Source of the DNA: Parapedobacter tibetensis
GTDB lineage: Bacteria > Bacteroidota > Bacteroidia > Sphingobacteriales > Sphingobacteriaceae
NCBI RefSeq assembly: GCF_024704835.1
Contig: NZ_JAMXBE010000004.1
Coordinates: 310,001-374,000 of the forward strand
Direction: 5' to 3'
Length of the DNA stretch: 64,000 nt
Shown here: positions 1 to 64,000 of the stretch, one piece after another
Layout of the letters: each line of letters starts with the position of its first letter
Numbering within the stretch: position 1 is the first letter of the stretch
The notes under the pieces: generated by a model
Seen by the model: the letters and a program-made list of their open reading frames with translations, nothing else
What the model was told of the DNA's origin: nothing
Databases searched by the model: none
Translations under genes and position numbers: made by a program

Positions 1-274
1 CCTAACAAAAACCGCATATTTTTGGATGATATCCTGGTTAGTGTACTGAAGTAAATTCCGTGAGGGGGCTTATTACCGAAGAGTCATTTGGCTGGAGCTA
101 TTGTATTGAATTATTTTGCGGGGCAGTTTATTGGAAATGTAGGTGCGGAGAACATATTTCTAACGTTGGCTTTTCCGCACCCCATTGCAACAATTATCCT
201 ATTGAAAATGATTAAAAGGGAAAAACCAGCGGATTGAAATTGTAGGTACGCTAAACTGTTGATATCAAAAATCA
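1..274. other. Left-edge stretch with no recognised gene
   Basis: This stretch lies downstream of the MBL-fold gene and reaches the window edge. The short open frames here have no recognisable protein features. I see no RNA gene, strong hairpin or repeat. It may belong to a gene or spacer continuing to the left. Confidence 0.4.
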
Positions 275-1219
275 CTATATTATTTTCACCGGTATATCTC
301 CAGCGAAATATGTTGCCAAATGCCTCCCATCCCCATGTATGGTCCATATCTCCCTTGGCTTTACCACTCCAACATAGTTCAATATATCATTCCAATCTAC
401 ATGATCTGAAATATACAGTTCCATATCATTATGCTGTTGCAGTCGCTTCCAACCAGAGGCGAAAACACGGACAACACCCGTAGCCCGGTAATAGCTTTTG
501 AAGGTCATCGGGGGCACCATATAAACCTTGTTTTCTGCCCCCGATTTCATCTCTTTACGGTTATATGGTTCATAGTCCATTTTTGAAACCCCATTGTTTT
601 CATAAATTCTATGGATCGGCAATATACCATAATGCACCAAAATACGCCTGTCCGGGCAATGCTTGTTGATCAAAGCAGTTAGGCGTTGGGCCTTACCAAG
701 TGCATAAGTTCCCAGCAAAACATTGAATGGAGTGTCATTCAATTTCTTGATTTCAGACACCGGATCAGGATGCGAAACCAAAGGATCGGCAAACGTACTT
801 TCGGTAATCAATACATCAGCTTGTACGGTTTCCAAGGGTTCACAGGTATCGTCTGCCTGCAACTTATAGTCACCCGTGTACAAGTACCGAACACCTTCAT
901 ATTCCAATGCGATCTGGGCTGATCCGAGTATATGTCCAGCAGGGACAAAACGTACAGCCACTAGGCCAATGGCGAAAGATTGGTGGTATGGGAGTTCCAA
1001 AAAACTATGCAGTAGTCGCCGATTATACCGGTGCTTCATGAAAATAGCTGTAGATGGCGTGCAGTAAATTAGGCCATGTCCCGGGCTTGCATGGTCGGCA
1101 TGCGCATGCGATACGATCGCATGATTTACAGGCATGATTGGATCGATATAAAAATCGCCATACCTGCAATAATATCCCTCGGGTCGATGGACGAGGAAAT
1201 CCGGTAAAATATTGCCCAT
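275..1219 (-). CDS. MBL-fold exonuclease-like protein
   Basis: A 314-residue metallo-beta-lactamase-fold protein. The metal-binding signature HAHADH is at residues 38-43, a second-shell His lies in the AGHILGS segment near residue 96, and an Asp lies in TGDYK near 117. A DHVDW segment and a late His near the C terminus resemble the RNase J/beta-CASP-type nucleases annotated as RNA-processing or DNA-ligase-associated exonucleases (COG1236-like). Its start codon overlaps the coaE stop as TAATG, so it is translationally coupled at the end of the nusB-to-coaE run. No ligase or helicase partner is visible in the window, so the exact role is open. The fold is fairly certain; the substrate is inferred. 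Confidence 0.8.
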   Translation of the reverse strand: MGNILPDFLVHRPEGYYCRYGDFYIDPIMPVNHAIVSHAHADHASPGHGLIYCTPSTAIFMKHRYNRRLLHSFLELPYHQSFAIGLVAVRFVPAGHILGSAQIALEYEGVRYLYTGDYKLQADDTCEPLETVQADVLITESTFADPLVSHPDPVSEIKKLNDTPFNVLLGTYALGKAQRLTALINKHCPDRRILVHYGILPIHRIYENNGVSKMDYEPYNRKEMKSGAENKVYMVPPMTFKSYYRATGVVRVFASGWKRLQQHNDMELYISDHVDWNDILNYVGVVKPREIWTIHGDGRHLATYFAGDIPVKII

Positions 1220-1809
1220 TATGTCTGGTTTGAAAGGAAAAAGTGATGGAGCTTCAATACTTGTGGAATTAGGGCCTGGATACCATCATTGACCAGCTCG
1301 AAATCAGCCAACTGTATTTTCGTTTCATCAGACCACTGCTGCTCCATTCGGGCTTTCACCTGTTCACGGGTTGTACCATCACGTTGTATAACCCGATTGA
1401 TCCGCAGTTCCATGGGTGCCGTCACCAGGATATTATAGTTGTTGTGCTTATAAGAGCCGCTCTCGAACAGCAATGCCGCCTCTTTAATGGTATATGGCGC
1501 ATCTTGTCTTGCAGCCCATTCCTCCCCTGCCTGTATGACTACAGGATGTACCAAGGCATTCAACTTCTTTAATTTGCTTTCATCGCCAAAGACCTGGGCA
1601 GCCATATAGGAGCGGTCAAGTGAGCCATTTTCACAGTAAGCCGCTTGCCCAAATTCGGTTTGGATGGCCTGCATCAACGTAGTATCCGTTGCCATCAATC
1701 GTTTAGCCTCCGTATCCGCGTCAAAAATGGGAATCCCCAATACACTGAATATTTTGGAAATGATTGTTTTTCCGCTACCGATACCTCCTGTTAGTCCGAT
1801 CTTCATCAT
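1219..1809 (-). CDS. coaE: Dephospho-CoA kinase
   Basis: Catalyses the last step of coenzyme A synthesis, phosphorylating the 3'-hydroxyl of the ribose of dephospho-CoA with ATP. The N terminus MKIGLTGGIGSGKT is a textbook P-loop, and a DAD..AK segment follows near residue 35 as in the CoaE family. Length is about 195 residues, as usual. Two adjacent ATG codons (1807-1809 and 1804-1806) are possible starts. The first forms a TAATG overlap with the upstream ybbR stop, so I place the start there. An upstream in-frame extension runs inside ybbR and is not needed. The gene also overlaps the next gene by TAATG, showing a coupled operon. Confidence 0.93.
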   Translation of the reverse strand: MMKIGLTGGIGSGKTIISKIFSVLGIPIFDADTEAKRLMATDTTLMQAIQTEFGQAAYCENGSLDRSYMAAQVFGDESKLKKLNALVHPVVIQAGEEWAARQDAPYTIKEAALLFESGSYKHNNYNILVTAPMELRINRVIQRDGTTREQVKARMEQQWSDETKIQLADFELVNDGIQALIPQVLKLHHFFLSNQT

Positions 1810-2762
1810 TATTTCCTGACAAAAAAGTCGACATTCTGCGGTTCGACTTTCACCAATTTGCAAAAATCGGGCACCCGGGTGATGATAACCGGCAGGTTCT
1901 TGATATCATGGTCTATCCAATCATCCATATTCACTACCGCCTCAAACGCGCCATTCGTTACCTTCCCAAAATCGCGAAGCGATACCATGACCGTAAGCCT
2001 AACTTTTCCGGGGAGCAACTTCACCGAGCTAAATTGATTCGCGTTTTCCGCCTTCAAAGGCACTTCTAAAATCTTTTCGGTCACCTCCCCTACCGGAATG
2101 TTGATCTCCACGGACGTGGGGTAGACATTGATGTTGGAGCGTTGGTTCTGTTTAAGATGCACCACCGCACGTATGTCGCCATTTGCATTTGAAATCTTCA
2201 TCGTATCTGTTTCCCAATGTTCGATTTGTACCACGTCTTCAAGCGGCCCGGTAATCGTTACATATTCTGGTGAGATGGTCGGTTCATCAATGATGTTGTA
2301 CTGCTTATCAAATTGGATGTTATACACCGGAATCACCGGCACCTTGCGTTCTGTCTGCTTTGAAAAATCAAAATACAGCGTATCCGGTGATACGGAAACG
2401 ACACGTCGGTTAGTGTTAGTGGGGAACTGCCGGTTAATAAATCCCAATTGGTTGGTAAAGACAATCCAATTGCGGTTCTCCAGGCCACTGAGGTCTACTT
2501 GAATCGTTTGGGATGTCGACTGTAATGTTGAAAACAACAGTTGCCATCCGGAAGCTTCCAATCGCAGGTTTACTGTATCCGATTGCAGCGGATGGAATGC
2601 CCTGTTTTCCGGCACATTTACATATTGTAACCTAGATTTGACCGTATAAATATAGGTATTGGACACTGCGAAAAGTGCCCAGGCCAAAAATGAGAAGATG
2701 ATGCATTTGATAAAAATGCTAAGCTTGCGCCGTTGTGTTTTGTTTAAATTCAGTGCCGGCAT
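1809..2762 (-). CDS. YbbR/CdaR-like domain protein
   Basis: A membrane-anchored protein of about 317 residues. A single hydrophobic segment near residues 15-35 is followed by a long extracytoplasmic beta-rich region with YbbR-type repeats (for example the VPVIPVYNIQF and VTITGPLEDV segments). YbbR-domain proteins such as CdaR modulate diadenylate cyclases in Firmicutes; in Bacteroidota their role is not settled. The gene sits between yajC and coaE, a usual Bacteroidota arrangement, and its stop overlaps the coaE start. I chose the ATG at 2760-2762; a TTG three codons upstream is the alternative. A palindromic intergenic element lies just upstream, between this gene and yajC. Confidence 0.8.
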   Translation of the reverse strand: MPALNLNKTQRRKLSIFIKCIIFSFLAWALFAVSNTYIYTVKSRLQYVNVPENRAFHPLQSDTVNLRLEASGWQLLFSTLQSTSQTIQVDLSGLENRNWIVFTNQLGFINRQFPTNTNRRVVSVSPDTLYFDFSKQTERKVPVIPVYNIQFDKQYNIIDEPTISPEYVTITGPLEDVVQIEHWETDTMKISNANGDIRAVVHLKQNQRSNINVYPTSVEINIPVGEVTEKILEVPLKAENANQFSSVKLLPGKVRLTVMVSLRDFGKVTNGAFEAVVNMDDWIDHDIKNLPVIITRVPDFCKLVKVEPQNVDFFVRK

Positions 2763-2828
2763 GATAAACAAACTTAGGTAACATGTCCCATATATACAAA
2801 CCCATCAAACGGCATCTCCTACAAAACT

Positions 2829-2903
2829 TAAAACCTCATAGGTTTTTCAATGCGCGAATCTAGCGCATGTGCCACGCTAAGCGGCAAACCCATGAGGCCT
2901 TGA
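2829..2903. repeat. Palindromic intergenic element, copy A
   Basis: An imperfect inverted repeat between yajC and ybbR. The left arm contains AAACCTCATAGGTTT, itself nearly palindromic, and the right arm contains CAAACCCATGAGG. The middle carries GCGCATGTGCCACGC. Copy B at 25994-26071 shares both arms and the middle; copy C at 49117-49173 shares mainly the left arm. It could work as a REP-like element or a folded RNA segment inside the operon. Confidence 0.7.
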
Positions 2904-2913
2904 GCGAATGAAA

Positions 2914-3234
2914 TTATGCCTTAGGCGCAGCATTCTGAGCCTTGGAAGCATCCAAAGCAATGGCTGTTTTATCAAAACGGATTTTGATACCGCCACCTAC
3001 ATCGACCAGAAAAGTCGTTTCAGATGTTTCAACGATACGGCCATGTATACCTGCTGAGGTTACTATCTTGTCGTTTACCTTTAGCTCCTCAATATATTTC
3101 TTGTGATCCTTGGCTTTTTTCATCTGTGGTCTAATCATGAAGAAATAAAAAACTACGATGATCAAGATCATGGGTAAAAATCCCATAATTCCACCTGCAC
3201 CACCCGTTTGCAATAAAATTGTTGTTGTAATCAT
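2914..3234 (-). CDS. yajC: Preprotein translocase accessory subunit YajC
   Basis: A 106-residue inner-membrane protein with one transmembrane helix near residues 15-36 followed by FMIRPQMKKAKDHKKY, the YajC hallmark, then a small soluble domain (residues 48-95) with VTSAGIHGRIVE. YajC associates with SecDF and the Sec translocon. The gene is in a usual Bacteroidota position between the DUF1573 lipoprotein and ybbR. Length and motifs match the family well. Confidence 0.92.
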   Translation of the reverse strand: MITTTILLQTGGAGGIMGFLPMILIIVVFYFFMIRPQMKKAKDHKKYIEELKVNDKIVTSAGIHGRIVETSETTFLVDVGGGIKIRFDKTAIALDASKAQNAAPKA

Positions 3235-3300
3235 TATTTTAGCTATTTGTTTTTGTTAATTTGCTTATTCGTCTATTCGCTGATTTGCAAATTTGCCGTG

Positions 3301-3777
3301 CTACTTCTTCACTTCCCCTCTGATGTGCAAAAGTGTATTGGTACTCAATGCATTGGAGGTTACTGTCACGATCTTATGTTGCTTACCAGGCTGTCCGGAA
3401 CTATTGAACACCACTTTTACCATTCCCTTTTCACCTGGGGCAATTGGGTTCTTTGAATATTCAGGGGTGGTGCATCCGCACGAGGCTTGTACATTGGATA
3501 TGATCAATGGGGAGGCCCCTGTATTGGTGAATTTAAATTCGTGTTCGACTTTTTCACCTTCTTTTATTTTACCAAAGTCGTATGCGTCAGCCTCCAATTC
3601 CAAAACGGGGGCAATTGAATCCTGATCAGGTATAATTGTCCGGCCAATCGGTTGTTCACCCAATTGGTCATTCGGCACTTCTTCAGCTTCCTTATCTTGA
3701 TTTTCCTTCCCCGAGTTGCAGGACAGGATCAACGCCAATCCTGCACAAAATAACGGTATCCACTTCATGGTTCTCAT
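3301..3777 (-). CDS. DUF1573 lipoprotein
   Basis: A 158-residue secreted lipoprotein. The signal peptide ends with a lipobox (ILSC, Cys near residue 20), followed by an acidic linker and one DUF1573 domain (about residues 58-157) with the typical YDFGKIKEGE, ASCGCTTPEY and PGEKGMVKVVF segments. DUF1573 is an immunoglobulin-like domain that is very common in Bacteroidota; its function is unknown. It lies between nusB and yajC on the same strand with gaps of about 60 bases on each side, so it is probably co-transcribed. A second in-frame ATG three codons downstream is an alternative start. Confidence 0.88.
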   Translation of the reverse strand: MRTMKWIPLFCAGLALILSCNSGKENQDKEAEEVPNDQLGEQPIGRTIIPDQDSIAPVLELEADAYDFGKIKEGEKVEHEFKFTNTGASPLIISNVQASCGCTTPEYSKNPIAPGEKGMVKVVFNSSGQPGKQHKIVTVTSNALSTNTLLHIRGEVKK

Positions 3778-3836
3778 TTTTCAATATTGCTTTAAGCATT
3801 CATTATAATAAAACAAGAGATCGCCGCACTTGTTTG

Positions 3837-4784
3837 TCATTGCACAAGCCCTCTCCCATATTTGCGTATCCTTCCGGCAGCCTGCAATTCCGTCAAAATC
3901 TTGTCTAAGATTCCATTGATAAAGGTATTGCTTTTTGCCGTACTGAATACTTTTGATATCTCTATATACTCGTTGATCGTCACTTTCACCGGTATGGTCG
4001 AAAAATTCAGCAATTCGCAAATGGCCATACGCATCAAAAGCGTGTCCAGCAACGCAATCCGGTCAGACTCCCAATTTTTGGTCTTCATGCCAATCAGTTG
4101 CTGGTATTCATCGGCATAACGGATGGTGTGCACCAATAAGTCCAAGATGAATTGCCTGTCTTCATCCCAATTCGGTGTCAATTCAGCCAATTTATTCTGA
4201 CTGGGATCTTCACTGGTGAAATTTTTGAAAGTTTTGGCAATCATTGCCTGCAACACTTCTTTATCCACTGGCCAGTTGATGAATTTTTCTTCAAATACCT
4301 GCTCGATGATTGGCGATTTAAGGATAATCTTTTTGAATATATACTTGATGATGTCCTTTTCGGCAGCAACGGATCGATCTTCTTGTTTTAAGTATGTTTC
4401 ATATTCCGGTGCCTCTTTCAGTTGTAGGAATACCGTGCGCACAATTTCCGGATCAAAACTCCAAGAAATCTTATACCGCTTTACGGCTGCTTTATATTTC
4501 TCATTGTGCCGCAATAATTCGATGAAGGTGTTGTTGTACAACCGGGTGTTTGGTGCTAGGTCAGCTGCCGTGGGCAAGTGTTTATGCGCGCGTTCATCTG
4601 CGTCAATCCGCGCATGCTCAGACACTTCATCCAGTAGGCTTAATGTCCATATATACATTTCGTACACTTGGTCAACATTATAAAGCAATGCCTTTTCAAA
4701 CTTATCGACCTGTTTATCTTCCGATAGTTGGTACGCATACAGTGTTTGTAGTACTTTGACCCTTAGGTGCCTTCTATTTAGCAT
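3837..4784 (-). CDS. nusB: Transcription antitermination protein NusB (long form)
   Basis: A NusB-family protein of 315 residues, about twice the length of the Escherichia coli protein. The NusB fold is recognisable in the second half (about residues 165-305), including LNFSTIPVKVTINEYIEISK and the FINGILDKI segment. The first half carries MLNRRHLRVKVLQTLYAYQLS, which is also NusB-like, then a helical insert. Long NusB forms are usual in Bacteroidota. The protein binds boxA RNA with NusE (S10) in antitermination of rRNA operons. It heads the run nusB-DUF1573-yajC-ybbR-coaE. Confidence 0.88.
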   Translation of the reverse strand: MLNRRHLRVKVLQTLYAYQLSEDKQVDKFEKALLYNVDQVYEMYIWTLSLLDEVSEHARIDADERAHKHLPTAADLAPNTRLYNNTFIELLRHNEKYKAAVKRYKISWSFDPEIVRTVFLQLKEAPEYETYLKQEDRSVAAEKDIIKYIFKKIILKSPIIEQVFEEKFINWPVDKEVLQAMIAKTFKNFTSEDPSQNKLAELTPNWDEDRQFILDLLVHTIRYADEYQQLIGMKTKNWESDRIALLDTLLMRMAICELLNFSTIPVKVTINEYIEISKVFSTAKSNTFINGILDKILTELQAAGRIRKYGRGLVQ

Positions 4785-4834
4785 AGTTATGTATAAAGAA
4801 CGGATTGGATTTAAATGCCAATGTATGTATTGTT

Positions 4835-5914
4835 CTATTGTTTGATTTTGCGCATATCCGCTATACGGGATTCTGCCATTTGATTTGCCGCCTGATAAGA
4901 AGGCACATTTTCATCTATTGATTTACGCAATACGGAACGCGTAGCCTCATAGATATTCTCTGTGAGCACGGCAGTACGCGATGCACCGTATCCAGCAATT
5001 TCCGAATAGCAGCTAATCAGGCCACCAGCGTTAATCAAATAATCAGGTGCGTATAATATTTTTCTATCTAACAGCAATTGCCCGTCTTCCTGTTCATTGC
5101 GCAATTGGTTGTTTGCAGAACCCGCTATGATATGACATCTCATCTTGGAGATGGTATCCTTATTGATTATGCCCCCCAATGCGCAGGGTGAATAAACATC
5201 TACCTCCAATTCATAGATGTTGTTATTCGAAACGGCCACAGCCTTGTATTTATTTGCCACTTCTGCCATCCGCTCTTCCACAATGTCACTTACATAGACC
5301 TTGGCATTTTCCTCACGCAGCATGGCAATCAAATGCTCCCCTACATTGCCGGCCCCTTGCACGGCAATGGTACGGCCTGCCAAACTATCATTTCCATAAA
5401 GCTCCTTCAACGAGGCCTTGATACCATAATACACCCCCTTTGCGGTGAACGGCGCGGAGTCACCACTTCCCCCAAGCGACTTAGGCAGGCCAGCCACGTG
5501 GTCTGTTTCCATATGGAGGTATTCCATATCCTTTGGTGTGGTACCAATATCCAACGAAGCAATGAAGGTTCCGCTCAATTGCTCTACAAACTGACCGAAT
5601 CTCCGCAACAATGCTTCATTTTTCTGTGTGCGGTGATCGCCGATAATCGCTGCATTGCCGCCCCCTAAATTTACTCCCGCCACGGCGGCCTTATAGGTCA
5701 TGCCCCTAGACAAACGCAGCACATCGTCTATAGCCTCATCGACACTTTGGTAAGGAAGCATCCTTACCCCCCCTATCGCGGGGCCAAGCGTCGTGTCATG
5801 GATGGCGATTATAGCTTGTAACCCAAGCGTGCTATCGTTGCAGAAAACGAGCTTTTGATGGCCAAATTGTGCCATCAACTTAAAGGATGAGTTGTCTTTG
5901 ATAGGTACGGACAT
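4835..5914 (-). CDS. Leucine/valine dehydrogenase-like protein with altered lysine site
   Basis: A member of the Glu/Leu/Phe/Val dehydrogenase family, about 359 residues. The substrate-binding segment SRGMTYK is intact (Lys near residue 75), the DIGTT Asp near 122 is intact, and the Rossmann segment AVQGAGNVG and the C-terminal PCALGG, SANNQL and YAPDYLINAGG segments are typical of leucine dehydrogenases. The family signature GGGK reads GGGN here (Asn near residue 87; codon AAT), so the general-base Lys is missing. The protein may be inactive, changed in chemistry, or this may be a clade feature. I start at the ATG at 5912-5914; a TTG two codons upstream is less likely. A -7-like box lies at 5952-5959. 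Confidence 0.85.
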   Translation of the reverse strand: MSVPIKDNSSFKLMAQFGHQKLVFCNDSTLGLQAIIAIHDTTLGPAIGGVRMLPYQSVDEAIDDVLRLSRGMTYKAAVAGVNLGGGNAAIIGDHRTQKNEALLRRFGQFVEQLSGTFIASLDIGTTPKDMEYLHMETDHVAGLPKSLGGSGDSAPFTAKGVYYGIKASLKELYGNDSLAGRTIAVQGAGNVGEHLIAMLREENAKVYVSDIVEERMAEVANKYKAVAVSNNNIYELEVDVYSPCALGGIINKDTISKMRCHIIAGSANNQLRNEQEDGQLLLDRKILYAPDYLINAGGLISCYSEIAGYGASRTAVLTENIYEATRSVLRKSIDENVPSYQAANQMAESRIADMRKIKQ

Positions 5915-5951
5915 ATGCAACTATAAATGTGTGTGCTATGATGCTATTGCG

Positions 5952-5959
5952 CAAAAGTA
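5952..5959 (-). promoter_or_regulatory. Bacteroidetes -7 box for the leucine-dehydrogenase-like gene
   Basis: On the minus strand the sequence reads TACTTTTG, matching TAnnTTTG. It lies 37 bases upstream of the ATG. A TTG-like -33 element is present but about 27 bases away, outside the usual spacing, so only the -7 box is convincing. Confidence 0.5.
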
Positions 5960-6031
5960 GGAAAATTATTTATGGATTAGATATAAGACAATGAGTTTTT
6001 CCTTGGTGAAAAAAGGAATCTGTGCACCCTA

Positions 6032-6063
6032 TTGAAAGGCATCACGAATATTTTGTAGTTTTG
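6032..6063 (+). promoter_or_regulatory. Promoter of the ABC exporter gene
   Basis: A TTG at 6032-6034 is followed after 21 bases by TAGTTTTG at 6056-6063, fitting the Bacteroidetes primary promoter. The ATG at 6072 is only eight bases after the -7 box, so the transcript should start at or within a few bases of the start codon. Confidence 0.6.
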
Positions 6064-6071
6064 CACGGTAC

Positions 6072-7853
6072 ATGAAACACCTCGCACACCTCAATAAATA
6101 TTTCTACAAATACCGTTGGAAAATGATTCCCGGCGTTATTTTCGTCATCGTATCCAATTATTTTGGGGTATTGCCCGCCCAGGTCATTCGGATTGCATTT
6201 GATTTGGTAAAGGACAACATCAGCATGTACAGGCTTTTCGAAGGATTTGAACGGCAGCAGCTCGTGTATGAGATTTTTGGGTATAGCCTGTTGTTGTTCG
6301 GCACATTGGTCTTGGTGCTTTCGCTTATCCGTGGAGTTTTCCTGTTTTTGATGCGGCAAACCATTATCCTTACCTCGAGGCATATCGAATACGACCTCAA
6401 AAATGAAATCTATAACCACTATCAACAGCTGGATATGGCTTTCTACCGGAGGAACAATACTGGCGACCTGATGAACAGGGTAACGGAAGATGTAAATAGA
6501 GTGCGCGCTTACCTCGGTCCTGCCATCATGTATTCCATCAACACCGTGGTACTGTCCATCATGGTTATCGCTGCTATGGTTAGTGTAAACCCTACCTTGG
6601 CCATGTATGCATTGATGCCTATCCCGATATTATCCATTATGTTGCTATTTGTAAACAGGATCATCAACCGGCGCAGTGAGCGTATTCAGCAGCAACTTTC
6701 CACACTTTCATCCGTTGTACAAGAAACATTTTCGGGCATCCGGGTAATCAAAACGTATAACCGGGAGGCCAACAAAATGGATGTTTTCGCCGATGAAAGC
6801 AACCGGTATAGGCAAGTGTCATTGGCCTTGGTAAAGACAGAGGCTGTATTTTTTCCGCTGATTCTTTTACTTATTGGCCTCAGCACGATCATTACGATCT
6901 ATGTAGGTGGGCTGGAGGTAGCCAGGGGGAGCATTACTTCGGGTAATATTGCCGAATTTATCATCTACGTGAATCAATTGACATTTCCTGCGATGTCGCT
7001 TGCATGGGTAACCTCGCTCATCCAACGGGCAGCGGCTTCGCAAAAGCGCATCAACGAATTTCTACGCACACAACCCGAAATCCAGTCGGGTAGCAAGAAA
7101 CACTTCGATAGCCATGGACACATCCGTTTTGAACATGTAAGCTTTACGTATCCTGAAACCGGAATCCAAGCGGTCAAGGACGTCTCGTTTGAGGTAAACC
7201 CCGGAGAAGTACTCGCCATTGTGGGCAGAACCGGTTCAGGTAAATCTACACTGGCCAACCTAATCATGCGCATGTATGATGTACAGGCCGGCGCAATATG
7301 GATAGATGGTATAAACATCCGAGAGCTGCCATTGCAATCTTACCGGGGACAGGTTGGTTTTGTACCACAGGAAGTGTTCCTCTTTTCGGAAACAATCACA
7401 AACAATATTGCTTTCGGATTGGACAAAGTCGATATCAATGAGGTGGAAGACGCAGCAAAACGCGCCGCTGTATATGACAATATCCGGGCATTTGACAAGG
7501 GGTTTGAAACTTCCATAGGCGAGCGCGGGATTACACTCTCCGGCGGTCAGAAACAACGGGTGTCCATTGCTAGGGCATTGATGAAGAAACCGCAGGTATT
7601 GGTCTTTGACGACTGCCTATCGGCCGTGGATACCAAGACCGAAGAAGAAATCCTCCGCAACCTGAGTTTGGTGATGCAGGGTAAAAGCACCATTTTTATT
7701 GCCCACAGGATATCGACCATCAAAAATGCCGACCATATCATCGTATTGGATGAAGGGTCTATCATTGAGCAAGGCACCCATGAGGAATTGTTGGCCATGC
7801 AGGGTAGCTATTTTGAGCTCCACGAGAAACAACTATTGGAGGAGGAGGTTTAG
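6072..7853 (+). CDS. ABC exporter, fused membrane and ATPase domains
   Basis: A 593-residue half-transporter. Six membrane helices lie in residues 15-315 (type IV exporter fold) and the nucleotide-binding domain in 350-585. Walker A is GRTGSGKS at 385-392, the signature LSGGQ at 489-493, and Walker B ends in FDD at 512-514. The second Asp of Walker B takes the place of the usual catalytic Glu, as in one half of several heterodimeric multidrug exporters of the LmrCD/YheIH type, so a partner elsewhere is possible. It stands alone on the plus strand, with its own promoter. The substrate cannot be told from sequence; drug or lipid export is the usual guess. Confidence 0.9.
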   Translation: MKHLAHLNKYFYKYRWKMIPGVIFVIVSNYFGVLPAQVIRIAFDLVKDNISMYRLFEGFERQQLVYEIFGYSLLLFGTLVLVLSLIRGVFLFLMRQTIILTSRHIEYDLKNEIYNHYQQLDMAFYRRNNTGDLMNRVTEDVNRVRAYLGPAIMYSINTVVLSIMVIAAMVSVNPTLAMYALMPIPILSIMLLFVNRIINRRSERIQQQLSTLSSVVQETFSGIRVIKTYNREANKMDVFADESNRYRQVSLALVKTEAVFFPLILLLIGLSTIITIYVGGLEVARGSITSGNIAEFIIYVNQLTFPAMSLAWVTSLIQRAAASQKRINEFLRTQPEIQSGSKKHFDSHGHIRFEHVSFTYPETGIQAVKDVSFEVNPGEVLAIVGRTGSGKSTLANLIMRMYDVQAGAIWIDGINIRELPLQSYRGQVGFVPQEVFLFSETITNNIAFGLDKVDINEVEDAAKRAAVYDNIRAFDKGFETSIGERGITLSGGQKQRVSIARALMKKPQVLVFDDCLSAVDTKTEEEILRNLSLVMQGKSTIFIAHRISTIKNADHIIVLDEGSIIEQGTHEELLAMQGSYFELHEKQLLEEEV

Positions 7854-7896
7854 CCTGTAGGCAGGGACGCTTACGCTTTCATGAAAAGAACGAGAA

Positions 7897-7930
7897 TAAA
7901 AAAAGCCGCGAACAATCATGTCCGCGGCTT
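7897..7930 (-). terminator. Rho-independent terminator after rpmA
   Basis: Stem AAGCCGCG (7903-7910) pairs with CGCGGCTT (7923-7930) around a 12-base loop. Read on the minus strand it is followed by a run of seven T. It lies 24 bases past the rpmA stop. Confidence 0.85.
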
Positions 7931-7953
7931 CTAATTTGTGTGGGCTCTATTGC

Positions 7954-8448
7954 TTATGCTTTCTCTTCGCTTTCTGGAGCGTCATCAGCCGCTACTTCCT
8001 TTTTCGGAGCGGCGGTTTTTGTCTTTTTAGGAGCTTTTGCTGGTTTTTCAGCGGCAGCCTCGGCTACTTTTGCTTCTACCTTCTCTGGCGCTTCTGTTGG
8101 TTCTTTGGCAGGTGCCTTTGCTTTGGCTGTTGCTGGTTTAGTTTCCACTTTTTTAGCCACTTTTTTCGGTTGTTCTACCACCGCTACTTCCTCCTCAAAC
8201 GGTAAAACCGAAACAAAGGATTTGTTGTTAGCCTTCTTCCGAAATACCACTTTCCCATCGATAAGTGCAAACAAAGTATGGTCTTTACCAATACCTACGT
8301 TTTGGTCAGGGTGATGTCTAGTACCACGTTGCCTTACAATGATGTTTCCGGCAATAGCTTGCTGGCCACCAAAAATCTTTATCCCTAAACGTTTGCTATG
8401 TGACTCGCGGCCGTTCTTCGAACTACCCGCACCTTTTTTATGTGCCAT
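7954..8448 (-). CDS. rpmA: Ribosomal protein L27 with a long Ala/Lys/Pro/Glu tail
   Basis: Residues 1-89 are a complete L27: the N terminus [15 protein letters not shown], then [20 protein letters not shown] and [16 protein letters not shown]. Ordinary bacterial L27 ends near residue 85-90. Here the frame continues for about 75 residues of low-complexity sequence rich in Ala, Lys, Pro, Glu and Val, with repeated AKAPAKEP- and KKVxxKPA-like segments resembling histone H1 or ribosomal tails. The frame is open to a stop that is followed by a good terminator, so the tail looks genuine. It is co-transcribed with rplU (gap about 50 bases). L27 helps position tRNA at the peptidyl-transferase centre through its N terminus, which is intact. 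Confidence 0.93.
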
Positions 8449-8501
8449 GTCTTATTTCTTAATTATTTTTAAGGCAAAGAAGCCCAATTGAACAATCTGA
8501 T

Positions 8502-8813
8502 TTATAATGTAATTCCAGTAATCTCAATCTTGGTGAATTGCTGGCGGTGACCATTCTTCTTTTTATAGCCTTTACGGCGTTTCTTTTTGAAAATGATTAC
8601 CTTATCCCCCTTCAAATGTGACAAAATCTTAGCCGAAACCGTGGCACCCTTTACTATAGGGGCCCCAACGGTGAATTTACCACCGTCTTCTGCCAACAAT
8701 ACATTGTCAAATTCAATACTAGCGCCCTCATCCCCTTGTAAACGGTGTACAAAGATTTGCTGGTCTTTTGCAACCTTAAATTGCTGTCCGGCTATATTTA
8801 CTATTGCGTACAT
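8502..8813 (-). CDS. rplU: Ribosomal protein L21
   Basis: A 103-residue L21 of normal length. It starts [14 protein letters not shown] and ends with the [23 protein letters not shown] segment split across the family signature. It is a 23S rRNA-binding protein of the large subunit. It is the first gene of the rplU-rpmA operon, with a clear Bacteroidetes promoter at 8861-8891. Confidence 0.97.
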
Positions 8814-8860
8814 TGTTAATGAATTAATAAAATAAAAATTTATACTTAAAAATTGAAGCG

Positions 8861-8891
8861 CAAAGGTAATGCTTTATTTTGATTATTCAAA
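8861..8891 (-). promoter_or_regulatory. Promoter of rplU-rpmA
   Basis: On the minus strand TTTG (8888-8891) is followed after 19 bases by TACCTTTG (8861-8868), a full match to the Bacteroidetes consensus. The leader to the rplU ATG is about 40-45 bases and AT-rich. Confidence 0.75.
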
Positions 8892-8937
8892 TTAGACTTT
8901 GAAAAACACTGGGTTTCGCTTTTAAAAAAACTACCCA

Positions 8938-9100
8938 GCGTCATTGCGAGCAAGCGGGCTGAAATGAGTGTAGGAGCAACCAATCTTCCCTTCAAAGATG
9001 AGATTGGTTTTTATCAGCCCCGCCACTCAGTACTCGCCCCTGATAGAAATAATTCCTCAGGAGCTGCTTCGCGGGCGGCTCGCACTATTTTAACAACAAT
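8938..9100. repeat. Degenerate palindromic element between rplU and rpsF
   Basis: The 460-base gap between the divergent ribosomal operons holds a stretch beginning GCGTCATTGCGAGCAAGCG and ending near GGGCGGCTCGCAC, which are partly inverted. Inside, AACCAATCT (8978-8986) pairs with AGATTGGTT (9001-9009). It resembles the CATTGCGAG-type palindromic repeats known from many bacterial genomes, but is degenerate. No protein frame is convincing here. Confidence 0.5.
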
Positions 9101-9188
9101 TTCCTAAATCCGATTACCTAATTAAAAAGCGATAGCTCCCACAAACCTACAAGGCAGGTACCAGCCTAAAAATTAGTAAGGATACGGC

Positions 9189-9219
9189 TTTGATATCAAA
9201 AACATTATGCATAAATTTG
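9189..9219 (+). promoter_or_regulatory. Promoter of rpsF-rpsR-rplI
   Basis: TTTG (9189-9192), 19 bases, then TAAATTTG (9212-9219): a full match to the Bacteroidetes consensus, about 55 bases upstream of the rpsF ATG. Confidence 0.75.
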
Positions 9220-9274
9220 CATCCCGTTTTGAGACGGAGTAAATTATTAAATTTTTATCATTTTTAAACAAAGT

Positions 9275-9649
9275 ATGCAACAGTACGAAACCGTTATCAT
9301 TCTTACCCCGTTGCTTTCTGAGGAGGTTTCCAAGGAGACCGTTGCCAAATTCAAGAGCATCCTCACCGAAGGCGGAGCCGAAATTATCCATGAGGATAAT
9401 TGGGGTTTGAAAAAATTAGCGTATCCGATTGAGAAAAAAACAACCGGATTCTATCACCTAACAGAATTCAAGGCTCCAGGTGAATTAATCAGCAAACTGG
9501 AAATCGAATACAGGCGTGATGAGCGGATAATGCGTTTCCTGACGATCAAATTGGACAAACATGCCATTGCTTACAGTGAGAAGAAACGCAGTGGTGCTTT
9601 CAACAAGAAGAAGGCCGAAGGGCCCAAAGCAGAGGAGGTAGCAAACTAA
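9275..9649 (+). CDS. rpsF: Ribosomal protein S6
   Basis: A 124-residue S6 with the typical start MQQYETVIILTPLLSEE and the LKKLAYPIEKKTTGFY segment. It has a lysine- and alanine-rich C-terminal tail, as in other Bacteroidota. S6 binds S18 on the small subunit platform. Its stop overlaps the rpsR start (TAATG at 9647-9651), fitting equal production of the two partners. Confidence 0.96.
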   Translation: MQQYETVIILTPLLSEEVSKETVAKFKSILTEGGAEIIHEDNWGLKKLAYPIEKKTTGFYHLTEFKAPGELISKLEIEYRRDERIMRFLTIKLDKHAIAYSEKKRSGAFNKKKAEGPKAEEVAN

Positions 9650-9912
9650 TGGCAAACGAACAAATCCAATACGTGACTGCCCCCAAAGTGGAGGACACCC
9701 GTAAAAAATACTGTCGTTTCAAGAAAAATGGCATCCGATACATCGACTACAAAGACGCAAACTTCTTGTTGAAGTTCGTCAATGACCAAGGCAAGGTATT
9801 ACCCCGCCGTCTTACCGGCACTTCACTGAAGTTCCAACGCAAGGTAGCCCAAGCGGTAAAGCGTGCCCGTCATATCGGTCTATTGCCTTATGTTGCTGAT
9901 TCACTAAAATAG
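9649..9912 (+). CDS. rpsR: Ribosomal protein S18
   Basis: An 87-residue S18 with KKYCRFKKNGIRYIDYKD and the C-terminal LTGTSLKFQRKVAQAVKRA segment, of normal length. It forms a dimer with S6 in the 30S platform. The start is set by the TAATG overlap with rpsF. A GGAGG-rich spacer of 13 bases separates it from rplI. Confidence 0.97.
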   Translation: MANEQIQYVTAPKVEDTRKKYCRFKKNGIRYIDYKDANFLLKFVNDQGKVLPRRLTGTSLKFQRKVAQAVKRARHIGLLPYVADSLK

Positions 9913-9925
9913 GGAGGAAAACGAC

Positions 9926-10369
9926 ATGGAAGTAATCTTAAAGCAAGACATCAAGAAGCTTGGTGAAAAAGACGACATTGTAACCGTAAAACCCGGTTAT
10001 GGCCGTAATTACCTCATCCCGCAAGGATATGCCACCATGGCTACCGAATCGGCTAAAAAGGTATTGGCTGAGAATATCCGTCAAGCACAATTCAAGCAAG
10101 ATAAAATTAAGAAGGATGCTACCGATTTAGCTACTAAATTGGAAGGTTTGAAACTGACCATCGGCGCCAAAGCAGGTGAAACCGGAAAGATTTTCGGTTC
10201 GGTGAATAGTATTCAAGTAGCAGACGCTTTGAAAAAGCAAGGTTTCGATGTAGATCGCCGTCGTATCACCTTCGAAGAAGATCCCAAGGTATTGGGTGAA
10301 TATTTAGCAAACCTGAATCTCCATAAAGAAGTGAAGGTGCAAGTTCCTTTCGAAGTTGTTGCTGAATAA
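9926..10369 (+). CDS. rplI: Ribosomal protein L9
   Basis: A 147-residue L9 of normal length. The N-terminal domain starts MEVILKQDIKKLGEKDD with VKPGYGRNYLIPQGYA; a long helix (about 40-75) links to a C-terminal domain with GKIFGSVNS. It stabilises the ribosome and helps hold the reading frame. It is the last gene of the rpsF operon and is followed by a strong terminator at 10397-10430. Confidence 0.97.
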   Translation: MEVILKQDIKKLGEKDDIVTVKPGYGRNYLIPQGYATMATESAKKVLAENIRQAQFKQDKIKKDATDLATKLEGLKLTIGAKAGETGKIFGSVNSIQVADALKKQGFDVDRRRITFEEDPKVLGEYLANLNLHKEVKVQVPFEVVAE

Positions 10370-10396
10370 GCGGTAGCTAACAAGGATAAGATAGCA

Positions 10397-10430
10397 ACAG
10401 GTAGGCCATGGCGCCTACCTGTTTTTTTTT
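10397..10430 (+). terminator. Rho-independent terminator after rplI
   Basis: A perfect 10-base stem, ACAGGTAGGC (10397-10406) with GCCTACCTGT (10413-10422), a six-base loop and a run of nine T. It marks the end of the ribosomal operon and the left border of the accessory region. Confidence 0.93.
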
Positions 10431-10498
10431 GCCTCCCGTGAATCTAAGGTAGCACCAGTTTACACAAAGATTTAAAGGCTCCCCATCTTGGATGAGGT

Positions 10499-12022
10499 TT
10501 AGACCTCCTTCACGAGGTATTCGGCTACATGGCGATCCGCGGAAGAAAAGGAAATACCGATAGCCAGTTTTTTGCGCCCGTCGGCGCCGTAAGGCTGCAG
10601 GTAGTTTTTGGCAATGACCTGATCCAATGCTTCCTGCGCCGTGCCGTCCAGTTTCAGTTCAATCACATAGATATAATCATCCGTCTTCACCAGCACGTCG
10701 CAGCGGCCCTTGGCGCTGTGTACTTCCGTATACACCTCCACCCCGGCCAGCTTGAACACCAATACCGTGATGATGGTAAAAATCGACTCCGTGTCGGCGT
10801 TCCAATGGTCGTACGGCACCTCGCCTATCAAGCCGTTCAGTGCGGCCACGGTCCGTTCCACGTCTCCCGCCACCAGCGACCGACGCAGGGCGGTCACCAA
10901 CGACAGCGAGTCGGTGATCTCCGATTCACGGTAGGTATTCAGCAAACCATCCAATAGGCTCTGCCGCACCTCCTGGTTCGGGTAGCCCAGCGTACACAAT
11001 TGGCCATCCAGTTCCTTTATCGTCAGGTAACCCGTCTGGAACAGCAACGAGGCCATGTTCAGCCTATCCGTATTGAAGTCCGCCAGGGTATTGAGCGACA
11101 CCTCCACGCCATCCATGTCGCCCAGTTTACGCTGTTTGAGCTGTTCGAAGAGGAACGTCGGTGTACCCGTGGTGAACCAGTAGTTCATGAATGCACGCCC
11201 CTTCATCAGGTTTAGCAATGAAAATGGGTTGTACAGGCGTTTGTCTTCTCCCCACGAATACCCATTGTACCATTTCCGGATCTGTTCAATTACATCAGGA
11301 TATTCGCTTTCCATGCTTCCGATCTCTTCGGCGAATACGGTTTCCAGTTCCGCCTGCGTAATGCCGACCAGCGAATGGAAGTTGCGGTCTATCGTAATGT
11401 CCTCCAGGTTGTTCAGGTCGGAGAAAATGCTCACCCGGCTGAAGCGGCTCACGCCAGTGATGAACAGCAGGCGGATTTGTCCGTCGCGCCCCTTCAGTAT
11501 CGAATAGAAGCTCTTCATCACGGAGCGGTTCGCTTCCAGCTGATCCGTATCATGCAGGAAGTCGATCAGTGGCTTGTCGTACTCGTCAATCAAAAGCACC
11601 ACTTGGCCAATTCCAGCAGCAGTCCTTTCAATCAACTCGCGGAACATGCCTTGCAACGTCTTCGCCTCAAGCGCCACACCCACCAGCCCGGCATTGCGCG
11701 TCAATTCAATTTTCAGTGCTTCTTCGAGACCCACCTCTTTGTATGGGATCTCCGCAAAGTTGAAGTGGATCACCGGGTTAGTCTTCGACCAATCCCATTG
11801 ATTATGTATCCACAGCCCCTCGAACAGTGTTTTGCTTCCTTTGAACAACTCCTCAATGGTATCCACCAGCAGGCTCTTGCCGAAGCGGCGCGGACGGCTA
11901 AGAAAGTAATATTTACCGGTTTCCACCACGTGGTGGATGATTTCGGTCTTGTCGACGTATATGTAGCCACCCTCCCGGATTTCCCGGAAGGATTGCATGC
12001 CGATGGGGTATTTCCTGATCAT
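10499..12022 (-). CDS. AAA-ATPase-like / PDDEXK nuclease-like protein
   Basis: A 507-residue protein of the AAA-ATPase_like plus PDDEXK_9 group that is highly multiplied in Bacteroidota and other anaerobes. The N terminus has YPIGMQSFREIREGGY and YVDKT, the P-loop is RPRRFGKSL near residues 41-49, and LLIDEYDKPLIDFL near 140-155 is the Walker B-like segment. The C-terminal nuclease-like part has CDVLVKTDDYIYVIELKLDG (D then ELK) near 437-456. The function is unknown; mobile-element or defence links are suspected. Base composition is visibly more GC-rich than the neighbours, hinting at a different history. A remnant of a second copy lies at 13962-14022, and a tandem-repeat array lies just upstream of its start. 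Confidence 0.88.
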   Translation of the reverse strand: MIRKYPIGMQSFREIREGGYIYVDKTEIIHHVVETGKYYFLSRPRRFGKSLLVDTIEELFKGSKTLFEGLWIHNQWDWSKTNPVIHFNFAEIPYKEVGLEEALKIELTRNAGLVGVALEAKTLQGMFRELIERTAAGIGQVVLLIDEYDKPLIDFLHDTDQLEANRSVMKSFYSILKGRDGQIRLLFITGVSRFSRVSIFSDLNNLEDITIDRNFHSLVGITQAELETVFAEEIGSMESEYPDVIEQIRKWYNGYSWGEDKRLYNPFSLLNLMKGRAFMNYWFTTGTPTFLFEQLKQRKLGDMDGVEVSLNTLADFNTDRLNMASLLFQTGYLTIKELDGQLCTLGYPNQEVRQSLLDGLLNTYRESEITDSLSLVTALRRSLVAGDVERTVAALNGLIGEVPYDHWNADTESIFTIITVLVFKLAGVEVYTEVHSAKGRCDVLVKTDDYIYVIELKLDGTAQEALDQVIAKNYLQPYGADGRKKLAIGISFSSADRHVAEYLVKEV

Positions 12023-12119
12023 GTGGCTAAGATAACGAAAAGCCGCGATAATCCCGATGACAGCGAGGGATGCTCCGCAGTATTGATGGAACGCTCCGTG
12101 GTATCATGGAACGGCTCAA

Positions 12120-12725
12120 GGGTACCGCTGATTCACCGTATCGTTGCTCACGGACACCATATGGTTTACAGCGAACCCTACACCGCGTCTATTGGCCACC
12201 GTTCAGGGGCTAATGGCCACCACTCGGTTCACAGTGAACACTATACCGGGTCTATTGGTCACCGTTCAGGGGCTACTGGCCACCATACGGTTTACAGCGA
12301 ACTCTACACCGGGTCTATTGGCCACCGTTCAGGGGCTACTGGCCACCATACGGTTTGCAGTGAACACTATACCGGGTCTATTGGCTACCATATGGTTTTC
12401 GGTGAACACTATAACGGATCTATTGGCCACAGTTTAGGGGCTAATAGGCCACCATATGGTTTTCGGTGAACACTATACCGGGTCTATTGGCCACAGTTTA
12501 GGGGCTAATGGCCACCATATGGTTTTCGGTGAACACTATACCGGGTCTATTGGCCACTGTTTAGGGGCTAATGGCCACCATATGGTTTACGGTGAACACT
12601 ATACCGGATCTATTGGCCACTGTTTAAGGGCTAATGGCGACCATATGGTTTGCAGTGAACCCCATACCTGGTCTACTTGGCCGCCGTTTAGGGGCCAATG
12701 ACCACCATACGGTATCCGTGAGACC
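12120..12725. repeat. Tandem array of a 63-bp unit
   Basis: About nine to ten copies of a 63-bp unit containing CTATACCGGGTCTATTGGCC and CACCATATGGTTT. The ATTGG landmark recurs at 12191, 12254, 12317, 12380, 12422, 12486, 12549, 12612 and (as CTTGG) 12676. Steps are 63 except one of 42, where exactly one 21-bp third is lost, and one of 64, from a single inserted base. The unit is 3 x 21 bp and its first two thirds (CTATTGGCCAC and CTAATGGCCAC) are related, so the array grew from a 21-bp motif. Many copies contain the perfect palindrome ACCATATGGT. There are no unique spacers, so it is not CRISPR. It begins about 100 bp upstream of the AAA-ATPase start. Confidence 0.92.
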
Positions 12726-12726
12726 C

Positions 12727-13026
12727 TATACGGGGTTTGAAGGCTTTTTTTCTTACCAATTATTTGGAATGCACCCTTGTTTATTCATGTGATGTGTAAA
12801 TCTAACCGGCGTATGGCGGAATTATGAGGAAAACCCGCCTTATGTCATTTGAATATGCGCAAAGACAGCTAAAGTTAATTGTGCGGTTCCCGGAAACCCC
12901 ATATGGCCTCCTGAATTAAAAAATCGAAAACCTCAAGGTCTCGGATTGAGTCCATACTAAAGCGTATCTTAAGCGTTTAAAGTAAAACAGATGGAAGTGT
13001 GAAGAACACGTCATAATTTTTTCGGA
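12727..13026. other. Spacer with no recognised gene
   Basis: Between the repeat array and the toxin-antitoxin promoter I see no protein frame, RNA gene or strong hairpin. A short piece, AAAACCTCAAGG near 12935, faintly resembles the arm of the palindromic intergenic element. Confidence 0.4.
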
Positions 13027-13058
13027 TTTGCTTTTGAAAGCATATTTATTTAATTTTG
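13027..13058 (+). promoter_or_regulatory. Promoter of the decayed toxin-antitoxin pair
   Basis: TTTG (13027-13030), 20 bases, then TAATTTTG (13051-13058), matching the Bacteroidetes consensus. An AGGAG ribosome-binding site at 13070-13074 precedes the ATG at 13077. Promoter and ribosome-binding site thus survive although both genes are broken. Confidence 0.6.
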
Positions 13059-13076
13059 GAATTAAAATCAGGAGTT

Positions 13077-13306
13077 ATGGCAACGATCATAGAAAGTGAG
13101 ATGCTCAATTACTTTACCCAGTTGAACGACGCTGAAAAAAATCGGTTGTCCAGATGCTGAAAACCTTTATTAAAAGTCGTAAAGAACCGGCTCAGCCTAT
13201 TAGCATTGAAAAGTACAATGCCGAGCTAAGGGAAGCGGAGGCCGAATATGAAAAAGGCGATTATGTGACACATGAGCAATTGTTAAAAACTATCCAAACG
13301 TGGTAG
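13077..13306 (+). pseudogene. Frameshifted antitoxin of a ParDE/RelBE-type pair
   Basis: The frame from ATG 13077 encodes MATIIESEMLNYFTQLNDAEKN and hits TGA at 13158-13160. One base shifted, the frame continues VQMLKTFIKSRKEPAQ and then a Glu/Tyr-rich stretch to TAG at 13304-13306. Joined, the two parts make one small antitoxin-like protein of about 76 residues. A single lost base near 13147-13150 explains the break. The stop overlaps the GTG of the toxin gene, as in intact modules. The assignment rests on size, overlap and the toxin partner; no DNA-binding fold is obvious. Confidence 0.65.
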
Positions 13307-13601
13307 ATAAGCCTGCCCGAATTGTCTGGACGAAAATGGCACAAGGCCATTTGAAGCAGGCTTTTGAACACATCAGCGAAGATTCTCCTCAAAACGCATT
13401 AAAAGTGGTGGCTGATATTGCCAGTACTATTGAAAAAGCAGCGGAGTACCCAGATGCTTATGCCCCGGATAAATTAAAACTTGAAAACGATGGCACATTC
13501 CGGGCATTTGAAATCTCATGTTGGCTTCATATCGTTATTCGAAGGGAGTATTGCGAGTTTTACGAGTCAGGCACACCAAGATGAAACCCAAATATCATTA
13601 G
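13300..13601 (+). pseudogene. Frameshifted RelE/ParE-family toxin
   Basis: From GTG 13300 the frame gives VWTKMAQGHLKQAFEHISED and APDKLKLENDGTFRAFEIS, which fits the RelE/ParE superfamily. The same frame then runs into an unrelated tail and stops at 13582-13584. In another frame the DNA reads SYRYSKGVLRVLRVRHTK to TAG at 13599-13601, which is the expected ParE C terminus with its conserved RxLRVRHTK ending. A shift near 13520 therefore splits the toxin. ParE toxins poison gyrase and RelE toxins cut mRNA; this copy lacks an intact C terminus and should be inactive. Confidence 0.72.
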
Positions 13602-13712
13602 TTTTTAAAGTAACCCATCTCCGTATAGAACGGGTTCGTTGAGGCGTAGACCAATACTGTTTAGACGTTGAAATAGGAGCCGACCGGGCAATCGTTATTG
13701 CCGTCGCCGGTC

Positions 13713-13806
13713 ACCATACAGATCACTAACCCAGGCGCAATTACTTTTGAAAATTCTTTGGGAATAGCTACCGTAACTGATCTCGGCAGCAACCAATTTT
13801 ACCCCA
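13713..13806 (+). pseudogene. Fragment resembling the C-terminal domain of the astacin-like protein
   Basis: The translated stretch GAITFENSLGIATVTDLGSN resembles AGTVSLDNATGIATLTALGN in the astacin-like lipoprotein encoded at 17703-19109. No start, signal peptide or continuing domain is present. I read it as a scrap of a related secreted protein. The similarity is short, so the call is tentative. Confidence 0.35.
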
Positions 13807-13961
13807 CGCTGGAAGAAAAGATGATTGAAGGCCGTAGGCTCGGCAATCCGGAACCGAAAAATGGGACTGTGCGAAAGAGAGATGGTCTCGCTGATGACCC
13901 TGTTCCATTACGGCTGGATGGAAGTTGGATGATGGTTACTTTGGGATACATAACAATCTGG

Positions 13962-14022
13962 CTAGACCTCCTTCATGAGGTATTCGGCCACTTCGCGGTT
14001 TTCGGAAGAAAAGGAAATACCG
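13962..14022 (-). pseudogene. 3'-end remnant of a second AAA-ATPase/PDDEXK gene
   Basis: On the minus strand this reads GISFSSENREVAEYLMKEV followed by a stop. The intact gene at 10499-12022 ends GISFSSADRHVAEYLVKEV and stop. The DNA is also clearly similar (both begin TAGACCTCCTTCA on the plus strand). Similarity ends abruptly after about 61 bases. It is the last part of a deleted paralogue. Confidence 0.8.
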
Positions 14023-14075
14023 AGGCCATCGCTTAATAAATGGCTCCCTTCAATTGTGATACAGAAATTTATAAA

Positions 14076-15179
14076 TCACTTCGGCAATTCCACAAGTTCA
14101 TAATTCGTGCTGCGACCACCTTGTTCTTCCTGTCGTAAAATCCCCTTTTCTATCAGGTCTTTTATATCCCGTAATGCTGTGTCCGGTGAGCATTTGGCTA
14201 TTTTTGCCCATTTTGAAGATTTTAATTTCCCATCAAATCCATCTAATAGTTTGTTCAATACCAATCGTTGCCTTTCATTCAATGGTGTATGTTCGTGTAT
14301 TTTCCAAAATTCTGCTTTATGAACTACCTGCTGTAACGTATTTTCCGTTTCTAGCAAGGCATTTTTCAGGCAATGCAGGAACCATTCTAACCACTCTGTA
14401 ATATCTCCGCTACTATGTTGAACCTTTTGCAACACTTCATAGTACCTTTTGCGTTCCACCAGGATTTGGCTCGACATACTATAAAAACGCTCCGGACTTT
14501 CGTCTGCCCGGGCAAGCAATAAATCTGAAATCGCCCTTGCTATCCTGCCGTTACCGTCGTCAAAGGGGTGAATAATAATAAACCAAAAGTGAGCAATGGC
14601 GGCTTTTAACACCATATCCATTTTTAGGTCACTATTTAACCAATCAAGAAACTTGTCCATTTCTTCATTTACAAATTCACTAGGCACTGCTTCGTAGTGG
14701 ATTTTTTCTTTTCCCATAGCTCCCGAAACCACCTGCATTTCTCCAGTACGGTAGTGCCCTACTTCAATTTTATACATCCCACTATGTCCTGCTGGAAACA
14801 AAGCCGAATGCCAACCGAACAACCTATCTTCTGTCAATGGTTGTAAATATTTTTGGGTAGCATCCAACATCATTTCCACTACTCCCTCCACATTCCTGTC
14901 TGTCAGCACCAAGCCAGCCACATCCAGTCCCAAACGCCTTGCTATGGAAGAACGTACCTGCTCATAGTTTAGCTGTTCACCCTCTATCTCCGAAGATTTT
15001 ACCACATCAAGCGTAAGCGTGGTAAGATTAGCTTCTTCCTGCATCGAAAACCCTAACGAACTCATCTGTCCTGCAATTTTTCCCTGCAAGTGGCGAACTT
15101 CTCCAAACACCATGTTGAGGGCCTTGTCCTGCCAGATAAAATCAGTCCAGTTCTTATTTTGATAAATATACTTTGCCAT
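14076..15179 (-). CDS. Fic/DOC family protein with self-inhibition motif and winged helix
   Basis: A 367-residue Fic protein. The N-terminal DUF4172-like region holds the inhibitory motif S62xxxE66G67 (within KSSEIEGE), typical of class II Fic proteins. The catalytic motif HPFDDGNGR is at residues 204-212, so AMP transfer from ATP to a target protein is predicted. A winged-helix domain fills about residues 300-365. The ORF can be extended eight codons upstream, but the -7 promoter box lies in that extension, so I use the ATG at 15177-15179. Three copies of a GCCGCAA motif surround the promoter, suggesting self-regulation through the winged helix. The target is unknown. Confidence 0.9.
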   Translation of the reverse strand: MAKYIYQNKNWTDFIWQDKALNMVFGEVRHLQGKIAGQMSSLGFSMQEEANLTTLTLDVVKSSEIEGEQLNYEQVRSSIARRLGLDVAGLVLTDRNVEGVVEMMLDATQKYLQPLTEDRLFGWHSALFPAGHSGMYKIEVGHYRTGEMQVVSGAMGKEKIHYEAVPSEFVNEEMDKFLDWLNSDLKMDMVLKAAIAHFWFIIIHPFDDGNGRIARAISDLLLARADESPERFYSMSSQILVERKRYYEVLQKVQHSSGDITEWLEWFLHCLKNALLETENTLQQVVHKAEFWKIHEHTPLNERQRLVLNKLLDGFDGKLKSSKWAKIAKCSPDTALRDIKDLIEKGILRQEEQGGRSTNYELVELPK

Positions 15180-15194
15180 TGCCAAATGTTTTCC

Positions 15195-15258
15195 TTGCGG
15201 CAAATATACGAGTTATTCGCCGCAAAAATACGGGAAATAAGTTTTTATTCGCCGCAAA
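15195..15258 (-). promoter_or_regulatory. Promoter and operator-like repeats of the Fic gene
   Basis: The minus strand has TATATTTG (15201-15208), a -7 box. The 14-bp sequence TTATTCGCCGCAAA occurs twice on the plus strand, at 15213-15226 and 15245-15258, starting 32 bp apart (about three helix turns). The same core is inverted as TTGCGGC at 15195-15201, next to the -7 box. The arrangement fits a repressor or self-regulation site. Confidence 0.6.
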
Positions 15259-15298
15259 TTATCTATGGATGCTACCGATTTTGCTACTCAATTGGAAG

Positions 15299-16261
15299 TT
15301 AAAACCGCTTAACCACATTAAACCCCAAACCATCATGGCCATTAGGAATAGATATACGCTGAAATCCCCATCGTACCGCCCTTTCTTTTCTCGGCTTATT
15401 GGCAATCAGATTCCACGAGCTCAATATCATGGTAGCGGTGCCCAAACCGATATTAAGCAGGGAGACATTGCGCTGTCCCACATTCATATAGGGCTCATCA
15501 TATATATTCATCTCCTCTTCCGGATACTCGGCGATACCTAGTGTAATCTGGGCGGCACCACTTGCCAAACCAATCCATGGGACTACCCGGTTGTCTGTCC
15601 CGCGGCCGATTTGGATGGCATTGATTGTGGTAAATGAAAGGTTTGCGCCGCTGAGCAGTGCCGAACTCATGCCATAACCTTTTGAAACATGGTTTTTATC
15701 GTCATATACGATGGTTACACCTCCGTAGGAGGGTTGAATCATCGCACATTCCATTTTGGTGAGCCCGCTTGATGCGATCCAGTTGTCGACTGCAGGGTCC
15801 TGCATGTCGAGTATCTTCTCATATTTGTACTTCTTGTTTATTGCTTCGGCTACTCCCCGTCCCGCCGTCTGTTCAATCAGATATCCCACGGCGCATATCT
15901 GACCATCCTTATCAATAAAGCATGGTTTCCGTTCATTCACATAATCGTAATTTCTCGGAAATACACCTGTTGTGCGATAAGTGTGCAGCAGACCCAGCAT
16001 CAGCTGCCTTTTTTCCCGGAGTTCCGAGGGTAGTGTAGAAACGTCTGCATCCCAGAGTATGTTTTCGACATATGCTAGATGCGTGCCGATGCGTAGGTCT
16101 TCGTCCGTTTCAGCAGTTGGTCCTTTTGCATACCTATCCTCGAAGCTGACGTCGCCAAGAATGGCATTTACGGATTGATCCATGTCTCCTTTGGAATTTT
16201 TGTTGTGCACCCACAATGCACTTGCAAATGCCAGTGCAAGTAAAAAGGTTAAGATTTTCAT
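15299..16261 (-). CDS. Secreted protein of unknown function
   Basis: A 320-residue protein with an N-terminal signal peptide or anchor (MKILTFLLALAFASALWV). The middle has a conserved-looking segment with RKPCFIDKDGQICAVGYL and later IASSGLTKMECAMIQPSYGG, which I recall from uncharacterised Bacteroidota proteins but cannot name. The last 150 residues alternate short hydrophobic and glycine-rich stretches that may be membrane-associated. A truncated, mutated copy of its first part lies at 19651-20020, together with its upstream DNA. No function is proposed. Confidence 0.7.
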   Translation of the reverse strand: MKILTFLLALAFASALWVHNKNSKGDMDQSVNAILGDVSFEDRYAKGPTAETDEDLRIGTHLAYVENILWDADVSTLPSELREKRQLMLGLLHTYRTTGVFPRNYDYVNERKPCFIDKDGQICAVGYLIEQTAGRGVAEAINKKYKYEKILDMQDPAVDNWIASSGLTKMECAMIQPSYGGVTIVYDDKNHVSKGYGMSSALLSGANLSFTTINAIQIGRGTDNRVVPWIGLASGAAQITLGIAEYPEEEMNIYDEPYMNVGQRNVSLLNIGLGTATMILSSWNLIANKPRKERAVRWGFQRISIPNGHDGLGFNVVKRF

Positions 16262-16714
16262 AATCGTATTGTTTTTGATTAGTTTATTTATTGGATAGAA
16301 CGACAGGAGGATTTATTTCGCTACAATACGTGATTGTGGTGACCGGATTTGGTTCGAGAAGTGAATTAAGCTAAAATCAGCTAACAACGATGAGTTAAAT
16401 AAAACGGATCCATATACAAGTCAATTAGCCAAAACAAAAAACAGCAAAACTGAGTTTGCTGCTCTTTTGTCCGAATTTATTGTGAATAAATTGTCGAATA
16501 AGGTTAATATATTGTTCTCCAATTCCAATTAAGCAGGTCAAAAACGAAATATCCTTGTTTATATTAAAATAATTACCAAACTTAGAGCTCATAATGAATC
16601 TTTATAAAACCAACGATCATGCAAAGAAAATTCGTTCAATATCTAACCGTCGTAATATCTATCTTAATTCATGCTTAATTCATGGCAACGCTCGACGAGT
16701 AAAATGTATACAGC
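16262..16714. other. Divergent spacer upstream of two secreted-protein genes
   Basis: The part from 16262 to about 16475 is repeated at 20021-20190 (with about 50 bases missing there). It includes a hairpin CAGCAAA (16442-16448) with TTTGCTG (16455-16461). The remainder up to the GTG at 16715 is AT-rich; I see no full promoter match. Confidence 0.5.
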
Positions 16715-17677
16715 GTGAAACAGAAAAAAAGGTTCTCTTTTCGATTTGCTGCTACATCGCTGTTGTGTCTGATTCATTTCGCAATGGTTGCTCAAAATGA
16801 TGGGACTCGCGAAAACCCGGTGTTCTCGCTAACGGTTTCTCCATTTGTCGGTTATGGCATATCGGATACCCGTTATTCAATCGCGGGAAACGAACAGGGA
16901 GAGCATCCTAACGTTCTGTCGGAACTGATATGGTCTGATCTGAAGGCTATACAATATGGTGTCGAGATGAGGGGTAGCGTTATCCGCAAAATCCCTTTTA
17001 AAATACGGTATACCCGGTCGGATGTGTTTAAAGGAGAGGTCTCTGATATCGATTATGCCGAAGATAATCGCCAGGCTATATTTTCCGAACAATACCTAAG
17101 CAGCCATGACGGTGTTGGTACGCATGTAAATGCACTATTGGGCTATACTGTATTGGACAGGCCCCCGTTTTCAATTTCATGCCTCGTAGGATTTGACTAT
17201 TTACATCAACGGGCGTATCTATTGAACCCCAGGGGAACCAATAGTGAAAGCGACCCGTTCGATTACGTTGAAGGGCTCAATTCATATTACAACACGAAGT
17301 GGGCATCCTTTGGAGCCAGCCTGTGGGTTGACTATACCGTATTCCAACCCTTATCCATTCATATGGATTTAGGGGGCTACAGATCGTCGTACACTGCATT
17401 CGGCAATTGGAACCTGATAAAGGATTTTGTTCATCCTAAAAGTTACACACACAAAGGGAGCGGTTTCCGCATTGACTGTGAGTTTAAATTATCTTATCAA
17501 TTAAATCAAACCTTTTGTTTCAAACTTGGTTATAACTACCAAGGCGCTTTATTGCGTGATGGGAAAGATCAATTATACTTAAAAAGTGGCGCTATCCAGC
17601 ACACCAGACTAAATGAAGTTAAATACCGTGCAAATAGCGCAAGTTTGGGCATTGCTTATCATTTCGTATCAAAATAA
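16715..17677 (+). CDS. Outer-membrane beta-barrel-like secreted protein
   Basis: A 320-residue protein starting at a GTG codon. It has a signal peptide (about residues 1-26, ending near MVAQ) and then alternating amphipathic strands such as FSLTVSPFVGYGISDTRYS, ending in SASLGIAYHFVSK, as in outer-membrane barrels. The spacing of strands recalls omptin-like or Protochlamydia-type outer-membrane proteins, but no catalytic residues are identified. It is 25 bases upstream of an astacin-like lipoprotein gene, so the two are probably co-transcribed. The start is GTG because no ATG is in frame after the last upstream stop; this makes the exact start less sure. Confidence 0.6.
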   Translation: MKQKKRFSFRFAATSLLCLIHFAMVAQNDGTRENPVFSLTVSPFVGYGISDTRYSIAGNEQGEHPNVLSELIWSDLKAIQYGVEMRGSVIRKIPFKIRYTRSDVFKGEVSDIDYAEDNRQAIFSEQYLSSHDGVGTHVNALLGYTVLDRPPFSISCLVGFDYLHQRAYLLNPRGTNSESDPFDYVEGLNSYYNTKWASFGASLWVDYTVFQPLSIHMDLGGYRSSYTAFGNWNLIKDFVHPKSYTHKGSGFRIDCEFKLSYQLNQTFCFKLGYNYQGALLRDGKDQLYLKSGAIQHTRLNEVKYRANSASLGIAYHFVSK

Positions 17678-17702
17678 TCTATAAATCTAAAATCCAAGTA
17701 TT

Positions 17703-19109
17703 ATGAAAAAGAGTAAATGGGCAAATGTGGCTATTAAGTCTTGTTTGGTTGCTGCTTTGGTTGTAGCAGCCTTCGCCTGTAGCAAGGAAAATGTCGGGGA
17801 ACAGCAGACTGAATCGGTACAGTCAGAAGGGGTCGTATTTCACATGTTTGTGATCGATGGTAATAAGACAATCGTCAGAGAAGTAAATGGAGAGTTTTAT
17901 ATCTCCGATGACGAAATGTTAAGTAAAAGGCAGTTCAACATTCTAAAAAGACTTGCAAATGATGGTATAACAACTACAGAGCGTGGTGCAATTATCGCAG
18001 ATTTTGTAAAGAAATGGACAGATGGGATTTGGTACTATAAGATTGAGTCCAGCCGAGGTGCAGATATACAAGAGGCAATGAGCTGGATTTCTGATAATTC
18101 CAATGTGCGTTTTATCGAAAGAACCAATCAGTCGCAGTATGTGACTATTTATGATGCTGCTTCGAATGACACCGTCGCGTACTCTAATCATGTTGGTATG
18201 GAAACAGGAATATCCAATAAGGAAATAGTAATACATTCGGATTTCGGGATTGGGTCAATCGCCCATGAAATACTACACTCACTGGGCTTTTTCCACGAAC
18301 AAAGTAGACCGGACAGGGATAATTTTATTCGGGTATATGAGAACCGGCTACCAAATGATGCAGGTATTCGATATCAATACCAAATCAACCCGTTGTCCCA
18401 AGGGGTAGGTGCCTTTGACTTTAATTCAATCATGCTGTATTCCTCCTATTATAATGGGACAGTGATTATGGAAAATTTGGTCGATAATTCGACATGGTTT
18501 AATCAAAGAAGTCATCTATCTCAAGGGGATAAAGAAGGCCTTGCTCGTCTGTATGGACCAAGAATCGCTGGCCCAGCCCACATTTGCAACGATGGTACCT
18601 ATACAATAAGCGCAGGAACTGTTTCCTTGGATAATGCTACGGGAATTGCAACATTGACTGCGTTGGGGAACAATCAATATCAAATATCAAGAATTGGCAA
18701 CGCGAGTGGTGTTGTGACACTTAAATCTACCGTTGGTGGTAATACGACATCACGGAGTATTTACGTCGGTTACAATACTATACAATTAGGAATCGACAAT
18801 ATGGTAGACCTACAAGGTGACGGGACGGGGTCGGCAAATCGTTTTACGGTATTAGAGGGAAGTGGTGTTTATAGATACTTTGGAGTTCTAACCATATTTA
18901 ATACTACAGAAGCACCAACAACTTATACTTGGTCTAAGGTATCGGGGTCAACGGGTATACCTACTGTTTATTGGAATTCTTTAGGACCACGGGTAACGGT
19001 ATATTCAAAAGGAAAAGGTGGGTGGGTAAGACTAAAATGTACTGCTACAACAGCTTGTGCTTCATTTGAAAGGGATTATTATTTTTATGTGGGAATTCCG
19101 ACACCTTAA
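17703..19109 (+). CDS. Astacin-like zinc metalloprotease lipoprotein
   Basis: A 468-residue lipoprotein (lipobox ending AFAC, Cys 26). The zinc site HEILHSLGFFHE at residues 188-199 followed by RPDRD matches the astacin signature HExxHxxGFxHExxRxDRD exactly, and a Met-turn (SIMLYSSYY) lies near 246. The catalytic domain spans about residues 100-285. The C-terminal 180 residues contain Ig-like or BACON-like segments with Cys pairs; no Por-type sorting domain is seen. It should cleave proteins or peptides at the cell surface. A scrap of a related C-terminal domain lies at 13713-13806. A terminator follows at 19151-19181. Confidence 0.9.
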   Translation: MKKSKWANVAIKSCLVAALVVAAFACSKENVGEQQTESVQSEGVVFHMFVIDGNKTIVREVNGEFYISDDEMLSKRQFNILKRLANDGITTTERGAIIADFVKKWTDGIWYYKIESSRGADIQEAMSWISDNSNVRFIERTNQSQYVTIYDAASNDTVAYSNHVGMETGISNKEIVIHSDFGIGSIAHEILHSLGFFHEQSRPDRDNFIRVYENRLPNDAGIRYQYQINPLSQGVGAFDFNSIMLYSSYYNGTVIMENLVDNSTWFNQRSHLSQGDKEGLARLYGPRIAGPAHICNDGTYTISAGTVSLDNATGIATLTALGNNQYQISRIGNASGVVTLKSTVGGNTTSRSIYVGYNTIQLGIDNMVDLQGDGTGSANRFTVLEGSGVYRYFGVLTIFNTTEAPTTYTWSKVSGSTGIPTVYWNSLGPRVTVYSKGKGGWVRLKCTATTACASFERDYYFYVGIPTP

Positions 19110-19125
19110 GCGTTGGCCGTAAAAA

Positions 19126-19607
19126 CTAGTACTGCCGTGTATTAATATTGAGCCATCCACTAACCTGAGGATGGCTTTTTAATACAACACCGGCACCGGG
19201 GATCGGCTTTATCCCTGCCTGCACCACTTGCCTATGCTGCTTGACCGTTTTGGGGATGTTGAACTTGGAAGATTGTACCCAATAAAAGGGGGAGCGGCTT
19301 TTCGCGCGCAATTTGTTCAACTCGGGAGCTCGATCATTCAACCAATCCTTCAGCCATTGCAATTTTCTGAGTACTGTGCTGACCTCGGCCGTGTTCGCAG
19401 TATGCAACTTTTGTAGGAGAAACAATAATCCCGCCGATTGCTATTGGAGTATCTGGTTACCGTGCATCCATCGATATCGACACTGCCGTCGCATTTCGTC
19501 GTATCACCAAGGTTGATTTTCCCGCTATTGTTCCCCAATGCCTTCAGTCCCGTTTGGTAACAGGTTTCCACAACAGGAGTTGCCACTACAGCTTTTTTAA
19601 ATGTCAT
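19126..19607 (-). pseudogene. Frameshifted gene of unknown function
   Basis: From ATG 19607 the minus strand encodes MTFKKAVVATPVVETCYQTG, then IDGCTVTRYSNSNRRDYCFSYK and goes out of frame. The next frame continues HTANTAEVSTVLRKLQWLKD and FNIPKTVKQHRQVVQAGIKP to a stop at 19126. Together they make one protein of about 150 residues that resembles an uncharacterised Bacteroidota family I recall but cannot name. A small deletion near 19420 explains the break. Confidence 0.65.
19151..19181 (+). terminator. Rho-independent terminator after the astacin-like gene
   Basis: AGCCATCC (19151-19158) pairs with GGATGGCT (19169-19176), with a ten-base loop and five T. It lies 42 bases past the stop of the protease gene. 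It also overlaps the decayed end of the pseudogene on the other strand. Confidence 0.8.
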
Positions 19608-19650
19608 ATCAGGCGTCGGTTGGTTTTAAACTTCCTGGGCCGATACCCCA

Positions 19651-20020
19651 TGGCAAATATCCGACCATCTTTATCAATAAAGCATGGTTTCCGTTTGTTC
19701 GCATAATCGTAATTCCTCGGAAATACACCCCTTGTACGATACGTGTGCAACAGCCAGCATCAGCTGTCTTTTTCCTGGAATTCCAAGGGCAGCGTAGAAA
19801 CGTCTGCATTCCAGAGTATGTTTTCGACATATTCAAGATGCGTGCCGATGCGTAAGTCTTCGTCCGTTTCATCGGTTGGTTACTTCGCGTACCTATCCTC
19901 GAAGCTGATGTCGCCAAGAATGGCATTTACGGATTGGTCCTTGTCATTCTTGGATTTTTTGTTGTGCATCCACAATGCGCCTGCAAATGCCAGTGCAAGT
20001 AAAAAGGTTAAGATTTTCAT
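19651..20020 (-). pseudogene. Truncated duplicate of the secreted protein at 15299-16261
   Basis: The minus strand begins MKILTFLLALAFAGALWMHN, nearly identical to the intact gene, and follows it through FEDRYAK, where a TAA stop replaces the next codon. Similarity continues past it (DEDLRIGTHLEYVENILW), then a frameshift occurs, and it ends near the segment matching KPCFIDKDG. The C-terminal half is missing. The upstream DNA to about 20190 is duplicated too. Confidence 0.88.
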
Positions 20021-20151
20021 AATTGTATTGTTTTTTGATTAGTTTATTTATTGGATAGAACGGCGGGCGGGTTGATTTCGCTACAATACGTGATTGTGGT
20101 GACCGGATTTGGTTTTAAAGCGGGTCCATATACAAGTCAATTAGCCAAAAC

Positions 20152-20180
20152 AAAAAAGCAGCAAAACTGAGTTTGCTGCT
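20152..20180 (-). terminator. Terminator downstream of susD
   Basis: AGCAGCAAA (20157-20165) pairs with TTTGCTGCT (20172-20180); on the minus strand six T follow. It lies about 60 bases after the susD stop. On the plus strand four T also follow, so it may work both ways. It belongs to the duplicated block also present at 16440-16470. Confidence 0.8.
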
Positions 20181-20241
20181 TTTTCGTGAATTTATCGTTG
20201 GTCAATCCAATAACTCACCCTCTCATTATATTCAAGATACA

Positions 20242-21729
20242 TTATGGATTGGCATCCCACCAAACAGGTGTATAAATGAATTCTGTATCCGGAAAATTAT
20301 TATTTGACGTAATTTCACTATTTGGATATGGAAATCTAAGCGGCATTCTTCCAGCGCCGATAATAGAGGCTTCTGAGACCACGAAGAAATCCGGGAAACC
20401 GGTTCTTCTCCACTCCGTCCACGCTTCAAAACCTTGAGTACCACACATTGCATAATATTTTTGGGTGATAATGGCTTTAATCCGGCTTTCTTCACTACCA
20501 CTAAACACAGCGTCTGGCGCGTTCGCAATATAAGCATCCGCTTCCGATGTCAGACCTACTGCTGTAAAGCTTTCGCGAATACCCTGCATAAATGCGCTTT
20601 CAGCATCAGCTGTTCCCCAACCCCTCACAGCAGCTTCAGCCTGCAAAAAATAGGTTTCCGCCGCTGAGAAAAACTTAACTGGGGCTACCGCAGAGGCGGT
20701 ATTGTTTGCTCTACCACCGACCAAAGAAGAGGGAGGGGAGTATGATCTGCCTGTATAATCCGTATTATCATAGGCTCCCTGAGGCAAGGACGTGATAGAA
20801 TCCTGAGGTTCCCCATTAGCATTTAATAGCGGATCGTAAAACTTGAATACCCTGGGGTCGTTGTTCCGATTAAAATTGCTCACTGCGGTTCTGCTGGCTA
20901 TAAGATTTTGTGTATAGCCTAATCCTACCATTTCATTGTAAAGCGGGTTTTCGTTGCCCCCTACGGTAGAATATTCAATCTGTGCGTCTGTATCTAAAAA
21001 GGCAGCGCCAGCGCTATAAAGGTCCTGAATTCCACTACTCGCCAATTCAGGATTGATTTCTGATAACCTTAGGTAAGCCTTCAACTTTAATATATTGGCA
21101 AAGCTTATCCAGCGGTCCATGTCTCCTTGAAAAATCATGTCTTGTGCACCGGGATCCACTGCATTTGTCGTCCCTGCCAAAGTAATACCTTGATCTAAAT
21201 AATAGAAAATGCTATCATAAACAACTGCTTGGCTGTCATAATTAGGATCACTATATTCGTTGGCATTAAGGGCCTCAGTTAACGGAATATCACCAAAAGC
21301 ATCTGTAGCTACCTGAAAAGCATAAGCTTTAAGTATATAAGCAATGGCTTTATAATATTCAGAAGACGGGTTGTCTTGGTCGTTTATGATTAATTGAGCG
21401 TTATTCAATGCATTGCGGTATAGAATTCTCCATGCCACATTAAATGCAGTATTGGCCACATTATAGTCTTCAATAGTTTTATACTGCGAAGATGCAACAT
21501 TTTGCGCCCAGTATTGACTCCAAATACCTCCATAGATTTGGAAAGAATTCCCAACTACTTGGCCTAATGCTGCTTCAACTGTCGGTAACAGTAAAGCAGG
21601 CGTTGCCGAATCCGGATTATTCGGGTTTTCATTGATATCCAAAAACTTCTTACAGCCTGAAAAGCTGAATATGCTAATAAGCATTAATATTCCTACATGC
21701 TTACCGCTTAAAAAATATCTTGTTCTCAT
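20242..21729 (-). CDS. SusD/RagB-type nutrient-binding lipoprotein (SusD-like_2)
   Basis: A 495-residue outer-membrane lipoprotein with a lipobox ending FSGC (Cys 26). It begins KKFLDINENPNNPDSATPAL, typical of the SusD-like_2 group, and carries TPR-like helices and the usual AEAAVRGW segment near residue 365. SusD proteins form a lid over the SusC transporter and capture oligosaccharides or peptides. The gene is 18 bases downstream of susC and ends at a good terminator. No glycoside hydrolase, regulator or sigma factor is adjacent, so the ligand cannot be inferred from context. Confidence 0.93.
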   Translation of the reverse strand: MRTRYFLSGKHVGILMLISIFSFSGCKKFLDINENPNNPDSATPALLLPTVEAALGQVVGNSFQIYGGIWSQYWAQNVASSQYKTIEDYNVANTAFNVAWRILYRNALNNAQLIINDQDNPSSEYYKAIAYILKAYAFQVATDAFGDIPLTEALNANEYSDPNYDSQAVVYDSIFYYLDQGITLAGTTNAVDPGAQDMIFQGDMDRWISFANILKLKAYLRLSEINPELASSGIQDLYSAGAAFLDTDAQIEYSTVGGNENPLYNEMVGLGYTQNLIASRTAVSNFNRNNDPRVFKFYDPLLNANGEPQDSITSLPQGAYDNTDYTGRSYSPPSSLVGGRANNTASAVAPVKFFSAAETYFLQAEAAVRGWGTADAESAFMQGIRESFTAVGLTSEADAYIANAPDAVFSGSEESRIKAIITQKYYAMCGTQGFEAWTEWRRTGFPDFFVVSEASIIGAGRMPLRFPYPNSEITSNNNFPDTEFIYTPVWWDANP

Positions 21730-21747
21730 AATAAATAGCGATTGATG

Positions 21748-24700
21748 TTAAAATGAAACCTTTACATTCAAACCATAATTGCGAACGGAAGGTTCCGCTG
21801 TGAAGTCAAACCCTTGGTCATTACCCGCACCTGTGGAATTTATTTCCGGATCCGCAAATTGATTCTCTTCGGGCGTCCAAATAAACAGGTTATTCCCATA
21901 CAAACCTATGGTCAAAGAACCAAATGGTGTGCGGGTAAGTTGCTGTTTACTGAATGTATAAGCAATCGCCATAGAGCGTAATTTTACATAAGAAGCGTCT
22001 AATATACTCACCCCTGCTTCGCGACTCGGATAATAATTTTGTTTGAAATATGTATATTCGGTATTAACGATGCTGTTGCCATCGTCATCCAAGTATACCG
22101 AATTCGGGAAAATAACCCTATTACGTTCTCCACCTGTCTCTGCAGAGCTACCTACGAAAGCCATGATATCTTTGGTCCGTGAAAAGAACTTGCCTCCATG
22201 CTTCATATCAAATAGCGCATTCAACGACCAATTTTTATAAGTAAAGTTGGTACCCCAAGATGCCTGGAATTTGGGATTATAACTACCTAAATAAACAGCT
22301 CCTGAGGTAGGAATAGGCATACCGTTCGCCGGGTCTATGATTGTTCTTCCCTCTGAATCCTTAGATTCAGTTACAGAATAAAATTGGCCATAGGGTCTGC
22401 CTTCGGCAGCCACAATACCCATACCGCCGAATCCGCCTAAAGAAACTTGATCTACGCCCAGACTTGACACCGTGTTGTTATTCTTGGTAAAGGTGCCATA
22501 AAGTTCCCAAGTGAGGCCATAGTCTGTCTTTACAGGCGTACCTCTCATTGCTAATTCGACACCATTATTTTCTACTTTCCCTGCATTTATCACCTTAAAA
22601 CCATAACCTGTTGATTCCGCGATGGGAATCGTCAATATTTGGTCCCTTGAAGAATTTCTATAGTAGGTAAAGTCAAGAGATAGTCTGTTGCCTATGAAAA
22701 AACCAAGTTCAGTTCCAACTTCGATAGAAGTTGTAATCTCAGGCTTAAGCACTTCGTTACCTATCGTGCTACTTGACATCAATGCGGCAACATTGCCAAA
22801 TGGGAAAGTGGTGCTTCCGAAATTACCACTTATTTGTCCCCTTGAAAAAGTAGTCAACAACTGATAGGGATCCGTATCGTTACCAACCTGTGCCCAGCTT
22901 GCTCGCACCTTACCAAAACTCAATACATCAGATTCCTGATTTAGGAGTTCCGAAAACACAAACGAACTGCTTACACTTGGGTAAAAAAAGGAATTGTTAT
23001 TTTTTGGTAGTGTTGACGACCAGTCATTTCTGGCGGTAGCCTCGAAAAAGAGCATATTCTTGTACGCCAAGTTTAAGTCAGCATAAACCCCAACTAATCT
23101 CCTCCTACTATAACTATCCCGAACCACGTTCACTGGACCGTTACTATTGGCCAAATTATACCATTCAGGCACGACCAAGCCACCACTGGCGTTGGTCGCC
23201 GTTTGGTTATCCGTCACAAAACGTTGACGAATGTTATTCCCAATCATTAGCGAGCCTTGAAAATCACTATTAAACCGATGGGTGGCGGTGGCCATGAAAT
23301 CATGTACAATCTCACTCACATTAATCTGTCTTATTTCATAGGCACCGTTGCTTACATATGCATTATCATCGTCATCATAATTACCGGACGTTTTATCCGC
23401 CGGGTAAAATTCATATTTAGGGGAGAGCCGTCTTCTCCGGTCAGTGTAGGTATCTACCCCTATCCTTTCTTGGAAATTCAGCCATTCAACTGGTTTATAT
23501 CCCATATTCACATTTCCGGTAATGCGATTTACCTCATTCAGATTCTCAAAGGCATCCAACACATAATAAGGGCTCAGCGCATATGCTCCGGTATACCCAT
23601 ACAGGTCATCGTGCGGCACACCATCATCACCTAGATAACCAAAGCTATAATACTTATTGCTCAGGTCTCCCATCTCATCGATAGGGATATCTCGAGCAGT
23701 TTGCAAGACTTTGTCATATACTGATGCGTTATTCTGCCCACCCCCTACGGTACTACTATTAATACGGCTATAGTTAACCGATACACCCGCATTAAATTTG
23801 TTACTGAATTCCGCAGTTCCGTTGAATCGAATACCATACCGATTATAACTGTCGGTTGAAGTCGGATATACCCCATCAGAATTCAGTGAGTTCAACCCAA
23901 GATAAAAGGATGTTTTCTCTCCACCACCTGAAAAACTCAAATTATTATCAGAAGCTATTCCAGTATCAAAAAAATTGCGGACATTGTTAGGCAGGACTGC
24001 GTAAGGTTTCTGAAGTCTTACACCATCAATTTCTTGCCCCCATTCCTGCATTTCACCTGTAAAGGGCGCACCCCAGCTCCAGTTTTCCTTGGGATCTGTT
24101 TCATAAACGGGATTCCCATCGGCATCGAATCCAGCGAGATAACCCTGTCCATATTCATTTTGAAAATCAGGTAGTTTCAAAATAGAAGACAGCGTGTTTG
24201 AGGTGTTAAAGGTTATTTCTGTTTTTTCAGCGCCTTGCTTTCCTTTTTTGGTGGTAATAATCAATGCGCCATTGGAAGCTCTTGATCCGTATAGCGCAGC
24301 CGCCGCTGGCCCTTTCAAGGCGGTAACCGATTCAATATCATCTGTATTGATATCATTACCCCGGTTACCAAAATCTAAACTGGATAAAGCATTAACACCT
24401 CCAATAATGCTTGAATTATCAATAGGCACACCATCGACAACGATTAACGCTTGGTTATTTCCCGAAATCGATGTTCCGCCACGAAAAACAATCCTAGATG
24501 AACTACCCGGAGAGTTCGCTGTGGAGGTAATATTAACCCCGGCTACTTTTCCCGCCAACGAGTTAATGGCACTCACATTTCTACCTTGTAATAATTCATC
24601 GCTTGAGATTGTAGGGGCCGAATAACCCAACGTTTTCTTTTCCCTAGAAATGGATTGGGCTGTAACGACAACCTCCATTAATTCTGAAAATTCAGAATCA

Positions 24701-24987
24701 AGTGTTACATTAATGATATCTTGGTTTCCAATTGGTATTGTTTGGGAAGTGTATCCTATAATACTGAATGTTAAAGATTTGGCGTTGTCAGGAACCGATA
24801 AGGAGTAGCGACCATTTCCATCTGTTGCCGTGCCACCAGTGGCTCCTGTTACTACCACGGTTACGCCTGACAATGGTTCTCCTGTCCCAGATGTTGTCAC
24901 ACTACCACTGATTCTCCTATCTTGAGCATACACTGATCCTATCAGCAGTACCCCAATCATAAAGAAACATAGTATTTTTTGTTTCAT
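21748..24987 (-). CDS. SusC/RagA-type TonB-linked outer-membrane transporter
   Basis: A 1079-residue TonB-dependent transporter. In order: signal peptide (1-21), carboxypeptidase-D-like domain (about 24-100), plug domain (110-230) with the SusC signature FRGGTSISGNNQALIVVDGV, and a large barrel ending NYGLNVKVSF with terminal Phe. It imports ligands captured by the partner SusD using proton motive force through TonB. No N-terminal signalling domain of the FecR-interacting kind is seen. Transcription probably starts at the promoter at 25401-25431, leaving a leader of about 400 bases. Confidence 0.95.
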   Translation of the reverse strand: MKQKILCFFMIGVLLIGSVYAQDRRISGSVTTSGTGEPLSGVTVVVTGATGGTATDGNGRYSLSVPDNAKSLTFSIIGYTSQTIPIGNQDIINVTLDSEFSELMEVVVTAQSISREKKTLGYSAPTISSDELLQGRNVSAINSLAGKVAGVNITSTANSPGSSSRIVFRGGTSISGNNQALIVVDGVPIDNSSIIGGVNALSSLDFGNRGNDINTDDIESVTALKGPAAAALYGSRASNGALIITTKKGKQGAEKTEITFNTSNTLSSILKLPDFQNEYGQGYLAGFDADGNPVYETDPKENWSWGAPFTGEMQEWGQEIDGVRLQKPYAVLPNNVRNFFDTGIASDNNLSFSGGGEKTSFYLGLNSLNSDGVYPTSTDSYNRYGIRFNGTAEFSNKFNAGVSVNYSRINSSTVGGGQNNASVYDKVLQTARDIPIDEMGDLSNKYYSFGYLGDDGVPHDDLYGYTGAYALSPYYVLDAFENLNEVNRITGNVNMGYKPVEWLNFQERIGVDTYTDRRRRLSPKYEFYPADKTSGNYDDDDNAYVSNGAYEIRQINVSEIVHDFMATATHRFNSDFQGSLMIGNNIRQRFVTDNQTATNASGGLVVPEWYNLANSNGPVNVVRDSYSRRRLVGVYADLNLAYKNMLFFEATARNDWSSTLPKNNNSFFYPSVSSSFVFSELLNQESDVLSFGKVRASWAQVGNDTDPYQLLTTFSRGQISGNFGSTTFPFGNVAALMSSSTIGNEVLKPEITTSIEVGTELGFFIGNRLSLDFTYYRNSSRDQILTIPIAESTGYGFKVINAGKVENNGVELAMRGTPVKTDYGLTWELYGTFTKNNNTVSSLGVDQVSLGGFGGMGIVAAEGRPYGQFYSVTESKDSEGRTIIDPANGMPIPTSGAVYLGSYNPKFQASWGTNFTYKNWSLNALFDMKHGGKFFSRTKDIMAFVGSSAETGGERNRVIFPNSVYLDDDGNSIVNTEYTYFKQNYYPSREAGVSILDASYVKLRSMAIAYTFSKQQLTRTPFGSLTIGLYGNNLFIWTPEENQFADPEINSTGAGNDQGFDFTAEPSVRNYGLNVKVSF

Positions 24988-25728
24988 GTGTTTGTGAATT
25001 TGGTTAAAAAATAAAAAAATAGTAATCTATAAAAGCTTGCCTGATTCTTGAAATCCAACTTATCGTTAGGTTTGAATGTTTGGAAAAATCAGTTGACATA
25101 GTTATCCATCAGGCTTGATAACAAGACAAAATCTACCCAGTTGGAAAAACAACCAAATAATTGCCGCCGTTACCGCGCTGTCCATTATCATATGCCGGAA
25201 CATAGTTTTGCTGAGGTAGCACAGTTGTTTAACTACTAGATTGGAAGAGGAAAATCTGTATTAATAGAAAACCAATACGTTTGGCTTGATTAGCCAATGA
25301 TTGCCAAATAAGAAATTCCGTGTTGTGTAAAAATACCCAATAACTCCGTTTAAACGTTAAACTGCGCTTAATTAATACATGTTTTATTCTATCGCTGTGT
25401 CAAAAATACGATGTAGATTTCTATAATCAAATTATTTATTATAAAAAAGTTAATAAATGTTAAAGAAATTGTAGGAAGAATCTCATTGGCGTAGTTTACC
25501 CACCTGTATCAGCCGCAATAAACATCGTTGAATATCAACACAATAGATTTCATTGGGCTGAAAACTTATGCTGAATGATTAAATACACATCTATTATAAA
25601 TCACAGCCATAGATGTAACGAGGAGAATGAATGGACATGGACAGTGTAGATGACGGTGAATAGCGGATGGTTAATTGATTAATTAACAATCTGATTTTTT
25701 TACTACTTTCGTAATAAAGATATAAACC
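24988..25728. other. Long spacer containing the susCD leader
   Basis: A 741-base gap between susC and lapA-like genes. It contains the susCD promoter (25401-25431) and a leader of about 400 bases that is AT-rich. I find no protein frame, riboswitch signature or strong hairpin in it. The part from 25440 to 25728 upstream of the plus-strand gene has no full promoter match. Confidence 0.5.
25401..25431 (-). promoter_or_regulatory. Promoter of susCD
   Basis: On the minus strand TTTG (25428-25431), 19 bases, then TATTTTTG (25401-25408): a full Bacteroidetes consensus match. The distance to the susC ATG is about 410 bases. Confidence 0.65.
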
Positions 25729-25995
25729 ATGAGTGCAAAAACCATTTTCATCATCGTACTTACCGTATTGGTTACGATCATTCTCATGAAAAACATGGAT
25801 GAGGTTAATTTCTGGATATTCGGCACACGGACTGTACCCAAACTAGCCGTATTGGGTACGATGTTTTTCGTTGGTGCTGTGGTGGGATTCCTACTTGGCC
25901 GTCCTAGGAAGCGGACGGTCATCCGGGAGAGCGAGTCCGAGGATACTTCTTTTGAAAAGCCGTTGGATGATGAGGACGATGCGTATATAAATTAA
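25729..25995 (+). CDS. LapA-like (DUF1049-type) small membrane protein
   Basis: An 88-residue membrane protein with two hydrophobic helices (about residues 5-20 and 42-60) separated by NMDEVNFWIFGTR, then a charged tail FLLGRPRKRT and an acidic end. The pattern fits the LapA/YciS (DUF1049) family, linked in enterobacteria to lipopolysaccharide assembly; the role in Bacteroidota is unknown. It is a single gene on the plus strand, followed by the palindromic element at 25994-26071. Confidence 0.65.
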   Translation: MSAKTIFIIVLTVLVTIILMKNMDEVNFWIFGTRTVPKLAVLGTMFFVGAVVGFLLGRPRKRTVIRESESEDTSFEKPLDDEDDAYIN

Positions 25996-26071
25996 ACCCC
26001 ATAGGTTTAGCCGGTACATCGTGGCAGCACGCACATGTGCCGCCCTAGGCGGTAAACCTATGAGGTTTTCC
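25994..26071. repeat. Palindromic intergenic element, copy B
   Basis: The best copy of the element. Left arm AAACCCCATAGGTTTA and right arm TAAACCTATGAGGTTTT are inverted repeats, with GCACATGTGCCGCCCTAGGC between. It separates two convergent genes and could act as a two-way terminator-like fold. Confidence 0.75.
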
Positions 26072-26090
26072 TGATACCGTTAGTGGTGGA

Positions 26091-26474
26091 TCAGTTTTGC
26101 TTCAGTAAGTCCTTTGCTTTTTGTTCAGTCTTATCGGCAACTTCCTTCACATCTTTGGCGACGGCTTTGGAGGCTTCTTGCACCTCTTCCTTGGCATTCT
26201 GAATGCCTGCCTTGATTCCTTCCTTCGCATCTGCTACCGTGGATTTCGTGTTCTCCCCGATCTCTTCTGCCTTGGCCTCAACTTCATCAGCTGTTTTTTC
26301 TACGCTGTCCAATGTTGAATCAGCTCCATGGTCGTGGTCGTGGTCATGTCCGTCACCATTGTGCTCGTGATCGGAATGTTCTGCCTCTTCCGAATTATTT
26401 TCCGATTGGTTGCTGTTGCAAGCCGTAAAAGCCAATGCGCCTGCAAATAATGCTAATAATGCAATTTTCTTCAT
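26091..26474 (-). CDS. His-rich lipoprotein with a helical tail
   Basis: A 127-residue lipoprotein starting MKKIALLALFAGALAFTAC (lipobox, Cys 19). Residues about 29-50 are packed with His, Asp and Glu (HDHDHDH and similar), a likely metal-binding stretch. The rest (about 55-125) is a charged amphipathic helix rich in Ala, Glu and Lys with KEGIKAGIQNAKEEV, similar to YtxH- or apolipoprotein-like coiled regions. An in-frame extension upstream exists, but the internal ATG at 26472-26474 gives the signal peptide. No function is known; metal storage or stress protection are guesses. Confidence 0.7.
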   Translation of the reverse strand: MKKIALLALFAGALAFTACNSNQSENNSEEAEHSDHEHNGDGHDHDHDHGADSTLDSVEKTADEVEAKAEEIGENTKSTVADAKEGIKAGIQNAKEEVQEASKAVAKDVKEVADKTEQKAKDLLKQN

Positions 26475-26535
26475 TGTTATTGTTTTTGATGAATCCTTTT
26501 GTTTACACAATATTTGTACCAAAGTCTTTAGTCAC

Positions 26536-27417
26536 TTACGAATAAACACTTCCTTTAGCCGCGTCCAAGGTGTTTTTAAGCAGCCCGACGATAGTCATCA
26601 ACCCTACCCCGCCGGGTACGGGCGTAATCCAGGATGCTTTGGACGATACCTGCTCAAAATCCACGTCACCGTATAATTTGTAACCCGACTTAGTTTGGGT
26701 ACTGCTTTCACGATTAATCCCCACATCGATGATGATAGCCCCTTCCTTGACTATATCCGCCGTGATGAAATGTTTCTTTCCAATAGCTGCTACCACAATA
26801 TCAGCTCGCAGCACTTCTTCCTTGATATTCTTCGTACGGCTATGGGTGAGCGTCACCGTGCAGTTACCGGGGCTACTATTGCGGGCAAGCAGGATACTCA
26901 TTGGGCTGCCCACAATATTGCTCCTACCCACGACCACGGCATGCAAGCCGGCTGTGTCAATACCATAATACTGCAACATCAACAAAATACCATAGGGTGT
27001 GGCCGGGATGAAACATGGAAGGTTGCGCTGCATACGGCCAAGATTGATGGGGTGGAACCCGTCCACATCCTTCCGGTAATCAATAGCCTCCGTAATGCGT
27101 TCCGGATCGATATGTTTCGGTAAGGGCAACTGTACAATCAGTCCGTCTACTTGATTATCTGCGTTAAGTTCCTTGATTTTAGCAATCAATAGCTCTTCCG
27201 TGATGTCCTCTTCATAGTGGATATTGGTAGATTCAAACCCCACCAGTTCGCAATTACGCATCTTGCTGGCCACATAGGTTTCGCTTGCACCGTCATTGCC
27301 TACTAGAATAGCCACCAGGTGCGGCCTTCTTCCCATCGCTTTCAAAAATGCCGCAGCCTCCTGCTTGATGTCTTCCTTTATTTTCGATGATACGAGTTTG
27401 CCGTCGAGTAAGTTCAT
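26536..27417 (-). CDS. folD: Bifunctional methylenetetrahydrofolate dehydrogenase/cyclohydrolase
   Basis: A 293-residue FolD of normal length. It interconverts 5,10-methylene- and 10-formyl-tetrahydrofolate with NADP. Recognised segments are ASETYVASKMRNCE near residue 43-56 (with the catalytic Lys), GLIVQLPLPKHI near 97, the NADP-binding GRSNIVGSPMS near 163, and PVPGGVGLMTIVGLL near the end. Three copies of a 14-bp repeat lie immediately upstream of the ATG. Confidence 0.95.
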   Translation of the reverse strand: MNLLDGKLVSSKIKEDIKQEAAAFLKAMGRRPHLVAILVGNDGASETYVASKMRNCELVGFESTNIHYEEDITEELLIAKIKELNADNQVDGLIVQLPLPKHIDPERITEAIDYRKDVDGFHPINLGRMQRNLPCFIPATPYGILLMLQYYGIDTAGLHAVVVGRSNIVGSPMSILLARNSSPGNCTVTLTHSRTKNIKEEVLRADIVVAAIGKKHFITADIVKEGAIIIDVGINRESSTQTKSGYKLYGDVDFEQVSSKASWITPVPGGVGLMTIVGLLKNTLDAAKGSVYS

Positions 27418-27421
27418 TTAT

Positions 27422-27463
27422 GATTTACGATTTTAGATTTACGATTTTAGATTTACGATTTAT
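27422..27463. repeat. Three tandem copies of a 14-bp AT-rich repeat
   Basis: GATTTACGATTTTA occurs at 27422-27435 and 27436-27449, with a slightly changed third copy at 27450-27463. The same 14-mer appears inverted upstream of the SDR gene at 61122-61155. It occupies the leader of folD. Confidence 0.75.
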
Positions 27464-27523
27464 AATTTTTAGATCGTCTGTCCGTTTCAATCTAAAATTT
27501 AAAATCGCCAATCTAAAATTAAA

Positions 27524-29314
27524 TTAATCCAACTTCAACACCGCCATGAACGCTGATTGTGGGATTTCTACGTTGCCCACTTGGCGCATGCGTTTTTTTC
27601 CTTTTTTCTGCTTCTCCAATAATTTACGCTTACGGGAAATGTCGCCGCCGTAACACTTAGCCGTTACATCCTTGCGCAATGCGCGGATACTCTCACGGGC
27701 GATGATTTTAGCTCCAATGGAGGCTTGTACCGCGATTTCGAATTGCTGCCTTGGCAACAGCTCTTTCAGTTTTTCACAGATTTTTTTTCCAAATTCATAT
27801 GAATTGCTCCGATGAATAAGTGATGAAAGTGCATCAACCGGTTCACCATTCAAGCGGATGTCGAGCCTGACCAAATCCGATTGCCGGTATCCGATCTGGT
27901 TATAATCGAATGATGCATATCCCTTGGATATCGTTTTCAACTTATCATAGAAATCAAAAACAATTTCGCCCATTGGCATCTCGAACACGAGCTCTACCCG
28001 GTCTGCGGTGAGGTAAGATTGGTTAACAATGGCGCCCCTTTTTTTAATGCAGAGCGACATGACCTGCCCTACGAATTCGGATTTAGTAATGATATTAGCC
28101 TTAATATAGGGTTCCTCCACATAACTTAGCTTACTTGGATCAGGCAAATCAGATGGATTATGTACGAAGATTTCCTCATTATCTTTGGTGAGGTAGGCCT
28201 TGTATGACACGTTTGGCACCGTGGTAATCACCGTCATGTCAAACTCACGTTCCAGCCGTTCCTGAATGATCTCCATATGCAGCATGCCGAGAAAACCACA
28301 TCGGAAGCCAAATCCCAAAGCTGCGGAAGACTCCGGCTCAAATACCAATGATGCGTCATTGAGTTGCAACCTGTGCATGCTTTCGCGCAGTTCTTCAAAA
28401 TCTTCTGTATCCACAGGGTAAATACCTGCAAAAACCATCGGTTTCACTTCCTCAAACCCCCTGATGGCTTCCTTGCTTGGACGGGCTATGTGTGTAATGG
28501 TATCCCCTACTTTTACTTCACGTGCTTCTTTAATGCCCGAGATGATATATCCCACATCACCGGTACGGATGACATCCTTGGGAAGCTGGTTGAGTTTCAA
28601 GGTACCTATTTCATCCGCATTATACTGTTTACCCGTAGCGATGAACTTCACCTTATCACCTTTGCGTATCTCTCCGTTCTCTACCTTGAAATAGGCCATG
28701 ATACCCCGAAACGAATTGTACACGGAATCGAAAATCAGGGCTTGCAGGGGTGCTTCTGGATCACCCACAGGTGCCGGAACACGGTCAACAATGGCATTTA
28801 ATATATCCAATACGCCTAATCCGGTCTTGCCCGATGCAGGGATGATATCTTCACGCTTGCCGCCGATGAGGTCCACGATCTGGTCCTTAACCTCTTCGGG
28901 CATGGCTCCTGGCAAATCCATCTTATTCAGCACTGGAATAATCTCGAGATCATGTTCCAAGGCGAGATATAGGTTGGAAATGGTTTGGGCCTGAATACCT
29001 TGCGAAGCATCGACGATAAGCAGTGCTCCTTCGCATGCTGCAATGGAGCGTGATACTTCATAAGAAAAGTCGACGTGCCCGGGGGTATCGATGAGGTTCA
29101 GCACATATTCCTGACCATCCTTTATATAGTTCATCTGGATCGCGTGGCTTTTGATGGTAATGCCCCGCTCCCGCTCCAGGTCCATGTTGTCTAGCAGCTG
29201 GGCCTGCGATTCGCGTTGGGTAACGGTATGGGTAGCTTCCAACAAACGATCGGCCAAGGTACTTTTGCCATGGTCAATGTGGGCAATAATGCAAAAATTG
29301 CGAATATGGTTCAT
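27524..29314 (-). CDS. lepA: Translation elongation factor 4
   Basis: A 596-residue LepA/EF4 GTPase of normal length. The G1 motif AHIDHGKST is at residues 10-18, G2/G3 appear as RERGITIK and DTPGHVDF, and NKMD gives G4. The C-terminal LepA-specific domain has [15 protein letters not shown]. It acts on stalled ribosomes and in initiation. The gene stands alone on the minus strand between folD and the divergent GlxA-type gene. Confidence 0.97.
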
Positions 29315-29506
29315 TCGAGAATAATTTTATTAGAAGAGGCCTCATGGAACCTGCATTTTCATCGCCTTCGCGTTGGGCGCTGACATGGCGGGTTTCATGT
29401 AAATCGACTTCAAACGGCAAAGATAGGGTTTTGGAAAGATATTTTGTTAGGATATTTACAGCGTGCACAACAGCTGTTCGTTTGCGGTCTATCAGGGTTC
29501 AGACGC

Positions 29507-29541
29507 TTTGCGAGAAACATCGTAAAAGGTTCGTATATTTG
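29507..29541 (+). promoter_or_regulatory. Promoter of the GlxA-type regulator gene
   Basis: TTTG (29507-29510), 23 bases, then TATATTTG (29534-29541), 27 bases upstream of the ATG. It matches the Bacteroidetes consensus at the long end of the spacing range. Confidence 0.6.
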
Positions 29542-29568
29542 ATGGATAGAAACATACTAAACGGCTGA

Positions 29569-30555
29569 ATGACTATGCAACTATCCATTGTTTTAACCAG
29601 CAAATACCGGCTGCTGAGCCTTGCAGCCATTGTGGATGTATTTGAAACCGCCAACCGTTTTCTCCTTGAAGATGGCAAACCCGAATTGTTCGACATCTCA
29701 TTCGTTGGGGCCACCGAACATAAAGTGCTTCCCGATAGCATAAACCACCTTCCGTATGCTCCTTTCAGCGCTGGCCAATCTTACGATTTGATTTTCGTGC
29801 CCGCCTTTGGACCCGTGGATATAGCAAAAACCCTCGAAGATAACAGCTGTTTTATCCCTTGGCTTCAGAAACAGTATGGTCAAGGTGCTACCCTGGCCAG
29901 CAATTGTACCGGGGCATTCCTGCTTGCGGCTTCAGGACTACTCAATAACAAACGCGCTACTACCCATGTGGATGCGGCCGATAAGCTAGCTTCCCACTTC
30001 CCAAAGGTTAAACTCCTGCGGGATGCCGTAGTGACGCATGATGACAATATCTACACCAGCGGTGGTGCCACAAGTGGCTTCCATCTTAAACTGGCCTTGA
30101 TACAAAAATACTGCGGGCGGGAGATGGCTATTCGCATAGCCAAAGTATTCTCCATTGATATGGATAGGGAAAACCAAGCCTATTTCGGCCATTTTGCTCC
30201 CTTTGAAGCACATGATGATGAGTTGGTGATGCGGGTGCAGCACAAAATCAAGAACGAATTCCCTGACATTAAAAGCATTGAAGAGGCTATTGCCGACATC
30301 CCCGCCAGCAGGCGGAATTTTGTGAGAAGATTCAAACTGGCTACGGGGTTGACCCCAATCAGATACCTCCAGAAAACCAAGATAGAGGCGGCCAAGAAAT
30401 TGTTGGAGAACACGGAAAAGGGACTTTTCGAAATCATGCTCTGCGCAGGATATAACGACATGAAGAATTTCAGGCAATTGTTCAAAGACATTACGGGGAT
30501 GACGCCCAAGGCTTATCGAGATAAGTTTGCCATGCGATTTGAACCCATTATATAG
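29569..30555 (+). CDS. GlxA-type AraC-family transcriptional regulator
   Basis: A 328-residue protein with an N-terminal DJ-1/PfpI (amidotransferase-like) domain (about residues 3-190), including LASNCTGAFLLAASGLL with the nucleophile-elbow Cys, and a C-terminal AraC-type double helix-turn-helix (about 220-320) with FVRRFKLATGLTPIRYLQK and YNDMKNFRQLFKDITGMTP. Such regulators often control degradation or detoxification genes; the target is not evident here. A downstream gene starts five bases after its stop and may be co-transcribed. Confidence 0.9.
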   Translation: MTMQLSIVLTSKYRLLSLAAIVDVFETANRFLLEDGKPELFDISFVGATEHKVLPDSINHLPYAPFSAGQSYDLIFVPAFGPVDIAKTLEDNSCFIPWLQKQYGQGATLASNCTGAFLLAASGLLNNKRATTHVDAADKLASHFPKVKLLRDAVVTHDDNIYTSGGATSGFHLKLALIQKYCGREMAIRIAKVFSIDMDRENQAYFGHFAPFEAHDDELVMRVQHKIKNEFPDIKSIEEAIADIPASRRNFVRRFKLATGLTPIRYLQKTKIEAAKKLLENTEKGLFEIMLCAGYNDMKNFRQLFKDITGMTPKAYRDKFAMRFEPII

Positions 30556-30560
30556 TCATT

Positions 30561-31100
30561 ATGCAAAAGAAAACCGGATACGCCTTCTTTATTATCAGTA
30601 TGTTCTTCGTGTTTCATGCCATGGCACAGCCTAAACCGGGCAAGGAGACTATCGTAGTGGCTTTCCCTACGGAGTACCGTTGGAAAAGCAATAAAATACC
30701 GAAAGATACTAAAGCCATTAGGGGTACCGAATATACCATAAGGGATGGGAATATTACGGAGGCGCCGGTACAGACTATCACCGTCACGACCATAGACCGG
30801 CGATACTATCCCATGAAAGCTGAAGGTGCGCCGGCGGAAAAATGGGAATACGAGAAAATAAGTTGCCCCGAGGCCATGCTTGAAGTGGTTGATAAAAAAA
30901 TAATAGATGGTCGTACAGCCATCTTATATGCCATCAAATCAGACACGGATGATGATTGCGGATCGAAAATTTTCCTCGCTTATATTGTGGAAGGCGCCAC
31001 GGCATTGCATACTGTTGAACTGGATATCCTGCGTGAGCATTTCACGCCAGAGGTCTATAAACAATGGTGTGACAGCTTACTGCTAAGCCGCATTGAGTAG
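30561..31100 (+). CDS. Secreted protein of unknown function
   Basis: A 179-residue protein with a clear signal peptide (MQKKTGYAFFIISMFFVFHAMAQ, cut after AMA). The mature part contains two Cys residues (EKISCPEAM and DDDCGSK) that could pair, and no recognised domain. It follows the GlxA-type regulator by five bases. I cannot suggest a function. Confidence 0.7.
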   Translation: MQKKTGYAFFIISMFFVFHAMAQPKPGKETIVVAFPTEYRWKSNKIPKDTKAIRGTEYTIRDGNITEAPVQTITVTTIDRRYYPMKAEGAPAEKWEYEKISCPEAMLEVVDKKIIDGRTAILYAIKSDTDDDCGSKIFLAYIVEGATALHTVELDILREHFTPEVYKQWCDSLLLSRIE

Positions 31101-31122
31101 GTTTTAGGTTTTTAACTGCTAA

Positions 31123-32661
31123 CTAACGGCCAATAGCCAACAACAGCTTTTCATAGTCGATTTTGGAATGGTGGCGCGGGTCACGGGGGATTTTGCCTAC
31201 CCATCGGATAGCTACCAAGGGCGTTCCCTTAGCCAGGATGGCTTCGGTTATTTGCTGCTGCGATGCCTTTCTTTCTGTTTCCAAAACGGCAACGATGCTT
31301 CCATCCAATTCCACAATGGTTCCCATCACTACACCGGGTATACAGCGGAACTTATGCTCATAGACAAAAGGTGACAATAGCTGACCTTGATGCCAAATCA
31401 AGGTATTACAACGCCCGGTAAGGTACAGTTGGTCGTCGGCAGCCAGGTAACCGCTGTCTCCTGTACGGTGCCAGCATTTCCCCTGCACAAAAATCTTATT
31501 GCGTGCGAGTGCCTCCGGGTTATCGTAATATTCGGAAAGCACATGCGGGCCGGCAACGATAATCTCTCCAATGGTTCCTGTTGGTTGTTGCAACACTTCA
31601 AGCTCCTGCTCATTGTTGCATAGCATAGATTCGTCTTGGATACGCATGATACGTACTTCGGTTTTATGGAAAGGCTGCCCCACCGGGAGTCCGTCGGTCA
31701 ATGATCGCTGTTGAGCAAGCGTATCGGCCCCAATGCTGCTGATGGGTTCAACCTCTGTAGAACCATATACAATTTTAATACTGGTGTTTGGGAAGGCGTT
31801 AACCAACACTTGCACCTCGTTGGGGAAAACAGGTGCGCCACCGGTAAATATTTTCTTAAGATGTGGTAAATCTGCCCCTCGGTTGATGCCATAGTGAGCT
31901 AGTTGCATGGCGAAAAAGGGTGATGCGGTCATCCGATTCACCCGGTATTTTCCCATCAGCTTCCATATCTTGGGGCTATCCATTTTATGGGCTTTATTGG
32001 CACGGTAAGGAACAACGACAGAAGTAGCACCGGCTGCGAGATTCACCAATAACATAATGGGGAGAATGGTTACATCCACATCCATTGGTTGGGGCTCCAT
32101 TTCATCGTTCAGCGCATTAAATTGCTCCCAAAGAAATCCATGGGCGCGTTTGGCGGCCTTGGGTGTACCCGTACTCCCTGTAGTAAAGGTGATGAGTGCC
32201 GCATCCGTTGAGCCTACCGCTTCCAATTCATCAGTCTGTCCCGCCTTCCAGCGGGAGACCGTACCCAGTCGAATAGGTATTTTCCGCAGTTCCATGGAGA
32301 AATGTGCATATATGCGCGCCTTGAGTATCCCGACGAATCCTTTGCACTGGGCTATCCGGCAACACAGCTCCATCCGTTCCTTATTTACCCATTCATCGAG
32401 GAAAACGGCGGTGGCCCCGATGTGGAAAATAGCCAGCACCGTTCGGTATAATGCAATACCCATGGGTACAAACACTAAAATGCGGTCGCCCTTGCCCAAT
32501 CCTTTATACCGAAGCCACATAGCGGTTTGTCGCACATCGCGCGCCAATTGCGCATACGTTATCCGGTCGCCACCATGAATGATGGCCACATGGGTTGGGT
32601 ATTGCTCGGCGGCCTTGTGAAAAAGCCGCGCAATGTTGTGGAGTGCGGAATAACCCTTCAT
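31123..32661 (-). CDS. AMP-dependent acyl ligase, OleC-like
   Basis: An ANL-superfamily enzyme of 512 residues. The ATP-binding motif TFTTGSTGTPKAAKR is near residues 159-173, VYGSTEVEPIS is the A5-like motif, and HRTGDSGYL is the A7/A8 region. The end IPRDPRHHSKIDYEKLL resembles the DxRHNAKI ending of OleC-type ligases, which make beta-lactones from beta-hydroxy acids, rather than ordinary acyl-CoA synthetases. The ATG at 32661 follows the upstream stop by one base (TAGCATG), so it is coupled to the Gfo/Idh/MocA-like gene. Substrate unknown; plain fatty-acyl activation remains possible. Confidence 0.75.
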   Translation of the reverse strand: MKGYSALHNIARLFHKAAEQYPTHVAIIHGGDRITYAQLARDVRQTAMWLRYKGLGKGDRILVFVPMGIALYRTVLAIFHIGATAVFLDEWVNKERMELCCRIAQCKGFVGILKARIYAHFSMELRKIPIRLGTVSRWKAGQTDELEAVGSTDAALITFTTGSTGTPKAAKRAHGFLWEQFNALNDEMEPQPMDVDVTILPIMLLVNLAAGATSVVVPYRANKAHKMDSPKIWKLMGKYRVNRMTASPFFAMQLAHYGINRGADLPHLKKIFTGGAPVFPNEVQVLVNAFPNTSIKIVYGSTEVEPISSIGADTLAQQRSLTDGLPVGQPFHKTEVRIMRIQDESMLCNNEQELEVLQQPTGTIGEIIVAGPHVLSEYYDNPEALARNKIFVQGKCWHRTGDSGYLAADDQLYLTGRCNTLIWHQGQLLSPFVYEHKFRCIPGVVMGTIVELDGSIVAVLETERKASQQQITEAILAKGTPLVAIRWVGKIPRDPRHHSKIDYEKLLLAIGR

Positions 32662-32662
32662 G

Positions 32663-33763
32663 CTACAATAGGATACGTTTGCCACGCTTGGCAGACTCTT
32701 TCGCCGCTTGCAGGATTTCTACGACAAGGAGGTTGTTGGCAAGTGAAGATAAGTCATTTGTTGGTTTCGCATCACCATCCAGGACTGCCTTTAGATAAGA
32801 AAAGTGTTCTGTATAATACCCATCCTTCAATGGAACGTTTTCTTGTTTATGGGGGTTAGTATAGGCACGCAATATGTTTTGGTCTACGGCATGAAGCGAA
32901 GCTTTTTCACCATATATGTGTAAATCCTTGATGCTATAAGGCCAATCCCATGAAGCTTGGATGATTCCGGTTACCCCTCCTTCATACTCCAACATAATGG
33001 TGGCATCGTCATCCACGAGTGGATACACCATTGGCTTCAATTGCCGGGTTATGGCCGTAACGGCCACAGGTCGCTCGCCATTCATCAACCAGGTCATCAG
33101 GTTAGCACCATAGCATCCAAAATCGACCAATGCACCGCCCCCATTCTTATCTGGGTCCGTCAACCATGTCAAAAATGCCTCACTACAACCGATTTCTCTC
33201 GGACCCTGGTGTCCATCTTTTACCATTATTTTTTTCAGCTGTCCCACCCTGCCTTCATCGATCAATTGCTTCAGGGTTTGGTTGCTGGGATACCAAGTCG
33301 TTTCGTAGTTGGTCAACACATACGTATCATGCTTTTCTGCCAAAGCCGCTATCCGTCTTGCCTGCTCGTTGTTTATCGCTAAGGGTTTCTCCACCATTAA
33401 GGGTATTTTCAGTGGCAAACATACTTCGGCGACATCAACATGTTCTGAAATGGCATTATATGCCAAAACCACATCGGGACGAATGTTTTGTAACATGCCA
33501 TCAACTGTTTTGAAGAACAACGAATCGGGCAACTTATAGGAACCTTGATAATGGCGAGCCAATTCTGCATCTGGTTCCGCAATTCCTAAAATATCAACTT
33601 GATGACGATTATATGCATTGAACAGGGCATGTACATGATCGTGACTTAACCCAGCTACCGCTACTTTCAGGGGATCCTGGGCAAACGCTTGGTTGAAAAA
33701 CAGTAAAAAAAAGGTGAAAAACAACCTATTAAAATAGCAAGCTGGCATTATCCTTGTATCCAT
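32663..33763 (-). CDS. Secreted Gfo/Idh/MocA-type oxidoreductase
   Basis: A 366-residue protein with a signal peptide (FFTFFLLFFNQAFAQ) followed by an NAD(P)-binding Rossmann domain starting VAVAGLSHDHVHALF, the EKPLAINNEQA segment near residue 140, and GGGALVDFGCYGANL near 210 in the C-terminal domain. Members oxidise or reduce sugars and related compounds; exported members are common in Bacteroidota. It is directly followed by the OleC-like ligase. An internal ATG at codon 6 is an alternative start. Confidence 0.85.
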   Translation of the reverse strand: MDTRIMPACYFNRLFFTFFLLFFNQAFAQDPLKVAVAGLSHDHVHALFNAYNRHQVDILGIAEPDAELARHYQGSYKLPDSLFFKTVDGMLQNIRPDVVLAYNAISEHVDVAEVCLPLKIPLMVEKPLAINNEQARRIAALAEKHDTYVLTNYETTWYPSNQTLKQLIDEGRVGQLKKIMVKDGHQGPREIGCSEAFLTWLTDPDKNGGGALVDFGCYGANLMTWLMNGERPVAVTAITRQLKPMVYPLVDDDATIMLEYEGGVTGIIQASWDWPYSIKDLHIYGEKASLHAVDQNILRAYTNPHKQENVPLKDGYYTEHFSYLKAVLDGDAKPTNDLSSLANNLLVVEILQAAKESAKRGKRILL

Positions 33764-33904
33764 CTTATAATAATGATGAGTTATTTAACATTGGGAAACC
33801 TATTAAGATCCAAGTATATGCAAAAAATCATAGTTATGCATGATCTTATCTAATTAAAATTCAATAGATATTTCCTATGTTTACAACCCAAAGGTATTAT
33901 ACAA

Positions 33905-34447
33905 ATGAAGACCATAAATAGTTACACGTTGATTGCCTGCATAGGTATACTGACCATTTTGAATCAAGCATGCGGCCCCAAAAAATTAGCGGTTCAGCCT
34001 GCTGCCGAGGTGGTGGAAAAAGTACAGGAAGAACCCGTTAAGGTAGAAGAAGAGAAAAAGCCTGTTATGGAAGAAGCGCCGCGTGAACCCGTTGCTGTAG
34101 CTCCACCAAATTATAATTTCAAAAATATCCAGTTTGAATACGACTCCCATGTGTTAAAAACCGAATCTTATGCGATTCTTGATCAAATAGCAAGGGAAAT
34201 GATGAAGGATTCGGACGCCAAATTTATCATCGATGGCCATGCTTCCATAGAAGGTACGGCAGCATATAATATGGAACTATCTATAGATAGGGCGAATGCT
34301 GTTAAGCTGTATCTGGTAAATTCAGGTATTCATGGAAATAACCTGGCGACCGACGGCCACGGCGCAACCAAACCCACTGCTTCCAACGATACGGAAACGG
34401 GAAGGGCGACCAATCGTCGTGTTGAAATTAGGCTCGTGGGTCAATAG
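33905..34447 (+). CDS. OmpA-family lipoprotein
   Basis: A 180-residue lipoprotein (lipobox ending NQAC, Cys 23). A short acidic/proline-rich linker leads to an OmpA C-terminal peptidoglycan-binding domain (about residues 75-178) with IQFEYDSHVL, IIDGHAS and TNRRVEIRLVG. It probably anchors the outer membrane to the cell wall. Its 3' end overlaps the end of the convergent GNAT gene by 20 bases. Confidence 0.9.
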   Translation: MKTINSYTLIACIGILTILNQACGPKKLAVQPAAEVVEKVQEEPVKVEEEKKPVMEEAPREPVAVAPPNYNFKNIQFEYDSHVLKTESYAILDQIAREMMKDSDAKFIIDGHASIEGTAAYNMELSIDRANAVKLYLVNSGIHGNNLATDGHGATKPTASNDTETGRATNRRVEIRLVGQ

Positions 34448-35456
34448 ACATCCCATATAACACATATTCTTTGTAGGTTTCACTCCTAAAATTGCGGGAA
34501 ACGGTGGTTGCATCGCCTTCGTTAATGATGAATGCGTGGATGATGGATTGATATCCCGTACCTTTAGCTAAACGGGTAACGCGGTTGACCAATACATGTC
34601 CAAGTCCGGCATAGGCCTTGTCTTCATGGCGGGCAAGGGTTTTGATGATTAATTTTTTGTCTCCTTGTGCATACGCATCATCATAGCTGAAAATAAACCC
34701 CACCACTTCCCCGTTCCTGTTTTCAGCCAAAAGCACATATTCGGGATTAATCATGGGCAATGCGGCCCGGTACTTGGAAATAAACCTATCTAAATCAATT
34801 GGGGTGTACAAGAAATTATGTTGAAACGCGTGGCCAATAAAAGCATGTAAGTTATTAAGTTCTTCGTCGATTCGATTGATGTCAATGCCTCGTATGGTAA
34901 CTCCTTGTTGACTAAACTCCCGTTCTTTAGCCAACAGGGTAGACCCGTCACACATTAACTGATCATCTTTATTGGAGTTGTACCGCTTGATAACCTCAAA
35001 ACCATTAATCATAAATTGCTCATTATAATAAAGGTAGTGGTAGGGTTCCAATAGAAAAGGTGGCTCTCGGTGGGATACACTGAAGCGGTAATTGTCCCAA
35101 GTAGAGCCGTTCATGGGGCCTATGAGGTAAGTGCCCCCCTGCTGACGCACGTCCCAACATACTTTTTCCAAAAGTGATTTAGCCGCTTCATTTTCATCAA
35201 CACATTCATAATTGCCTATCATCCAAGGATTATGTACCCCATAACTCAATTTATCTTGCATGTATAATGCTGCCCTTCCACTTGGTTTCCCGGCTACCAA
35301 CACGACATAGCAACTGTGCAGTATGGCCAAATTGATGTGCTCAGATTCCTTGTGACGAATGCTATCTGGAGGGTATAGTGTTTTCGCTACTTCCGTGAAC
35401 AAATGGAAATCTTTATCAGTAGGATAGGTTTTGATAACCTCAATTGGTTTCTTCAT
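34428..35456 (-). CDS. GNAT-like acyltransferase, last gene of the isoprenoid operon
   Basis: A 342-residue protein with acyl-CoA N-acyltransferase features. The best segment is the C-terminal half, with EYVLLAENRNGEVVGFIFSYDD and a helix beginning GLGHVLVNRVTRLAKGTGYQ. The N-terminal half (1-170) is a second, diverged GNAT-like region with VVLVAGKPSGRAALY and LIGPMNGSTWDNYR. It lies 54 bases after the kinase-like gene on the same strand and is probably the last member of the operon starting with HMG-CoA reductase. It could acylate an amino group on the pathway's product, which is inference. Confidence 0.65.
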   Translation of the reverse strand: MKKPIEVIKTYPTDKDFHLFTEVAKTLYPPDSIRHKESEHINLAILHSCYVVLVAGKPSGRAALYMQDKLSYGVHNPWMIGNYECVDENEAAKSLLEKVCWDVRQQGGTYLIGPMNGSTWDNYRFSVSHREPPFLLEPYHYLYYNEQFMINGFEVIKRYNSNKDDQLMCDGSTLLAKEREFSQQGVTIRGIDINRIDEELNNLHAFIGHAFQHNFLYTPIDLDRFISKYRAALPMINPEYVLLAENRNGEVVGFIFSYDDAYAQGDKKLIIKTLARHEDKAYAGLGHVLVNRVTRLAKGTGYQSIIHAFIINEGDATTVSRNFRSETYKEYVLYGMSIDPRA

Positions 35457-35510
35457 TCGTAAATACGTATTAATTTCTTCATTAGCTTGCTATTCGCTAT
35501 AGCAAACCAA

Positions 35511-36191
35511 TTAGGCTAACACATGTTCGGCAAGTGCTAAGCCTACCCATACAGCCGCCGGTATCGTTACATTATCAAGTCCCCTACTGCTCCAAGATTC
35601 GGCTAAAGTGGCTAGCGTGGCGACCAGTGCCGCCACACTAATAAAATACCCTATCGTGGGGAAATTCCCAAGGTAGCGATACACCCCAGCGGTTACTAGG
35701 ATAGCAGCAAAGAAAAAGGCAGCTGAACCGCTGATGGTCTTGATTCCTGTGCCTACTCGGTATAGACCAAATCGGTACTTGCGACCTATATAAGCCGCTA
35801 ATGGGTCACATATTGCCAACACCAATACCGGAAGGTAGTAGTATACGTATTGCCTATCGTGGTACTCATAGGCTAGGAAACTTCCATACACGGCAATGGG
35901 GTATCCAAGGCTGCCGTATGATTTGCGCCGTATACCATTTATGGATTGCAACAAGCCCGTACGTAAACTCAAGAGAAGCAGCAAAGCGAAAATACTGCAT
36001 AGTAGCAGTACCTGCCAATGGTTATTCATGATGATGGGGAATAGCAAGGCTAGTAAGCCTGTACCAATATGGACTAGCTTACGGGTGCTCTCTGCATTGA
36101 CCTTAAAGACATGATACAACACTTCAGCCATGGTAAACAAACCTAGATACGCCCCAGACATTGCCAACATATTCCACATACTGCTACCCAT
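35511..36191 (-). CDS. Dolichol/phytol kinase-like membrane enzyme
   Basis: A 226-residue membrane protein with about seven hydrophobic helices. RKLVHIGTGLLALLFP near the N terminus and LAICDPLAAYIGRKYR near the middle are the landmarks of the CTP-dependent polyprenol/phytol kinase and phosphatidate cytidylyltransferase-like superfamily (VTE5, dolichol kinase). It should phosphorylate or nucleotidylate an isoprenoid or lipid alcohol. The start is ambiguous; the ATG at 36191 overlaps the upstream stop by eight bases (ATGGGTAG) with a GAGGAGG sequence just before it. It sits in the operon between the BtaA-like and GNAT genes. Confidence 0.75.
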   Translation of the reverse strand: MGSSMWNMLAMSGAYLGLFTMAEVLYHVFKVNAESTRKLVHIGTGLLALLFPIIMNNHWQVLLLCSIFALLLLLSLRTGLLQSINGIRRKSYGSLGYPIAVYGSFLAYEYHDRQYVYYYLPVLVLAICDPLAAYIGRKYRFGLYRVGTGIKTISGSAAFFFAAILVTAGVYRYLGNFPTIGYFISVAALVATLATLAESWSSRGLDNVTIPAAVWVGLALAEHVLA

Positions 36192-37275
36192 GTGCCTCCT
36201 CCACAATGAACCGTTCATAAAAGAACCCCTTATCTGACTCCGTCAAACGCGTGGACAATTCCGATAAGTAGGTCAGCTTATCGGGGAATACCGAAGACAC
36301 CCTACGCGGCACCATCAGGTTCCAATAGGCCATTTTGCCCTTGGGGTTCAAACCATCGACCAACCGATCGGCAACTTGTCTAAACGTATCCGTATCCATG
36401 TATTCAAAGATATTGGAAAGATTCATATAATCCACACGCCCAAACTTATCCAATGCATCCTCTGCATACCCTTCAAACACTTGGAGCCGATGTAAATTGG
36501 GGATAATCCGTATATAATTCTCAGGCAATAGGTAATGTGGCAGAAAATTACCAAAATTACCAATGAGGTTATAATGCAGCATGAAATTATGTTGAGCGGC
36601 TACCGTCGTCAAGTGCCTTTCGGCCCGATTGAAAATGGTGCTGCCCACTTGCACTTCTACCTCTTGTAAGAACGCTGGGTCGCGCCCAAACCGTCCCATC
36701 ACAGCTTTACTGAAGAACAACTTGAAAAACAGCCGCCATCGCCATGTGTTCCATTTATGGTGATAGAAGTCGGTCTGGATAGCTGCTGGTTTGGGCGACA
36801 GTAATTTTCTAACCGTCCGTTTTGAATGAATCCAAGGCAGCACATACTGGTTGAACAGCTGGAAATACCTTTCGAATTTGCCTTGTGTAACGACACCTTT
36901 CCGAATCAAGTCGGGTTTGGTTTTCCAATAGTTGAACACGTCTTCCGGCAAATAGGATTTAAGGCGTTCCAACGTCTGGAGTCGCTCGTTGCATGGTCGG
37001 AAACCAAAAAAAAGCAGGACCTCGCCATAGGATAACTGCTGCATGGCGATCCTTTTCAACTCCAGTAGCGCTAATTGCGTTCCACTGAGGTCCACTGCAA
37101 TGACCTGCTCGGGATTAGTTGACAATAACGAAAAACTATTATCGCCCGCAGACGCAATCGACAAGATCCGGCTACCCTCGCGGGATCCCAGGCCGCTCAA
37201 CAGTACATCCGCATCTTCCCAACAATTGGCATAGCGCAATACGCTGAAATCTGCACGATTACTAATTGACGTCAT
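36184..37275 (-). CDS. DUF3419/BtaA-like aminocarboxypropyl transferase
   Basis: A 363-residue protein of the DUF3419 family, whose characterised member BtaA moves the 3-amino-3-carboxypropyl group of S-adenosylmethionine to diacylglycerol in betaine-lipid synthesis. Landmarks are NCWEDADVLL near residue 17, the methyltransferase-like motif ILSIASAGDNSFSLL near 38-52, AVDLSGTQLALLELK near 60-75, and VDYMNLSNIFEYMD near 280. The start overlaps the upstream stop as ATGA. No BtaB N-methyltransferase is present, so the product may keep a free amino group. The acceptor here could be an isoprenoid glycerolipid, by context. Confidence 0.82.
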   Translation of the reverse strand: MTSISNRADFSVLRYANCWEDADVLLSGLGSREGSRILSIASAGDNSFSLLSTNPEQVIAVDLSGTQLALLELKRIAMQQLSYGEVLLFFGFRPCNERLQTLERLKSYLPEDVFNYWKTKPDLIRKGVVTQGKFERYFQLFNQYVLPWIHSKRTVRKLLSPKPAAIQTDFYHHKWNTWRWRLFFKLFFSKAVMGRFGRDPAFLQEVEVQVGSTIFNRAERHLTTVAAQHNFMLHYNLIGNFGNFLPHYLLPENYIRIIPNLHRLQVFEGYAEDALDKFGRVDYMNLSNIFEYMDTDTFRQVADRLVDGLNPKGKMAYWNLMVPRRVSSVFPDKLTYLSELSTRLTESDKGFFYERFIVEEAHG

Positions 37276-39890
37276 AAGGCTTCTCTAATTAACCTAATTT
37301 CTCCTGTGCTGCCATCCATTTCCACCTCGTCGCCCGTCTTCAGCCTTTTTAGCAAACCGGTTACCCCCACGATACAGGGTTTGCCCATTTCCCGAGACAC
37401 AATGGCCGAATGGCTGAGGAGGCTACCCCGTTCTACAATAATGCCCGATGCACTGGGAAACAGGGTAGTCCATCCCGGATCAGTGCTGCTCGTAACCAGA
37501 ATATCCCCTTCGAGCGATCCGACTTCTGTAGGATCCAGCACAACCCTTACCTTTGCCTTCACTCGCCCCGGACAGCAACCAACACCATGCAAATCGCCCA
37601 CGATAATGATTTCCTTATCGCTATTATATATATCATTGGCATGGTATACTGGTCCATATGTAGCAAAGCGTTCGGCAGGTACCGACTGTTGCCGATAAGC
37701 CTCAAATTCGGCCTTACGCAATGCGATCAGCACCTTGATGTCTTCCATGATGGAACGCCCGTCGATATAAGCAAAGATTTCTTCCATACCAAGGTAAAAA
37801 ATATCACCTTTCTGTTCAATAATCCCGTTGGCATGAAACCACCCACCCATATGGGTGAAAATTTCCCGCACGATGCCGAAAGCACGAGTACGCTCATAGC
37901 GCAGGTTTTCCCTCGCACTCACCAAGCTACGCGTACGTCGAAGCAACCAGCCAAACGCTAATTTTTTCAATGGTTTTCCTTTCAATGCTTCGGCAATCTG
38001 TTGCTCCGCGTCGCCACGCAGTCTCTCTTCCACATCACTGTTTACCTTATCGGCGGTTATGCCTCCCTTCACATAAGATTGGAGCAATTTGATGAACAAC
38101 GCAGGTTGCTGTGTATAGGACACGGTTTCAAGCTTCAGTTCGCCCACGCAACGTTCTCCAAAATCATGGATATATACATCAATCAATGCTTTCAGTTCTT
38201 TTTCGGCGAGGCCATTCGCCATTTGCAGTTGCCGCCATATCACACTAGCTTCCTGTGTAAGGAAAAGCGATTTCAGTCCGTCAGTGGCACAGATCTGGTC
38301 GGCAAGCGCGATGCACCTATGGATGGGTTGTGTGGAGATGATATCGGCACTGCCACACAATAAATCGTTATGGATATTGGGATAGTTGTCGCCCACCAAT
38401 TTATGGCATTGCTTTTCAAGTGTTCCAAACGCAATCATGGCAAAGAAATCGTTCAGCAAAGGGGCTTTCCATTCGTTCAACAACCGGTGTTCGAAATGGA
38501 GATACAGGTGCATCAGCTCATTGGCGTCTTTACTGGAAAAATCCACCGCTTTATACTCGGCGATGGTCTTGTTGAGCAAGCGAATAAATCGTTGACGGGT
38601 CCATGGCAGGAAAATAAAACGCCCAAGCATCTTTAGGCCCATTTTAAATATGGCCCACCATGCTCCAAGCTTTGAAAGCCGGTAGCTTTCGGGAATATCA
38701 AACCGCTCCTTTACGCCCATCATTTTTTCCATATAACGGGCATTAATGCTATAGCCTGGAAGCATGGCCAACATATGGTACCACGTTTTGAGGTTGTAAT
38801 AAATCCGGCCCTTGATTAGCCCAAGCGTATTGGCAAATACATGGCCATGGTGTCCTATCATCCCGCTACTTACCCCAAGGTAACGGCAGAAAAGTTTGTA
38901 GGCTCCTTCATAGGATTTGCTAACAAAAGAGAATGTGAGGGGTGTGGTGACACCGGGATAGGACTCAATGATATTGCTGTTGTCCCATAAGATATATTCC
39001 CCATCTCGATTAGACAGGTTTTCCAAATTGGTTACCGGACGGACTTGCAACAAGTACAAAGTGTCATCTGCAAAAGCAAACTCGATATCAAGCAGGGTTC
39101 CATAGTGTTGTTGGCATCGATCGAGCAAGTGGCATACCTCACGCACTTGCTTCGTATCCAGCGAAGATACCTGATGTAGCTGAGGCTCCACTTCTTCCAT
39201 GTGTGTACCGCCGCCATTCTCCCAGTCCAAGGTAAGCCGCTGGGTCTTATTCGCAATGCTAACTTGGATATCATCACCATTGACAATATACTGGTCTGCA
39301 TCCAATGCTCCGGAAACCAACCCCTCTCCCAGTCCATAAACCGCATTGATTACGTTTTCTTTTCTATTACCTGTGACCGGATTGACGCCAAATGCCACAC
39401 CAGACACTTCCGCCGGCACCATCGCCTGCACAATGACGGCGATGCTTTGAACGGGCTTCTCCCCACGATGAAGGGCATATTGCCTCGCCCGATCGCTGAA
39501 TGCCGAGCTCCATACTTTTTTGATGTGAGTATCTAGGCTATCTCTGGTAACGAAGAGGTGCGATTCAAACTGCCCGGCATAGGAATGGTGCTCACCATCC
39601 TCTTCCACGGCCGAAGAGCGCACGGCAAGGAAAAGGTTGTCGGGAAAATAATCGGTAACCTGCTTTAGTGCCCACTCTGGAATATCTGCATCTTGGATGT
39701 ATGCCCGTAACTCTTCCAAAGGCATTTTCTCATAACCAAAAGGCAACCGATTTACCAGCTCATTGGCGGGAATGACCACCCATCGAGGGATGTTGAGACC
39801 GGCTTCCCCCAATAGGTGGAGGTTGCTGGCCTTACCTCCAATGTGGTATTGAAGCAATGCTTCGTGCTGTATGTCTCTGATGATGATCAT
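37272..39890 (-). CDS. PEP-utilising phosphotransferase, rifampin-phosphotransferase-like layout
   Basis: An 872-residue enzyme. Residues 1-290 form the ATP-binding domain of the PEP-synthase type (GGKASNLHLL, FLAVRSSAVEED, LLQVRPVTN). Residues about 300-760 are a large helical domain of the kind that binds the substrate in rifampin phosphotransferases. Residues about 770-865 are the swivelling phosphohistidine domain, with GSLLSHSAIVSREMGKP and catalytic His near 827. The C-terminal TIM barrel of true PEP synthases is absent, so pyruvate is unlikely to be the substrate. The ATG at 39890 overlaps the UbiA stop (ATGA); the longer upstream frame is inside ubiA and is not used. Confidence 0.8.
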   Translation of the reverse strand: MIIIRDIQHEALLQYHIGGKASNLHLLGEAGLNIPRWVVIPANELVNRLPFGYEKMPLEELRAYIQDADIPEWALKQVTDYFPDNLFLAVRSSAVEEDGEHHSYAGQFESHLFVTRDSLDTHIKKVWSSAFSDRARQYALHRGEKPVQSIAVIVQAMVPAEVSGVAFGVNPVTGNRKENVINAVYGLGEGLVSGALDADQYIVNGDDIQVSIANKTQRLTLDWENGGGTHMEEVEPQLHQVSSLDTKQVREVCHLLDRCQQHYGTLLDIEFAFADDTLYLLQVRPVTNLENLSNRDGEYILWDNSNIIESYPGVTTPLTFSFVSKSYEGAYKLFCRYLGVSSGMIGHHGHVFANTLGLIKGRIYYNLKTWYHMLAMLPGYSINARYMEKMMGVKERFDIPESYRLSKLGAWWAIFKMGLKMLGRFIFLPWTRQRFIRLLNKTIAEYKAVDFSSKDANELMHLYLHFEHRLLNEWKAPLLNDFFAMIAFGTLEKQCHKLVGDNYPNIHNDLLCGSADIISTQPIHRCIALADQICATDGLKSLFLTQEASVIWRQLQMANGLAEKELKALIDVYIHDFGERCVGELKLETVSYTQQPALFIKLLQSYVKGGITADKVNSDVEERLRGDAEQQIAEALKGKPLKKLAFGWLLRRTRSLVSARENLRYERTRAFGIVREIFTHMGGWFHANGIIEQKGDIFYLGMEEIFAYIDGRSIMEDIKVLIALRKAEFEAYRQQSVPAERFATYGPVYHANDIYNSDKEIIIVGDLHGVGCCPGRVKAKVRVVLDPTEVGSLEGDILVTSSTDPGWTTLFPSASGIIVERGSLLSHSAIVSREMGKPCIVGVTGLLKRLKTGDEVEMDGSTGEIRLIREAL

Positions 39891-40849
39891 GTACTCCACA
39901 ATAATTGTTGTACCATGGGAATACCTCCCAATGAAAGATACATGGCGATGGTCCAAAGCCCTGAACTGACCTCAATACCCTTGGCCGCCCGTGCCGATTG
40001 ATTGCGAACAAAAAACACCGCGGGCACTATACACAACCCGAAGGTTACGCTCAATACCACAAATGCCTGCAGGCCATATCCGGCGTAATGTGCTGCGACG
40101 ATGGCCAAGACCAGGGTTACCAAAAGCATTCCCATCCATAGTACCGGGGCTCGTCTTGTACCCAGTTGATGGGTATAGGTCAGTACACCCGTTTCTTCAT
40201 CTTTTGGCGCCCTGATTTTCCGCCCTACTTCCAATACAATACCATTCATATAGGATACGGCAAAGAAAAACAATAATCCTTTTGGGGCAGCGACCCCTTC
40301 CAACAACCAATCTAGTCCACTTGCATAGATATCAATGAGCGGGATGATAAACATATGGGAAGTAACATACCAAAACTGATGTTTCTTGAGCCAGTCAACA
40401 ATAAAAAACTCTTTGCCCATCAGGCATAGGTAAGCCATCACTGCTATATAGATGATTAGCATCTTAGGCAAAAACCACGCGTTAAGACCTATTTGAAGCA
40501 ATATCACCATCACCCCTACCTTGCGCAGCTCACGCAAGGTTATCAATCCCCGGGGTACGGGCAGCGACTTACGATAACGTGCATCATCTTCGGCATCCTT
40601 GTGCTCATCGAAAATACGGACCAGCAGGAACAATGTCACGGTGGTAACTACGCCAATGAGGAATGTTTCCCAAGGGATGAAGCCCGACACGCCCCTGCAT
40701 ATCCGGGAATACGACACCGCTGAAAAGCTGAATGCCACCACCAATAGCCCATGCCCCAACAACGGGAAACGTTCTTTTTGGTAGCGATAAAGCCTATGCA
40801 ATAAAGGCAAGCTGTTTTCCTCTTTATTTCCGTTCATCGCGACTTCCAT
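39887..40849 (-). CDS. UbiA-family prenyltransferase
   Basis: A 320-residue membrane protein with about eight to nine hydrophobic helices. The first Asp-rich motif is FDEHKDAEDDARYRKSLP near residues 79-96, and the second region is RKIRAPKDEETGVLTY near 215-230. UbiA enzymes transfer polyprenyl diphosphates to aromatic or glycerol-phosphate acceptors. The gene starts one base after the HMG-CoA reductase stop (TGACATG) and its stop overlaps the next start (ATGA). The context suggests a lipid or quinone acceptor; archaeal-type digeranylgeranylglyceryl phosphate synthases belong to this family, but sequence alone does not decide. Confidence 0.82.
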   Translation of the reverse strand: MEVAMNGNKEENSLPLLHRLYRYQKERFPLLGHGLLVVAFSFSAVSYSRICRGVSGFIPWETFLIGVVTTVTLFLLVRIFDEHKDAEDDARYRKSLPVPRGLITLRELRKVGVMVILLQIGLNAWFLPKMLIIYIAVMAYLCLMGKEFFIVDWLKKHQFWYVTSHMFIIPLIDIYASGLDWLLEGVAAPKGLLFFFAVSYMNGIVLEVGRKIRAPKDEETGVLTYTHQLGTRRAPVLWMGMLLVTLVLAIVAAHYAGYGLQAFVVLSVTFGLCIVPAVFFVRNQSARAAKGIEVSSGLWTIAMYLSLGGIPMVQQLLWST

Positions 40850-40850
40850 G

Positions 40851-42125
40851 TCAGCTTTTCTTCCGTCCTAAATCCCGATGTGCTGAGGTGAAATGCCCTG
40901 CCGACAATGCAGCGGCAATGGATAATTCACCGGCTAACAGCAATGCTCCGCATATCTCAGCAAATTTATTGGCCTTACCGGTCCCATAACAATCCATGAG
41001 TTCAAGGCATTCGCGTTGGGTGGGTAGTGTGGTGCCACCTCCTACAGTTCCCACGATAAGGTTGGGTAAGGTAATACTCGCATATAAGGAGCCATCCGTA
41101 TTGCATTCCATGCGGGTAATTCCTGTGGCGGCTTCCGCCACACAGGCCACATCCTGTCCGGTGGCGAGAAACAAGGCTGCCAAGCCATTCGCATAGTGCC
41201 CTTGGGCACCGATGGCTCCGCTTTGGATAACCCCAATGGTAGAGGTACGCCAGTAATCGTCCATCGCTTGGGATGTTGTCTTCAGTACGTTTTCCACTAA
41301 AATTGCGGGAAGTACAATTTCAGAAGTCACCTTTTTGCCCCGAACATGGGTAAAAGACAGCGCTGTAGCTTTCTTATCGCCTGAATAATTGCTTTCAATG
41401 TACCATGCCACGGGTTTTATCGGGCTATTGGCTACGATATGTTGGCAAATCGCGTCCGTGCAGAGCGTTACCATATTCTGTCCGGAAGCATCACCGGTAT
41501 AATATTCGAAAACAAGGGTAAGGTGGTTACCTTCTATATTGGCTTTGATATCTAGCAACTGTGCATACCGGCTTGTTTTCACTGTAATCTCTTGGAACGT
41601 ATTCAGATTGGGCAATACCCAAGCCAAAAATTGGCCTAAATCTGCCAAATTTTCAAATTTGAATGCCGGGCAACGTTGCACCGCTTCGTTGGTACATACC
41701 GATGATGCGCCACCTGCAAGGTAGCAAACCTTAGCCCCGCGGTGGAACGAAGCAACCAACGCACCCTCCGTGGTGGCTAGTGGCACATAGAAATCGCCTT
41801 TGGCTTCAATGCCGGCAACCCGCAGTGGCCCCACGACGCCGGTGGGTACAGCCGTCATGCCGATATAATTTTCGATATGCCCCTCCAATAAGCCAAGGTC
41901 TACCAATTGATCTTGTTTGCTTAGGAAGATTAAGTTCTTACCTGTTTCTTCCTGGAGCATCGCCAATCGATCAGCCGACCCTTTGGCATCTACATGGTCA
42001 TCGATTTTAAGCCTGAATTCCTTGGGTGGCATTGCCTTTACTTCATCCTGATGGCTGCTGAACTGCGCAATCATAGCTAGGTATTTCCGTTGGAGGGCTT
42101 CTTTATTTTCGGTAATTGATTTCAT
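40851..42125 (-). CDS. Hydroxymethylglutaryl-CoA reductase, class I-like
   Basis: A 424-residue HMG-CoA reductase. Motifs are ENYIGMTAVPTGVVGPL (85-101), LATTEGALVAS with Glu 120, GDASGQNM (211-218), SGDKKATA with the catalytic Lys near 251, GQDVA with Asp 325, IVGTVGGGTTLPTQ (357-370) and SAGHFTSAH with His 416. The GTVGGGT and DKK segments resemble the class I NADPH enzymes. It makes mevalonate from HMG-CoA. It is the first gene of the operon. No other mevalonate-pathway gene is in the window; many Sphingobacteriaceae use the MEP route instead, so a dedicated role is possible. Confidence 0.93.
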   Translation of the reverse strand: MKSITENKEALQRKYLAMIAQFSSHQDEVKAMPPKEFRLKIDDHVDAKGSADRLAMLQEETGKNLIFLSKQDQLVDLGLLEGHIENYIGMTAVPTGVVGPLRVAGIEAKGDFYVPLATTEGALVASFHRGAKVCYLAGGASSVCTNEAVQRCPAFKFENLADLGQFLAWVLPNLNTFQEITVKTSRYAQLLDIKANIEGNHLTLVFEYYTGDASGQNMVTLCTDAICQHIVANSPIKPVAWYIESNYSGDKKATALSFTHVRGKKVTSEIVLPAILVENVLKTTSQAMDDYWRTSTIGVIQSGAIGAQGHYANGLAALFLATGQDVACVAEAATGITRMECNTDGSLYASITLPNLIVGTVGGGTTLPTQRECLELMDCYGTGKANKFAEICGALLLAGELSIAAALSAGHFTSAHRDLGRKKS

Positions 42126-42475
42126 CCGTTATCCTTGTTAGTCATTCCTTATAGTTGGCATTCATGCCCCCCCATTAACCATTAAGGGAAGTGTTAAATT
42201 GACCACTGCTACTACCTGTATACTAATGTACATGATGTTTATGGATTACAATCAAATGTGATGGTGTAGATGTTAATTTTCATTGGTGTAAAATTATTGA
42301 AAACAAACCAAACTCTATATACCTAAAAATAGGGATTTTTGATTGGTGGCCGGAGGTCATTGGTCGGTACTCCCAGACTTAACGATCCCGATATCGCTTT
42401 ACTCATCAATACTTCACTGCGTTCAGCTTTCCCACTTAACAAATTAACAACTTTAATTCCTATTTTTGCCGCAAG
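42126..42475. other. Divergent spacer between the HMG-CoA reductase operon and purM
   Basis: A 350-base AT-rich gap. The plus-strand -7 box of purM is at its right end. I find no TAnnTTTG match for the minus-strand operon, which may therefore use another sigma factor or a weak promoter. No protein or RNA gene is visible. Confidence 0.4.
42461..42468 (+). promoter_or_regulatory. -7 box directly upstream of the purM start
   Basis: TATTTTTG matches TAnnTTTG and ends seven bases before the ATG at 42476, so the mRNA should be leaderless or nearly so. A -33 TTTG at normal spacing is not seen. Confidence 0.45.
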
Positions 42476-43660
42476 ATGTCAGACTTGAAGTACAACAAAC
42501 GAGGCGTATCCGCAGGTAAGGAAGATGTGCACAACGCCATCAAAAACATAGATAAGGGGTTATTCCCAAAGGCTTTTTGCAAAGTCATTCCCGATATATT
42601 GGGTGGCGATGAGGCATGGTGCAACATCATGCATGCTGATGGAGCGGGCACAAAATCATCGTTGGCCTATATTTACTGGAAAGAAACCGGTGACCATTCC
42701 GTGTGGCGGGGTATTGCACAAGATGCCATTGTAATGAACCTGGATGACCTATTGTGTGTGGGAGCCACGGATAATATCCTGTTATCCTCAACCATCGGAC
42801 GCAACAAGAATCTCGTCCCGGGGGAAGTGATCGCTGAAATCATCAATGGTACCGAAGAAATCCTTGCCGAACTCCGGAAGCTCGGCATCGGCATCTATTC
42901 CACGGGAGGTGAAACGGCCGATGTAGGTGATTTGGTCCGCACCATCATCGTAGATAGTACGGTAACATGCCGAATGAGGCGCGATGAGGTCATCTCCAAC
43001 CATCGTATACAAGCAGGGGATGTTATCGTCGGATTGGCTTCTTATGGCCAAGCCAGCTACGAGCATGAATACAATGGTGGGATGGGATCCAATGGACTGA
43101 CTTCGGCAAGACACGATGTGTTCCATAAAACCATTGCCGAGCGATTTCCTGAAAGCTATGATCCTGCCGTACCTTATGAACTAGTTTTTTCTGGAACAAA
43201 AGCATTAACTGACGAGATTGAAATCGATACGAATCAACTCATTACGGCCGGAAAGCTGGTGCTATCTCCTACCCGGACTTATGCACCCGTGATCAAACAA
43301 GTGCTTGATAACTACCGGCCGCAAATCCATGGCATGGTACATTGCAGTGGAGGTGCGCAAACAAAAGTATTGCATTTCATCGATAGCCTCCATGTAATCA
43401 AAGACAACCTCTTTGACACGCCACCGTTATTTAAACTCATCCAAGCCGAATCCAATACCGATTGGCAGGAAATGTATAAGGTTTTCAATATGGGGCATCG
43501 TATGGAATTGTATGTACCGCAATCCATCGCCATCGATATTATCCGTATTTCAGAAGAATACGGCATTGCAGCTCAAATCATCGGCAGGGTGGAAACATCA
43601 CCGACAAAGCAGGTGACCATTAAGTCTGCTTTCGGGGAATATGTTTACTCCAATGGCTAA
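42476..43660 (+). CDS. purM: Phosphoribosylformylglycinamidine cyclo-ligase (AIR synthase)
   Basis: A 394-residue PurM-type protein with MHADGAGTKSSLAYIYW, the ADVGDLVRTIIVDST segment, GLASYGQASYEHEYNGGMGSNG and a C-terminal FNMGHRMELYV. It closes the imidazole ring in purine synthesis using ATP. It is longer than the Escherichia coli enzyme (345), as is usual in Bacteroidota. Its last eight bases overlap the start of the next gene (ATGGCTAA). A near-leaderless transcript is predicted. Confidence 0.9.
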   Translation: MSDLKYNKRGVSAGKEDVHNAIKNIDKGLFPKAFCKVIPDILGGDEAWCNIMHADGAGTKSSLAYIYWKETGDHSVWRGIAQDAIVMNLDDLLCVGATDNILLSSTIGRNKNLVPGEVIAEIINGTEEILAELRKLGIGIYSTGGETADVGDLVRTIIVDSTVTCRMRRDEVISNHRIQAGDVIVGLASYGQASYEHEYNGGMGSNGLTSARHDVFHKTIAERFPESYDPAVPYELVFSGTKALTDEIEIDTNQLITAGKLVLSPTRTYAPVIKQVLDNYRPQIHGMVHCSGGAQTKVLHFIDSLHVIKDNLFDTPPLFKLIQAESNTDWQEMYKVFNMGHRMELYVPQSIAIDIIRISEEYGIAAQIIGRVETSPTKQVTIKSAFGEYVYSNG

Positions 43661-44105
43661 CAACATCACTCCAAAATTACGAACCATCGGTTGGAAAGAA
43701 ATCGTAGACTTGCCTGATTTGGGCATCTATGATGTTCCGGCCAAAGTGGATACAGGTGCACGAACATCCGTATTGCATTGCAGTCATATCCGGTTAGTCA
43801 AAAAAGGCCGGAAACAATATGTGGAGTTCCGTCCATTGGACGATCGATTTGGAAAGCAAACCGACATCTATGTTTTTCCGTTCCACAGCGAGCGTAAGGT
43901 CAAAAATTCATTCGGGCAAGAAGAAAACCGTTATGTCATCAGTACCACCCTGTCCCTATTCAATGTTTCCCATGATATCGAACTTTCATTACGTGACCGA
44001 TCGGGTATGGAGTTTCCCGTTTTGCTTGGCAGGAGCTTCATCCGCAAGAAATTTCTCGTAGACGTTTCACGGGCTAACCTATCAAAAAAAAAAACCGAAA
44101 GATAG
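43653..44105 (+). CDS. ATP-dependent zinc protease-like (retropepsin-type) protein
   Basis: A 150-residue protein of the family often paired with RimK (PF05618-like). The motif [15 protein letters not shown] near residues 27-41 has the DTGA of pepsin-like proteases, and [17 protein letters not shown] lies near the end. The start overlaps the purM stop by eight bases. It lies 59 bases upstream of rimK and the two probably act together on a glutamylated target, possibly ribosomal protein S6; the activity itself is uncertain. Confidence 0.82.
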
Positions 44106-44164
44106 CAAGTGAACCAAACATAAGACATCGATTTTTGTTTCTATCCATCAATAATCTCTCCTTT

Positions 44165-45091
44165 GTGAAAATAGCAGTGTTATCAACGATTAAAAATTTA
44201 TACTCCACACGTAGATTGGTGGAAGCAGCACAGGCTCGGGGACATGAATGCGTCGTGATTGACCATAGCCAATGCTATGTAGGCATCAGGCAAGGCAAAC
44301 CCAGTATCCACTATAAAGGCCAAGATGTATCAGATATTGATGCCATCATCCCTCGCATCGGGGCATCGGTCACTTTCTATGGTTCGGCTATCGTACGCCA
44401 ATTTGAGGTAATGGGGGTGATATCGGCCAATCCGAGCCAGGCAATCACCCGATCCCGTGACAAGCTACGTTGCATGCAGATCCTTTCGGGTGCAGGTTTG
44501 GGCATGCCAATTACCGGATTTGCGCGCAGTACCCGTGATGTGGACGATTTAATCAAAATGGTAGGCGGTCCGCCCCTTGTCATCAAACTGCTTGAAGGCA
44601 CGCAAGGTATAGGGGTGGTGCTGGCTGAAACCAAAAAAGCAGCTTCTTCTGTTATTGAGGCATTTTATGGGTTGGGCAACAATATCCTGATACAGGAATA
44701 CATCAAGGAATCGCGCGGCACGGATATCCGGGCATTTGTGGTGGATGGCAAGGTGGTCGGTGCGATGAAGCGTACGGCCAAAGAGGGTGAATTTCGATCC
44801 AACTTACACCGTGGCGGCTCCGCGGAAGTCATCAAACTCAACAAAGCCGAGCGGGAAACAGCCATCCGAGCTGCCAAGGAACTTGGGCTTACCATATGCG
44901 GCGTAGACTTACTGCCATCTGACCGGGGGCCGCTCGTGCTCGAGGTCAATTCCTCACCGGGTTTGGAAGGTATAGAAAAAGCCACCCACAAGGACATCGC
45001 AAGTGAAGTCATTGCCTTCCTTGAAAAACAATATATCCTCAAAAAACAGGTAAGAAAGGAACGGAAAAGCAGGGCCGGACAAAAGCTTTAG
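44165..45091 (+). CDS. rimK: RimK-type alpha-L-glutamate ligase
   Basis: An ATP-grasp ligase of about 308 residues. It begins [62 protein letters not shown] and [26 protein letters not shown] follow in order. RimK adds glutamates to ribosomal protein S6 in Escherichia coli. I start at the GTG at 44165, which gives the usual RimK N terminus; a TTG ten codons upstream is the alternative. A basic tail ([13 protein letters not shown]) is extra. Confidence 0.9.
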
Positions 45092-45129
45092 GGCGGAGCG
45101 TTGAGGACATTAGCTTCGACTAAATTCCG

Positions 45130-45137
45130 TAACTTTG
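45130..45137 (+). promoter_or_regulatory. -7 box of the aromatic amino acid hydroxylase gene
   Basis: TAACTTTG matches TAnnTTTG, 24 bases upstream of the ATG at 45161. It supports the internal start over the longer frame. A TTG at 45101 is 26 bases away, slightly beyond the usual spacing. Confidence 0.5.
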
Positions 45138-45160
45138 GCTCAATGCACCAATGTAAAACC

Positions 45161-46924
45161 ATGAATACATACAATAACCCTATCCTTGACCGGCTTCCGC
45201 TTCACCTGAAGCAATATATTGTGGAACAGCACTATGAACGGTATACCCCTGTCGACCAAGCGGTATGGCGTTATGTGATGCGTCAGAATTATAGTTACCT
45301 CAAGGATGTGGCCTATTACCCCTATATTCCCGGCTTACGCGCGGCTGGATTGAGCATTGAACGTATCCCCGATCTGCAAACCATGAACGACAACCTTAAA
45401 AAAATTGGTTGGGGAGCCGTCACGGTCGATGGTTTTATTCCACCTGTGGCGTTCATGGAGTTCCAGGCCTACCATGTACTGGTAATTGCTGCTGATATCC
45501 GACAATTGGAGCACATCGAATATACTCCCGCCCCAGACATCATCCATGAGTCAAGTGGGCATGCACCCATCATTGCCGAGCCCGACTATGCCGAATACCT
45601 GAGCTACTTCGGTGAAATTGGGAGCAAAGCGATGTTTTCCCATAAGGATTTCGAACAATACGAGGCCATCCGTAAGCTTTCCATTCTCAAAGAAAGCCAT
45701 GACGCCACACCTGGAGAAATCATAGCCGCAGAGGACCGGCTTAAACGGATACAGGCCAACATGGGCGAACCATCGGAAATGGCGCTACTGAGCCGGCTCC
45801 ATTGGTGGACGGTGGAATATGGGCTTATCGGCACCTTGGACAATCCAAAAATATACGGCGCTGGGTTATTGTCTTCCATCGGTGAAAGTGCTTCCTGCAT
45901 GCAACCGCATGTACCTAAGCTCCCCTACTCGCTAGAGACCGTTAATTATACCTATGACATCACCAAGCCCCAACCACACTTGTTTGTCACTCCGACATTT
46001 GAGCATCTCTTGGATGTACTGGAACAATTTGCAGATACCATGGCTTTCCGTGTGGGTGGCAAAACAAGTATAAATAAGGCCATTGAATGTAAGAATGTAT
46101 GTACAGCTGCATACAGCTCGGGATTGCAGGTATCAGGGGTTTTCATAGAAATAGAAGAAGGCCATGATTTGCATTATCTGCAAACCAGTGGGCCAACGGC
46201 GCTTGCTGTGGGTGATAAGCAATTGGATGGACATGGGAAATCGAATCACCAAGAAGGCTTCGGCTCACCTGTGGGGCATCTTGATGGGCAAAGCAAAGCA
46301 TTGGAAGATTTCACCGACGAAGAATTGCATGGCCTGGGCATTCAGGTGGATGCGCCCGTAACACTCCGGTATGTCTCCGGTATCGAGGTGCATGGCACCG
46401 TAATTGATATCAAGCGCAACCATGATAAAATCATGCTGATTTCTTTCTCCAATTGCGAAGTGAAAGATGTCCAGCATGGAAAATTATATTTCAGCCCCGA
46501 ATGGGGCATCTATGATATGGCTGTGGGTGAAGGCATTGTTTCCGTATACTGTGGTGCGGCAGACAAAGATGCTTTCGAGCAGGTTGCCTTAGTCTCTAAC
46601 GAATATACGCATAAAGCAGCATATGACGACAAAACCAGGCTACTCCATCAATATTATGCCCTTGTTCGCCAAATACGCGAATCTCAGAAGGGATTTGGTG
46701 AATTGCATTCTGTTTGGTCTGCACTAAAAACCCACCACCAGGATGACTGGCTATGTGCGCTCGAAATATTGGAAATACTCAAACACCATCATTATGCGGA
46801 TGGATTGGCTACGGAAATCGAGCATTGGCTTCTCGACAAATCCGAATCCCAACCCGAGCTCCGCAAATTAATCAAGGATGGGTTCAATCTTGTTGAAAAT
46901 ACAGAAATTGATGTATTGAATTAA
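45161..46924 (+). CDS. Aromatic amino acid hydroxylase with a long C-terminal half
   Basis: A 587-residue protein. Residues about 75-290 carry the pterin-dependent hydroxylase domain: IIHESSGHAPII with the two iron-binding His residues, HWWTVEYGLIG with the iron-binding Glu, and the GLLSSIGES segment. Phenylalanine is the usual substrate (to tyrosine). The remaining 290 residues are not part of the standard hydroxylase and have no domain I recognise; they include VTLRYVSGIEVHGTVIDIKR and KLYFSPEWGIYDMAVGEGI, which look beta-rich. The longer upstream frame is dropped because the -7 box lies within it. Confidence 0.88.
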   Translation: MNTYNNPILDRLPLHLKQYIVEQHYERYTPVDQAVWRYVMRQNYSYLKDVAYYPYIPGLRAAGLSIERIPDLQTMNDNLKKIGWGAVTVDGFIPPVAFMEFQAYHVLVIAADIRQLEHIEYTPAPDIIHESSGHAPIIAEPDYAEYLSYFGEIGSKAMFSHKDFEQYEAIRKLSILKESHDATPGEIIAAEDRLKRIQANMGEPSEMALLSRLHWWTVEYGLIGTLDNPKIYGAGLLSSIGESASCMQPHVPKLPYSLETVNYTYDITKPQPHLFVTPTFEHLLDVLEQFADTMAFRVGGKTSINKAIECKNVCTAAYSSGLQVSGVFIEIEEGHDLHYLQTSGPTALAVGDKQLDGHGKSNHQEGFGSPVGHLDGQSKALEDFTDEELHGLGIQVDAPVTLRYVSGIEVHGTVIDIKRNHDKIMLISFSNCEVKDVQHGKLYFSPEWGIYDMAVGEGIVSVYCGAADKDAFEQVALVSNEYTHKAAYDDKTRLLHQYYALVRQIRESQKGFGELHSVWSALKTHHQDDWLCALEILEILKHHHYADGLATEIEHWLLDKSESQPELRKLIKDGFNLVENTEIDVLN

Positions 46925-47019
46925 CTTGATTGAATGCTGATAACTGACAGCTGTTTAAAGATATTTTACGCCATGTTAGCGGATAACCCTATATTTACCG
47001 AACTAAACGTAACATAACC

Positions 47020-47856
47020 ATGATGGACAATATACTGAGCGCAATCCATTGGAACATTGATCCAGAAATCTTCAATATTGGCAGCTTCGGGGTACGGTAT
47101 TACACCCTATGTTTCCTGTTGGCTTTTGTCAGCAGCTACATTCTGATGCTCCGCATTTTTAAGCGCGAAAACAAATCGCAGGAATTGTTGGACCAGCTGA
47201 GTATCTATATTTTCATTGGCACATTGCTGGGTGCCAGGCTTGGCCACTGCTTATTTTATGAGTTCGACTATTACAAGGACCATCCGTTGGAAATGATTTT
47301 GCCGTTCACGTACGTTAATGGCAAGTTTACGCTGACCGGATTCCATGGTTTAGCCAGCCACGGAGGGGCAATAGGTATACTGGTCGGCATCTTCCTCTTC
47401 TGTCGAAAAACCAAGACGGATTTTCTCTGGATTTCAGACAGGTTGGTCATCGTGGTTGCCCTAGCGGGTGCTTTCGTGCGTTTGGGTAACTTCTTCAACT
47501 CGGAGATTATCGGTTTGCCATCGGATTTGCCATGGGCTGTAATTTTTGCGCGGGTTGACCAAATCCCAAGACATCCTGCCCAGCTTTATGAGGCCATCAG
47601 TTATGTGTTTATATTCATCCTCTTATGGAACATCTACCATAGAAGGCCGACTCTGAAACCGGGTTTCATCTTTGGGGTATTCCTGATTACCTTGTTTGGG
47701 GCACGTTTCGCCTTGGAATTTGTGAAGGAAAACCAAGAAGCTTTTGAAGAAGGAATGAAATATAATATGGGACAATTATTGAGTCTTCCATTCGTAGCTA
47801 TTGGCATTTATCTTTTGTTCAGGCCATATAAAGTCACTGCTGATAAGAAAAAATAG
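47020..47856 (+). CDS. lgt: Prolipoprotein diacylglyceryl transferase
   Basis: A 278-residue seven-helix membrane enzyme. ARLGHCLFYEFDYYKDHP, GLASHGGAIGILVG, RLGNFFNSEIIG and IPRHPAQLYEA are the Lgt landmarks, including the conserved Arg and His positions. It adds diacylglycerol to the lipobox Cys of prolipoproteins, the first step in maturing the many lipoproteins seen in this window. Length is normal. Confidence 0.95.
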   Translation: MMDNILSAIHWNIDPEIFNIGSFGVRYYTLCFLLAFVSSYILMLRIFKRENKSQELLDQLSIYIFIGTLLGARLGHCLFYEFDYYKDHPLEMILPFTYVNGKFTLTGFHGLASHGGAIGILVGIFLFCRKTKTDFLWISDRLVIVVALAGAFVRLGNFFNSEIIGLPSDLPWAVIFARVDQIPRHPAQLYEAISYVFIFILLWNIYHRRPTLKPGFIFGVFLITLFGARFALEFVKENQEAFEEGMKYNMGQLLSLPFVAIGIYLLFRPYKVTADKKK

Positions 47857-47931
47857 CTCGTTGGCCACTCTTCAGATGACAGAATAATTACTCATAGCAG
47901 GGTCTTGGCCCCAAAATAAAGCGTTAACTTT

Positions 47932-49131
47932 ATGGCCTCCATGACTTTGACCCAAAGACGTCGTATTTTTATCATAGTTACGCTTGGACTGCTGTCTGCC
48001 ATCGGACCGTTTTCCATTGACATGTATTTGCCGGGGTTCGAAGCCATTGCGTCCAGCCTCCAAACTTCGGCGGCACATATTCAGCTTTCGCTCACCTCTT
48101 TCTTTATTGGTATCGCTTCGGGACAAATTGTCTATGGGCCGTTGCTTGACCGTTTTGGCCGTAAAATCCCGCTTATTATAGGATTGGTTATTTACATTGC
48201 CGCCTCGATTGGCTGTGCATTGACAAATTCCGCGGATAACTTGATGTGGTTCCGTTTCATACAGGCATTGGGAAGCTGCGGTGGTATGGTTGCGTCGCGG
48301 GCGATGGTTAGGGATTTCTTCGGGCCAGCGGAGAGCGCCAAAATATTTTCCCTCCTCATGTTGGTCATTGGAGTTTCGCCCATATTAGCCCCTACAGTGG
48401 GGAGTTTTGTGATGGCACATTGGGATTGGCATGGCATATTCCTGGTGCTAGCCGTGATGACCACATCCATCTTACTTATCGTTATTTTTTTTCTACCGGA
48501 AAGCAAGGGGCCCAACCCCACACTATCGCTGATGCCCAAACCAATTACCAGGTCATATTGGGAGGTATTTAAGACACGTCAGTTTTTTAGTTATGCCTTT
48601 GCCGGTGGCTTGGCCTCCTCGGGGTTATATGCCTACCTTGCCGGATCGCCATATGTCATGATGACGTTATACGGGCTGAGTGAAAAACAATATGGATTGG
48701 TATTTGCGCTCATCGCTTCAGCGTTGATTACGGCAAGCCAGTTGAATAGACTCATGCTCAACAACTATACAAGCGAACAGCTGGCAAGAATTGCGTTGAT
48801 TGTACAATCATCAATAGGCTTAGTACTGGTGCTTTGCAGTATAACCGGATTTATAAACCTCTATTTGATGGTAGCACTGATTTTCCTATTCCTGGGCTCC
48901 CAAGGATTTGTATTCCCTAACACATCCGCTTTGGCGCTCAGTCCTTTCAGCAGGCTTGCAGGCAGCGCATCCGCCTTGTTGGGGAGCGTGCAGATGGCCT
49001 GCGGGGCACTGTCATCGGCGATGGTGAGCTATTTTCATAACGGGACTGCTATCCCCATGGCATCGGTAATGGCAGGATGTGCTTTCTTGAGCTTGATAAT
49101 TGTCCTTGGGTTGTCACCAAAAACCTCATAG
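47932..49131 (+). CDS. Bcr/CflA-type MFS multidrug exporter
   Basis: A 399-residue MFS protein with twelve hydrophobic helices. It starts with the DHA1-type segment IGPFSIDMYLPGFEAIA, followed by GQIVYGPLLDRFGRK (motif A) and RFIQALGSCGGMVASRAMVRD. Such transporters export drugs such as sulphonamides or bicyclomycin, or small metabolites; the substrate is not predictable. Its last codons and TAG stop lie inside a copy of the palindromic intergenic element. Confidence 0.9.
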   Translation: MASMTLTQRRRIFIIVTLGLLSAIGPFSIDMYLPGFEAIASSLQTSAAHIQLSLTSFFIGIASGQIVYGPLLDRFGRKIPLIIGLVIYIAASIGCALTNSADNLMWFRFIQALGSCGGMVASRAMVRDFFGPAESAKIFSLLMLVIGVSPILAPTVGSFVMAHWDWHGIFLVLAVMTTSILLIVIFFLPESKGPNPTLSLMPKPITRSYWEVFKTRQFFSYAFAGGLASSGLYAYLAGSPYVMMTLYGLSEKQYGLVFALIASALITASQLNRLMLNNYTSEQLARIALIVQSSIGLVLVLCSITGFINLYLMVALIFLFLGSQGFVFPNTSALALSPFSRLAGSASALLGSVQMACGALSSAMVSYFHNGTAIPMASVMAGCAFLSLIIVLGLSPKTS

Positions 49132-49173
49132 GTTTACGCAAAAGGCTCATACATAAGTGAGATTTACGAGGTT
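49117..49173. repeat. Palindromic intergenic element, copy C
   Basis: The left arm AAAACCTCATAGGTTTA matches copies A and B. The right part is diverged, with TTTACGAGGTTT near 49163. It provides the stop codon of the MFS gene and runs into the end of the convergent aroQ gene. Confidence 0.6.
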
Positions 49174-49598
49174 TGGGTGGAATATAGGAAACTTTCCACA
49201 GCCAATCGATAGCCATCCAAACCAATCCCACAGATAACCCCCTTGCAATTTTTCGCTAGGTATGAATGGTGCCGAAATGGTTCGCGGGCATACACATTCG
49301 AAATATGGACTTCGATGACGGGTGCCGTCACCGCGGCAATCGCATCAGCTATCGCCAATGAGGTATGTGTATAGGCGCCGGCATTGAGTACTATCCCGTC
49401 TGCAGAAAAGCCTACTTCATGGATTTTGTCAATGATGGCTCCTTCATGGTTACTTTGGAAATAGCTCAATGTTACCCCAGCATATTGTTTACGAAGTGCT
49501 TCGAAATACGATTGGAAATCCTGATCGCCGTAGATGCCTTTTTCCCGTACCCCCAAAAGGTTTAGATTTGGACCGTTGATGATGATTATTTTACTCAT
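49164..49598 (-). CDS. aroQ: Type II 3-dehydroquinate dehydratase
   Basis: A 144-residue AroQ of normal length. INGPNLNLLGVREKGIYG with the catalytic Tyr, SNHEGAIIDKIHE, NAGAYTHTSLAI and EVHISNVYAREPFRHHSY with the catalytic His are all present. It dehydrates 3-dehydroquinate to 3-dehydroshikimate in the shikimate pathway. It is a single minus-strand gene, convergent with the MFS gene. Confidence 0.95.
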   Translation of the reverse strand: MSKIIIINGPNLNLLGVREKGIYGDQDFQSYFEALRKQYAGVTLSYFQSNHEGAIIDKIHEVGFSADGIVLNAGAYTHTSLAIADAIAAVTAPVIEVHISNVYAREPFRHHSYLAKNCKGVICGIGLDGYRLAVESFLYSTQTS

Positions 49599-49631
49599 AC
49601 CTATGCAATATCCATAAAAATACTGGAAATT

Positions 49632-51272
49632 CTAAAAATCATAATAAAAATTGCGGAATGATGCACGTAGTCCCAGGGTAAGCATGCCTGTTTGGTGATG
49701 TTTCCCTTGTTCTGGAACGCTATGCCTTCTGTATACGCCACCGGCCTCTACCCGTAGGTTGTATTTCGGATTCAATAAATAAGACACCCTTCCGTCGGCG
49801 TATAATAGATTGTTTTTGATGCCTTGGCCAATGTAATTGCCATAAACACGCAGGTGGGTATCATAGGGTTTGAATATGTCCTTTCCATAATTTGTGATGG
49901 AATCAGGATCTGTGCCGAATTGCCCCCAGGTACCTTGAAAAGAAAAATCAAACCGCTTGTATGAATAATTAAGTATGCCAACGAACTCCCTGAAATTAGC
50001 TCCCCAAGGGTGTGCAAGGGCTTCTCCGTAATTGCTGTAATTACTGACGGGGTCAAAGTGCGTATAGGTATAAGGGCGTGCGGTATTAAACTCTCCAAGA
50101 AAATTGAGGTTCTTTATACCGAAAGCATCGTATCCACGGAATCCCAGTTGGGCGCCCCATTTATTATTTACATGGCCCTCACCTCCAAAAAATTCGCTGG
50201 CCGTAAACTCACCCAAGAGGAACTGTCCATAAACCGCCATGTTCTTCAACACCTTATATTTGGTATTCAGTCCCAGGTGGATCTTATCCGGGGAAGAGGT
50301 ATTGGTCAGCTCCACTGGACGCAACACAATGATGGGATTCAGGTAATTGAAATCAAAGCCTCTACGCCCAGCCGCATTTCGTGCACCCCACACGACTGAC
50401 TGAAATAATCCGACGGAAAGCCTGTTATTCACATTCCAATCCAAGTACTGGAAAGCCCCCCATTTCCAATTGTCTCCTAACCGTACCCAATAATCCGATG
50501 ATCTGGGATGCATGGGATCCAGCATGTAAGCCCACATGCTAAGGTATTGTACATTCCCTATTTTCCCAGTTAGTTTCAATGCGGTATAATTGGACGAAAC
50601 GTCCGAGAGCAGCATGGATCGATAGCCATCGCCGATAAAATTCTTATCGTATGCTAAGGTGACGTTGAGGTAATCATTGACCGTATATGAAACATTGGCT
50701 GTCGTATACATCCAGTCTTTCTTTCCCGTCTCACTCACAGTTTTCCCGTATCCCTGGCCCGGCGTCACGGTTGTTCTCGTGATGTAATCATCTAAGTAAC
50801 CAGGAAACATCGCTTGGTTTTCAAAGATATTGACGTATAAGGAAAAACGATCTCCCACCGTCAAGCCCGCTTGTGCCCCGCGAGTATTCAACCATGTCGT
50901 CCGGCCATCACCTGCAAAATCACGCCCTATCTGGAAATCAGGAAGGAAATCGGCATAAAACGTATGGTCATCCTTTTTGATATCCACTAAATGTTCATTA
51001 TAAAGTTTACGCCCCCACCATGAACTTCGCTCCCTTACTCCTATCTGCATCAACGAATCATACCGGAGGCGCAGCGTATTGTCAATAATCATCGGTTTCA
51101 CTGCGGTATGGTACCTGGTATCCAAATGATACAGCTCACTGTTGAGCTTTTGGTAAAAGTGATAGGAATAGGGTTGATACGTCGATTGCGCATTGACATG
51201 GAGTCCGAAGCTACCGAAAGCCAACATACACGACAATAAGCGAACGTAACGATAATCTATAAATCTTACCAT
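49632..51272 (-). CDS. RemB-like outer-membrane beta-barrel protein
   Basis: A 546-residue protein with a signal peptide (VRLLSCMLAFGSFGLHVNAQ) and many amphipathic strands ending LTLGLRASFRNFYYDF. RRGFDFNYLNPIIVLRPVE and KYKVLKNMAVYGQFLLGEF are typical of Bacteroidota proteins annotated as RemB (gliding or surface adhesion) or Wzi-like. The open frame extends 71 codons upstream, but a -7 box (51288-51295) lies in that extension and the ATG at 51272 gives the signal peptide, so I start there. Role at the cell surface is inferred. Confidence 0.78.
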   Translation of the reverse strand: MVRFIDYRYVRLLSCMLAFGSFGLHVNAQSTYQPYSYHFYQKLNSELYHLDTRYHTAVKPMIIDNTLRLRYDSLMQIGVRERSSWWGRKLYNEHLVDIKKDDHTFYADFLPDFQIGRDFAGDGRTTWLNTRGAQAGLTVGDRFSLYVNIFENQAMFPGYLDDYITRTTVTPGQGYGKTVSETGKKDWMYTTANVSYTVNDYLNVTLAYDKNFIGDGYRSMLLSDVSSNYTALKLTGKIGNVQYLSMWAYMLDPMHPRSSDYWVRLGDNWKWGAFQYLDWNVNNRLSVGLFQSVVWGARNAAGRRGFDFNYLNPIIVLRPVELTNTSSPDKIHLGLNTKYKVLKNMAVYGQFLLGEFTASEFFGGEGHVNNKWGAQLGFRGYDAFGIKNLNFLGEFNTARPYTYTHFDPVSNYSNYGEALAHPWGANFREFVGILNYSYKRFDFSFQGTWGQFGTDPDSITNYGKDIFKPYDTHLRVYGNYIGQGIKNNLLYADGRVSYLLNPKYNLRVEAGGVYRRHSVPEQGKHHQTGMLTLGLRASFRNFYYDF

Positions 51273-51287
51273 AACACGAATTCTGAG

Positions 51288-51295
51288 CAAAGATA
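51288..51295 (-). promoter_or_regulatory. -7 box of the RemB-like gene
   Basis: On the minus strand TATCTTTG matches TAnnTTTG, 15 bases upstream of the chosen ATG, giving a very short leader. No -33 element at normal spacing is obvious. Confidence 0.4.
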
Positions 51296-51461
51296 ACATT
51301 GCGTACCAAGAATTAAGCCATAAAATCGCTCTTGGGTCAGATTTGACCGATTCAACGCCATACAAAGATAAATACTGCATGCTAAAACGAATTTGCATAT
51401 TTGAATTTATGGTTTTTTTTGCATATTGCACCCTACAAATAGTAGAACCAATCGAATCATC

Positions 51462-52886
51462 ATGAGACGAAGAACATTCATCCAAAACACGGCATTGCTT
51501 GGCGCCGGAATATGGGCGGGGAAATTTCCATTGGCCAATGCGTCACAAAATTTTCCAGAAGTACGGGTGCCGAAGGATCAGCGGCATTTTTCAAGTGACG
51601 TCATAGAACAGGCAATTAGTGAATTCCGTGATCATGTAGGCAACAAGGAACTGGGCTGGTTATTCGGCAACTGCTTCCCAAATACCTTGGATACCACGGT
51701 TTTCATTGAAGACATCGATGGTAAACCTTTTACTTATGTCATTACAGGTGATATCGATGCGATGTGGTTGCGCGACAGCTGCGCGCAGGTATGGCCATAT
51801 TTGCCCTTTATGGCAGCCGATAAAAACCTGCAGCGGCTTGTCGCCGGTTTGGTAAACAAACAAAGTCAATGCATCAACATCGATCCCTATGCCAATGCCT
51901 TCTATAATGATCCTGATAAAGTAGGCGAATGGGGTAGCGACCATACCGATATGAAGCCAGGCATCCATGAGCGTAAATGGGAAATCGATTCGCTCTGCTA
52001 TTCCATCCGTCTCGCCTATGGTTATTGGAAATCGACAGCAGATACTTCTCCTTTTGGAGAAGCGTGGATAACGGCACAACGCAATATCCTCAAAACATTC
52101 AAGGAGCAACAACGGAAGCAAGATCTCGGGCCATACCGGTTTGAGCGTACGACTCCTCGCGGTACGGATACACTTCAAGTGGATGGTTATGGCTATCCTG
52201 TCAACCCCGTGGGGTTGATCTGCTCCAGCTTCAGGCCGAGTGATGATGCCACCATGTTCCCTTTCCTCATCCCGTCCAATTTATTTGCAGTGGTGAGCCT
52301 CCGCCAATCGGCTGAAATGTTAGCAAATATCGCTAATGACCAAGCCCTGGCCACAGCGATGCTCGATCTGGCGAATGAAGTGGAAAAAGCCATAAAGGAA
52401 TATGGCATTGTAGACCATCCCATGCATGGCCGTGTATATGCCTATGAGGTAGACGGGTTTGGCAGCTATATGATGATGGACGATGCCAATATCCCCAGCC
52501 TCCTTTCGCTCCCCTACCTCGATGCGCTTGATGCCAATGATCCGATATACCAGCGTACACGTGATTATATCTTATCGCCCAATAATCCCTTTTTCTTCAA
52601 AGGAACAGCAGCTGAAGGCATTGGTGGGCCGCACGTGGGGCGTGACATGATTTGGCCAATGGCCATTACGATGAGGGGGTTGACTGCTATCAATAACAGC
52701 GAAATACGGGCATGCATCGAATCGTTGAAGAACACGCATGGCGATACCGGTTTCATGCATGAGTCTTTCCATATGGATGATCCCAAAAACTTCACACGTA
52801 AGTGGTTCGCCTGGGCCAACACATTATTCGGTGAATTTCTATGGAAAACCTATAAAGAAAAACCATCTTTGCTGAACGATATTTGA
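51462..52886 (+). CDS. GH125 exo-alpha-1,6-mannosidase-like, Tat-type signal
   Basis: A 474-residue glycoside hydrolase of family 125. It begins MRRRTFIQNTALLGAGIWAG, a twin-arginine-type signal (RRTFIQ). GDIDAMWLRDSCAQVWPYLP near residue 100 is a family landmark, and GIGGPHVGRDMIWPMAITMR and GFMHESFHMDD follow in the C-terminal part. GH125 enzymes remove alpha-1,6-mannose from N-glycan-type substrates. The gene is divergent from the RemB-like gene. The ATG at 51462 is chosen over an earlier in-frame ATG because it starts the signal sequence. Confidence 0.9.
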   Translation: MRRRTFIQNTALLGAGIWAGKFPLANASQNFPEVRVPKDQRHFSSDVIEQAISEFRDHVGNKELGWLFGNCFPNTLDTTVFIEDIDGKPFTYVITGDIDAMWLRDSCAQVWPYLPFMAADKNLQRLVAGLVNKQSQCINIDPYANAFYNDPDKVGEWGSDHTDMKPGIHERKWEIDSLCYSIRLAYGYWKSTADTSPFGEAWITAQRNILKTFKEQQRKQDLGPYRFERTTPRGTDTLQVDGYGYPVNPVGLICSSFRPSDDATMFPFLIPSNLFAVVSLRQSAEMLANIANDQALATAMLDLANEVEKAIKEYGIVDHPMHGRVYAYEVDGFGSYMMMDDANIPSLLSLPYLDALDANDPIYQRTRDYILSPNNPFFFKGTAAEGIGGPHVGRDMIWPMAITMRGLTAINNSEIRACIESLKNTHGDTGFMHESFHMDDPKNFTRKWFAWANTLFGEFLWKTYKEKPSLLNDI

Positions 52887-52916
52887 TTGTGATAAAAGAA
52901 AAAGAAAATGTGGAAA

Positions 52917-52950
52917 AGCTGATAGCTAATGGCTGACAGCTGATAGCTAT
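52917..52950. repeat. Short AGCTGATAGCT-type repeat upstream of murI
   Basis: AGCTGATAGCT occurs twice around GGCTGACAGC in the 68-base gap before murI. Related pieces occur in other gaps, for example near 46935 and 56700. No function is evident. Confidence 0.5.
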
Positions 52951-52954
52951 AAAA

Positions 52955-53770
52955 ATGGGGGCCATAGGTATATTCGATTCAGGTTATGGCGGGTTGACCG
53001 TTTTCCGCGAAATCGTGGACAAACTACCGCAATACGATTATGTGTATTTAGGCGATAATGCCCGGGTGCCCTACGGTACGCGATCGTTTGAGACGGTCTA
53101 TACCTACACCAAGGAATGTGTCGACAAGCTATTTGCAATGGGTTGCCATCTTGTGGTCTTAGCCTGCAATACGGCTTCGGCGAAAGCACTCCGCACCATT
53201 CAGCAACGTGATTTACCACATTATCCGGACTTACGTAAAGTATTGGGCGTTATCCGGCCGACCACAGAAGTCGTTGGCCGCTATACCCGCACGCGACATG
53301 TTGGTGTTTTAGCTACACTGGGCACCGTGAAATCAGCATCTTATCCCATAGAAATCCATAACTTTTTTCCAGATGTGGCGGTATACCAGCAGGCATGTCC
53401 GCTATGGGTACCTTTAGTCGAAAACAATGAATTGGATCCCCCCGCTGCGGGGTATTTTGTAGAAAGGGATATCAACAGGCTCCTCCAACAATCGCCACAC
53501 ATCGATACAGTCATATTGGGTTGCACGCACTACCCGTTGCTTCTTCCGCTCATCAAACAGTTTATACCTGCTCACATCCAGATACTTTCGCAAGGTGAGT
53601 TAGTGGCCAACAGTCTAGCCAATTACCTTGACAGGCATCCTGAGGTGGAGAGCCTGTGTGCCAAAGAACGTAAAATCCGCTTCTTTACCACAGACAATGC
53701 CTTGGATTTTGAGGAAAAGGCGTTTAGGTTTTATGGGCAGGCGATTAAAGCGACGGAATTAAAGCTTTGA
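52955..53770 (+). CDS. murI: Glutamate racemase
   Basis: A 271-residue MurI of normal length. FDSGYGGLTVFREI at the N terminus, VVLACNTASAKALR with the first catalytic Cys and VILGCTHYPLLLP with the second are clear. It makes D-glutamate for peptidoglycan. It ends seven bases from the end of the convergent OmpA-type gene. Confidence 0.96.
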   Translation: MGAIGIFDSGYGGLTVFREIVDKLPQYDYVYLGDNARVPYGTRSFETVYTYTKECVDKLFAMGCHLVVLACNTASAKALRTIQQRDLPHYPDLRKVLGVIRPTTEVVGRYTRTRHVGVLATLGTVKSASYPIEIHNFFPDVAVYQQACPLWVPLVENNELDPPAAGYFVERDINRLLQQSPHIDTVILGCTHYPLLLPLIKQFIPAHIQILSQGELVANSLANYLDRHPEVESLCAKERKIRFFTTDNALDFEEKAFRFYGQAIKATELKL

Positions 53771-53777
53771 CTTTCCC

Positions 53778-54302
53778 CTACTTCTTCGCTGCTACGATCG
53801 TCACCTCTACCCTACGGTTTTTTTGCCTACCTTCCTTGGTGTTATTGGCGGCCACAGGTTTAGTTTGTCCATACCCATTTGTCGTGACCCTACGCTCACT
53901 TAAGCCCTTTTCGACCGCATATTGTTTTACGGACTCTGCCCTTTTCTCAGATAGCCATTGGTTATATGTTTCCGTGCCGGTGGCATCCGTATGGCCATCC
54001 ACAATCAGTGAGGCACCTGGATAATCGTCCAATAGCGTTACCAATTTATCGATTTCTTTTTTTGCTTGATCTGTTAGATACGAGGAATTGAGTGGAAACA
54101 ATACATCAGCGTCAAACGTAACCATAATGCCCCGATCAGTGATGGACGCTTCCTCAAAATCACGTTGTACATGCTCCAAGCCATCTTTCGTACCATCTAT
54201 GCTTACTTGTGCACCAGGATTGACTGCCATTTTCTTATTTTTACAAGAAAACAGTCCCATCGAAATGACTAATAAAAATGCGAAGAGGGTATAATATTTC
54301 AT
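53778..54302 (-). CDS. OmpA-family lipoprotein
   Basis: A 174-residue lipoprotein (lipobox ending LFSC, Cys 20). The OmpA C-terminal domain spans about residues 60-170: VTFDADVLFPLNSSYL, LIVDGHTDATGTETYNQ, LSEKRAESVKQY and KNRRVEVTIV. It should bind peptidoglycan from the outer membrane. It is of the same type as the gene at 33905-34447 but not closely similar. Confidence 0.92.
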   Translation of the reverse strand: MKYYTLFAFLLVISMGLFSCKNKKMAVNPGAQVSIDGTKDGLEHVQRDFEEASITDRGIMVTFDADVLFPLNSSYLTDQAKKEIDKLVTLLDDYPGASLIVDGHTDATGTETYNQWLSEKRAESVKQYAVEKGLSERRVTTNGYGQTKPVAANNTKEGRQKNRRVEVTIVAAKK

Positions 54303-54426
54303 ATTAAAAAGTGGTTATGTTATTGCCTTATAAAAAACGCTGTTTGCTTGTAAACTTAGATAAAGTTGCGTTTAAATGCAACTTTACATCAACAAAATTA
54401 ATCGAAAAAAATCAACGTAATCATAA

Positions 54427-56595
54427 TCATTCAACGGTAAAATGGCTTTCTATGACGGATTTGATATCCGGATGGTTAGAAAACAAATCCCAAATCAATC
54501 CGCTGCGCCCATTTTCAATCATCACCACCACAGCGGCTTGATGTAGGGCATCGTATTCGTCAGTTACGGCATTCTCTTTTATAGCAATCCATTTGCGAAA
54601 CCCGTACTCGGTAAACAAGCTGCTTCCGTATTCATTATAAAACATCTTGATGGACTTAATGGCTTCATTAGGTAAGTAGCCATAACTGGCGCTGGCAATT
54701 GCAGGATTGATGATTTTCAATGTGTCCAAGGAGATATCAGGCTGAGTTTCTGACCCCCATACATCGAGGGAACTTCCCCCATAGCCGCTTTCGTTATCCC
54801 GTCGTTGGTAAGCCTTAGTAAGATTAGTGTTATTGACAAAATAATCGGTGAATTTGTCTTTTTTATTTCTTGGATCAAACGCCAAAAAAGGTGTATATGC
54901 CTCCAACAACGAGGTATCTACGGTTCCAACGGTGATTTTCAAACCATATAGGGTGGTATCACTTGTATATGGAAACTCCTGATAACGTGGCGAAACGGTT
55001 TCTATGTTGTGGTTAAGTTGCACGGAGAAAGATGGGTTGTTAACCAATTCCATGGTATGAGTCGAATCAATCAACTTCCGACATACGCCTAGGCCTTCCG
55101 TATAGGCACTAGGTGCCAAGGCATGTTGCGGGGAGGCCAAGGCTAGTATATAGCAGATGAAATCCGGATCGAATCCGCCTAACGGGTGTGCATATTTGAA
55201 TCCGGCGACAGGCGACCACTTGTCTAACAAGATATTTTCTTGGCCTTCAATGGTAAATTGGTTCCATGCAATCTCTTTCCATAACGTATCGATCTTTTCA
55301 ACCAACGGATCTACTTCGCCGCTGTCTACTTGAAGGTACTGCTGGGCCACGAGCAGACCCTGCATCAAAAACGCAGTAGACGCTAAATCAGCCATGGGAA
55401 TGGAGTCGATGTCAAATACACCTTTTCCGGTACGCCCATCAATCAATGCGGGAAACGCTCCGTTATACCGATCTACTTTATCTAAAAAACCCAGCACCCG
55501 TTGCAGCCTGCTCACCACTGTCGAACGTGATATGAGCCCTCGTTCCGCCCCAACGATCTGTGCTAAGATGCTCAAACCGGTTTCCCTAACAGACACTATT
55601 GCATCATCAACACCAAACTTTACGGTGTGCATTCCACTATTGACTTCTGCTCTTTCCAGAAAATAATTTAAATGTGCCGCTTGTACAAAATCCAGCATTT
55701 CTTCATCGCTCGCGGTTTTGGTTTTCGCTTTCGTGACAGTTGAAAATGGCGATTCCAAGTAGTCGTAATCTACCCAAGCTATTTTATAATAATATGTTTT
55801 ATTAGAAAGGGGGACATAATCTGTGCATTTTTGTACAAAAATGGGACGGATTGCTACCGGCTCAAAATGCTCGTTATCTTCAGATCGGTAAATCTTAATG
55901 TACCGTATGCTTGGTGTAAGCGGCAATTGCCAGGTCAGGTCGACATGCCTATCATAGGCCTTTGCTGAAGAAAGCACAGCTGGTGAAGATAATTTAACCC
56001 TTGGTGGGGTGATTGGCAAGAACTCCATTTGATCGATATATAGCCAGTGCGTACTATCGCCTACCGCTCCTTGGGAAAACTGTACACCATCTATAGGATC
56101 TTCCAGACGCAGACCACCTATATCTTTTAATGGCAGGCTCACGCTTAGCCACATATTGGTTTGGAATTCGGTGATGTAATTGGATAAGTCTACCAAGTCG
56201 CTCAGCGTATCATGCTGAAATATAGCTAGCTTTGGCAAAGCCGAGATTCCCGTATTCGACGCAACAAATAATTTGAATGTCAAGGCATCACCTGCTTTTG
56301 CATGGTAACCACCAGTGTTATTGGGATAACAAATCCGTGCACGCCAATCGCTATTTTCGGCAGATGTATATTTCAGTGATAGTGAATTGCCAGGTGTAAA
56401 GAATATGGAATCCGATATGGGGAACTTTCCACCAACATTCTCTACCCAACTCATCCCATCATAGTGGATTTGGCTATTGATATAATTGCCGCCCAGCACA
56501 CTGTTTTCAAACAACACTTCTGGATAGGTATCCGCAGAAATTGGCGCAATTGCTATAAAAAAAAACAATAAAGATAAAGTAATCGCTCTAACCAT
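54427..56595 (-). CDS. Secreted glucoamylase-like (GH144-type) enzyme
   Basis: A 722-residue secreted protein. After a signal peptide (1-21) comes a carbohydrate-binding-like jelly-roll region (about 25-195), a fibronectin-III-like domain (about 200-300; VDLTWQLPLTP, YYYKIAWVDYD) and a helical catalytic domain (about 305-715). The catalytic part has NESGYGGSSLDVWGSE and SYGYLPNEAIKSIKMFY, which resemble the Glycoamylase (PF10091)/GH144 family of endo-beta-1,2-glucanases. Its substrate is thus likely a beta-1,2-glucan, by family. No transporter is adjacent. Confidence 0.8.
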   Translation of the reverse strand: MVRAITLSLLFFFIAIAPISADTYPEVLFENSVLGGNYINSQIHYDGMSWVENVGGKFPISDSIFFTPGNSLSLKYTSAENSDWRARICYPNNTGGYHAKAGDALTFKLFVASNTGISALPKLAIFQHDTLSDLVDLSNYITEFQTNMWLSVSLPLKDIGGLRLEDPIDGVQFSQGAVGDSTHWLYIDQMEFLPITPPRVKLSSPAVLSSAKAYDRHVDLTWQLPLTPSIRYIKIYRSEDNEHFEPVAIRPIFVQKCTDYVPLSNKTYYYKIAWVDYDYLESPFSTVTKAKTKTASDEEMLDFVQAAHLNYFLERAEVNSGMHTVKFGVDDAIVSVRETGLSILAQIVGAERGLISRSTVVSRLQRVLGFLDKVDRYNGAFPALIDGRTGKGVFDIDSIPMADLASTAFLMQGLLVAQQYLQVDSGEVDPLVEKIDTLWKEIAWNQFTIEGQENILLDKWSPVAGFKYAHPLGGFDPDFICYILALASPQHALAPSAYTEGLGVCRKLIDSTHTMELVNNPSFSVQLNHNIETVSPRYQEFPYTSDTTLYGLKITVGTVDTSLLEAYTPFLAFDPRNKKDKFTDYFVNNTNLTKAYQRRDNESGYGGSSLDVWGSETQPDISLDTLKIINPAIASASYGYLPNEAIKSIKMFYNEYGSSLFTEYGFRKWIAIKENAVTDEYDALHQAAVVVMIENGRSGLIWDLFSNHPDIKSVIESHFTVE

Positions 56596-56772
56596 AAGCT
56601 TAATCGAAATATGTCGCCACTATTGAACAGGACAAATTAACGCAAAAACCAAGCCATCTCGTTTTTAAGTAGAAAGTCTGGATAACAAATACCGATTACT
56701 GATAGCAGATAGCATTTTAAATAAGTCAAGACAATTCCCTAACTTAGCACCCTGATTTTTGCAATAGCATAT

Positions 56773-57726
56773 ATGGATACGACGTTTGATTTTGAAAAGC
56801 CAATTGCTGACCTACAAATGCAGGTCGAGAAAGTGCATCAAGTAGCTGAAAAGACGAAGGTGGACATGAGCGCCACACTGGCTGAATTACAAGATAAACT
56901 GGAAAAGACCAAGCATCAAATATACGGAAACATGACCGGTTGGCAAGAGGTGCAAATGTCTCGCCACCCTGACAGGCCCCAAACGCTTGACTACATTGGC
57001 CTCATTTGCGAAGAATTCATTGAGCTCCATGGCGACCGGAACGTTAGGGACGACAAAGCAATTATAGGCGGTTTTGCCACCATCGGCGGACAGTCCATGA
57101 TGATTATCGGCCATCAAAAGGGCAAGAATACCAAAGAACGTCAGTTCCGAAACTTCGGGATGGCCAATCCGGAAGGCTATAGAAAGGCCTTAAGGCTGAT
57201 GAAATTGGCTGAAAAATTCAATAAGCCCATCGTTACATTGATCGATACAATGGGGGCCTATCCCGGCATAGAGGCTGAGGAACGGGGCCAGGGCGAAGCC
57301 ATTGCCCGCAATCTAATGGAAATGTCGGTTTTGAAAGTACCCGTTATCTGCATTATTATTGGAGAAGGGGCCTCTGGCGGTGCCTTAGGTATTGGGATTG
57401 GCGATAAGGTATATATGTTGGAGCATACCTGGTATTCTGTCATATCACCAGAATCTTGTTCCTCCATTTTGTGGCGAAGCTGGGATTACAAGGAAAAGGC
57501 CGCTGAAGTGTTAAAGTTAACCTCGGCCGATATGTTGAAAAATGGCCTCATTGATGGTGTCATTCCCGAGCCATTGGGTGGCGCTCACCACAATCCGAAA
57601 GAAATTGCCGAATCGATTAAACAACAACTATTGACTGACCTTAATGTACTCCAAAAAAAGCCTGCAAATCAATTAGTCATCGAACGCATCGACAAATTTA
57701 GCAAAATGGGTGTGGTGGTCGAATAG
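56773..57726 (+). CDS. accA: Acetyl-CoA carboxylase carboxyltransferase subunit alpha
   Basis: A 317-residue AccA of normal length. It starts [50 protein letters not shown]-like [18 protein letters not shown] and [15 protein letters not shown] are all present. With AccD it transfers the carboxyl group to acetyl-CoA in fatty-acid synthesis. It is a single plus-strand gene. Confidence 0.97.
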
Positions 57727-57788
57727 CTTTACCGTTTAGCTGCCGCAAGATTTCTTGATGATCCTCCATTATTGGTGAAATGAGGGTT

Positions 57789-58571
57789 TTAATCAATGGC
57801 TCGGTCTAGATGGACATACCCCCCATCTACATGCATCAATTGGCCCGTGGTATGGCTTGAGCGATCTGATAATAAAAACACAACCGTATCGGCTATCTCA
57901 GCAGGCGTGGTCATGCGCTTGCCCAACGGAATCCGTTGTGTGATTTTACGTAGTGTTTCTTCGGGGTTGCGTAACGTTTGTATCCACGTATCATATTGTG
58001 GGGTGGCACACTCGGCCACGATTATGGCATTCACACGGATGCCGTAATCTAAGAGCTCAAGTGCCCATTCACGTGTCAGTGCGTTACGGCCGCCATTGGA
58101 GGCTGCATAACCAGAGGTATTCCCTTGCCCCGTTTCAGCTGTTTTGGAGCCGATATTGACAATGGCTCCTTTGCTTGCTTTCAACGCGGGCAAGGCATGA
58201 TGGGCCATTAGGTAATAATGGATAAGCGTTTTATGTAAGCTGTCGACAAATTTCTGGTAATTACCGCTTTCCAACCCCACACCATCATTGACTCCTGCAT
58301 TGTTCACCAAGCCATCAATACGGCCAAATTGAGCAAGTGTCTTCCCTATCGCTTGCTCACAGTCGTCGGGGCGGGTAAGCTCGGCCGTTATGCAAAATGC
58401 TTGGCCGCCCATCGACTCGACTTCCTGCTGTACCAATTCATTATCAGCTTGCTTACGTCCTATAATTACCGGTATGGCTCCCTCAGATGCTAATGCTAAT
58501 ACGATGGCTTTACCGATCCCTTTGGCTGCGCCGGTTACAATGACTACGTTGTTTTTCAGATTTAAATCCAT
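57789..58571 (-). CDS. SDR oxidoreductase (L-fucose dehydrogenase-like) with altered active site
   Basis: A 260-residue classical SDR. The NAD(P) motif TGAAKGIG is at residues 13-20, NNAG at 90-93 and Ser 142 in the NIGSK segment. The active-site Tyr 155 is followed by AASN, so the catalytic YxxxK Lys is Asn 159 (codon AAT). The GNTSGY and LTREWALELL segments are typical of L-fucose dehydrogenases. As the last gene of the deoxysugar operon it would oxidise the sugar to its lactone, if active. The internal ATG at 58569-58571 gives the normal N terminus; the upstream part of the frame overlaps the lactonase gene. Confidence 0.85.
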   Translation of the reverse strand: MDLNLKNNVVIVTGAAKGIGKAIVLALASEGAIPVIIGRKQADNELVQQEVESMGGQAFCITAELTRPDDCEQAIGKTLAQFGRIDGLVNNAGVNDGVGLESGNYQKFVDSLHKTLIHYYLMAHHALPALKASKGAIVNIGSKTAETGQGNTSGYAASNGGRNALTREWALELLDYGIRVNAIIVAECATPQYDTWIQTLRNPEETLRKITQRIPLGKRMTTPAEIADTVVFLLSDRSSHTTGQLMHVDGGYVHLDRAID

Positions 58572-58620
58572 AGTATGTTGAGTTAACTGCTTATTCTCCT
58601 GTTCGGAATGGCGACAAAAA

Positions 58621-59448
58621 CTATATTTTGTAAAAGTTAGCGGCATTCTTATGCCAAATCAATTCCTGTTCATCATGTTGCAAAGAAGCGATTGCTTTGT
58701 TTACCAATTCAATCACTTGCCCATAATCAGCTGCCAACACGCATACCGGCCAATCTGAACCAAACATCATCCGATTATGAAATACCTGAAGAACATGTTG
58801 CATATAAAACTCAAAATCTTCTGGTTTCCAATCGATTAAATCTGCTTCGGTTACCATCCCAGAAAGTTTGCAATAAACGTGCTGATATTGAGCAATTGCC
58901 TCCATTTGTGTTGCCCACGGTTGGTATTCCCCAGTTTTGATGCGAGGTTTTGCGAGATGGTCGATCACAAACGACTGATCGGGGAAATACTGGACAAATT
59001 CAAGCGCCGTATCGAGTTGGTGTGGTTTTATCAAAAGGTCATAGGTATAGCCATACTTTCCCAGTGCCTCGATCCCTTTGAGAAATGATGGACGTAATAA
59101 AAAAAGAGGGTCTTCCTCCCCTTGCACGATGTGGCGGAACCCTTTTAGTTTTTGGAATTGACTAAAATATGCCAACCGATCTGCGATATCATCTGCCTGT
59201 AAATCCACCCAGCCTACCACCCCCTCAATATACGGATGCTTAGCTGCCAAATCCAACAGAAATAGCGTTTCGGCTTCCGATTGATCGGCCTGCACGGCAA
59301 TGCATGCCGCTACCCCGTTGGCATCGAGGATGGGTTTCAAATCGGCCGGCATAAAATCACGTTGTATCACCGCCATGTCATCGGTAATCCATACATCTTT
59401 CACCGGATGATATTGCCAGAAATGTTGGTGGGCATCAATTCGTTTCAT
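58621..59448 (-). CDS. Amidohydrolase-type sugar lactonase (L-fuconolactonase-like)
   Basis: A 275-residue amidohydrolase of the 2-pyrone-4,6-dicarboxylate lactonase type. It starts RIDAHQHFWQYHP with the metal-binding HxH and ends with MFGSDWPVCVL holding the Asp. GFRHIVQGEEDP and FVIDHLAKP lie between. It should open L-fucono-1,5-lactone (or L-rhamnono-lactone) to the acid. It lies between the hydrolase gene and the SDR in the operon. Confidence 0.88.
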   Translation of the reverse strand: MKRIDAHQHFWQYHPVKDVWITDDMAVIQRDFMPADLKPILDANGVAACIAVQADQSEAETLFLLDLAAKHPYIEGVVGWVDLQADDIADRLAYFSQFQKLKGFRHIVQGEEDPLFLLRPSFLKGIEALGKYGYTYDLLIKPHQLDTALEFVQYFPDQSFVIDHLAKPRIKTGEYQPWATQMEAIAQYQHVYCKLSGMVTEADLIDWKPEDFEFYMQHVLQVFHNRMMFGSDWPVCVLAADYGQVIELVNKAIASLQHDEQELIWHKNAANFYKI

Positions 59449-59478
59449 TCGTTTATTCGCTGGTTCGTTTATTGTAAA

Positions 59479-60333
59479 TCAACCTTGATAAGCCTTTACG
59501 ACTTGCCGCGAAGTACCCAATCCATCGGCACCTAGTTCTACCACATCACCTGGTTTGAGGTAGATTGGCGGATTGAAGCCAAGCCCTACCCCTGCCGGGG
59601 TTCCCGTGGATATTACATCACCCGGCAGCAACGTCATAAATTGGCTGATGTAGCTGATGATGAAGGGCACACTGAAAATTAGGTTTCGGGTGCTTCCTTC
59701 TTGATAGGTTTGGCCATTCACCTTGAGCCAGAGGCGAACATTATTGATATCGGCAATCTCTTCCTGTGTGGCCAAAAAAGGGCCTATTGGAGCAAATGTA
59801 TCGCATCCTTTGCCCTTGTCCCACGTGCCCCCACGCTCCAATTGGAACTCCCGCTCGGATACATCGTTATGCAGCACATACCCAGCCACATAATCCAAGG
59901 CATCGCCTTCCTTCACATAGGAAGCCTTTTTACTGATAACAACGCCGAACTCCACTTCCCAATCGGTTTTCGTGGAATTTCTAGGAATGATAATATCATC
60001 ATTTGGTCCACTTAACGAGGTAGTCGACTTCATGAAGAGGATGGGTTCGCTCGGAATCTGGGCCTTCGTCTCTTCGGCATGGTCACGGTAATTAAGTCCG
60101 ATACATAGGATTTTAGAAGGACGGGCAATGGGACTGCCTATGCGCGTTCCTTCCGGCACCGGCAGCAGCTCATTTTCATTGGCTTTTACAAACTCTTCCA
60201 AACGTTCAAGGCCATTCTCGTCAAAGAATTTTTCATTATAATCACCCCCCAATGCGGAGACATCGTAATTAACACCACTAATTTGCACCCCTATTTTTTC
60301 TTGGCCGGGGTAGCCGTATCGGATTAGTTTCAT
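59479..60333 (-). CDS. FAH-family hydrolase (2,4-diketo-3-deoxyfuconate hydrolase-like)
   Basis: A 284-residue fumarylacetoacetate-hydrolase-family protein. CIGLNYRDHAEETKAQIP with EPILFMK, the metal-binding DWEVEFGVVI, YVLHNDVSEREFQ and STGTPAGVGLG are in the family order. In non-phosphorylative L-fucose breakdown this family cleaves 2,4-diketo-3-deoxy-L-fuconate to pyruvate and lactate. It starts six bases after the upstream SDR stop. Substrate is from context. Confidence 0.88.
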   Translation of the reverse strand: MKLIRYGYPGQEKIGVQISGVNYDVSALGGDYNEKFFDENGLERLEEFVKANENELLPVPEGTRIGSPIARPSKILCIGLNYRDHAEETKAQIPSEPILFMKSTTSLSGPNDDIIIPRNSTKTDWEVEFGVVISKKASYVKEGDALDYVAGYVLHNDVSEREFQLERGGTWDKGKGCDTFAPIGPFLATQEEIADINNVRLWLKVNGQTYQEGSTRNLIFSVPFIISYISQFMTLLPGDVISTGTPAGVGLGFNPPIYLKPGDVVELGADGLGTSRQVVKAYQG

Positions 60334-60339
60334 AGCTAA

Positions 60340-61110
60340 TTAATTATTCAACCTAATAAACCCGCCATCGATCGGGTAATCATTTCCCGTGATGAATGCG
60401 GCATCGTCCGAGCATAGGTACAGGGCCAATGACGCGATTTCCGCGGGTTGGGCCATACGACCAATGGGCTGGCTTTTGGAAAGTACGTCAAACATTTCCG
60501 CTTCCTTGCCCGGATAATTTTTTGCGATGAAACCATCCACGAAAGGTGTATGTACCCTCGCGGGCGATATGCTGTTGCAGCGTATACCATCATGCAGGTA
60601 GTCGCGCGCTACAGATAGTGTCATGGCAACTATCGCTCCTTTGCTCATGGAATAGGCAAACCGATCGGTAAGCCCCACCCACGCCGCAATGGAGGCCATG
60701 TTGAGAATGGCACCTCTAGCTTGCTTTTTCATCAGTGGTACCACCGCATGCAGCGCATGATATGCGCCCTTCACATTGACATTATAAATTCGGTCGAGAT
60801 CTTCCGCTGCCGTATTTTCCACATTGCCGATATGGGCAATGCCTGCATTATTCACTAAAATATCAGCTATACCAATCCCATTAACGATCGTCAATACCTC
60901 TTGTTGCTTGCTGACATCACATGCATGCACACGCACCTGCCCATCGAATGAATGAATTTCGCTCACCAATTCATCGGCAATCGCAGTATTCAATTCCAGG
61001 ATATGGACAGATGCCCCTTCTTTTGCAAACAATAGACTAATGGCGCGACCTATTCCGCTGCCACCTCCTGTGATAATCGCTGTTTTACCTGTTAATTTCT
61101 TATTTGACAT
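60340..61110 (-). CDS. SDR oxidoreductase (2-keto-3-deoxyfuconate dehydrogenase-like)
   Basis: A 256-residue classical SDR with a full active site. TGGGSGIGRAI is near residues 15-25, NNAGIAHIGN near 87, Ser in NMASIA near 137, and YSMSKGA with Tyr and Lys near 151-155. The end ITGNDYPIDGGFI is typical. In this operon it probably oxidises 2-keto-3-deoxy-L-fuconate to the 2,4-diketo compound. Repeats of a 14-bp AT-rich sequence sit directly upstream of its ATG. Confidence 0.88.
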   Translation of the reverse strand: MSNKKLTGKTAIITGGGSGIGRAISLLFAKEGASVHILELNTAIADELVSEIHSFDGQVRVHACDVSKQQEVLTIVNGIGIADILVNNAGIAHIGNVENTAAEDLDRIYNVNVKGAYHALHAVVPLMKKQARGAILNMASIAAWVGLTDRFAYSMSKGAIVAMTLSVARDYLHDGIRCNSISPARVHTPFVDGFIAKNYPGKEAEMFDVLSKSQPIGRMAQPAEIASLALYLCSDDAAFITGNDYPIDGGFIRLNN

Positions 61111-61117
61111 GGCTAAA

Positions 61118-61158
61118 ATCCAAAATCGTAAATCTAAAATCTAAAATCGTAAATCTAA
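61118..61158. repeat. 14-bp AT-rich repeats upstream of the SDR gene
   Basis: AAAATCGTAAATC with TAAAATC spacers, including TAAAATCGTAAATC at 61142-61155, the inverse of the repeat upstream of folD. It fills most of the 52-base gap to the dehydratase gene. Confidence 0.7.
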
Positions 61159-61162
61159 AACC

Positions 61163-62827
61163 CTACAAAGACACTCCCCTACGCCATGGGATGAAATCAT
61201 CTTGTCCGAGCTGTACTGCCTTCGGTTGTTCTCGCCCACTCGCTACTTCGATAACAAAGTTGAGTATCCGGTGCGCTACCTCTTGGATGGTCTCTTCTCC
61301 TTCGATGATGGTACCGCAGTTGACATCGATAATGTCGGACATCCGTTCATGCAGTTTGGTATTGGTAGATAGCTTCACTACCGGTGCAATGGGGTTGCCT
61401 GTAGGAGTGCCCAATCCTGTGGTAAATAATACGACATTGGCTCCCGCACCAACTTCGGCAGTGGTGCTTTCGACATCGTTGCCGGGTGTACATAATAAAT
61501 TCAACCCGGGTTTGCTTGCCATCTCTGGGTAATCCATGACAGCCGCTACGGGCGATGTGCCCCCTTTTTTGGCGGCGCCTGCCGATTTGATCGCATCAGT
61601 AATCAATCCGTCCCGTATATTGCCCGGAGAAGGGTTGGCGTAGAACCCCGAACCGTCTGCCTCCGCTTTGGCGTTATAGGTTTTCATGAGTTCCATAAAA
61701 CGCAGTGCGGTTAGTTCATCGATACATCGGTCGCTCAGTTCCTGCTCCACCCCACACAATTCCGGAAACTCCGATAAAATCACTGATCCACCCATGGCTA
61801 CCAGCATATCAGACACATAACCTAGGCTTGGGTTGGCCGAAATACCTGAAAAACCGTCGGATCCACCGCATTCCAGGCCGATGCACAGTTTGTTTAGCGG
61901 CGCAGGTTGCCTACGTTGCTCATTAGCCTGCACAAGTCCTGAAAATGTATGTTTTAATGCCTGCTGAAGCAAATTTTCTTCTGTACCCAATAGCTGCTGC
62001 TCAAAAATATACAACGGCTTATCAAACAGTGGGTCACGTTTGGCAATCTCATCCCGTAATATGGAAGCTTGCGCATGTTGGCATCCCAAGCTCAAGACGG
62101 TCGCCCCAGCTACATTGGGATGCGTAATGTATCCGGCAAGGAGTCCACACAATGCATCAGAGTCTGTCCGCGTGCCCCCGCAGCCCATTTGGTGGTTGAG
62201 AAATTTAACCCCATCTACATGCTCAAACAGCCGCTGTTCATTTTCCAGTCCTTTGATTGTTGTGATATCGGCATTCAATATTTCCTCCACCGCAGCACCG
62301 GCTTTGTATAGTTGAATAAGCTGCTCTACTTCAGGTTCATATCCACGTGCACGCTTGCCATATCCCAGTTTTTCCTCCAATGCGCGTTTCATCACCAATA
62401 CATTTCGGTTTTCGCAGAAAACCAACGGGATTACCAGCCAATAATTGGCCGTACCCACCGCTCCATTGGCCCTGTGGTACCCCATGAACGTGCGGCCTTC
62501 AAATGCCGAAACATCCGGTTTTTGCCAATCGAGCCTACGCTCGCCGAGCTTAAATTCATCTGCGGCATGGTGGATGTTTTGGGTGGTAATGGTTTCCCCT
62601 TGTGGCAAAGCGACATTCGTTTTGCCTACCAATACGCCATACATGCGCACTTCATCTCCAGCTTCCAATGGTTCAACCGTAAATTTGTGTTTCGCCTTTA
62701 CGCCACTGACAATCTTAATTTGTTTGCCTTCAACGTTTATTTCCATTCCCGGAGGCAAGTCCTGCAAAGCTACCAGCACGTTGTCATGGGGGTGTATCTG
62801 TAGAAAGGCCTGTTTATTATTGTCCAT
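61163..62827 (-). CDS. UxaA/altronate-dehydratase-type sugar-acid dehydratase
   Basis: A 554-residue enzyme with an N-terminal SAF-like domain (about residues 1-95; NVLVALQDLPPG) joined to the large UxaA/GarD catalytic domain (FMGYHRANGAVGTANYW near 107, MGCGGTRTDSDAL near 212, GLECGGSDGFSGISANPS near 323). It should dehydrate the sugar acid to the 2-keto-3-deoxy acid, taking the place normally held in fucose pathways by an enolase-superfamily L-fuconate dehydratase. The ATG at 62827 is used; the longer frame starts at a GTG inside the upstream gene. Confidence 0.88.
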   Translation of the reverse strand: MDNNKQAFLQIHPHDNVLVALQDLPPGMEINVEGKQIKIVSGVKAKHKFTVEPLEAGDEVRMYGVLVGKTNVALPQGETITTQNIHHAADEFKLGERRLDWQKPDVSAFEGRTFMGYHRANGAVGTANYWLVIPLVFCENRNVLVMKRALEEKLGYGKRARGYEPEVEQLIQLYKAGAAVEEILNADITTIKGLENEQRLFEHVDGVKFLNHQMGCGGTRTDSDALCGLLAGYITHPNVAGATVLSLGCQHAQASILRDEIAKRDPLFDKPLYIFEQQLLGTEENLLQQALKHTFSGLVQANEQRRQPAPLNKLCIGLECGGSDGFSGISANPSLGYVSDMLVAMGGSVILSEFPELCGVEQELSDRCIDELTALRFMELMKTYNAKAEADGSGFYANPSPGNIRDGLITDAIKSAGAAKKGGTSPVAAVMDYPEMASKPGLNLLCTPGNDVESTTAEVGAGANVVLFTTGLGTPTGNPIAPVVKLSTNTKLHERMSDIIDVNCGTIIEGEETIQEVAHRILNFVIEVASGREQPKAVQLGQDDFIPWRRGVSL

Positions 62828-62831
62828 CTTC

Positions 62832-63182
62832 TTATTCAAAAGCACTAAGTTCGAAAATTTTGTCCATTAATACCCATTTATCCCCAGGTTTAGTGCCTGA
62901 GATTGGTTTTTGGTATTTCCACATCAATTTCTCCCATTCCTGTACACATGGGTTGGCCGCATCTGCTGCAGCTTTTCTTTCAAAGGAGAATTCATCGGTA
63001 GTTTCCATAACCATAAACAAGCGGTTGGCGAACCGATATATCTCCATTCGTTGTATACCTGAATCCCGAATTGACTGTTTGATTTCGCGAGACACATTCC
63101 GGTGCCATTGTTCATATTCAGCAATCAACTGCTCATCATCCTGTAAATCCAAAGCCAACACGTAACGTTTCATCGCACTCAT
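62832..63182 (-). CDS. L-rhamnose/L-fucose mutarotase-like protein
   Basis: A 116-residue protein of the RhaM/FucM-type L-sugar mutarotase family (DUF718). It begins MSAMKRYVLALDLQDDEQLIAEY; WHRNVSREIKQSIRDSGI, MEIYRFANRLFMVMET and CVQEWEKLMWKYQ with its Trp and Lys follow. It interconverts anomers of the incoming sugar. The ATG at 63182 overlaps the permease stop (ATGA); a second ATG three codons later is also possible. Confidence 0.88.
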   Translation of the reverse strand: MSAMKRYVLALDLQDDEQLIAEYEQWHRNVSREIKQSIRDSGIQRMEIYRFANRLFMVMETTDEFSFERKAAADAANPCVQEWEKLMWKYQKPISGTKPGDKWVLMDKIFELSAFE

Positions 63183-64000
63183 AGCTTGCGAAAGTTGAGT
63201 GCTCGATTGTATACGCCGTATAGCGCAACCACTGCAAAGCAAACAAGTGGTACGAGATAAGAAATATTGATACTGCCGTAGTGATCTGATATTAGTCCTT
63301 GGAAATAAGTCATTACAGCTCCGCCCAATATGGCCATAATCAAGCCCGACCCTCCTATCTTTCGATCCTCACCCAATCCTTCACTTGCCAACCCATAAAT
63401 GGTAGGGAACATCAGGCTCATACAAGCTGAAATGGCCACCAACGCATACACGCCCACATACGCTCCGCTAAAGGAAACGATGAATGTCAGCCCAATGGCT
63501 ATGACAGATAGGATGGTCAACAGATTATAGGGCTTCACATACTTCATGAGGCCTGTGGTGATGAATCGGAATACCGTGAATGCAACCAAGGCGGCGATGT
63601 AGTAATTTGACGCATTTTCTTCATCCAATTGGAGTTCCTGCATCACGTATCGGATGGTATATGACCACACCCCGATTTGCGCCCCTACGTAGAAAAACTG
63701 GGCCACTACGCCGAAAACATAGTTTTTGTTCCTCACGAGCCTAAGGAATGCCTGCCTCACATTTCCCCGGTCCGTGTCGGTGTCTGTTGGCATGCGCACC
63801 AACCTGATCATCAGCCATACCAACACCAGCACCACGGCCAACCCTACATATGCCTGCATCACCGCCGAAAGCTCAGCTGATTGTACTTGCTGTAGCGTCG
63901 CGCTATCCATGGTGGCCCGCTCATCGGAACCCGCGCGGTTTAGTGCGGAAAGAATAATAAACTTACTGATGATCACACCGGTAATGGAACCGATGGGATT
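63179..64000 (-). CDS. fucP: L-fucose:H+ symporter-like permease (5' end outside the window)
   Basis: The C-terminal 273 or so residues of an MFS sugar permease; the frame is open to the window edge. It reads NPIGSITGVIISKFIIL at the edge, then eight hydrophobic helices with VAQFFYVGAQIGVWSYT and LMFPTIYGLASEGLGEDRKIGGSG, typical of FucP. About 165 N-terminal residues are missing. It is the first visible gene of the deoxysugar operon, and its stop overlaps the mutarotase start. L-fucose is the likely substrate by family and neighbours. Confidence 0.88.
   Translation of the reverse strand, partial: NPIGSITGVIISKFIILSALNRAGSDERATMDSATLQQVQSAELSAVMQAYVGLAVVLVLVWLMIRLVRMPTDTDTDRGNVRQAFLRLVRNKNYVFGVVAQFFYVGAQIGVWSYTIRYVMQELQLDEENASNYYIAALVAFTVFRFITTGLMKYVKPYNLLTILSVIAIGLTFIVSFSGAYVGVYALVAISACMSLMFPTIYGLASEGLGEDRKIGGSGLIMAILGGAVMTYFQGLISDHYGSINISYLVPLVCFAVVALYGVYNRALNFRKL

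Follow-up and report, generated by a model that had tools for sequence, protein, structure and literature searches.

The enzyme that usually marks isoprenoid supply is HMG-CoA reductase (HMGR). In Parapedobacter tibetensis, a host that uses the MEP route, an HMGR-like gene heads a compact block of lipid-related genes. The block lies in a window of 64,000 nucleotides (the whole stretch of DNA that was analysed; contig NZ_JAMXBE010000004.1, positions 310,001 to 374,000), where we distinguish the following features:

40851-42125, minus strand: HMG-CoA reductase-like protein (HMGR; PF00368), first gene
39887-40849, minus strand: UbiA-superfamily membrane protein (PF01040), second gene
37272-39890, minus strand: dikinase resembling PEP synthase and rifampicin phosphotransferase (PPDK_N and PEP-utilizers domains), third gene
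36184-37275, minus strand: BtaA-like (DUF3419, PF11899) candidate aminocarboxypropyl transferase, fourth gene
35511-36191, minus strand: DKL, membrane protein with a CDP-DAG-synthase/dolichol-kinase-like fold (predicted structure), fifth gene
34428-35456, minus strand: tandem GNAT acyltransferase-like protein (predicted structure), sixth gene
33905-34447, plus strand: convergent OmpA-family lipoprotein (PF00691, 77.4 bits), outside the block
32663-33763, minus strand: Gfo/Idh/MocA oxidoreductase (Pfam), between GNAT and ACSL here and outside the block elsewhere
31123-32661 (about 31126-32661), minus strand: AMP-forming acyl ligase (ACSL; PF00501), seventh member, displaced in the window

Layout of the locus

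A sequence-only reading of this DNA had described the first six genes as minus-strand open reading frames, and their coordinates and junctions were confirmed from the sequence. HMGR and the UbiA-type gene meet at TGACATG, the UbiA-type and dikinase genes as well as the dikinase and BtaA-like genes at ATGA, the BtaA-like and DKL genes share an 8-base overlap (ATGGGTAG), and 54 bases separate DKL from GNAT. The DKL start is set here at 36191, the longest open reading frame beginning at 36218. GNAT and the convergent OmpA gene share 20 bases at the 3' end of the latter, and in the window the OmpA and Gfo/Idh genes lie between GNAT and ACSL. With its start at 32661, ACSL follows the Gfo/Idh gene through a TAGCATG junction, and its longest open reading frame reaches 32685. 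The GC content of the block (0.44-0.49) is similar to that of its surroundings (0.39-0.49), so base composition gives no sign of a recent horizontal gain.

A conserved block of seven genes in Bacteroidota

Scanning species genomes for relatives of the BtaA-like protein gave 306, and 80 of these were kept for locus analysis. All seven genes are visible in 45 of the 80 loci, in the same order and on one strand in every case (45/45); many of the remaining loci are interrupted by contig ends. The synteny counts omit loci that run short of sequence (depending on the gene, 13 to 22 of the 80 upstream and 3 to 19 downstream). That L044 is scored as lacking UbiA and HMGR reflects nothing more than an insertion, which pushes UbiA past the distance limit, and the start of the contig at that point. 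Order and strand are preserved at protein identities of 44-58%, which argues that the block is more than a chance arrangement; the genes stay together across Bacteroidota, and the finding that would have counted against the sequence-only reading, genes that are rarely neighbours, did not appear.

In the seven relatives fetched first (L010-L016), an ACSL homologue with 47-54% identity to the window ACSL directly follows GNAT in every case, and none of the seven carries a Gfo/Idh/MocA gene between the two. The conserved unit has seven genes, not six: the proposed operon stands as a unit of fixed order and strand, and its gene count had missed ACSL. The block is patchily distributed, being carried by 8 of the 201 genomes of the host's order, and its carriers spread across several Bacteroidota orders. 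The BtaA-like protein had no match in a search against viral contigs. As the sequence-only reading had also stated, we found no described pathway with this gene set in the literature searched (open-licence papers), and the set has the appearance of an as yet undescribed route to a lipid that bears an amino acid.

HMGR without an ordinary mevalonate pathway

The window HMGR is well recognized by PF00368 (374.4 bits, cut-off 27) and scores 321.4 bits against NCBIfam TIGR00533, below the equivalog cut-off of 441.8, so that its substrate may differ. It carries the ENYIG, DKK, GQD and AGHF motifs, which we take to carry the catalytic residues (Glu, Lys, Asp and His). Among 47 cluster HMGRs, one of which is the APH-fusion form of L110, ENYIG is present in 43, DKK in 47 and GQD in 46; the His motif is matched in 28 or 38 of the 47 depending on the pattern and is not invariant as written.

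The MEP marker Dxr was found in 16 of 16 genomes. HMG-CoA synthase (PF01154) was detected in none of 14 genomes, the window's included (controls were positive in 7 of the 14), and mevalonate-diphosphate decarboxylase exceeded the cut-off in none of the 14, with weak partial matches in five. Near full-length or long decarboxylase matches occur in 18 of 70 other cluster-bearing genomes. HMG-CoA-lyase-like proteins, scoring under the curated cut-off, are present in 16 of 16. Thus, in an MEP host in which neither the synthase nor a decarboxylase over the cut-off was found, there is no ordinary mevalonate pathway for HMGR to serve, and the earlier proposal that it supplies isoprenoid chains is not supported. 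The block shares with the mevalonate pathway an HMGR homologue; it differs in that this homologue stands beside lipid genes.

An archaeal-type isoprenoid glycerolipid, in line with the sequence-only reading, would offer another role for these genes: HMGR would boost isoprenoids, the UbiA-type enzyme would prenylate glycerol phosphate, and the BtaA-like and GNAT proteins would complete the head group. The UbiA-type protein (PF01040, 41.7 bits, cut-off 34.2) retains the first Asp motif as FDExKDxxxD and differs in the second (GRKI...E), and its best solved-structure match is DGGGPS 6m31, a weak hit (E 0.2). With the archaeal ether-lipid pathway the block shares a UbiA-type enzyme and, at some loci, enzymes that depend on CTP or act on CDP-alcohols, among them a CarS-like gene of the CDP-archaeol synthase family after ACSL in L105 (PF01864, 27.1 bits, cut-off 22) and a weaker match in L146. 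However, GGGPS (PcrB family, PF01884), which the sequence-only reading had suggested looking for, is absent from all 8 block-bearing genomes of the order; at E 0.001 it occurs in 2 of the 201 genomes of the order, one of them over the cut-off and neither with the block. The archaeal-type reading is thus left without its key enzyme, the downstream mevalonate pathway is missing while the MEP route is present, and the block adds DUF3419, GNAT and ligase genes that set it apart from the archaeal system. We regard this explanation as decidedly improbable.

The loci that lack HMGR bear on its substrate. Decarboxylase is found in 5 of 8 genomes with an HMGR-less cluster versus 7 of 38 with a cluster HMGR (Fisher p 0.020, ancestry ignored); these 7 genomes retain the cluster HMGR, and 4 of the 5 HMGR-less, decarboxylase-bearing loci form one clade in a quick tree. 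For 7 of 9 HMGR-less loci, an HMGR is encoded elsewhere in the genome, and none was found in the genomes of L084 and L103, two cluster-bearing metagenome bins. These two bins, the score below the equivalog cut-off and the missing HMG-CoA synthase would all fit an HMGR with an altered substrate that forms a different alcohol from a different acyl-CoA, yielding an aminolipid without mevalonate. Yet the near-complete retention of ENYIG, DKK and GQD, together with the tendency of HMGR-less clusters to occur where the genome has a mevalonate pathway or an HMGR elsewhere, makes such a change fairly unlikely.

A shorter module, HMGR-CDPOH-CDS-DKL, exists without adjacent UbiA, dikinase or BtaA genes. 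Its HMGRs and those of the block form a single clade (52/52), a link that places HMGR with lipid phosphodiester chemistry and not with prenyl supply.

A dikinase resembling rifampicin phosphotransferases

The third protein has a PPDK_N domain at its N-terminus (188.6 bits) and a phosphohistidine PEP-utilizers domain at its C-terminus (86.9 bits), with a GSLLSHSAI motif. At E 0.001 these are the only two Pfam domains; the PEP-binding barrel (PEP-utilizers_C) is absent, and the domain order resembles that of rifampicin phosphotransferase. The nearest solved chains, 5hv2 and 5fbs, are both labelled PEP synthase; we take them to be rifampicin phosphotransferases. All NCBIfam PEP-synthase models score under their cut-offs (best 732.5 versus 883). 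Domain content led us to reject a housekeeping PEP synthase, although this name is carried by the best NCBIfam model and by the solved chains, and the idea that the block combines such an enzyme with menaquinone genes did not hold up.

The protein shares its N-terminal ATP-binding and C-terminal phosphohistidine domains with rifampicin phosphotransferase and with PigC/RedH, but scores far under the curated cut-offs (RIF_Ptrans_rph 285.9 bits, cut-off 999; PigC 324.8 and RedH 303.7 bits), and its partners are lipid genes. If it were a PigC/RedH-like ligase, the product could be a diffusible secondary metabolite rather than a membrane lipid, in keeping with the patchy distribution in the order and with an SRPBCC-family gene in 16 of the 80 loci. 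SRPBCC proteins and lineage-specific flanks are the largest unlabelled neighbour families. Against this, no recurrent export or resistance gene was found among the block neighbours, and CTP_transf_1, CDP-OH_P_transf and CarS-like lipid enzymes recur within the block in other species, so that a secondary metabolite appears unlikely.

Candidate head-group enzymes

The BtaA-like protein matches PF11899 (DUF3419) over positions 4-382 of 385 (204.1 bits, cut-off 28.2), and its YANCWED and SAGDN motifs are invariant in an eight-row alignment. BtaA, an aminocarboxypropyl transferase, belongs to DUF3419. The block thereby shares a DUF3419 protein with the BtaA-BtaB pathway of betaine lipids (DGTS), but the seven window genes include no BtaB-type N-methyltransferase and add six other enzymes. 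In a non-exhaustive neighbour screen of the 80 loci, a methyltransferase was identified in L072 alone, between BtaA and DKL.

DKL matches no Pfam or NCBIfam family. Its predicted model (pLDDT 92.9) is closest to the CDP-DAG synthase 4q2g (Foldseek E 0.19, probability 0.94; VIA Z 9.5 over 164 residues, a level at which helical proteins may match through common arrangement alone). Both hit lists are full of unrelated helical proteins, and we gave weight only to the 4q2g and 5guf rows, a CDP-DAG synthase and a CDP-archaeol synthase. CDP-alcohol phosphotransferase genes appear in 14 of the 80 loci, at four block positions. A search of the window's genome for a CDP-alcohol transferase, as a possible missing step, found none; that step is thus no part of the window copy.

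The sixth protein scores slightly under the PF00583 cut-off (18.9 versus 20.7 bits). Its predicted model (pLDDT 89.4) has a tandem GNAT fold: Foldseek pairs it with tandem GNATs at probability 1.00, 7q3a ranking first (E 1.5e-14). The CoA-loop motif was matched in 17 of 65 proteins with a pattern too strict to judge the loop.

ACSL matches PF00501 (158 bits). Among its best NCBIfam matches are OleC beta-lactone synthetases (176.2 bits versus a cut-off of 900, 156.8 versus 850). The ligase motif PRDxRHxSKIDY is matched in 32 of 60 proteins and is not invariant as written. The presence of this ligase in one operon with HMGR, a UbiA-type protein and two phosphotransfer-type proteins could suggest that the cluster turns mevalonate into an isopentenyl unit by a new route, through ligase-driven decarboxylation and its own kinases, for use by the UbiA-type enzyme. 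This is very improbable: the MEP route is already there, BtaA and GNAT would have no role, and DKL is missing from 5 of 73 loci having GNAT.

A possible mevalonate-based aminolipid pathway

An amino-acid-type head group, perhaps N-acylated, had been proposed for the product. An aminolipid with an N-acylation step is indeed plausible, given the DUF3419 protein, the predicted tandem GNAT fold, the AMP-forming ligase and the CDP-alcohol enzymes in other species. Tentatively, and with less than even confidence, we read the block as an undescribed Bacteroidota aminolipid pathway that uses mevalonate as a direct building block. This reading draws on the invariant order of the 45 complete loci, HMGR without HMG-CoA synthase or decarboxylase, Dxr and HMG-CoA-lyase-like proteins in all 16 genomes, the clade shared with the shorter module, the CDP-alcohol genes, the pattern of HMGR-less clusters and the tandem GNAT fold. 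It is weakened by the HMGR score below the equivalog cut-off, by the two bins (L084 and L103) in which no HMGR was seen, by the seven decarboxylase-bearing genomes that keep the cluster HMGR, by a decarboxylase association uncorrected for ancestry, and by the missing CDP-alcohol transferase in the window's genome.

What the analysis shows is the gene set and order, the missing ordinary mevalonate pathway around the host HMGR, the folds and the key motifs; the reactions, their order and the product are inferred as follows. HMGR would reduce HMG-CoA, probably derived from leucine breakdown, to mevalonate that does not go on to IPP. A lipid alcohol would be built or activated by the UbiA-type enzyme together with the phosphotransferase-like dikinase, and onto its hydroxyl the BtaA-like enzyme would move the aminocarboxypropyl group of S-adenosylmethionine. 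ACSL would activate a carboxylic acid, either mevalonate or a fatty or hydroxy acid, for transfer to the amino group by the tandem GNAT, and DKL, as a lipid kinase or cytidylyltransferase that uses CTP, may act on the same lipid alcohol.

Fungal siderophores, through SidI and SidF, provide a precedent for mevalonate in the role of acyl donor; the SidI/SidH/SidF system shares with the block only its logic, an AMP-forming ligase that activates mevalonate and an acyltransferase that passes it to an amino group, in a different setting (PMC3709128). The YfiM-1 Lipocone/UbiA neighbourhood likewise places a UbiA-type protein among lipid-related genes, but in the passages on it the partners named are an amidophosphoribosyltransferase, phosphoesterases and a RidA-like deaminase, and that text gave no hit for dolichol kinase, DUF3419 or BtaA (PMC12419801).

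A more specific form of the mevalonate-based pathway, distinctly unlikely as a whole, would be a new membrane-lipid class in which mevalonate replaces the glycerol backbone and the UbiA-type enzyme attaches the chains. The free primary hydroxyl would then receive homoserine (BtaA) followed by an N-acyl group (ligase and GNAT) or, in species with DKL, CDS and CDPOH, a phosphodiester head group.

Implications

The operon that contains HMGR here is widespread, and its hosts rely on the MEP route and lack the rest of the mevalonate pathway. If the reading is true, pipelines that take HMGR to mean 'mevalonate pathway present' err for block-bearing species. The carriers include cultured bacteria (Sphingobacterium, Dyadobacter and Rhabdobacter), so the product is open to direct search. 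If mevalonate is a lipid building block, the operon would represent a new branch of lipid chemistry across several Bacteroidota orders.

A seven-gene unit in the window

The sequence-only reading had proposed a six-gene operon on one strand that may make an unusual isoprenoid lipid. Its six open reading frames and the junctions claimed between them were confirmed from the window sequence, with the best start of the fifth gene, encoding a kinase-like membrane protein (DKL), giving the 8-base overlap ATGGGTAG. The observation was right and understated: the block is a seven-gene unit, not a six-gene one.

42125 down to 34428, minus strand: six genes, encoding HMGR, UbiA, a dikinase, a BtaA-like protein, DKL and a GNAT protein
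36191, minus strand: best start of the DKL gene
31126-32661, minus strand: AMP-forming ligase, the seventh gene

In the window, the ligase gene lies 1.8 kb beyond the other six, with an opposite-strand OmpA gene and a Gfo/Idh gene in between, and starts one base past the Gfo/Idh stop (TAGCATG). It adjoins the GNAT gene directly, downstream, in all 7 other block-bearing genomes of the order.

In the dikinase, Pfam places an ATP-binding domain at the start and a phosphohistidine domain at the end and finds no PEP-binding barrel; this is the layout of rifampicin phosphotransferases. Its nearest PDB chains carry the label PEP synthase. The UbiA protein retains FDExKDxxxD, and its second motif reads GRKI...E where the usual Asp motif would stand. 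DKL is likely a CTP-using lipid enzyme, either a kinase or a cytidylyltransferase, since the best structural match of its predicted model (pLDDT 92.9) is CDP-DAG synthase. The GNAT protein has a tandem GNAT fold in its predicted model.

Conservation of the block across Bacteroidota

In a protein search of the order's 201 genomes, 8 carried the BtaA-like protein, the window's own counted; these fall in 2 of the 15 genera, and the window's genus has it in 2 of its 6 genomes. The six genes occur together, in unchanged order, in 7/7 of the other carriers. An 8-row BtaA alignment, scanned against a species-genome collection, hit 373 stretches; 306 were relatives, and the best 80 of these 306 (44-56% identity) were kept for locus counts. 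Among these 80, 79 loci bear the name of a Bacteroidota group in their title (Sphingobacterium, Dyadobacter, Saprospiraceae, Fluviicola, Chitinophagaceae, Cytophagales and others), and one (L090) says only "bacterium". All seven genes were seen by tblastn in 45 of the 80 loci, and in 45/45 of these they share one strand and the order HMGR-UbiA-dikinase-BtaA-DKL-GNAT-ligase. Two loci (L061 and L096) carry BtaA alone, the other members being absent from the locus sequence covered.

Presence of block genes, counted only among loci with enough sequence, from the best 80 of 306 BtaA relatives
HMGR: 48/58
UbiA: 60/63
Dikinase: 65/67
DKL: 70/77
GNAT: 69/70
Ligase: 60/61

In a quick tree whose deeper forks are weakly supported, the window's BtaA-like protein pairs with that of a genus mate (L010; support 98), apart from same-family Sphingobacterium copies, a placement that suggests horizontal transfer or an old duplication. 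Upstream of HMGR, Sphingobacterium loci carry a regulator-like gene in divergent orientation (L034:10682-11659 and related), whose BetR match is sub-threshold. Among the best 80 loci, 16 also contain a Polyketide_cyc2 (SRPBCC) gene. Small membrane proteins without a Pfam match lie upstream of UbiA (121 aa; L077:6119-6484) or directly downstream (126 aa; L151:5861-6238). In L110:9980-11893, one 637-aa frame combines BtaA-like and GNAT-like regions; Pfam recognises DUF3419 alone there, and the GNAT region was assigned by reading the sequence.

HMGR and the missing mevalonate pathway

Ten of the order's 201 genomes encode HMGR: the 8 BtaA carriers and two others, G137 and G189. Across 14 genomes (8 with and 6 without the block), HMG-CoA synthase was found in none, and mevalonate-diphosphate decarboxylase exceeded its cut-off in none, with weak partial matches in 5. 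The MEP marker Dxr is present in 16/16 genomes tested; the window's genome has two copies over the curated cut-off (G000:C10:44565-45695 and G000:C45:23926-25062), the other 15 one each. HMG-CoA-lyase-like proteins occur in 16/16 genomes, every one below the curated cut-off, which makes leucine breakdown a possible, putative source of HMG-CoA. The block HMGR itself scores below the NCBIfam equivalog cut-off, so its substrate is one that we infer.

A mini-module of HMGR, a CDP-alcohol transferase and a CTP_transf_1-type protein occurs in G137 and G189, there with DKL added, and at a second G177 locus; none of the three has UbiA, dikinase or BtaA alongside. Block and mini-module HMGRs form one group (52/52, support 0.939) in a quick FastTree rooted on a mevalonate-pathway HMGR; outside it fall this root, stand-alone long HMGRs and APH-fused HMGRs. 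The stand-alone longer proteins (L148:1307-2851, L149:8432-9979, L150:9373-10929, L153:1599-3149) form a separate group, and that of L148 carries a PF25653 N-terminal domain.

Two additional genes, for a CDP-OH_P_transf protein and a CTP_transf_1 protein, lie between HMGR and UbiA in 3/7 relatives in the order (L012, L014, L015). Of the best 80 of 306, 14 loci have a CDP-alcohol transferase and 13 a CTP_transf_1 protein, at four positions: the HMGR/UbiA gap, divergently upstream of HMGR, the dikinase/BtaA gap, and after the ligase. The partner in L105 is a CarS-like (CDP-archaeol-synthase family) protein. Since a search of the window's genome for a block-type CDP-alcohol transferase gave no match, this enzyme is an elaboration of the block, not part of its core.

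Clusters lacking HMGR or DKL

Same-strand HMGR is missing from the block in nine loci (L048, L081, L084, L086, L099, L103, L106, L110 and the split L073). Seven of the nine have HMGR elsewhere in the genome, and none was found anywhere in the genomes of L084 and L103, both metagenome bins; for L073, an HMGR-CDP-alcohol transferase-CTP_transf_1-UbiA-dikinase set sits elsewhere on the same contig (L151). Decarboxylase genes occur in 18 of 70 cluster genomes besides the window's (6/25, near full-length matches counted, plus 12/45). Among 46 scorable loci, they accompany 5/8 HMGR-less clusters versus 7/38 clusters with HMGR (Fisher p 0.020); this evidence is weak and perhaps reflects two events, as 4 of the 5 loci form one clade (support 82, BtaA-like quick tree).

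Five loci (L041, L081, L099, L106, L110) have GNAT and lack DKL. In the genomes of L041 and L110, HMGR carries an APH-type kinase domain fused to its C-terminus (PF01636; fusions at L110:3270-5579 and L147:20-2383), and the L081 genome encodes a protein of the same build, as read from its sequence; in L099 and L106, the frames checked stop at contig ends. Next to the L081 fusion lie genes for a CDP-alcohol transferase and for a protein weakly resembling CarS, together with a distantly related UbiA-dikinase pair (L146:164-3868; 24% identity to the block's UbiA and about 31% to its dikinase). Because of these arrangements, a kinase may replace DKL, and UbiA and the dikinase look like a functional pair.

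Proposed pathway

Gene order and absences are observed, and the chemistry of the block is what we infer. The most economical reading is that the HMGR product is consumed as such, with mevalonate a likely direct precursor. The isoprenoid interpretation of the sequence-only reading is weakened. UbiA and the dikinase would prepare a lipid alcohol, to which DKL, with the CTP_transf_1-type protein and CDP-alcohol transferase where present, points as the common intermediate; the BtaA-like protein, ligase and GNAT would build an N-acylated homoserine-type head group. The gene set is not described in the open-licence literature searched, nor in passages of PMC12419801. The block is a widespread pathway, with no description found in that literature, probably to an aminolipid.
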